This document shows, piece by piece, positions 1 through 32,168 of a stretch of DNA of 32,168 bases. Each line of letters begins with the position of its first letter. Within the stretch, counting starts at the first letter, position 1. This DNA is from Planctomycetota bacterium (GTDB taxonomy: Bacteria > Planctomycetota > J058), in contig RFHU01000065.1 of assembly GCA_003695705.1 (NCBI GenBank), positions 1 through 32,168 on the forward strand, read 5' to 3'. A program made the position numbers and the translations under genes. The notes under the pieces were generated by a model that ran no database searches, had not been told where the DNA came from, and saw only the letters and a program-made list of their open reading frames with translations.

Positions 1-1
1 C

Positions 2-1336
2 CCTGCCCCCGCAGGGGCCCGTCGCCGCCCTGCCTCGCCCCGCGCCTCCTGGCGCGACGACGACGCCGCCGGCGATTCCTGGCGCGACGACGACGCCGCC
101 GGCGCCTCCTGGCGCGACGACGACGCCGCCGGCGATTCCTGGCGCGACGACGACGCCGCGCCCCGGCGGGGCACGGCGTCCCGTCCTCCGCAGCCTCCCC
201 TCGCGACGCGCTCGCGCGGCTCCGGGATCCGCTTCGGCGAGGACGCCGAGCTCGACGACGACGCCGAGGGGACCGCCGAAGTCGACGCCTCCAACCTGGC
301 GCGGGCCTCGCGCCGCGGACCGGACGAATCCAGCAGCGAGCAGACGGCCGAACTCGGCGCGGCCGAAGTCGCGCGCGACCTCGACGACCCCGACTACGAT
401 CCCTTTGCGGAGGTCGAGGCCACCCAGAAGAAGACCAAGCAAGCGGATCCCGAACGGGAGAAGGCCATGCGGGTCCTCTCGATCGTGGGGCTCTTGGGCA
501 TCGCCATCGCGGTCGGAATTTATTTGCAGGCGACCAAGCCCGGCGAGTGGAAGAAGGTCGACGCTCCCGAACCGATCCGCGTCGCCGTCGGTCAGACGGT
601 CCGCTTCGACGAGCCCTGGGCCCCGGTGGACCCGCCCGCGGGTCGCTACATGCCCGACGCTCGGGGCGAGCCCTACGTCATCGAGGACGGCGCCGTCGCG
701 CGGGTGGAGTGGGTCGTACCCCACGTGGAAGGCCGCGCCATCTTCCTCATCCACGGTCTGCAAGAGGGCGAGGCCTACTTCCAGCTTCGCTTCGACCGCA
801 GCCGCAGGGTCAAGGTATTCCGCATCATCGTCGAGGGCGACGACCCCCACGACCTCGCCCGGGACAAGCGACGCGCGGAATTCCGCAAGCTGCACCCGAA
901 GAAGCTCCGCGAGATCCTGGCCACCGCCAAAGCGACCGGGGACACCTACCGGGAGCGGCGAGACTTCGTGGGCAAGGAGAGCTACTACCGCCTCTCCTGG
1001 CAAGAATACGCCCGCGCGGTCGACGCCGCCGAGGCGCTGCGCTCGAAGGGCCTCGCCCTCCCCGAGAAGGAACTGCGGGCCATCGAGGAGGCCGAACAGC
1101 GCGCACGCGAGGAATACGACGCCTTCGTTCAGCGCGAGCTGGCGATTTACCGCGACCTCGTGCGCAAGAACGAGCCCCGCCGCGACCGCGTCGACCAACT
1201 CCGCCGCCTCTTGCGCGGCATCAGCCACTCCTGCGATGCGCGCTACAAGCGCTTCCGCCTAATTCTCAGCAAGCTCTACGAGGAGCCCGTCAACGCCGAT
1301 GGCAACGAGTACTGCGAGCACGACCCTGCCCGCTGA
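2..1336 (+). CDS. Single-pass membrane protein with acidic repeat N-terminus (5' partial)
   Basis: The frame is open from position 2 to the TGA at 1334-1336 with no stop, so the gene runs off the left edge; about 444 residues are visible. In order they are: four copies of a ten-residue unit built on SWRDDDAAG (nt 44-163), an acidic low-complexity stretch rich in Asp, Glu and Ala, one hydrophobic helix (MRVLSIVGLLGIAIAVGIYL, nt 467-526), and about 265 residues with a beta-rich part followed by a charged helical part. A start at the ATG at 467 would give a membrane anchor without the acidic region. The acidic part is inferred to be cytoplasmic and the C-terminal part periplasmic. I do not recognise the family. 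The next gene begins 69 bp downstream on the same strand, so co-transcription with the FHA and transglutaminase genes is likely. Confidence is high that this is coding, low on function. Confidence 0.75.
   Translation, partial: PAPAGARRRPASPRASWRDDDAAGDSWRDDDAAGASWRDDDAAGDSWRDDDAAPRRGTASRPPQPPLATRSRGSGIRFGEDAELDDDAEGTAEVDASNLARASRRGPDESSSEQTAELGAAEVARDLDDPDYDPFAEVEATQKKTKQADPEREKAMRVLSIVGLLGIAIAVGIYLQATKPGEWKKVDAPEPIRVAVGQTVRFDEPWAPVDPPAGRYMPDARGEPYVIEDGAVARVEWVVPHVEGRAIFLIHGLQEGEAYFQLRFDRSRRVKVFRIIVEGDDPHDLARDKRRAEFRKLHPKKLREILATAKATGDTYRERRDFVGKESYYRLSWQEYARAVDAAEALRSKGLALPEKELRAIEEAEQRAREEYDAFVQRELAIYRDLVRKNEPRRDRVDQLRRLLRGISHSCDARYKRFRLILSKLYEEPVNADGNEYCEHDPAR
44..163 (+). repeat. Four in-frame 30-bp tandem repeats
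   Basis: Units lie at 44-73, 74-103, 104-133 and 134-163. Each encodes [A/D]-S-W-R-D-D-D-A-A-[G/P]. The first codon alternates GCC, GAT, GCC, GAT, so the array is really a 60-bp unit present twice; the last unit diverges in its final two codons. The repeat keeps the reading frame of the membrane-protein gene and probably expands or contracts by slippage or recombination without frameshift. Further copies could lie left of the window if the array is larger, but the sequence before 44 does not match the unit. Confidence 0.9.
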
Positions 1337-1405
1337 GCCGACGGGGACTCGCGCGGCTCGCCTCGCTCGAGGACCGGGCCGCGACGGCGAGGAGGCACCC
1401 TCCCC

Positions 1406-3852
<2,447 letters not shown>

Positions 3853-3856
<4 letters not shown>

Positions 3857-5796
3857 GGACCCTCGCGCCCGTCTGGCCCCTCGCGCTCCTCTGCCTCGGC
3901 ATCGGCCCGCTCTCGGCCCAAGACTCTCCCCCCAAGGCCGCCGAGCGCTGGTACGAAGTCCTCCGCCACGGGAAGAAGGTGGGCTACGCGCGCGTGGTCT
4001 GGGCGCCTTCGACGTGGAGGGGGCGCTCGACCATCCGCGACGAGACCACCATCGTGCGGCGTACCTCGCGCAACATGGGCGGCGCCCTCGACGTCTTCGA
4101 AACCACCGTGGAAATCGAGCTCGAGCGCGCTTTGGACGGGACCCTCTGGTGGATGCGGACCGCGACCAGCGAAGGCGACCGGGTAACCCGCGACGAACTC
4201 ACCTGGACCGGCTCGGGCTACGACGAGGTCATCCAGGTGGGCGACGACCCCCCCTTGCGACGCACCCATCCGCTGGAGCGACCCGTAGCAACCGACGCGG
4301 AAGCCTTCTTGTGCGAGCGAGCGCGCCAAGGCCTCCTCGCCGCGGGACAGACCCTTCGCTACCGCGTCCTCGACGCGCGGGCGCGCACCGCCCGAGAACG
4401 GACCGTGCGCGTCCTCGGGCGCGAGACCGTGACCGGTCCCGGCGGACCGGTGGACTGCCTCAAGGTCGTCGAACGGGACGCCGTCTCGGGCGAGGAAACG
4501 ACGCTCTGGCTCGACCCCACGGGCGCCTTCGTCCGCCTGCACGCCTCCGACGCTCTCTACCGGCGGGTGTCGGCCGAAGCGGCCCGCGCCCTGCCGGTGC
4601 GCCCTCCCGCCTTCGACATCACCACCCCCTCCTTTCCTCCGCTGGAGCGCATCTTCTCCGCGGAACGCGTGCTCCTCGACCTGCACCTGCAAGCCGACCC
4701 CGAGCGACCGCTCCCGGATTTCCCCGACTCGCCCTGGAGCCGCGTCACGGCCCGCCGCGGCGACGACGAGCACGGCTGGGTCTACCAAATCGAGCTGCGC
4801 CGCTACGACGACCCCACCGCGCGCGCGCGCATCCCCGTCCGCGAGCCGCGTTTTCGGCGCGACCTCGAGCCCACTCCGCTCATGCCCGTGGACCATCCTC
4901 GCCTGCGAGCCAAGGCGCGCGAGATCATCGGCAAGGAAACCGACGCCCGCAGGGCCGCCTACCTGCTCGCTCGCTGGGTCCACGGCCACCTGGTCAAGCA
5001 AAGCCCCCGCGTGGCCAGTACGACGGCGCTGGAGATCCTCGACGAAGGGCTCGGGGACTGTTCCGAGCACTGCGTCCTCTTCGTCGCTCTCTGCCGTGCC
5101 GCGGGAATCCCCGCCCGCCGGGTGAGCGGCTACGTGAACATCGGCACCCTCTGGGGCGCTCACGACTGGGCCGAGGTGTGGGTCGGCGCCTGGATGGGCG
5201 CCGACCCGACCACGGGCGAAGTGGGCACGCAGGCCCGCTACCTGTTCTTCGGCTACCCCGACCTGCCGAACAGCTTTCCCGAGTTGGTGTCGCGGCGCGC
5301 CTCCGGGCGCATGCGCTTCGTCGTCCGGCGCCTGTGGGAGCGGGGAGGCCGCAGCTACGACCTCAGCCGGGCGGACGCGCTGCGGATCCACGATCCGGAG
5401 CACGGGCGCTACGCCCACCTGCTCTGCGGCATCGAACTCGAGGGGGTTCCTTCCGACTGGACCGTGCGCCTGAGCGGGGGCAGCTTCGCCTCGGTGGAGG
5501 GCCCTGGATTCCGCGCCACGGTCAGCGCCACGGCCGATCAGGGGTACGACCTCACCCAGTTCGGAGGAGCCAACGGGACCTTCTCTGGGGCCCCGGCCTG
5601 CCTGCAAGCCTCCGGGGCGCGCCGTACCGCCTGGGTCCACAGCCGACGCCGGATCGTACGCGTCAGCTTCACCGGCAGCGAGGAAGAAGCCTGGCGCGCC
5701 CTCGAACGCGCCCTCCAGCCGACCTTCGCCCCCCTGCTTCGCCCGCGGACCGCGGCGGGGTCCCCCGCGGAGAGCGGCGCCACCCCGCCGCGCTGA
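3853..5796 (+). CDS. Exported transglutaminase-like (papain-fold) protein
   Basis: 647 residues. The N-terminus MRTLAPVWPLALLCLGIGPL followed by S-A-Q is a Sec signal peptide, so the protein acts outside the cytoplasm. The transglutaminase-like core contains the expected triad: C403 in GDCSEHC, H437 in HDWAEVWV and D451 in GADPT. About 350 residues of beta-rich sequence precede the core and about 190 follow it. Family members are cysteine peptidases or amide-bond-modifying enzymes; the substrate cannot be told from sequence. The ATG overlaps the stop codon of the tandem-FHA gene (ATGA), so the two are probably translated together and may form one envelope complex. There is no strong separate Shine-Dalgarno. 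The gene ends 5 bp from a convergent gene, with both stop codons inside a small palindrome. Confidence 0.87.
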
Positions 5797-5806
5797 GGTC
5801 CTCAGC
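5792..5806. other. 15-bp palindrome holding both convergent stop codons
   Basis: Seven-bp arms GCTGAGG and CCTCAGC flank a single T. The plus-strand TGA (5794-5796) of the transglutaminase gene and the minus-strand TGA (5804-5802) of the convergent membrane-protein gene are symmetric halves of the dyad. It is too short and lacks a T-tract, so it is not a convincing terminator by itself. Confidence 0.6.
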
Positions 5807-6611
5807 CGTCCGCGGCGCGGCGCGCACCGTAGAGCCCGGCCGCGAGGAAGATCTGCACGATGGCCGCCACGGCGAAGATGATGCTCTCGAGCTCCCGTGG
5901 GGTCTGGTCGGCGCGCAGGAGGCGCGCAGGCGCGCGCAGGGGGAGTTCGTCCTCGAGGCGGCGGCGCAGGGTCTCCGGCGTGGGGTGCAAGACGCCGGTC
6001 ACTGCGGTGTCCTCGCGCACGCGCCGCAGAACCCGCTCGATCTGGCGCTGGGTCTCCGCCTCGACCGCAGCCTGGGGGTCGCCGTCGACGGGCTGCGGAG
6101 AACTGCCGATCGGCGCCGCGCCGTGCTCCTGGAGGAGCAAGGCGTGCTCTGGGACGGGGAGAAAGCGCTCCGGAGCCCCGCGCAGGCGCGCGAAGCGGCG
6201 CACGAGGCGCCGGCGCGCCTCGGTCGGCGACGGCGTCCCGTCGGCGGTCCGGCCCTGCCGGCCCTCCGCCTTCCCCTGGGCGATGAGGCAGAGGGCCAAG
6301 GTCTCGCGCCACCAAGCGGCCGCGGGGTCGCTCGGATCGACGAGCAAAACCACCGGCGGCAGCCGCGGAGGCTCGGACGCCAGCAACAGGAGACGGTCCA
6401 CCTCGAGGCGCAGGCCCTGAACCCGGACCCAGCGCACGTCCGGGGCGCCCTCGGCGGCGATGGGCACCGGGCGCGGCTTGCGGTTCTTCAGGCGGATCGC
6501 CGCCGGCTCCCAGGTCCACCAGAGCGCGAGCGGTGCCAGGAGCCACAGCCAAAAGGTCCCCTGCGCGCCGAACAGGCGGTAGAGAAAGGAATACCAGGGG
6601 AGCTTCCCCAC
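5802..6611 (-). CDS. Two-helix membrane protein of unknown function
   Basis: 269 residues from a GTG start at 6611. A Trp/Leu-rich hydrophobic helix (about residues 17-34, FWLWLLAPLALWWTW) and a C-terminal one (about 243-262, IIFAVAAIVQIFLAAGL) bracket a soluble region of about 200 residues. That region begins beta-rich (RWVRVQGLRLEVDRLLLLA, PVVLLVDPSDPAAAWW) and continues with Arg/Glu-rich helices. I recognise no family. It starts 19 nt after the stop of the DHH phosphoesterase gene on the same strand, so the two are probably co-transcribed and this gene has no obvious promoter of its own. The Shine-Dalgarno is weak (GGGCGG-like). The loop between helices could be cytoplasmic or periplasmic; I cannot decide which. 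Confidence 0.65.
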   Translation of the reverse strand: MGKLPWYSFLYRLFGAQGTFWLWLLAPLALWWTWEPAAIRLKNRKPRPVPIAAEGAPDVRWVRVQGLRLEVDRLLLLASEPPRLPPVVLLVDPSDPAAAWWRETLALCLIAQGKAEGRQGRTADGTPSPTEARRRLVRRFARLRGAPERFLPVPEHALLLQEHGAAPIGSSPQPVDGDPQAAVEAETQRQIERVLRRVREDTAVTGVLHPTPETLRRRLEDELPLRAPARLLRADQTPRELESIIFAVAAIVQIFLAAGLYGARRAADG

Positions 6612-6630
6612 CGCCGGTACCGCCCGAGGC

Positions 6631-8394
6631 TCAGAGGCCTTCGAGGGCGGGCGTGGGCTCGAGGGAGCAGATCTCCTCGGGCTTCAGAGCGGGGATCCGC
6701 GAGGTAAGCAGGTGGCGAATGCGCAGGAACTCGGCCGGCCAGGCGAGGCGGTGCAGCAAGTGGACCTTCTCGTCGGCCGACTTGGTCCCGAGGTGCCGCC
6801 AGTAGTCGAGCGGCACCGAGGCACCGGCGCCCGAGTAATCCCCCATGAGCATGTTCGCCCGGCCACCGCCCTTGGAGGTCTTGCGCCCCGAAGGATCGGT
6901 GACGAAGAACACGTCGTGGAACAGGTCGGGGAGGACGACTTCGGTGTCCTGGCTGCTGCGCCCCGAGGCGTCGAGGTCCACCGAAATGATCTGCCCCTCG
7001 ATGGTCTCGTAGACCATGGCGAACACGATGCACGTCTTGAAGGCGCCGAGTTCCATCAGCCGGTTGGCCACGAAGGGCACGATGCCGGTGTCGTTGATGA
7101 CCCCCAGGCCGACCACCGCCACGGTCGTGTCGTACTGGTCGACCAGCGCCAGGGCTTCGCCCAGCTTCCGGTACCAGGAGAGCGGGTGGCGAATCGCGCG
7201 CAGCTTCTCGAGGATCTTGTGCCCCCGCTCCCCGAGGATCTCGTCGAGGTAGCGGAGGGCGTCGATGGTCGAGTCGGTGTATCCCTCGGGGTTGACGCCA
7301 ATGAGGTCGGTCTCGATGCCCAGGCGAGCCACCACCGCCAGGCGGAAGCCCTCCTCCCCCGCCGTGCGCAGGTCCAGACCGAGGTTGCGCATCACGTGCA
7401 GCATGATGGCGGACGTCGCCTGCCCGCCCGAGTAGCGCACGCCGACGGAGTTGGGCAGGTCTTCGAGGTCCGACTGGCCGCGCCGGTGGTGATCGACGAA
7501 CAGGATCCGCTTTTCGCGCAGCTTCTCGGAGCGCTTCAGCAGATAAGCGAAGTCCGTCATGATCTCGGGCGAGGTCGCGTCGAGAACGATGATCAAGTCG
7601 GCCTTGTGGGCGATCTCCGAGAGGCCCTCGGTGGCCTCCGCCCGCCGCAGCACACCGGACGGCATGAAGTTGGTGGCCAGCGAGCGGTTCATGAGGAAGG
7701 ACATCCGCTTGGAGTAGTAGCAGGTGTAGCGCCGCTGGTAGAGCTCCTGCAGGATGAACGCCATGATCCCGTTGGCGCCCATGGTGTCGGGGTCGATGCG
7801 GTCGTGGGCCCACCCGATGACCAAGGGCTCCTCTTCGCCCTCGACCTTGAGCACCTCGTCGAGGGTGCGCAGGATCAGCTCCGTGGCGTCTTCGAAGTAG
7901 CGCTGCGGCGCCGCGGCGGCGGGCACTTCGCCGGGGAGCAGGGGCACTTCGCCGCGACTCACGGGCGGCGCGGGCGTGTCGCCGGCGGGGAGGGGCGTCG
8001 GCGAGGGGGCCGGGACCGGAGTGGCCGTCGCCGGTCGATGCACCGCCCCGGAAACCGCGGGAGCTCGGGGGGCGGCGGTCGACGCCGAGGCGGAGGCCTC
8101 CGCCGGTGGCGCGGCGGCGACCGGGGAACCGCCCGCGACCGCGCCCGGCGCGGCCGCCGCAGCAGCCTCTCCGCGGGCGGCGGCCCCCGCCCCGTTCGAC
8201 GAGCCCGCGGGAGAGGGCCCCGCGGAGGCCGGAGCGGCAGGGTCCACGGCCTGAGGGGCGGGCCCGGGGTTCGCACCGGCGACCGCCGACGCGAGGGGCG
8301 GGCTGGGCTCGCTCGCCGGGTCGGCTTCGTTGGGCTCCGGAGTCGAGGTCTCTGCCGCCTTCTCGCGGGCGGCCTTGCTCTCGGGAGGAGTCAC
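6631..8394 (-). CDS. DHH-family phosphoesterase with long Pro/Ala-rich N-terminus
   Basis: 587 residues if started at the GTG at 8394; an upstream in-frame GTG at 8439 would add 15 residues but has no ribosome site. Residues about 10-170 are Ala/Pro/Ser/Thr-rich low complexity. The DHH domain follows, with H197-D198...D201-P-D203 as the first metal motif, then LIIVLDAT, and D301-H302-H303 in LFVDHH. IETDLIGVN fits the next conserved segment, and SKGGGRANMLMGD near the C-terminus resembles the GGG motif of DHHA1 subdomains. DHH proteins hydrolyse phosphodiester or pyrophosphate bonds (oligoribonuclease/pAp phosphatase, cyclic-di-AMP phosphodiesterase, RecJ). The overall shape is nearest the NrnA/GdpP group, but no substrate can be assigned. 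A TATGGT box ends 6 nt before the GTG, which supports this start and a leaderless message. A membrane-protein gene follows 19 nt downstream. Confidence 0.83.
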   Translation of the reverse strand: MTPPESKAAREKAAETSTPEPNEADPASEPSPPLASAVAGANPGPAPQAVDPAAPASAGPSPAGSSNGAGAAARGEAAAAAAPGAVAGGSPVAAAPPAEASASASTAAPRAPAVSGAVHRPATATPVPAPSPTPLPAGDTPAPPVSRGEVPLLPGEVPAAAAPQRYFEDATELILRTLDEVLKVEGEEEPLVIGWAHDRIDPDTMGANGIMAFILQELYQRRYTCYYSKRMSFLMNRSLATNFMPSGVLRRAEATEGLSEIAHKADLIIVLDATSPEIMTDFAYLLKRSEKLREKRILFVDHHRRGQSDLEDLPNSVGVRYSGGQATSAIMLHVMRNLGLDLRTAGEEGFRLAVVARLGIETDLIGVNPEGYTDSTIDALRYLDEILGERGHKILEKLRAIRHPLSWYRKLGEALALVDQYDTTVAVVGLGVINDTGIVPFVANRLMELGAFKTCIVFAMVYETIEGQIISVDLDASGRSSQDTEVVLPDLFHDVFFVTDPSGRKTSKGGGRANMLMGDYSGAGASVPLDYWRHLGTKSADEKVHLLHRLAWPAEFLRIRHLLTSRIPALKPEEICSLEPTPALEGL

Positions 8395-8400
8395 GAGGGA

Positions 8401-8460
8401 ACCATAACACCGCCGCCAGAGCCGGACTAGGGCCACCACGTGCCCTCGTCCAGAGACTAA
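8401..8460 (-). promoter_or_regulatory. Candidate promoter region of the DHH gene
   Basis: On the minus strand TATGGT (8406-8401) ends 6 nt before the GTG at 8394, the spacing expected for a leaderless transcript. Farther upstream, TTAGTCTCTG (8460-8451) matches, with one variable base, boxes found upstream of hemA and of the Ser/Thr kinase. Either could be the -10 element. No TTGACA-like -35 is visible 17 bp upstream of either. Confidence 0.4.
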
Positions 8461-8590
8461 GGCCTTGCGTTCGTTCTGCTTAGCTCAGCCATGGTTCACA
8501 CTGCCGTGACGCGCGCTCCGCCGCGCTCCCCTACCCTGTCCCCGGCGCGAACCCGGCGCAAGGGCGGCCCAGGGACGCGCGGAGGGTGCC

Positions 8591-10066
8591 ATGCGACTGC
8601 GCTACGCGCTGATCCTCGCGGCGGTGTTGGGAGCCCTGGCCTCGGCCCGCGCCGACGTGATCCACCTCGTCGACGGCGGCAAGCACCGGGGCACCATCAT
8701 CAAGGAGACCCGCCGCAAGGTGGTCATCGAGACCGCCGTGGGGCCCGTGACGGTCTCCCGCGACGACATCGTCGAGATCGTTCGCGAACAGGATCCCCGC
8801 AGCGAGTTCCTCCGCCGCCTCAAGAAGCTGCGCGAAAAGACCCCGGACGACGCGGACGCTTGGTTCGAGCTCGGCCGCTGGGCGAGCGAGCGGGGCCTCG
8901 AACGCGACGCCCGCCGCTGCCACCGCCGGGCGGTCAAGCTCGACGCCTTCCACGAAGGCGCCCACCGCGCACTGGGCCACAAGCTCTACCAAGGGCGCTG
9001 GTACACCCCCGCGGACTACGAGCGGGTCTCGCGGGGCCTCGTCCGGCACGACGGACGCTGGGTCACCCCCGAGGAAAAGGCCCGCCTCGAGCGAGAAAAG
9101 ACGAGCGCGGCGCCTCCGGTGCCGGCCTCGAGTTCGGGCTCCGCCGGCCGTGCCCTCCGGCCGGCCGCGCCGCGGCGGCCCACCCCGGCGGGCGCCCCCC
9201 GCGCCCCCCGCAAGGCGGCCCCCGCGAGCGGAGAGGACACGGCCTGGTATCGAGACAACACCAAGGTGTGCGAGTTCGCGGACGCGCCGGTCTACGAGTC
9301 GAAGCACTACGAGATCAAGACCAACGTCAAGCCGGAGTATGCCGAGCGTTACGGCCGCATGATGGACCGCTACTACCGACGCTTCCTCAAGGTCTTCCGC
9401 GACTTCCTCCCCAAGGGCGAGCTCCCCAAGGGGACCATTTGGATCTACAGCAGCCGTGCGGAATTCCAGCGGCACGAACGCGTGGGGCCGACCACGGGCG
9501 GCTTCTACCAGACGGGCCTGCGCCGGGTGACCGCCTTCCACGGCCCCTTCGGCAACACGGGCACGACGCGCGAGGTCCTCGCCCACGAAGGAACCCACCA
9601 GTTCGAAGACTTCGTCCTCGGCGGGCGAGGCTTCTCCAACGCCCCCATCTGGATCCTCGAGGGCCTCGCGGTCCTCTTCGAATCCGCGGTCTACGACGGC
9701 AAGGAGGTCATCGTGGGCCTCGTCCCCCGCGATCGCCTCGCCTCCCTCAAACGCGGGCTCGCGGCCGGAACCCTGATCCCCCTCGACCGGCTGATCCGAA
9801 CCCCCCAGCCGTCCTTCACCGCCTACCACTACGCCCACGCCTGGAGCCTGATCTACATGATCCTCTACTCCAGCGAGAGCAAGGCGGTACGCAAGAAGAC
9901 CCAGCAGTGGTTCGCCGACCTGTTCATGCTCTCCCGCACCCGCCGCGTGACCCCCGAAGACGTCATCGAGCGCTGCGGCGGACCGGAGGGCTTCGCCGCC
10001 CTCGAGGAGCGCTGGAAGAACTTCATCCGCGACCTCCCCTACGACTACGACCCCCGCCGCCGCTGA
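8591..10066 (+). CDS. Exported HExxH peptidase-like protein (DUF1570-type) with TPR-like region
   Basis: 491 residues; ATG preceded by GGAGGG at 8581-8586. The signal peptide is MRLRYALILAAVLGALASAR ending A-D. A short beta-rich domain (about 22-68, ADVIHLVDGGKHRGTIIKE) precedes TPR-like helices (about 80-125) and two G-R-W-x-T-P motifs at W137 and W157, 20 residues apart. A Pro/Ala/Arg linker (about 175-215) leads to a peptidase-like domain with H332-E333-G-T-H336 and a downstream glutamate E357 in WILEGLAVLFE, the expected third zinc ligand of a gluzincin. This arrangement is common in planctomycetal proteins annotated DUF1570. The predicted role is an exocytoplasmic zinc metallopeptidase; the substrate is unknown. 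It is followed after 104 bp by the beta-helix gene and is divergent from the DHH gene. Confidence 0.82.
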   Translation: MRLRYALILAAVLGALASARADVIHLVDGGKHRGTIIKETRRKVVIETAVGPVTVSRDDIVEIVREQDPRSEFLRRLKKLREKTPDDADAWFELGRWASERGLERDARRCHRRAVKLDAFHEGAHRALGHKLYQGRWYTPADYERVSRGLVRHDGRWVTPEEKARLEREKTSAAPPVPASSSGSAGRALRPAAPRRPTPAGAPRAPRKAAPASGEDTAWYRDNTKVCEFADAPVYESKHYEIKTNVKPEYAERYGRMMDRYYRRFLKVFRDFLPKGELPKGTIWIYSSRAEFQRHERVGPTTGGFYQTGLRRVTAFHGPFGNTGTTREVLAHEGTHQFEDFVLGGRGFSNAPIWILEGLAVLFESAVYDGKEVIVGLVPRDRLASLKRGLAAGTLIPLDRLIRTPQPSFTAYHYAHAWSLIYMILYSSESKAVRKKTQQWFADLFMLSRTRRVTPEDVIERCGGPEGFAALEERWKNFIRDLPYDYDPRRR

Positions 10067-10157
10067 ACCGGTGCGCAGGGCCACCGCGCCCGGTGCGCCG
10101 TGGCCTCAGGCCCTCGCGCCCTCGGGGCTGTCCCTCCCCGCGGCGTCCCCTTCGGGG

Positions 10158-10163
10158 TAACCT
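10158..10163 (+). promoter_or_regulatory. TANNNT -10-like box before the beta-helix gene
   Basis: TAACCT lies 7 nt before the ATG at 10171 and no Shine-Dalgarno intervenes. The position fits a leaderless message. The box resembles TAGACT and TAGCCT upstream of the kinase and hemA, all followed by CT. Confidence 0.4.
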
Positions 10164-10170
10164 CTCGCCC

Positions 10171-10869
10171 ATGAGCAACCCCTTCGCGCCCGACGCGCTC
10201 TTCGAGCTCGACGGCTTCGCCCACCGGGACTTGTTCGCCGGCGTCGAAAGCGCCTGGGAGGCCCTCGGCGAGCGGCTGGCTCGCTACCTCGAGTCCCACG
10301 CGCGGCGCGCCCTGGAGGGCACCGTGGAGGACGGGGCGGTGGTCAAGGGCGCGGTGTGGCTCGCGCCCGGCGCGACCATCGAGGCCGGAGCCTACGTGAA
10401 CGGCCCCGCGATCATCGGACCTGGCGCCGTGGTTCGCCACGGCGCCTACCTGCGCGAGAACGTCATCGCCGGAGCCGGCGCCATCCTCGGGCACGCCACC
10501 GAGGTCAAGAACGCCGTCTTCCTCGACCAGGCCAGCGCGGGGCACTTCGCCTACGTGGGGGACAGCATCCTCGGCCGCCGGGCCAACCTGGGCGCCGGAA
10601 CCAAGCTGGCGAACTTCCGCGTCTTCCCCGGCGAAGTGCGGGTGTGCGCGCCGGACGGCCGCAGCGTAGCCACGGGCATGCAGAAACTCGGCGCGCTGGT
10701 GGGCGACGACGTGCAGATCGGCTGCAACGCGGTCACCGCGCCCGGAACGGTGATCGGCCGCGGCTCGGTCGTCTACTCCCTCGCCTCGGTGCGCGGAACC
10801 CTCCCCCCTCGCACCCTGGTCTCCTACAAACCCGAACTGCGGCGCCGTCCCCTCCGAGAGCCTCGGTGA
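10171..10869 (+). CDS. Left-handed beta-helix (hexapeptide repeat) transferase-like protein, GlmU C-terminal type
   Basis: 232 residues. After about 45 helical residues there is a run of hexapeptide turns ([LIV]-G-x-x-x-x pattern): GTVEDGAVVKGAVWLAPGAT, then IIGPGAVVRHGAYL, VIAGAGAILG and VIGRGSVVYS. The segment KNAVFLDQASAGHFAYVGDS and the following ILGRRANLGAGTKLANFR closely match the acetyltransferase half of GlmU (KxSxIGxxxxxxHLSYIGDA...NIGAGTITxNYDG). It has no N-terminal nucleotidyltransferase domain, so it is either a stand-alone acyltransferase or works with a separate nucleotidyltransferase. A MobA-like one is encoded two genes downstream in the same overlapping cluster. The substrate is unassigned. 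It shares 4 bp (GTGA) with the next gene. There is no Shine-Dalgarno; TAACCT lies 7 nt before the ATG. Confidence 0.82.
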   Translation: MSNPFAPDALFELDGFAHRDLFAGVESAWEALGERLARYLESHARRALEGTVEDGAVVKGAVWLAPGATIEAGAYVNGPAIIGPGAVVRHGAYLRENVIAGAGAILGHATEVKNAVFLDQASAGHFAYVGDSILGRRANLGAGTKLANFRVFPGEVRVCAPDGRSVATGMQKLGALVGDDVQIGCNAVTAPGTVIGRGSVVYSLASVRGTLPPRTLVSYKPELRRRPLREPR

Positions 10870-12191
10870 AGCGGCTCGGGGCGGCCCTCGCCTTCGCTCT
10901 CGCCGCCGGCGGTCCGGCCCGCGCCCAGGAAGTGCTGCGGACCCTCGAACCGGCCACCCTCGACCGCGCCGAAAGCCCCGTGGTCGTCCGCGGAGCCCGC
11001 TTGCAGCGCCTGCTCGGGGCCCCCATCGACTCGCTGCGTCTCTACGCGTACGGGGAGCAGGGCCTGCGGCCCGTCCCCTTCCAGGTCGACGAGCGCACCC
11101 CCCAGGAGACCTACGCCTACCACCACGGCCTCCAGCGCAGCTCGGACACCGACGAACGCCGCCTCGACACCAACGACGAATTGGTCTTCATGGCCGCCGA
11201 CGTGGGCGCCCGCGTCCCCCTCGAAGCCATCCGCCTCGGACAGCTCGAGCTCGAGGAGGTGCGCGTGAGCGACCCGAGCCGCCCCGAGGCCGCCGGCTGG
11301 GTCTACGCGCTCGCCTTCGCCCTCTCCCCGCCTCCCCCCGCCGAGCGACGCTACCTCGAACTCACCGTCCGCCAGCGCGAGTTGCGCGGCTGGCGAGGCC
11401 CCCTGTGCCGCGTCGACGGTCCGCCGTGGGGGAACAACCTGCTCGACATGCGCAGCCTGCGCTTCCGGACCGCCTCGGGCGACTACGGGCGCAACGTCCT
11501 CGACCGCTCCAAGCTGAGCTTCCAGGGCAGCTACTTGTTCCTGCGCCTCGACCGCCGGCTGGAGGAAGTCTACGCGCGCCTGCTCGGCTACCTGGCCGGA
11601 CCCGTGCGCCTGGTTGCGGACTTCCGCCTGCAGGCCTACATGATCTGGGGACACTGGATCGAGACGACCCGCGCGCGCCTGGTGCTCTACCACAACCGGC
11701 TCGAGCTGGAGTTCTCGGCGCGCCTCCCGGTGACCCTGGAGCGCAAGCGCCCAAGCACGCTCCGCTTTTCGCTCGACTTCCGCGAGTCCGCCGGACCGCT
11801 CGCCCTGCTCACCGACCGGAACCTCACCGGACTGCCCGCCGACGGACGGCCCCGCGAAGGACGCACGGTCAACCGCAGCTTCCCGCGCTGGGTGTGCTAC
11901 TCCCTCCCCGGCGGCGCGGTGCTGGCCCGCTTCTGGCTCCCCGAACGGCTCGCGCGCAAGGAGCACTCCCTGTTCCTCGCCGAGCAAGGGTTCCGCGACG
12001 AACCCGAGGACGAGCCCGGCTCCTACGGGAACGCGGGCTTCCTCCTCGACCTCAGCGGCTGGAAGGCCGGAGACGACTACGAAGGGCGCCTGGTCCTCCA
12101 GTTCGGCGAGCCGGTCGGCCCCGGCCGGCCCGAGGCCCTCCTCCGGGTCGACGACGCCCCCCTGCGCGCCGAGGTCACTTCGCGCCCGTGA
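10866..12191 (+). CDS. Exported protein of unknown function
   Basis: 441 residues from a GTG that overlaps the previous stop (GTGA at 10866-10869). The signal peptide MKRLGAALAFALAAGGPARA then Q indicates export. The mature part is mostly beta-rich with many Tyr, Arg and Leu. It includes PVPFQVDERTPQETYAY, an RRLDTNDELVFMAADVG segment, a region NNLLDMRSLRFRTASGDYG, and a central hydrophobic-aromatic stretch, LQAYMIWGHWIETTRARLVL. There are no catalytic motifs or C-terminal anchor that I recognise. Its own stop overlaps the next gene's GTG by 4 bp, so three genes are tightly coupled. A role in envelope or surface glycan handling is possible from the neighbouring beta-helix and nucleotidyltransferase genes, but that is inference. 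Confidence 0.75.
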   Translation: MKRLGAALAFALAAGGPARAQEVLRTLEPATLDRAESPVVVRGARLQRLLGAPIDSLRLYAYGEQGLRPVPFQVDERTPQETYAYHHGLQRSSDTDERRLDTNDELVFMAADVGARVPLEAIRLGQLELEEVRVSDPSRPEAAGWVYALAFALSPPPPAERRYLELTVRQRELRGWRGPLCRVDGPPWGNNLLDMRSLRFRTASGDYGRNVLDRSKLSFQGSYLFLRLDRRLEEVYARLLGYLAGPVRLVADFRLQAYMIWGHWIETTRARLVLYHNRLELEFSARLPVTLERKRPSTLRFSLDFRESAGPLALLTDRNLTGLPADGRPREGRTVNRSFPRWVCYSLPGGAVLARFWLPERLARKEHSLFLAEQGFRDEPEDEPGSYGNAGFLLDLSGWKAGDDYEGRLVLQFGEPVGPGRPEALLRVDDAPLRAEVTSRP

Positions 12192-12826
12192 ACCCGCGGG
12201 GCCGCACCCTCGACCGCCCGCCCTACGCGGTCCGCCCCTTGGTCCTCGCGGCCGGCGCCTCGTCTCGCATGGGCCGTCCCAAGGCGAGCCTCCCCTTCGG
12301 CCCCGAGACCGCCCTCGGCCGGATCCTGAGCACCTGCGCGGCCTGCTCCCTCTCGCCACCGCAGGTGGTCGCGGGAGCCCACCCCGACGCGGTCCATGCC
12401 GCGGCCGCGCCCTACCCCACGGCGCGGGTCGTCGTGAACGAGGAATGGGCGCGCGGCCGCACGGTCTCCATTCGGTGCGGGCTCGAGGCCGTGCCGCCGG
12501 AGGAGGGCGTCCTCCTCTGGCCCGTGGACTGCCCCCTGCCCGGAGCCGAGGTCGTGCGAACCCTCCTCGCCGCCGCGGCGGCGGCTCCGGAGGCCCTCGG
12601 CTGCGTGCCGTCGCACGGAGGACGTCGCGGACACCCGCTCCTCCTCGCCCCCGCCGCAGTCCGCCGCCTCGCCGCCCTCGGGCCGAACCAGAGCGCCCGC
12701 ACCCTGGTCCGTGCGCTCCACGCGGAAGGTCGCTTGGTGCACGTCCCCGCCGGCTCGGAGGTGCTCGCGAACATCGACACCCCCGAAGCCTACCGGCGCG
12801 CCTTGGAGTTCCTGGAGCGGGCCTGA
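12188..12826 (+). CDS. MobA/MocA-like nucleotidyltransferase
   Basis: 212 residues from a GTG overlapping the previous stop (GTGA). The N-terminal motif LVLAAGASSRMGRPKASLPF (K32) is the nucleotide-binding signature of the MobA-like NTP-transferase fold. D114 in LLWPVDCPLP is the expected metal-binding Asp, and GRRGHPLLL matches the [R/H]-G-HP segment of MocA-type molybdopterin cytidylyltransferases. The C-terminus ANIDTPEAYRRAL fits the 'D-[IV]-[DN]-T-P-E-D' ending of the family. It transfers NMP from an NTP to a phosphorylated acceptor. MocA (molybdopterin CMP transfer) is the closest reading, but no molybdoenzyme or molybdenum-cofactor gene is nearby. Pairing with the upstream beta-helix protein as a split sugar-nucleotide enzyme is an alternative. 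Confidence 0.8.
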   Translation: MNPRGRTLDRPPYAVRPLVLAAGASSRMGRPKASLPFGPETALGRILSTCAACSLSPPQVVAGAHPDAVHAAAAPYPTARVVVNEEWARGRTVSIRCGLEAVPPEEGVLLWPVDCPLPGAEVVRTLLAAAAAAPEALGCVPSHGGRRGHPLLLAPAAVRRLAALGPNQSARTLVRALHAEGRLVHVPAGSEVLANIDTPEAYRRALEFLERA

Positions 12827-13101
12827 CGGCGCAGGGCGCGCGCGGCGCCCAGGGCCCCCGCCACGACGCAGCCGAGCGAGTCTCCCTCCCGCCTTCGGCG
12901 TCTCCCTCCGAGGCGTGCCAGGGTGCGTCGCAGTTGCGTCTTCCCGAAAGGCGTCGGAGGGCGTGCATCGGGGGGAAGTGTTGGCTACAACAAGACGGTT
13001 TCCGTGGACTTAGATCGGCCCCAAGGATCGGCGTAGCGCTTGCTGCGTCGCCCAGGTCGACGGCTTTCGGTCGCTCTCCCCCGCTCCAAGGAGCATCGCG
13101 C
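12827..13101 (+). other. 275-bp gap before the RHS gene
   Basis: No gene is seen here. Two exact copies of GTCTCCCTCC lie at 12880-12889 and 12900-12909, starting 20 bp apart (about two helical turns). An AT-richer stretch at 12981-13016 contains TTGGCT and ACTTAGATC, but they are 23-24 bp apart and not a good promoter. AAGGAG at 13088-13093 is the ribosome site of the RHS gene. The RHS promoter must lie here, but I cannot fix its position. Confidence 0.4.
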
Positions 13102-16100
13102 ATGGGCAACGCCGCCACCCGCGCCCTCTCGGGCCTCCTCGCGCTGAGCTTCCTCGTCCCGCCGCAGGCCCTCTTCGCCCAGGACCTGCCGCCGGGACCC
13201 GCGCAGCCGCCCGCCCCGCGCGGGGAGGCCAATGAGGCCCCCCTCGACCTCACCGTCCTCGACGCCCTCGACGTCGACCCGCGCACGGGCCGCCTGCGCC
13301 TCTCCCGCACCGACCTGGTGGTGGGCGAAGGCGACCGAGCCTTCGCCTTGCGCCGCCACTACCGTCCGGGCGCCGGCGACGCCCTCAACTTCTCCTACGA
13401 CTGGGTGTCCGTCCTCGACCACCACCTCGACGTGCACCCCTCCGGCCGCCGGGCCTCCTTCGTCGACCAGGACGGAACGCGGGTGTTCTTCGAGCGCGGG
13501 GCCTCCGGGCGCCTCGTCGCCACCCACGGCCCCCGCGCCGTCGTCGAAGTCAAGCAGGACGGCTACGTCCTCCGCGGCCTCGGCGACGACGCCGTCTACC
13601 GCTTCGACCGCGCCGGCTGGCTCCTCAGCCGCGCCGACGCCAACTACACCCTGCGCTACCGCTACGACAAGCGCGATCTGCTTCGAGCGGTGGAGGGGCC
13701 CTGGGGGACCCTGCGCATCCGGCGCGACGCCGCAGGCGTCCTCCGCGCCGTCGAGGCCCCCGACGGTCGCGTGGTGCGCTACCTGCGCGACGCCGAAGGC
13801 AACCTCGCCGAGGTCCGGCGGCCCGCCCGCCGCGAGCGCTACGGCTACGACGTCGCCGGCCGCTTGAACTCCGTGGCAGACGGCAAGGCCGAGGTGCGCT
13901 ACGACGCCCTGGGGAGGGTGATCCGCCTGGGCGGCCCGGCCTTGCGAGAGCGCCGCTTCCTCTACCTTTCCGGCGAAGGGGCCTTGGGCTCGATCACGCG
14001 CATCGTTCAGGGCGAACGCGCCTGGGAAGTCCGCGTCGCCGCCGACGGGCGCCGAATGGTGACCCGCGATCCCCGCGGGCTCGAGACCTCGGTCGCCTTC
14101 GACGAGCGCGGCCGCGCCGTGCGCCTCGAGGCGCCCGACGGTCGCACCTGGCGGCGGGTCTTCGACGAGCGAGGCCGCCTGATCGAGCGCCACGCCCCCG
14201 AGGGGGTGACCCGCTACGAATACGAGAGCAAGGTCACGGACCGCCCCACGCGGATCACCTTCCCCGACGGGCGCTGGCTGGCCCTCGACTACGACCTGCG
14301 CGGCAAGCTCATCGAGGCGCGCGCGTCGAGCGGCGCGCGCACCCGGTGGCGCTACGACCGCGACGGCCTCCTCGCCGAACGCATCGACCGGCGCGGCGCG
14401 CGCACCCGCTACGCGCGCGACGACCAGGGCCGCGTGGTGGCGGTGAGCGAAGACGGCCGCGGCACCACGCGCTTCGTCCGCGACGCCGAGGGGCGCCTGC
14501 TCGGCGTGAAGCTGCCCACGGGCCAGGTGGTCCGCGTCGAGTGGACGCCCGACGGGCGCCTGCGGCGCATCGCCGACGGCCGCGGGCCCGCCGTGGAGAA
14601 GGTCTACGACGCGCGCGGCCGCCTGCTCGGGCTTCGCGGACCGCTCGGCCGCGAGTTGAGCTACCGCTGGACCGAGCAAGGCGAACTGGCCGAGGTGCGC
14701 GACGCCCTCGGACCGGTCTTGCGCTTCGACTACGACCCCTCCGGCCTCCTCACCGCGGTGACCGACGGCGCCGGCAACACCGCCCGCATCGTCCGGGGCG
14801 AGCGGAGCCTCGAACTCCGCGATCCGACCTGGGGCGAGCGCCGCCTCCGCTACGACGACGCCGGTCGCCTCGTCGAGGAAGTGCTCGGCGGACGCAAGAT
14901 CACCTACGCCTACGACGCGCGCGGCCGCTTGGTCGGCCGGACCACCCCCCGCGGCGAGGAGCGCTTCGAATACGACCGCCACGGGCGCCTGACCCGCATG
15001 AGCGGCCCCGACGGCGCGCTGGAGCTGGCCTTCGACCCGGAGGGGCGCCTCGCGCGCCTGACCAACCCCGCCCTGGGCAAGAGCGTCGAATACGACTACG
15101 CGCCCAGCGGCGACCGCACCGCCCTACGCCTTCCCTGGGGCACGCTGCGCTACACCTACGACGTCCAGGGGCGCGTGACGGCCGTGCGCCTGCCCGAGGG
15201 CGGCGAGTTGCGCCTGGAATACGCCGCGGACGGGCGGCGCACGGCCATCCACTACCCCAACGGAGTGAGCACCCGCTTCGCCTACAAGCGAAACCGGCTG
15301 GTGCGGGTAGAGACGACCAAGGGCGACGAACTCCTCGAACGCCTCCGCTACGGCTACGACGCGATGGGCCGCCTCGCCTGGAGCGAGGACGCCAGCGGCG
15401 CGCGCACGACCTACGCCCACGACGCCCGCGGACGACTCACCGAAGTCCGCCGCGGCGAGGAGGTGACCCGCTACCGCTACGACGCCGCCGGCAACCGCAT
15501 CGCCACCGAGCGCGCCGGGAGCGTCGAGAAGGCCGAGGTCGGGGCGGGCAACCGCGTCGTCGCGCGGGGCCAGATCCGCTACGCCTACGGACCCGCCGGC
15601 GAGCTGCGCGAGGCGCGCGGCCCTGGGGGCACGACGCGCTACCAATACGATGCGGACAACCGCCTGGTGCGCGTCGAAGCCCCCGGCGGGAAGGTCGTCC
15701 GCTACGGCTACGCCCCCAACGGCACCCGCCTCTGGCGAGAGGACGAGGCCGGACGCGTCCACTACCTCTCCGACCTCGCCGACGTGGTGGGCGAGCTCGA
15801 CGCCGAGGGCACGCTCCTCACCAGCTACGTGCACGGCCCCGGGGTCGACGACGTCCTCTCCGCGCGCCACGGAGACGAACGCTTCTTCTACCACTACGAC
15901 CTCGTGCGCAGCGTGACGGCCGTGACCGGCCGCGGCGGGCGGGTGGCCGCCCGCTACGCCTACGACGCCTACGGCCAGCAGCGCCGCGCCGAAGGCGACG
16001 CCGTGGCCTGGAACCCCTTCCGCTACACCTCACGCGCCTTCGACCCCGCGACCGGCCTCTACGACTACCGGGCGCGGACCTACGCCCCCGAGTTGGGTCG

Positions 16101-17799
16101 CTTCACCACGCCCGACCCGGCGGGGCTGCGCGGTGGACCGAACCTCTACGCCTACGCTGCCGGCGACCCCGTGCTCTTCAACGACCCCTTCGGCTTCTGG
16201 CCCGACTGGCTGGATTCGGCGGCCGACTGGGCCCTCGGCGCCCTGGACACGGTCGGCGGTGCCATCGACACCGCCGTGACCGCCGTGGGAGGCGCCATCG
16301 ACGACGGCGTGACCGCGGCCGGCGGCTGGGTCGCCGACAACCTGCTCCCCGAGGCGATCCGCGAGGAAGTCTCCTACCTGGGCCGCCAGACCTGGGCCTT
16401 CACCCGCGGTTTCGGGAAGGGGATCTACGGCGCCGGCAAGGGCGTGGTGACCATGGTTCGCCACCCCGTCGACACCTACCGCGGGATCAAACACGCCATC
16501 GAGAACTGGGACGAGACCAAGGAGCGCCTGGTCGCCCTCTGGGACGAATACAAGGACGCCGCGGTGAACGACCCCGAGAAGTTCGCCGAGTGGACCGGCA
16601 TCCTCACCGCCGAAGTCGTCTTCGCGGTGGCCGGCACCAAAGGCCTCGACAAGCTGGGCAAGTCGGGAACCCTGGCGCGCATGGCGTCGAGCGAGTCGCG
16701 CGTGGCGCGGGCGGTGGCCCGCACGGCGCGGGTCGCCGCGCCCGTGGTGGACAAGGCGCGCGAATTCCGCGGCGACCTCGCGGGCCGCTTCCCGAGGGTC
16801 GCGAGCGCGCTCCGCCGCGCGCGGACCCTCGACCGCGCCCGCCGCATCGAGCTCGCCCGGCGCGCGGCCAACCCGGGGCGCTTCGTCACCCGGGTGCCGC
16901 GGCGCCTCGCGAACTTCGGCCGCGACCTCGGGCGCGGCGCGCGCCTCGCCGCGCGCGAGCCGGGCGCCTTCGTGCTCTACTCGGGGCGCCGCCTGGGCAG
17001 CGCGGCCCGCGGCCTGGTCGCCGAGACCGGCCGCGGCCTGTGGACCGCCGGGAAGTACGGGACGATCCCCGTGCTGGTTGCCTTCGAAGACGAGATCACC
17101 GACGCGGTCAAGCGCAGCGCAACGCGCGAAGCCGCCCTGGGCGAGGTCACCCGCGCGGGCCGCGCCCTTCTCGAGGACGCCGCCCGCCTGAGCCCCGAAG
17201 CGCTCGCCGAGCGAGTCCGCGAGGTGGGCCTGGTCTACCGAAACTACCGCAACCGCCTCATGGGACCCATCCACGAGGAAGACGCGCGCCTCGACCGCGA
17301 ACTGCGCGAACTCGACGCCCTGGTCGCGGCCGGGGAGATCCCCCCCGAAACCATCGACTCGCGCCTCGACGCCATGCTCGAAGAATACGGGCGGCGGCGC
17401 CACAACCTGATGGTCGACCTCTACGACCGCAACCGCGACGCCGAGCACGACATGCTCCACCCGAGCCCGAACCGGACGATCTCCTTCCAGGACGAGATCG
17501 ACCTGCTCGCGGCCGTGGCCGAGCGGGTGCGCGACCCCGCCGCCCGGGCCCTGCTCGACGCGCGCCGGGCCGACCTCGAAGAGCTCATGGAATACGAGTA
17601 CACGCTCTTCCGTTCGGGGGACCACGACGCGCTCATCGCGGGCATCGCCGGGGCGCCGCGACCCGAAGGCGAAGCCCCCGCGCTGGGCGGGTACGACCCC
17701 TACGGCCTCGGCGACCCCGCGGGGCTCGACTCGGTGGACTTCCAGCCCGACGTGGGGCCGAACGCAAACGATCCCGTCCGCCTCGACGACGGCGGCTGA
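13102..17799 (+). CDS. Sec-exported RHS/YD-repeat protein with long C-terminal domain
   Basis: 1565 residues; ATG with AAGGAG 8 nt upstream. The signal peptide is about residues 1-26 ([19 protein letters not shown]). Residues about 45-190 resemble the DUF6531-type start of RHS proteins ([20 protein letters not shown], then [11 protein letters not shown]). About 40 YD-type repeats (e.g. [21 protein letters not shown]) form the predicted hollow shell up to about residue 990. The RHS core ends with D1005-P-A-G-L...D1028-P-F-G-F1032, the paired-Asp self-cleavage signature, so autoproteolysis after about 1032 is likely. The remaining 533 residues are helical, starting with GGAID-type amphipathic repeats, then an Arg/Ala-rich basic part and a Glu/Asp-rich end. 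I see no known nuclease, deaminase or ADP-ribosylation motif. The following gene is on the other strand, so no immunity gene sits in the usual place. Confidence 0.92.
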
Positions 17800-17805
17800 G
17801 CGCGC

Positions 17806-17847
17806 GCGCCGAGGACACCCCCGCGAACGCGCGCTGCTCCTCGGCGC
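17806..17847. terminator. Bidirectional hairpin between convergent RHS and lipoprotein genes
   Basis: Perfect 10-bp arms GCGCCGAGGA (17806-17815) and TCCTCGGCGC (17838-17847) enclose a 22-nt loop, starting 6 nt after the RHS stop and ending 23 nt before the convergent stop. No T-tract is present on either strand, so it is a GC-type stem-loop terminator candidate only. Confidence 0.5.
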
Positions 17848-17870
17848 AGGTGCACCGCAAGCGGCGCCCG

Positions 17871-19058
17871 CTACTCCTCGGCGTGGGCGCGGTAGAGGGC
17901 GCGGGCGAGCGCGCGCAGGGCCTCGGGCTCGGCGCGCGCGAGGCGGGCAAAGGCCAAGGCGTCGGCGCGCGGACTCCCCTCGCCGCGGCGGACGGCGGCG
18001 GCGAGCTCGGCCACGAGTCGCTTGGCGGCCCGCAGGTGGGGCGCCTGGGCTCCGGAGCGCAAGCCGACGGCGGCGAGGGCCACGACGTCCGCGAGGGCCC
18101 CAAGCGGCTCTCCGTGGATCATGGCGGAGAGACTGCCGAGGAGGAACAGTCGCGCGCGCGCCTCGGCGTCGAGGGGGGCCTCGGGGTCGGGACAAATGCG
18201 GGCGGCTTCTCGTTGTTCGGCCACCGCCCGAAGCTCGGCGCGCTGGGCGTAGTCGTCGACGAAGCGAGCGAGCTGCTCGGCGCGCGGGCGGGCGGAGACC
18301 GTCCCCCAGAGGGGCTCGAGGGATCGCCAACGCAGGGCGGCCTTGGTGAGCATCAGCAATTCGGCGAGGGGGCGCTCGGCGAGGGCGAGGAAGGCCCGGT
18401 CGTCACGGGCGAGGCGGGCGCTGCGCTCGAGTTCGGCGAGGTGGGGCAAGAAGAGCCGCTCCCCGACCTCGCGCGCCGCGGCGCGATCCACCCGTACCTC
18501 GCCGTTGCGCGCGTAGGTGGCCGCCTGGCGGGTGGGCGGCAGGCCGAGGCGCTCGGCCCGGTAGGCCGGGTAATCGAGGGCCAAGACCTCGTCGAAGACG
18601 GTCAACCGGTAGCGATGGGCCGTGCCGAACAAGCGGACCTCGCGGGGAAGGTCGCGGGCAGCCACCCGCAGCACCGAGAAGGAGTCCGCATCGGCGCCGA
18701 AGCAAAGGGCGTAGCGCCCGCCGCGACGAATGCCCGCGTGCGCCTCGCGCAAGAGCGCCGCGTCGTCGCCGAGGGCGGTCGGATTGGCGCCGGCGGCCCG
18801 CAGCGCCTCCCGCAGCCCTTCGCGGGCGCGTCCGAGGCGCTCGGCCAGCGATCCCTCCTCGCCGGCGAACTCCTCGGGCCGCTCCCTCGCCAGGCGCAGG
18901 GCGTAGCCCGCGTAGAGGAAGTCGCGCAGGGCGCGCACCGTCCCCCGATCCGCCATCCAGTGCGCGACGCCCGACGGCGGTCCGGGGGCCGCGGGAGGGG
19001 GACCCGCGCAACCGGTCAGGAAGAGCGCAAGGCAGAGGATGCGGGCCGAAGGCGTCAC
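17871..19058 (-). CDS. Lipoprotein of unknown function
   Basis: 395 residues from the GTG at 19058, chosen because it gives a compact lipoprotein signal: [17 protein letters not shown]17, with lipobox L-T-G-C. The open frame continues 30 codons upstream but that extension has no signal-like features. Mature Pro-rich linker residues are followed by an almost wholly alpha-helical, Ala/Arg/Leu/Glu-rich body containing [23 protein letters not shown] recognise no family. A TATACT box ends 9 nt before the GTG and no Shine-Dalgarno is visible. The gene is divergent from recA and convergent with the RHS gene. It has no complementary acidic or small immunity-like look, so I do not pair it with the RHS protein. 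Confidence 0.72.
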
Positions 19059-19067
19059 GAAGCGCGG

Positions 19068-19073
19068 AGTATA
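19068..19073 (-). promoter_or_regulatory. TATACT -10-like box of the lipoprotein gene
   Basis: On the minus strand TATACT (19073-19068) is followed by 9 nt and then the GTG at 19058. This is a near-consensus -10 hexamer in a GC-rich background and implies a leader of at most a few nucleotides. No clear -35 is seen. Confidence 0.45.
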
Positions 19074-19139
19074 CCCTCCGCGCCGCACGGGACACCTCGT
19101 TCGGGCGACGTTCGGACTCGCCCGCAACCGGAAGGACAA

Positions 19140-19206
19140 CGCAAGCATCTTTTCAAGAAAGACTTGCGATCTCCTCTCGGGCCCTGTCGGAGCCCCTTGC
19201 TACCGT
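19140..19206 (+). promoter_or_regulatory. Dyad and extended -10 candidate upstream of recA
   Basis: CGCAAG (19140-19145) and CTTGCG (19163-19168) form a 6-bp inverted repeat separated by 17 bp with an AT-rich, partly symmetric centre (TCTTT and AAAGA). Downstream, TGCTACCGT (19198-19206) reads as an extended -10, giving a leader of about 75 nt to the GTG at 19290. The dyad does not match the LexA boxes I know (GAAC-N4-GTTC, GTTC-N7-GTTC, CTGT-N8-ACAG), so any SOS role is a guess. Confidence 0.35.
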
Positions 19207-19289
19207 GCTTCGGCCTGGGGAGAAGCCCCAACAGGAACCGAACGAAGACCGACGTCGCGCGCCCCTGGGGGCGCGCAAGGAGAGTTGCC

Positions 19290-20453
19290 GTGGCCAAGCG
19301 CAAGAAGCCCCAAATGGCGGAAGACCCGGACGCCAAAGCGCGTCAGAAGAACCTCGAGCTCGCCCTCGAGCACATCACGAAGCACCACGGGCGCGGAGCG
19401 ATCATGCGCCTCGGCCAAGACGCCAAGGTCCAGGTCCCCGCCATCCCCACCGGATCGCTCTCCCTCGACCTGGCCATCGGAGTGGGCGGGATTCCGCGCG
19501 GCCGGGTCACCGAGGTCTTCGGCCCCGAGTCCTCGGGCAAGACGACCCTCGCCCTCACCGTGGCCGCCAACGCGCAACGGCAAGGCGGCACCGTGGCCTT
19601 CATCGACGCCGAGCACGCCCTCGACCCCGCCTACGCGCGCCGCATTGGCGTCGACCTCGACGCGCTCCTCGTCTCGCAACCCGACTCGGGCGAGCAGGCC
19701 CTCGAGATCGTCGAGCTCCTCGTGCAGTCCAACGCCGTCGACGTCATCGTCGTCGACTCGGTCGCCGCCCTGGTCCCCCGCGCGGAACTCGAAGGAAACA
19801 TGGGCGATTCCCACGTCGGCCTCCAGGCCCGGCTCATGTCCCAGGCCTTGCGCAAGCTGACGGGCATCGTCAACCGCAGCCGCACGGCGCTGATCTTCAT
19901 CAACCAACTCCGCATGAAGATCGGCGTCATGTTCGGCTCCCCCGAGACGACCACCGGCGGCCGCGCCCTCAAGTTCTACTCCTCGCTGCGCCTCGACATT
20001 CGGCGCATCGCCCAGATCAAGAACGCCGAGGGCTCCATCGGCAGCCGCATTCGCGTGAAGGTGGTCAAGAACAAGGTCGCGCCCCCGTTTCGGGTGGCCG
20101 AGTTCGACATCCTCTTCAACAAGGGCATTTCCTGGCACGGCGACGTCCTCGACCGCGCCGTCGAGGCCAAGATCGTCCAAAAGGCCGGCTCCTGGTTCTC
20201 CTTCGGCGAGACGCGCATCGGCCAGGGACGGGACAACGCCGTGCAATTCCTCGAGCAGAACCCGGACATCGCCGCGGAGATCGAACAGGCGCTCTTCGCG
20301 GTCCTCTTCCCCCCCGAGGAAGAGGCCCCCGAGGCCCCCGCGGCGGCGCCGTCCCTGGTGGGCGCAGGCGCGTCGGCGGCTTCGGCCCCGGCCAACGGCA
20401 GCGCCAAAGCGACCGCGACCAAGGGCAAGGCCAAGGGCAAGTCCAAGAAGTAA
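19290..20453 (+). CDS. recA: RecA recombinase
   Basis: 387 residues. GTG start with AAGGAG at 19277-19282, 7 nt upstream; an internal ATG at 19314 is less well placed. RecA forms ATP-dependent filaments on single-stranded DNA for homologous recombination and co-protease signalling. The Walker A motif GPESSGKTT spans residues 78-86 (K84), [20 protein letters not shown] carries the Walker B strand, and [20 protein letters not shown] is the loop-2 region. The core is full length and canonical through about residue 340. The C-terminal tail is unusual: a short acidic stretch (EEEAPEAP), an Ala-rich linker and a Lys-rich end ([15 protein letters not shown]), where many RecA proteins end acidic. No recX or lexA neighbour is present. 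A strong hairpin follows 91 bp downstream. Confidence 0.98.
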
Positions 20454-20544
20454 CCGGCGCCGCCGGGCGGTCCCGGCGCCCCCCCCAGGGGAGCCGGGCA
20501 GCGCAAGGCGGTCCGCCAGACCCCATCTCCCCCTGCATCGGCAC

Positions 20545-20582
20545 GAGCCCCAGACCGCGCGCCCCGGCGCAGTCTGGGGCTC
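20545..20582 (+). terminator. Stem-loop terminator after recA
   Basis: Perfect 11-bp arms GAGCCCCAGAC (20545-20555) and GTCTGGGGCTC (20572-20582). The 16-nt loop can fold further through GCGC/GCGC (20557-20560 with 20567-20570). The following bases GGTTCTTG give only a weak U-tract. It lies within the 321-bp gene-free stretch between recA and hemA. Confidence 0.7.
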
Positions 20583-20685
20583 GGTTCTTGCCAGGGCGCA
20601 CGGGCGGAGCGGTCCCGAGTCCATGCCCCGGCAAGCAAACCGTGAACGGAGTGCGCGGCTCGGACCAGGTGCGTCTTGCGCTTCG

Positions 20686-20738
20686 CCTTGCGGTGGCAGA
20701 GACTGTCTGCCATACAACGAGTTAGCCTCTGGCAGAGG
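20686..20738 (+). promoter_or_regulatory. hemA promoter/operator region with two dyads
   Basis: CCTTGCGGTGGC (20686-20697) and GTTAGCCTCTG (20721-20731) start 35 bp apart; both recur at the same spacing upstream of the Ser/Thr kinase. TAGCCT (20723-20728) is the likely -10 element, giving a leader of about 40 nt. Two perfect dyads overlap these blocks: GGCAGA-N5-TCTGCC (20695-20711) and CCTCTG-G-CAGAGG (20726-20738). Both contain GGCAGAG, with copies 36 bp apart. They could be operator sites, or the second could form a small hairpin at the 5' end of the transcript. Confidence 0.5.
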
Positions 20739-20774
20739 ACTTGCAGACCGTTCCCTCGGGAGCAGGAGGAGGCC

Positions 20775-21974
20775 ATGGCGGCTGCAGTGCAGGCGACCTC
20801 GGATCGACTGGCGGTGGTGGCGACGTCCTACCGGCGAGTGGGCTTCGGCCGGCTGGGCACCTTCGCCATCGCGCCGGACGCCACGGAAGAGCTACGCGCC
20901 CTGCGCTCGGCGCTGGGCGCCGAGGAGCTCGTGTTCCTCTCCACCTGCAACCGCGTCGAATGCTACCTGCTTCTCCCCAAGGGAGCGGTTCCTTCGGCCG
21001 AGCACCTCTCGGAACGACTAAAGGACTTCTACGCGGCCCGCGGCGCCGAGCCCGCCGCGGACACCTTCTTCGCCCGCACCGGCGCCGAGGCCCTCGAGCA
21101 CTTGCTCCGCGTCGTCTCGAGCCTCGACAGCCTCTTGGTCGGGGAGACCGAGATCGCCGGCCAGGCCCGGCGGGCCCTCGAGCGCTGCGCGCGCCAAGGC
21201 CTCTGCGGCGCGGGCCTGCGGCCCTTCTTCGAGCGCGCGGTCGCCTGCTCGCGCCGGGTGCGCAGCGAGACGGCCGTGGGGAGCATCTCGCCTTCGGTGG
21301 CGACCATCGCCTTGCAGAAGGTGAAGAAGCATTTCGGCAAGGAAGGGCCGGGGGTGGCCGTGCTCGTCGGAGTGGGCGACATGTGCCGCAAGGTGGCGCA
21401 GGCCCTCTCGGCGGGCCGGAGCCGGGTCGTGGTGGTCAACCGCACCCTGGAGCGCGCCCAGGAGTTTTGCGACCGCTACGGCGGCGAACCCATGAGCCTG
21501 GAGCGTTTCCGCGCCTCCCCCCCGGCCTGGATCGATCTGCTCTTCACCGCCACCTCCGCCGAGGAGACGGTGGTGCGGGCGACCGACCTCGAACCCGCCC
21601 TCGCCGCGCGCCGCACGGCCGGCCTCCTGCGCCCGCTCGTCGTTTGCGACCTCGGCCTACCGCGCGACGTGGACCCCGCCCTCGACGCGGCTCCGGGCGT
21701 CCGGGTCGTCGACATGGAGCGCATGCGGACCATCGCCGAACGAAACCGCGTGGCCCTCGAGGCCGAGGCCGAACGCGCCGCCGAGGTCGTCGCCGCCGAG
21801 CTGGCCCGCTGCCTCCGCGAAGAGCGCTTCGGCTGCCTCGCCGAGGTCAGCACCTGCTCCATGCTGGAGCGGCGCCTTCCGCACCTCGGCGCCGAGGACC
21901 GCGAGGCGATCCTGCGCTTCGTCACCGGCCTCGCCCGGCGCATGGCCCGTCAGCCGTACGACCTGACGGGCTGA
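20775..21974 (+). CDS. hemA: Glutamyl-tRNA reductase
   Basis: 399 residues; ATG with AGGAGG at 20764-20769, 5 nt upstream. The enzyme reduces Glu-tRNA(Glu) with NADPH to glutamate-1-semialdehyde, the first committed step of the C5 heme pathway. The catalytic Cys is C58 in LSTCNRVECYLLL. LLRVVSSLDSLLVGETEIAG is the family signature, followed by a Rossmann-type NADPH domain (GVGDMCRKVAQALSA, VVVVNRTLERAQEF), LVVCDLGLPRDVDP, and a C-terminal helical dimerisation region. Length is slightly short but complete. No other heme gene is adjacent; it stands alone between terminators, with its own promoter region that resembles that of the Ser/Thr kinase downstream. Confidence 0.96.
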   Translation: MAAAVQATSDRLAVVATSYRRVGFGRLGTFAIAPDATEELRALRSALGAEELVFLSTCNRVECYLLLPKGAVPSAEHLSERLKDFYAARGAEPAADTFFARTGAEALEHLLRVVSSLDSLLVGETEIAGQARRALERCARQGLCGAGLRPFFERAVACSRRVRSETAVGSISPSVATIALQKVKKHFGKEGPGVAVLVGVGDMCRKVAQALSAGRSRVVVVNRTLERAQEFCDRYGGEPMSLERFRASPPAWIDLLFTATSAEETVVRATDLEPALAARRTAGLLRPLVVCDLGLPRDVDPALDAAPGVRVVDMERMRTIAERNRVALEAEAERAAEVVAAELARCLREERFGCLAEVSTCSMLERRLPHLGAEDREAILRFVTGLARRMARQPYDLTG

Positions 21975-22113
21975 CGGCCCTCCGGCGGAGGGAGCCCGGA
22001 ACGCCGCTCCCTCGCGCGGGCGAAGCCCCTTCGCGACCCCAGCGGCCGCGGGCGCCACGCTCGAGAGCGCGGGCCTCGGACGAAGGGAGCCCTGCGCCCT
22101 CGTCCCAACCGGC

Positions 22114-22148
22114 GCCGGCCGCCGCCGGCACCCCGCTCAAAAGCGGGG
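22114..22148. terminator. Two tandem stem-loops between convergent hemA and the PEGA-like gene
   Basis: GCCGGC-CGCC-GCCGGC (22114-22129) and CCCCGCT-CAAA-AGCGGGG (22131-22148) are perfect stems 1 nt apart. The second contains the stop codon of the minus-strand lipoprotein gene (22139-22137). No T-tract follows on either strand. A third, weaker stem CCCTCC/GGAGGG (21978-21992) lies just after the hemA stop. Confidence 0.45.
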
Positions 22149-22460
22149 GTCGAGGACAAAGCGGTAGCGGGTGAGGTGCTCGCGCGCCTCCTCGGGGGTC
22201 TCGTAGCTGGGCTCGCCGGGCACGAGGATGGTCTTGGAGCGGTAGCCCACTTTGCGCAGGGCGAGGGGAAGGTTCGCGCGACCCACCCGGAGGTCGAGGA
22301 CCTGGGTGGGGGTCTCGCCGAGGAATTCCCCGGTGTCGGCGCGGAACACCATGGCGCCCGGGGGCTCGCTGTCGACCTCGACCGCGATCCACCCCCGACA
22401 GCCGGTGAGGAGGAGCAGGGAAAGCACGAGCCAGAAGAAGAGACGCGGGAACTCGGCCAT
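22137..22460 (-). CDS. Small PEGA-like lipoprotein
   Basis: 107 residues. The lipoprotein signal ends L-T-G-C21 after a strong hydrophobic stretch (LFFWLVLSLLLL). The mature part VEVDSEPPGAMVFRADTGEF continues L-G-E-T-P and resembles PEGA-type surface domains (V-x-V-x-S-x-P-x-G-A-x-V-x-x-x-G-x-x-x-G-x-T-P), with a helical tail EEAREHLTRYRFVL. PEGA domains are often linked to Ser/Thr kinases in planctomycetes and myxobacteria; here the lipoprotein is divergent from a kinase across only 62 bp. Its exact biochemical role is unknown. There is no Shine-Dalgarno: TAGGGT ends 6 nt before the ATG, suggesting a leaderless message. Confidence 0.8.
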   Translation of the reverse strand: MAEFPRLFFWLVLSLLLLTGCRGWIAVEVDSEPPGAMVFRADTGEFLGETPTQVLDLRVGRANLPLALRKVGYRSKTILVPGEPSYETPEEAREHLTRYRFVLDPRF

Positions 22461-22522
22461 GCGCAGACCCTACCCTTGCGGTGGCGTAACTCGCTACCCT
22501 GACGGCAGGTTAGACTCTGCGC
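22461..22522. promoter_or_regulatory. Mirrored divergent promoters of PEGA-like lipoprotein and kinase
   Basis: Minus strand: TAGGGT-CTGCGC then ATG at 22460. Plus strand: TAGACT-CTGCGC then GTG at 22523. The two 12-mers match at 10 of 12 positions and are inverted, so each gene begins exactly 6 nt after a TANNNT box with no room for a Shine-Dalgarno. With 17-bp spacers their -35 regions would overlap around 22488-22495, so the two could hardly fire at once. CCTTGCGGTGGC (22474-22485) and GTTAGACTCTG (22509-22519) repeat the hemA upstream blocks. Confidence 0.6.
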
Positions 22523-23986
22523 GTGGGCAACCGACGCAGGCGGCTCTTTCCCGTCCCCGACCGGCTGGGCCCCTGCCGGGGCCTGACCCCGCTCGGGGCC
22601 GGCGCCATGGGAGCGGTCTTCCTCGCGCACCACGAGCAAATGGGCATCGATGTGGCCGTCAAGGTGCTCAACCCCAAGCTCGGACGCAAGGAACCGAAGA
22701 CCTTGCAGCGCTTCGTCCGCGAAGTCCGCCTGCTGGCCAAGATCACCACCCCCCACGTGGTGCGCATCTACGACGCCGGGCAAGAGGGCCAGTACGCCTA
22801 CATGATCATGGAGCTGGTCAAGGGCAAGAGCCTCGACGCGATCCTCGCCGAGGAAGGCCGCCTCGCCCCCAGCGCCGTCGCCTACTACATGCGCGAGGTC
22901 GCCCACGGCCTCGAGGCCGTCCACCGCTGCGGCGTCGTGCACCGCGACATCAAGCCCGACAACATCATGGTCGACGAGAGCGGACAGACGAAGATCGCCG
23001 ACTTCGGGCTCGCGCGCGGTCAGGACAGCGTTCAGCTCACCCTGAACGACGAAGTCGTCGGCACCCCCGAATACATGTCGCCCGAGATCATCTCCCACGA
23101 GGAAGTCGACGGCCGCGCCGACCTCTACTCCCTCGGCGTCACCGCCTTCCAGCTCCTCACCGGCTCGACTCCCTTCCATGGCGGAACGCTCCTGCAGATC
23201 GTGCAGCGCCACCTGCGGGAACCGCCCCCCCGCGTGTCGAGCGTTCTTCCCGAGGTCCCCCCCGAGCTCGACGCCGTCGTCGCTCGCCTGCTCGAGAAGG
23301 AACCCCAGCGCCGCTACGCCAGCGCAGAGGAACTCGCCGCGGTCGTGAACCCGCTGGCCGCCCCGTCCCCCCCGCACCGCCCGCAGGCGGCCTCCGACCG
23401 CCTTCCGCAGGCCGGACGAGACACCATCGGCGGCCCGCGCCCCACCCTGCCGAGCTGGGAGGAGTTGTTCCTGATTCGGCTCCTCATCCAGCACCGGGTC
23501 TACGACCAGGGCACCCTCTTCTCGGGGGTGCGCGCCTGGCGGCGCCTCCTGGTGCCGATTCCCTTCGTCCAGTTCCTCGTCGGCCAGGGCGGACTCCCTG
23601 AGGATACGGCCTTCAAGGCCCTGCAGGCCGCCCAACAGGCCTACGCCAACCTGCGCGACCGCATCGGATTCGACCTGCTCAAGCGCTCCGGGCTGCTCCC
23701 TCCCGACCGCCTCGCGGCCATCGCCCGCACCCCTCTGCCCCCCGGCCTGAGCCTCAGCGAGTTCCTCGTTCGGCAGCGCGTGCTCGGCGAGCAAGACCGG
23801 CAGACCTTCGAACGGCACGTGGACGCCCGCCTCGCCGGTGCGGTCCAGCACTGCGTCTCCTCCGCCTGCCAGTCCGCGGGCTTCCCGCCGCAACCCCTCG
23901 AACACCTCGAGGGCCAGCTGCCGCCGCCCCGCTTCGAGGCCGTCTACCGGACGGCGCTGGCGAACTTGCTCGCCCAGCTGGGCTGA
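22523..23986 (+). CDS. Cytoplasmic Ser/Thr protein kinase with repeat-like C-terminal tail
   Basis: 487 residues from a GTG 6 nt after a TAGACT box. The Hanks-type kinase domain (about 18-285) is intact: glycine loop GAGAMGAVF, K47 in VAVKVL, catalytic HRDIKPDN with D142, D160-F-G, GTPEYMSPE, and the helical lobe DGRADLYSLGVTAFQLL. No transmembrane helix follows, unlike many bacterial kinases with sensor domains. Residues about 312-436 hold four similar short helical units (around 312, 348, 383 and 411), e.g. FVQFLVGQGGLPEDTAFKAL and LSEFLVRQRVLGEQDRQTFE, reminiscent of the helical N-terminal repeats of GspE/PilB-type ATPases. Substrates may include FHA-binding partners such as the tandem-FHA protein, but nothing in the sequence shows that directly. 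It is divergent from a PEGA-like lipoprotein gene. Confidence 0.93.
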   Translation: MGNRRRRLFPVPDRLGPCRGLTPLGAGAMGAVFLAHHEQMGIDVAVKVLNPKLGRKEPKTLQRFVREVRLLAKITTPHVVRIYDAGQEGQYAYMIMELVKGKSLDAILAEEGRLAPSAVAYYMREVAHGLEAVHRCGVVHRDIKPDNIMVDESGQTKIADFGLARGQDSVQLTLNDEVVGTPEYMSPEIISHEEVDGRADLYSLGVTAFQLLTGSTPFHGGTLLQIVQRHLREPPPRVSSVLPEVPPELDAVVARLLEKEPQRRYASAEELAAVVNPLAAPSPPHRPQAASDRLPQAGRDTIGGPRPTLPSWEELFLIRLLIQHRVYDQGTLFSGVRAWRRLLVPIPFVQFLVGQGGLPEDTAFKALQAAQQAYANLRDRIGFDLLKRSGLLPPDRLAAIARTPLPPGLSLSEFLVRQRVLGEQDRQTFERHVDARLAGAVQHCVSSACQSAGFPPQPLEHLEGQLPPPRFEAVYRTALANLLAQLG

Positions 23987-24065
23987 CCGGCTGCGCGACC
24001 GCCCAGCGCCTGCGCCCGGCGCGCTCCGCCCCGCCGTGGGAAGTGGGCAGAAGAGCGCAGGGGAC

Positions 24066-25589
24066 CTACTTGAGCAGGGCTTCGAGTCCGCGGTCGAGGT
24101 TGTGCTCGGGCGGGGTCTCGCCCACGATCATGGTGAACACGCCCTGGGTCCAGGTAACCACCGTGGCGAAGGCCTCGCGGCCCCGCTCGGTGGCCGTGTA
24201 GGCCGCGACCGGACTCCCCTGCTCGAAGAAGACCTCGGCCTGCCCCTGGGGCCCCTGCACGCTGACCTTGCAGGTCTTGCGGCCGAGGGAAAGCACCCGA
24301 AAGAAGTCCACCAAGGGCATGTCGGCGAGGTTGCCCTGCGCGCCCTGTCCCTGCGCCTGCGCCTGGCCCTGCTTGGCCGCACTCAACGCGCGCAGCTTGG
24401 CGAAGAGGACGTCGTAGTTGACCGGCTTGGCGAGCACGTCCTTGGCGCCGAGCTTGAGGGCCTTGTTGAGCAGCCCGGGATCGGTGCGGGCCGAGGTAAA
24501 GACGAGCGGGATCCCCTTGAGTTCCGGTGTCCGGCGCATTTTCAGCAGGAGCGAGATCCCGTCCAGCTTGGGCAAGACCGTGTCTGCGATCACCACGTCG
24601 GGTCGTTCGCTGCCGATCATCTCGAAGCCCTTGGCTCCGTTGTTGGCCGTGAGCACCTGGAAGCCCGCGGACTGGAGGCGCATCTCCATGACCGAAAGCG
24701 AAGAGGCCTCGCCGTCGATGACCAGCACCTTCGCCCCGGTGGTCCCGCTCTCCATGCGGTCCACGTAGGTCTCGTCGCGCAAGGCGCCGAAGAAGGCTTG
24801 AATCACCTGCGGGTCGTAGGCTTGCCCCTGCTTGGTGCGGATCAGCTCGGTGGCCGCCATGGGGTCGGTCCCTTCGGCGACCATGCGGCAGTAATCCCGC
24901 GTGACGGCGATGATCCGCGCGCCCACCGGGATCTGCTCGCCGGCGAGCCCGCGGGGCCGCCCGCGGCCGTCGAACATCTCGTCCACCGCCTCGATGATCC
25001 GCCTCAGGTCGTAGGGACAGCGCAGGGCGGCCAGGGCGGCCAGCGAAGCTTGCAGGTCGTGGCTCAAGCCGCCGGAGGCCCCCTGGGTCGGGTCCACTCC
25101 GAAGCGGAACTTCACCAGGCTTGGCCCCAGGGCCACCAGCGCGGCGGCGCTGGCGCAGGCGTCGACTTGATAGCGCGAGAGCCCCATGCGCAGCGCCGTG
25201 AGCTCGGTCATGCGACCGAGCTTTTCCGCCGAAGGCGCTCCCCCCGCGCCCTCCTCGGCGAGGATCGAGAGGAGCAGGAGCGCGTCGCGCGCGAATTCGG
25301 CAAGGCCGCCTCCCTCGGCAGCGCCGTCCATGAGCGCGTCCGCATAGGTCGTGGGCACGAGGACGTCGATGTTCGCCTGCAAGGCCGAGAGGTCCTCGGC
25401 CAAGGTGGGGTATTGGGCGCTGAGCGACGGCGAGACGAGGATCGCGGTGGCGTTGCTGGCACGGAGCACGTCGGCCGCGTGCCGGGGGTCGTTGGCCTCG
25501 ATCACCGTGTTCCCGTCGCGCTCGAGCAGCGAGCGGACCATCAGACGGGCCTCGGGGTCCGGTTCGAGGAGGATGACCTCGCTAGCCAT
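24066..25589 (-). CDS. Hybrid signalling protein: degenerate receiver, degenerate HD-GYP, receiver, DUF4388
   Basis: 507 residues; GGAG 7 nt before the ATG. In order: a receiver-like domain (about 1-95) lacking a clear acceptor Asp; an HD-GYP-like region (about 100-280) where the HD pair reads V-A (AAALVALGP) and GYP reads GRP (D207-G-R-G-R-P212), although the flanking RGLAGEQIPVGARIIAVTRD is typical; a receiver domain (about 288-402) with D336 in VVIADTVLPKLDG, TSAR and KP; a Gln/Ala linker; and a DUF4388/PATAN-type domain (about 415-507, PLVDFFRVLSLGRKTCKVSV). The middle receiver can probably be phosphorylated; the HD-GYP part should not hydrolyse cyclic-di-GMP. It is the last gene of a three-gene minus-strand operon, 125 bp after the preceding gene. 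Confidence 0.87.
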   Translation of the reverse strand: MASEVILLEPDPEARLMVRSLLERDGNTVIEANDPRHAADVLRASNATAILVSPSLSAQYPTLAEDLSALQANIDVLVPTTYADALMDGAAEGGGLAEFARDALLLLSILAEEGAGGAPSAEKLGRMTELTALRMGLSRYQVDACASAAALVALGPSLVKFRFGVDPTQGASGGLSHDLQASLAALAALRCPYDLRRIIEAVDEMFDGRGRPRGLAGEQIPVGARIIAVTRDYCRMVAEGTDPMAATELIRTKQGQAYDPQVIQAFFGALRDETYVDRMESGTTGAKVLVIDGEASSLSVMEMRLQSAGFQVLTANNGAKGFEMIGSERPDVVIADTVLPKLDGISLLLKMRRTPELKGIPLVFTSARTDPGLLNKALKLGAKDVLAKPVNYDVLFAKLRALSAAKQGQAQAQGQGAQGNLADMPLVDFFRVLSLGRKTCKVSVQGPQGQAEVFFEQGSPVAAYTATERGREAFATVVTWTQGVFTMIVGETPPEHNLDRGLEALLK

Positions 25590-25714
25590 GCGCGCACTCC
25601 AGGGGGATCTTCGGGCAGCCCGCAGAAGGAGTCCCCGCCCGGATCTCTCGTCGGTTGCGGCCCTTCGGGTCGCGGAACCTCCTCGCGCCGGGACAGAGCT
25701 CCTTCAACGAACTG

Positions 25715-27142
25715 CTAGGCCAAAAGGTAGTCGGGGACGTTGATGCCAAGCTCGGTGGGGTCCACCGAGCCGGTGATCTCGGCAGGGTAGCGCCCGTCGA
25801 TCTTCTCGGCGAGGTCCAAGAAATCGCCATCGCCCTGCAGACCGTTGCGGTCCATGACGATGGCCACCAGGGGGCGCTTGGGCTTCTGCGGGTTGGGGTG
25901 GACGACGACGGCGATCTCCCCCGTGCTGAGGGTGACCGTGGTCCCCGTGGGGAAGAGGCCCATCATGTTGGTGAAGACCGTCAAGATCACCTCGTCGAAC
26001 CATCCCTTGGGCGCCGACACCATCTTCTTGATCGCCTGGTCCGGGGACATGGCCGGACGGTCGGCGAGGTTGCTGGTGAGCAGGTCGTAGGCCTCGCACA
26101 CGCGAATGATCTTCGCGTAGGGGTGCTCCTCGGGCAGCGGCTTGCGCAGGTTGGTCTGCTTGCGCACCAGGTCCCATTCGAAGCCCGCGGTGCTGGCGAC
26201 CAGAGTCTTGCGGGTGATCTTCCGCCCTTCGGCGACCGCTCCCAGCAGGCGGTAGGGATGACGCCCCAGCTCCTTCATGGCCTGCGGCGGCATCTTCGTC
26301 CGGTTCCAGAGCCGCTTGTCGGTGCGGAACTTGCCGAGCCCGTGGAGCATGGCGGCCAGCCCGAGGTCCGAGAGGTTGACCCGGCTGATCCCCAGGTTGT
26401 GGCCCAAGACGATGGAGAGCATCCCCACGTTGGCCATGTGGTTGAAGAGGAAGTCGTCCACGTCGCGCACGCCGGCCATGGCGAGAAACTTGTGCGGATA
26501 CTTGTTCACCAAGCGCACCAGCTCCTGGATCGCGCGGTGGAGCTTCTGGGTGAAGTAGCGGTTGAGCTCCTCCTGGCGGAGGTTCTTCACGTATTCCCGC
26601 AGGAGGACCAGGGTCCGCGCGTAGGCGAGCGGGAAGTAGGTCTTCTCGTCGATCTCGATCTGCTGGATCTGGGCCGCGCCCGTGGTCTCGCCGGGTCGGT
26701 AGACCTGGATCAACTCGGCGAGCTTGGCGTTCTTGAGCCCTTCCTTGACGGCGTCCACGTCGAGCTCGCGCACCCCCTCAGGGAGCTTGAGCAGGCCGAA
26801 GAAGGCGCGCAGAGCGTCCACCGAGACCGCGCCCGTGAACGCGATCTCCGCGATCCCGATCTGGTCCAGGGCCTTGACCAGGCCCTGAATGGTACCGAAG
26901 GCGCGACGTCCGCCGCGAACCGGGTCCTTGTTGAAGTAGAGCATGCCCTCTTCGGACTGGACCCGGGCCGAACCCATGCGGTCGGAAACGCGAATGATCA
27001 CGTCGCGCAGCTTGGTGAGCGGCTCGGTGAAATTCACGTTGTCGGTGTCGTAGAGGCGGGTCAGGCGCAGGCTCTGCAGCATGTGCTTGCAGAACTCGAG
27101 CGCCTGCTGCTGGCCGCTGTTCTCCTGCAGGTCGAGGGCCAC
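25715..27142 (-). CDS. Degenerate HD-GYP-like protein
   Basis: 475 residues from a GTG; CGGAGG lies 8 nt upstream inside the end of the preceding gene. Residues about 1-200 are helical and mixed with no family I know. Residues about 205-400 resemble an HD-GYP domain: H235 in FNHMANVGMLSIVLGHNLG, then H267-G268 in MLHGLGK where the metal-binding H-D pair should be, RHPYRLLG in place of the HP-x-x-G segment, and ASTAGFEW where HHE...DGSGYP is expected. Metal-dependent phosphodiesterase activity is therefore unlikely. A small beta-rich region (VTLSTGEIAVVVHPNPQKPK) ends the protein, as in many HD-GYP proteins. It lies between the helical-repeat gene (4-nt gap) and the hybrid receiver protein gene, all on the minus strand. 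Confidence 0.82.
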   Translation of the reverse strand: MALDLQENSGQQQALEFCKHMLQSLRLTRLYDTDNVNFTEPLTKLRDVIIRVSDRMGSARVQSEEGMLYFNKDPVRGGRRAFGTIQGLVKALDQIGIAEIAFTGAVSVDALRAFFGLLKLPEGVRELDVDAVKEGLKNAKLAELIQVYRPGETTGAAQIQQIEIDEKTYFPLAYARTLVLLREYVKNLRQEELNRYFTQKLHRAIQELVRLVNKYPHKFLAMAGVRDVDDFLFNHMANVGMLSIVLGHNLGISRVNLSDLGLAAMLHGLGKFRTDKRLWNRTKMPPQAMKELGRHPYRLLGAVAEGRKITRKTLVASTAGFEWDLVRKQTNLRKPLPEEHPYAKIIRVCEAYDLLTSNLADRPAMSPDQAIKKMVSAPKGWFDEVILTVFTNMMGLFPTGTTVTLSTGEIAVVVHPNPQKPKRPLVAIVMDRNGLQGDGDFLDLAEKIDGRYPAEITGSVDPTELGINVPDYLLA

Positions 27143-27146
27143 GGGG

Positions 27147-28802
27147 CTAGCCTCCGGTCTTGAGGTCGCTGAGCGCCTTGGCGGCGAACTCGCGGATCTC
27201 GGCGACCGACTTGCGGTTGAAGATCAAGGCCCGGCGCCGGGTCTGCTGCTCGAGGAAAGGAACGGCCGCGGCCCCGCCCAAGAGCCGCAAGGCTTCGATG
27301 GTCGCCGCGCGCTCGTGCACGTCACGACGAGGGAACTCCGGCGAGGCGATGACTTCCTTGAGTCGCTCCGCCGCGGGGTGGTAGGCGCGCCGCACCAAGG
27401 TCTGCAGAGCCTTCACTCGGTCGGCTCGTTTCTCCGCGCCGAGCGCGTCCATGAGCTGGGCCGCCTGGCCGGCCTTCGTGTGCGTCCGCCAGAGATGGTC
27501 GGCGTATTTCGCGATGTCCGGGTCCGCGTGCTCGCGGCAGCGCTCGAGCAGCTTGGCGAGCTTCTTGCCTTTGATTCGCCGCTCGGACTTGTTGATGACG
27601 AACATGCCCGCCTTGACGGTCTCGGCGTCGAGGGAGGGGTCCAGCATGGGCAAGAGCGCCAGGGGCGCCTTGTAGAGGTTCGCCTGCAGGAACGCGGTCA
27701 GGGCCTCGCGAAGCTCGACGTTGTCCTTGGCCTCGAGGTAGGTGGCGACGCCGGTGGTCACGCCGGTCGGTCCCATGGCCGCCAGGATCTTGCAGAAGGC
27801 CACCGGACCGCCCACTCCCTTCCCGCTGGTCGCCAGCTGCACCATGCGGACGATGTTCTCCTCACGGCCGAGCCACTCGAAGACGCGGGCAAAGAGCGCG
27901 CGGTCCTCGTCGCGCTCGAGGGCCGGGACTTCCTCCTCGTAGCGGGCCAGGATGTCGCCGAGCAGGTCCATGTCCTGGCTGCGCAGGCTCATGGAGGCCG
28001 CCTCGGTGAGCAGCCACTCGATCATGTCGCGGGTAATGATCTGCGGCTCCACGGCGTAGCCGTCGAGCATGTGGTCGACGTAGACCCGCAGCATGCGGTC
28101 GGGGCCCCACACGAGGACCTGGCGCTGGAAGCGCGCGAGGGCCTCCTCGTCGACCTGGAAGATGTCGTCGTCCTCCTCCCGCTCCTCGACCTCGTCGAGG
28201 TCCTCAATGGACTCCAGCTCGCGGGCCCCGTCGGTGAGTTCGAAGGCGTAGGCGCCCCGGTCGGCGTTGGCGGTGAGCTGCTCGACGATCCGGTCCACGT
28301 TGGCGTTCATTTGCTTGAGCAAGTCGAGCTGCTCGTTGGAAAAGTAGTCGGGCGCGTCCCAGGCCTCGGAGAGCTGGTTGATGGCTGCGTAGTCGACGTT
28401 GGTGAAGTCCGCCTCCCAGAGGAGGAGGGTCGAGTCGGCGTCGGGATCTACGATGGCCTGATAGAAGACCATGCACAGCTTCTCCGCCTCCTCGGCGGTC
28501 ACCCCGTTGCTGATGCTGATCTCGCGCAGACCGTCTACGTAGAGGCGGAAGGCGAGGTTCTCCTTCTGCTCGGGGTTCTCGTAGACCGCGTCGTCCCCGA
28601 TCCCCAAGGTCTCCTGGTTGACGGTGATCCGGAGCACGTTGTGCAGCGAGACGTAGGAGCGGAGGCGGTTGGAGAACTCCTCCACGGCCGAGGTGCAGTG
28701 CACGTGGTGGTGGGGATAGAGTTTGAGGTTCGTGTAGGCCTTGACGAAGAGGTTGAAGACCTCCCGGGCGAACATGACCTTTTCGTGGTCGGCCCCTGCC
28801 AT
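27147..28802 (-). CDS. Helical (HEAT-like) protein of unknown function, first gene of signalling operon
   Basis: 551 residues; ATG with AGGAGG 4 nt upstream. The first 170 residues (VFNLFVKAYTNLKLYPHHHV, VLRITVNQETLGIGDDAVYE) look like a folded domain and resemble the opening of the next gene product. An acidic stretch EDLDEVEEREEDDD (around 200) separates it from an alpha-helical C-terminal half with HEAT-type helix pairs, e.g. HERAATIEALRLLGGAAAVP and VAEIREFAAKALSDL. There are no catalytic motifs. It probably acts as a scaffold or adaptor for the degenerate HD-GYP protein encoded 4 nt downstream. A TAGAGT box at 28850-28845 on the minus strand is the likely -10 for the operon, with a leader of about 35 nt. 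Confidence 0.8.
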   Translation of the reverse strand: MAGADHEKVMFAREVFNLFVKAYTNLKLYPHHHVHCTSAVEEFSNRLRSYVSLHNVLRITVNQETLGIGDDAVYENPEQKENLAFRLYVDGLREISISNGVTAEEAEKLCMVFYQAIVDPDADSTLLLWEADFTNVDYAAINQLSEAWDAPDYFSNEQLDLLKQMNANVDRIVEQLTANADRGAYAFELTDGARELESIEDLDEVEEREEDDDIFQVDEEALARFQRQVLVWGPDRMLRVYVDHMLDGYAVEPQIITRDMIEWLLTEAASMSLRSQDMDLLGDILARYEEEVPALERDEDRALFARVFEWLGREENIVRMVQLATSGKGVGGPVAFCKILAAMGPTGVTTGVATYLEAKDNVELREALTAFLQANLYKAPLALLPMLDPSLDAETVKAGMFVINKSERRIKGKKLAKLLERCREHADPDIAKYADHLWRTHTKAGQAAQLMDALGAEKRADRVKALQTLVRRAYHPAAERLKEVIASPEFPRRDVHERAATIEALRLLGGAAAVPFLEQQTRRRALIFNRKSVAEIREFAAKALSDLKTGG

Positions 28803-28844
28803 CTCCCCTCCTCGCGGCGTGCGCCGCGGACGCCGCCCGAAAAC

Positions 28845-28850
28845 ACTCTA
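28845..28850 (-). promoter_or_regulatory. TAGAGT -10-like box of the three-gene signalling operon
   Basis: On the minus strand TAGAGT is followed by an AT-richer GTGTTTTCG and, 42 nt after the box, the ATG at 28802 with its Shine-Dalgarno. No -35 consensus is evident. Confidence 0.35.
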
Positions 28851-28988
28851 CTCACGCCCTTCCGACCGGACCACCCCGCACCGCCGGTGCGCCGCGCCCG
28901 TCTCGCCCCGATACGCGAGGCGGCGCCGAGACTCGGGCGGGCGACCGCGGACCCGGCCTGCGGCGTCCCACGAACGTCGCCCCGGTGG

Positions 28989-28994
28989 TAGGAT
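28989..28994 (+). promoter_or_regulatory. TAGGAT -10-like box of the HEAT/pseudo-hydrolase gene
   Basis: TAGGAT lies 38 nt before the ATG at 29033 in an otherwise GC-rich 230-bp divergent region. The rest of the region, from 28851, shows no gene. Confidence 0.35.
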
Positions 28995-29032
28995 CCGGGC
29001 CATCCCGGCACGCGCACGGAAGGATGGTCTCC

Positions 29033-30649
29033 ATGGTCCGCCGCCTCCCCGTCTTCGTCTTCCTCGCGTCGGCCGCGGCGCTCCCCGCACCGGCCCTGGC
29101 CGTGGACGCCAAGGAGTTCAAGAAGAAATTCCTGGCGACCCAGAACTCGTGGGAACGCCGGGCGCTGGTTTCCCAGCTCGACCCGAGCGACGAGGACTCC
29201 CTCGATCTGCTGCTCAAGTTCGTCCTCAAGACCCAGGACTGGTACATGCGCGAGGCGGCCGTCCAGGTCCTCTCCACGGTCTACGACGAGGGCGTCATCG
29301 GCAAGCTGACCAAGCTCAAGGACAAGGATCCGGTCATCTGCGAGGGCGTGTGCATGGCCTTCGGGTTGAGCAAGAACCTCGATCGGCTCGACTACCTGAT
29401 CGAAATGATCGGCTCCAAGAAGTGGAACGTGCGACGCGCCGCGGCCATCGCCCTGCGCACCATGAAGGACAAGCGGGCCATCGACGCGCTCATCTCCGCC
29501 TGGGAGGAAGAGGACAAGTTCCTCGTGTGGGTGCAGATCCTCGAGAGCCTCGAGACCCTCACCCGCCAAAAGAACATGCCCACCGCGCAGGACTGGCGCG
29601 ACTGGTGGACCGTTGCACGGGACAACTTCGAGTTCAGCGACGGCAGCGACGAACTGAGCGAGGACGAGAAATCGGGCGAGGTCATCAAGACCCGCGCCCG
29701 AGGCACGAACCTCTCCATGCGCCGACGCGGCAAGGGCCTGCCCCTGCTCGTCCTCCCCGACTACGGCTACGAAAAGGACTACCTCGAGACCTACCTGCGC
29801 AACCTCGAGGACACCAACCAGATCTTCTACATGGACCTCCCGGGAGTGGTCGACTTCGTCGATCCGCCCCTGCAGAACGCGCCGAACCTGCCCAACCCCT
29901 ACTATCCCCTCGACCGGATCGTCGACGCCTTCGAGGAACTGCAGCAGGACCTCGTCAAGAAGGGCGTCATCAAGGAAAAGTTCGCCCTCCTCGCCCACGG
30001 GATCTCCTGCTGGATCGCCATGACCTACGCCGACCGACACCCCCGCTCGGTGCGGCGCATGATCCTCATCGCCGCCAGTTCCGGGCAGAAGGCCGCCGGC
30101 GAAGGCATCAACGCCCTCGAGCGGCGCGGCCAGGAACTCGGGGACCTCGAACTCGAGCACTACGCCCAGTCGCGCATCTACGACCAGCAGAAAGGCGGCT
30201 ACAAGTACCAACCCCAGCCGGGCGAAGAATCCGCGGCCATCGACCGCAAGGCCTTCACCGTCCGTTTCGCAGACCAGCGCGACCTGGAAATCGGGCGGAT
30301 CTACGGGCCGGTGGTGGAGAAGAAGGTCGGCAAGCAAGGAATCGCTCGCGTCCCGCGCATTCGGCGTCCCATGGGCGGCTGCTTCATCCCCGAATTCTCG
30401 CTGTTCAACCTCAAGCGGGTGCCCATTCCCACCCTCGTCCTCCACGGGAAGTACTCCGTGGAGACCTCCGAGGCCGACGCGCGGGCCATCGCCAAGCACT
30501 ACGGACGCAACGCGCGCGTAATCACCTTCAAGCGCAGCGGCCAAATGCCCTTCATCGAAGAGAACGAGAAGTTCGTCGAAGGCATTCGCCGCTTCCTCGG
30601 TGGCAAGAAGGCGAAGAAGAAGAAGAAAAAGAGGAAGAAGAAGCGCTAG
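29033..30649 (+). CDS. Exported HEAT-repeat plus alpha/beta-hydrolase-fold protein, probably catalytically dead
   Basis: 538 residues. The ATG at 29033 is preferred over the ATG at 29024 because GGAAGG (29018-29023) is 9 nt from it and abuts the other. The signal peptide is RRLPVFVFLASAAALPAPAL then A. Residues about 25-195 are HEAT-like helix pairs (REAAVQVLSTVYDEGVIGKL, NVRRAAAIALRTMKDKRAID). Residues about 220-520 follow the alpha/beta-hydrolase pattern, but the nucleophile-elbow GHSMGG reads A-H-G323-I-S-C, the acid position in LHGKYS475 is not Asp/Glu, and the usual GHMPFxE reads S-G-Q504-M-P-F-I-E. All three catalytic positions appear lost. The C-terminus is a poly-basic tail, KKAKKKKKKRKKKR. 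It is probably a binding or scaffold protein on the outer side of the membrane. A shifted nucleophile at S325 cannot be fully excluded. Confidence 0.82.
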   Translation: MVRRLPVFVFLASAAALPAPALAVDAKEFKKKFLATQNSWERRALVSQLDPSDEDSLDLLLKFVLKTQDWYMREAAVQVLSTVYDEGVIGKLTKLKDKDPVICEGVCMAFGLSKNLDRLDYLIEMIGSKKWNVRRAAAIALRTMKDKRAIDALISAWEEEDKFLVWVQILESLETLTRQKNMPTAQDWRDWWTVARDNFEFSDGSDELSEDEKSGEVIKTRARGTNLSMRRRGKGLPLLVLPDYGYEKDYLETYLRNLEDTNQIFYMDLPGVVDFVDPPLQNAPNLPNPYYPLDRIVDAFEELQQDLVKKGVIKEKFALLAHGISCWIAMTYADRHPRSVRRMILIAASSGQKAAGEGINALERRGQELGDLELEHYAQSRIYDQQKGGYKYQPQPGEESAAIDRKAFTVRFADQRDLEIGRIYGPVVEKKVGKQGIARVPRIRRPMGGCFIPEFSLFNLKRVPIPTLVLHGKYSVETSEADARAIAKHYGRNARVITFKRSGQMPFIEENEKFVEGIRRFLGGKKAKKKKKKRKKKR

Positions 30650-30698
30650 CGGCCCCGAAGCACGTGCCTCCACCGCGCCGCAACCCGGTCGCACCGCC

Positions 30699-32051
30699 AT
30701 GGCCTCCGTAGTTCCTGCGGTCCCTTCGGACCGACGTGGCCCGGGGCGGCGACCCGCGATTGCGAGACCCGGGCCGGCCTGCCCGGGGCGGCCTCCTGGG
30801 GGGTGCTCCGCTCCGCCCCCCGCGAGGAGTCCATTCCGCGGCGGACGACGAGCGCGCGACCTCGCCCGCCCACCGCGAAGCGGGAGGATCCGTGGGCGCG
30901 GCCTCGCGCTCGCCCTCCTCACCCTCCTCCCCCTCACCGCGTGTCCGCGCGGACGCCCCTCTCCGGCCTCGCCCGCGGGGTCCTCCGCGGACCCCCGCGG
31001 CCAAGCGCCGGGCTCGGCCTCTGCGGCCGAAGGCATCCTCGAACGTGTGGTCCGCGCGCGCTGCTCGGACCCCGCCGAGCCCTGGGCCCTGGCCCACGGA
31101 ATCCTGGTCTTCGGCGCCGAATTCCGCGTGGAGGGGCGCCCGGCCGTCGACGTGCTCGTCGAACGCTGGGTGCGCCGCGACGCCGCAGGCCGGCTCGGCT
31201 TTCCTCGCGGCGAGGCGGGACGCCCGGTGGAGCCCCACCCGGGCCTCTTCACCAAGACCCTCCTCGAGGTGGGCGTGCCGCTCGGCCACCGCTTCCGAGC
31301 GCCCGACGGCTCTCGCTTCACGCTGGCCGAGCTCGCCCGGGACCAGGCCGCCGCCTACGCCCCCGGCGGCACCCCTCCCTTCCACAACCAGGCCTGGCTG
31401 CTCGAAGTCCTGGCCGGTACGCAGGATCCACGGGCAGGCCAGCTCGGCGACGAGGCCCTCGCCGTCCTCGCCGAGAACCAGGCCTACTTCGAGGCCTACC
31501 GCGACCCGACCCGCCCCTACCAAAAGCCCTTCGTGCGCCGCGGAAGCCGCCGCGAGCCCGCCCACATCCACCGCTACTACTGCGGCGGCCTACACCTCTT
31601 CCAGGCCGTGCAGCGCCTCCACGGTGGGAGCTGCCCGCCGAAGCTCGCGCACCAGTACGAGCTCCTGCTCCTCCGCCTCGAGCGCGAGACCGGCTATTGG
31701 AAGGACGCCCTCGCAACCGCGCGCCGACGCGCCCACGGCGCAGCCCTCGCCCGCCACGAGCGGGTCATCCTCTCGCAGTCCCTCAAACTCCAAGGACATG
31801 CCCTCGAAACCTACGCGCGGGCCGCGCGCGCGGGGGTGCTCCGACCGTCCGCCGAAGACCGAGCCGCCCTCGACCGGGGGGCTCGGGCCCTCGAGCGCAC
31901 CGTGGAAGCCATCGAGTCCGCCGGGCTCTACGCAAGGCTCGACGCCCTCCGGCGCAGCGAGCCCCAGACCTACCTCGACCTCGTCGGCGACTCCGCCCAC
32001 GCCCTTCACGCCCTCCGGCTGCTGCGCGCTCTGCAGCCGAGCGCTCGCTGA
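30699..32051 (+). CDS. Lipoprotein of unknown function; start codon uncertain
   Basis: The stop is at 32049-32051. The listed ATG is the nearest upstream in-frame start, but the 63 codons after it look like non-coding Arg/Pro-rich translation. A proper lipoprotein signal begins at 30888: I-R-G-R-G-L-A-L-A-L-L-T-L-L-P-L-T-A-C, with lipobox L-T-A-C, right behind GGGAGG (30882-30887), yet no ATG, GTG or TTG is in frame there; the GTG at 30892 is one base out of frame. Either an unusual start or a base error in this region is likely. The mature part (about 380 residues) contains HNQAWLLEVLAGTQDPRAGQ, HRYYCGGLHLFQAVQRLHGG and helical segments, suggesting an all-alpha fold. I recognise no family or catalytic motif. 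Confidence 0.7.
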   Translation: MASVVPAVPSDRRGPGRRPAIARPGPACPGRPPGGCSAPPPARSPFRGGRRARDLARPPRSGRIRGRGLALALLTLLPLTACPRGRPSPASPAGSSADPRGQAPGSASAAEGILERVVRARCSDPAEPWALAHGILVFGAEFRVEGRPAVDVLVERWVRRDAAGRLGFPRGEAGRPVEPHPGLFTKTLLEVGVPLGHRFRAPDGSRFTLAELARDQAAAYAPGGTPPFHNQAWLLEVLAGTQDPRAGQLGDEALAVLAENQAYFEAYRDPTRPYQKPFVRRGSRREPAHIHRYYCGGLHLFQAVQRLHGGSCPPKLAHQYELLLLRLERETGYWKDALATARRRAHGAALARHERVILSQSLKLQGHALETYARAARAGVLRPSAEDRAALDRGARALERTVEAIESAGLYARLDALRRSEPQTYLDLVGDSAHALHALRLLRALQPSAR

Positions 32052-32083
32052 CGCCGGCAGGGCGCGAAGCCCGACCGCCGGCG
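32052..32083 (+). terminator. Stem-loop right after the last lipoprotein gene
   Basis: The outer stem CGCCGGC (32052-32058) pairs with GCCGGCG (32077-32083); the inner stem GGGC (32060-32063) pairs with GCCC (32069-32072) around a GCGAA loop. It begins directly after the TGA. No T-tract follows. The remaining 85 bp to the window end hold nothing recognisable. Confidence 0.5.
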
Positions 32084-32168
32084 CCCCTTCCCGGAGCCGC
32101 GCCGCCCGCGCCCCCCCCCCGCGGAGCCCGCGGCCCAGCGCCCTGCCCCGACCCGAACCCGCCGGCCC

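Follow-up and report, generated by a model that had tools for sequence, protein, structure and literature searches.

Leaderless genes in which a TANNNT -10 element adjoins the open reading frame have been described previously (Zheng et al., 2011; PMC3160421). The class is represented by the leaderless TANNNT genes with the Deinococcus-Thermus -10 motif (PMC12340547) and by a TANNNT class among the leaderless genes of M. tuberculosis (PMC3898074). Bidirectional promoters are a second described arrangement, in which one -10 element serves two divergent transcription starts at a distance of 7-25 bp from each other (PMC10268837; PMC12825309); for bacteria, PMC10268837 cites Warman et al. (2021) on such promoters. 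When we searched the literature for leaderless starts in Planctomycetota, only a hint from one genome was found (PMC5397173).

The locus examined here lies in a window that is one entire contig (32,168 bp) of a 6.6-Mb genome in 564 contigs, with a G+C content of about 71% in the sampled part. At positions 22461-22522 (GCGCAGACCCTACCC...GGTTAGACTCTGCGC), a 62-bp gap separates two divergent genes, and it reads TAGGGT-CTGCGC-ATG on the minus strand and TAGACT-CTGCGC-GTG on the plus strand. We predict TAGGGT (22467-22472, minus strand) to be the -10 element of a small lipoprotein gene, and TAGACT (22511-22516, plus strand) that of a Ser/Thr protein kinase gene. The same 6-nt spacer, CTGCGC, leads from the former to the ATG (22461-22466, minus strand) and from the latter to the GTG (22517-22522, plus strand). 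With 17-bp spacers, both expected -35 positions overlap at 22488-22495, where no TTGACA-like match was found on either strand. The gap coordinates, the two 12-mers, the 6-nt spacings and the start codons given in the preliminary description were exact when the sequence was re-read.

The minus-strand gene (22137-22460), recovered by an independent gene call, encodes a lipoprotein of 107 aa whose N-terminus is a signal peptide with the lipobox LLTGC (MAEFPRLFFWLVLSLLLLTGC). Its match to the PEGA domain (PF08308) is weak, at 16.8 bits against a cut-off of 20.8, while its sole confident homologue, found in a related genome (G001) at 42% identity, is a full match at 25.1 bits. A scan of genome contigs with the lipoprotein found no relative. 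The plus-strand gene (22523-23986) encodes a kinase of 487 aa, a clear PF00069 member that scores above the cut-off (199 bits). It has orthologues in four family members (G003-G006, 44-50% identity), among which the catalytic H-R-D and D-F-G are invariant, and its C-terminal region is common only to its own Planctomycetota family; a scan of genome contigs with the kinase alignment returned generic kinases only, at about 40% identity or less. The starts at 22460 (minus strand) and 22523 (plus strand) were also picked by a codon-usage gene caller that is blind to upstream signals. Both boxes begin with a TAG that is in frame with the start codon (ATG for the lipoprotein, GTG for the kinase) and forms a stop codon 12 nt 5' of it, so that neither open reading frame can extend past -12 and both start codons are pinned. 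Both starts also appear biologically sensible, with a signal peptide predicted right after the one and the glycine-rich loop of the kinase reached about 24 residues after the other.

Compared to the described class (PMC3160421; PMC12340547; PMC3898074), the similarities are a TANNNT about 12 nt 5' of the start codon, a weak or absent -35 element, no Shine-Dalgarno (SD) site at a working spacing at the level of the class, a high-GC genome, and boxed genes that form a substantial minority. The differences are that the lineage is a Planctomycetota family, that both ATG and, more sharply, GTG show the offset peak, and that the present start sites are predictions, while those of the published cases were mapped or tested.

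This comparison draws on gene statistics from about 1.13 Mb (17%) of the genome, with starts set by a simple home-made gene caller. In this sample, GTG followed TANNNT at exactly N6 in 70 cases, compared with about 20 for other offsets; for ATG, 22, 25 and 19 cases were counted at N6, N7 and N8, against about 9 elsewhere. Among called genes the excess of boxes lay at N6-8 and was strongest in divergent genes: 39 of 232 had a TANNNT at this distance, compared to about one gene per offset elsewhere, so that a single box of this kind exceeds chance expectation. SD sites, taken as pairing at -5 kcal/mol or stronger between -15 and -4, preceded 9% of the boxed genes versus 60% (Mann-Whitney p = 3e-16), and the TTG of the -35 element was weak in boxed genes genome-wide. 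Over the whole genome, TANNNT-N6-GTG was counted 307 times and the phase-matched N12 control 120 times; the seven family genomes searched all had an N6 excess, of 1.8- to 4.5-fold. The present genome also has many SD-led genes, and the anti-SD tail is intact in the 16S rRNA of one family member, G005. That 16S sequence matches probe PLA46 exactly and probe PLA886 with one mismatch; from the specificity that we presume for these probes, we take the family to belong to Planctomycetota. It is thus well supported, at the level of sequence, that TANNNT-adjacent leaderless starts would be a common mode of expression in this family, beside SD-led ones. Elsewhere in the phylum, most genomes had an N6/N12 ratio close to 1, and in some the ratio reached about 2. 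Six genomes outside the family (G009, G012, G024, G031, G037 and G042) had a 1.5- to 2-fold N6 excess, and leaderless starts may therefore be patchy across the phylum.

We consider it probable that the gap contains two separate leaderless TANNNT promoters, in a layout that follows from the commonness of leaderless starts and with no dedicated two-gene switch. Each would be a promoter of the housekeeping-sigma type, consisting mainly of its -10 element, from which transcription would begin with the first nucleotide of the start codon (position 22460 for the minus-strand gene and 22523 for the plus-strand gene). Both mRNAs would consequently be leaderless, and they would presumably be translated by direct binding of the 70S ribosome to the 5' start codon.

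One alternative is that the boxes arose by chance, and that transcription starts farther upstream, within the neighbouring gene, giving a short leader with a weak SD site. On the lipoprotein side, the sequence AAGGGTAGGG 5' of the ATG has a pairing energy of -8.2 kcal/mol with the anti-SD when 20 nt are considered, a CAGGT lies upstream of the kinase, and a second plus-strand TANNNT (TACCCT) is found upstream at 22495-22500; the intact anti-SD and the many SD-led genes also suit such a reading. For the kinase, however, no SD site is present at a proper spacing (-2.7 kcal/mol within -15..-4 and 0.5 within -13..-5), and orthologues keep the box at the start codon where SD-like sequence is not kept; the kinase orthologues with a full box have TAGACT-N6-GTG in G006, TACACT-N7-ATG in G004 and TACACT-N9-GTG in G005. 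The absence of SD sites from boxed genes as a class points the same way, and we regard chance boxes as unlikely. The lipoprotein is the less clear-cut of the two, since an AGGG inside its own box lies at the distance expected of an SD site (about -3.8 kcal/mol for the stretch -13..-5 and -6.5 for -15..-4), so an SD-led start is possible for this gene.

The full box is thus kept in three of the four kinase orthologues, four being all the orthologous upstream regions that were readable, and in the one lipoprotein homologue, which has TAGCCT-N6-ATG. In the fourth kinase orthologue (L213, G003:C320), an imperfect TAGAAC-N8-ATG is accompanied by AGGAG near the ATG, which could represent a switch between leaderless and SD-led starts. 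The spacer CTGCGC was conserved neither in the kinase orthologues, whose spacers differ and are GC-rich, nor in the lipoprotein homologue, and further upstream of the boxes the alignment of the four kinase orthologues was not convincing. Each box by itself looks like a conserved footprint. Conservation of both 12-mers in relatives had been put forward as a check; it holds for the boxes and fails for the spacers. The earlier proposal that both genes are leaderless is supported by the TANNNT peak, the SD depletion of boxed genes and the conservation of the boxes.

The preliminary description had also proposed that the two promoters share overlapping RNA-polymerase territory. Geometrically this is true, the predicted start sites being 63 bp apart with overlapping -35 zones, and some mutual hindrance of the two polymerases in the gap is therefore likely. 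The geometry is not in itself evidence of regulation. In a compact gap with two close opposed promoters that would in principle compete for polymerase, a single bidirectional promoter with one symmetric -10 element used both ways might be considered. The gap, however, has two separate -10 elements, and the predicted distance of 63 bp compares with 7-25 bp around a shared -10 in the defined cases, which leaves this explanation with a negligible probability.

Another possibility is a divergent regulatory module, in which the mirrored 12-mers form a dyad (an operator or a shared promoter) and the lipoprotein and the kinase are a functional unit, expressed exclusively or in co-regulation. The two 12-mers agree at 10 of 12 positions, three of which are the fixed letters of TANNNT, and their 6-nt spacers are identical; agreement of 10/12 or better was found for 1.5% of all N6-boxed gene pairs in the 1.13-Mb sample. 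The shared spacer is therefore mildly unusual, but not compelling, and it is not kept in the orthologues. We also evaluated the 12-mer as an operator defining a regulon. There are five copies of TAGRSTCTGCGC in the 6.6-Mb genome and none of the reversed control. Two of the other three copies lie 7 nt 5' of an ATG, while the third is followed by a leader of 21 nt that contains AAGGAGG; the translations read after them correspond to a glycosyltransferase, an acyl-CoA dehydrogenase (the gene with the AAGGAGG leader) and a ComM-like ATPase. The operator was rejected, as these copies precede unrelated genes, one of them with a normal SD leader.

Double boxes are about as frequent as independence predicts, both overall and within classes of gap length, which also speaks against a regulatory module. 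In the own-genome sample, 6 of 116 divergent pairs were double-boxed, where 4.8 were expected. Box frequency was 0.35 in gaps under 120 bp and 0.14 in gaps of 200-400 bp, and within the gaps under 120 bp two double boxes were observed against 2.45 expected. The corresponding figures in 400 kb of G005 were 4 against 2.5 overall and 4 against 2.8 in short gaps. A Fisher test combining the two genomes gave p = 0.13 on small counts, and with expected counts as small as these, the two sides may still be modestly coupled. Within the same spacing range, the exact N6/N6 mirrored pattern occurred 2, 0, 3, 5, 1 and 3 times in G000 (the present genome) to G005, and its reversed control never; ten of the 12 family mirror sites examined sit between two long divergent open reading frames, which encode varied proteins. 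In G008, outside the family, there were 12 occurrences of the pattern and 7 of its control; none of the three sites examined there lay between two long divergent open reading frames. With a frequency near independence and a recurrence between unrelated genes, the mirrored layout is thus a recurrent and unremarkable one in this family, contrary to the earlier view that it is what stands out here. It is explained by leaderless starts being common, and commoner still in short divergent gaps.

The only other N6/N6 mirror of the present genome in the searched range (L223, G000:C465:10726-10789) has a 58-bp gap, with a Ser/Thr kinase-like open reading frame on one side and, on the other, a protein of 205 aa whose N-terminus resembles a zinc ribbon. 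The kinase at this site is probably a coincidence, given how many kinases of this type the phylum has. At L226 (G005:C39:75140-75195) and L229 (G002:C285:20005-20060), two congeneric species of the family retain a mirrored pair with a 50-bp gap, flanked in both by the same genes. Such retention, like the 63-bp distance at which polymerases would overlap, could be read in favour of a regulatory module, and coupling would be better tested on this pair than on the one at 22461-22522.

The gene neighbourhood weighs against the same explanation. The PEGA-like lipoprotein and the kinase are two separate divergent genes, and their adjacency is absent from every relative examined: the lipoprotein was found beside the kinase in none of the five family members of other genera (G002-G006), and the homologue in G001 sits downstream of a same-strand gene. 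What the kinase does keep is a cluster of three convergent genes (24066-28802, minus strand), encoding a protein with HD, response-regulator and DUF4388 domains, a second HD protein and a protein of unknown type; the cluster lies beside the kinase also in G005 and in G002, whose contig carries the kinase C-terminus only, with 50-58% identity. It is probably the real functional neighbourhood of the kinase, and would be a better guide to its pathway than the lipoprotein. The earlier idea of a surface lipoprotein tied to a cytoplasmic kinase is thus not borne out, and a regulatory module comprising the two genes appears very improbable. Elsewhere in the window, an RHS-repeat protein of at least 1,565 aa, with 17 RHS repeat stretches and DUF6531 (13102-17799, plus strand), is 52-56% identical to proteins on the contigs of G002 and G005 that carry the kinase relatives.

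Our findings indicate that the pair at 22461-22522 is real but an ordinary case of a promoter class that is already known, from a lineage for which few records exist. The lipoprotein-kinase pair itself carries little weight, and the family-wide evidence for leaderless starts is a useful by-product of its study. One may speculate, at rather long odds, that compact leaderless pairs in this family, with starts roughly 42-65 bp apart, act as built-in either/or switches through polymerase exclusion; if true, this would apply to divergent gene couples in which neither transcript has a leader, the present pair included. Close leaderless promoter pairs are in any event ready sites for tests of polymerase interference, and within the family, TANNNT-adjacent starts would provide a simple rule for correcting the annotation of start codons.
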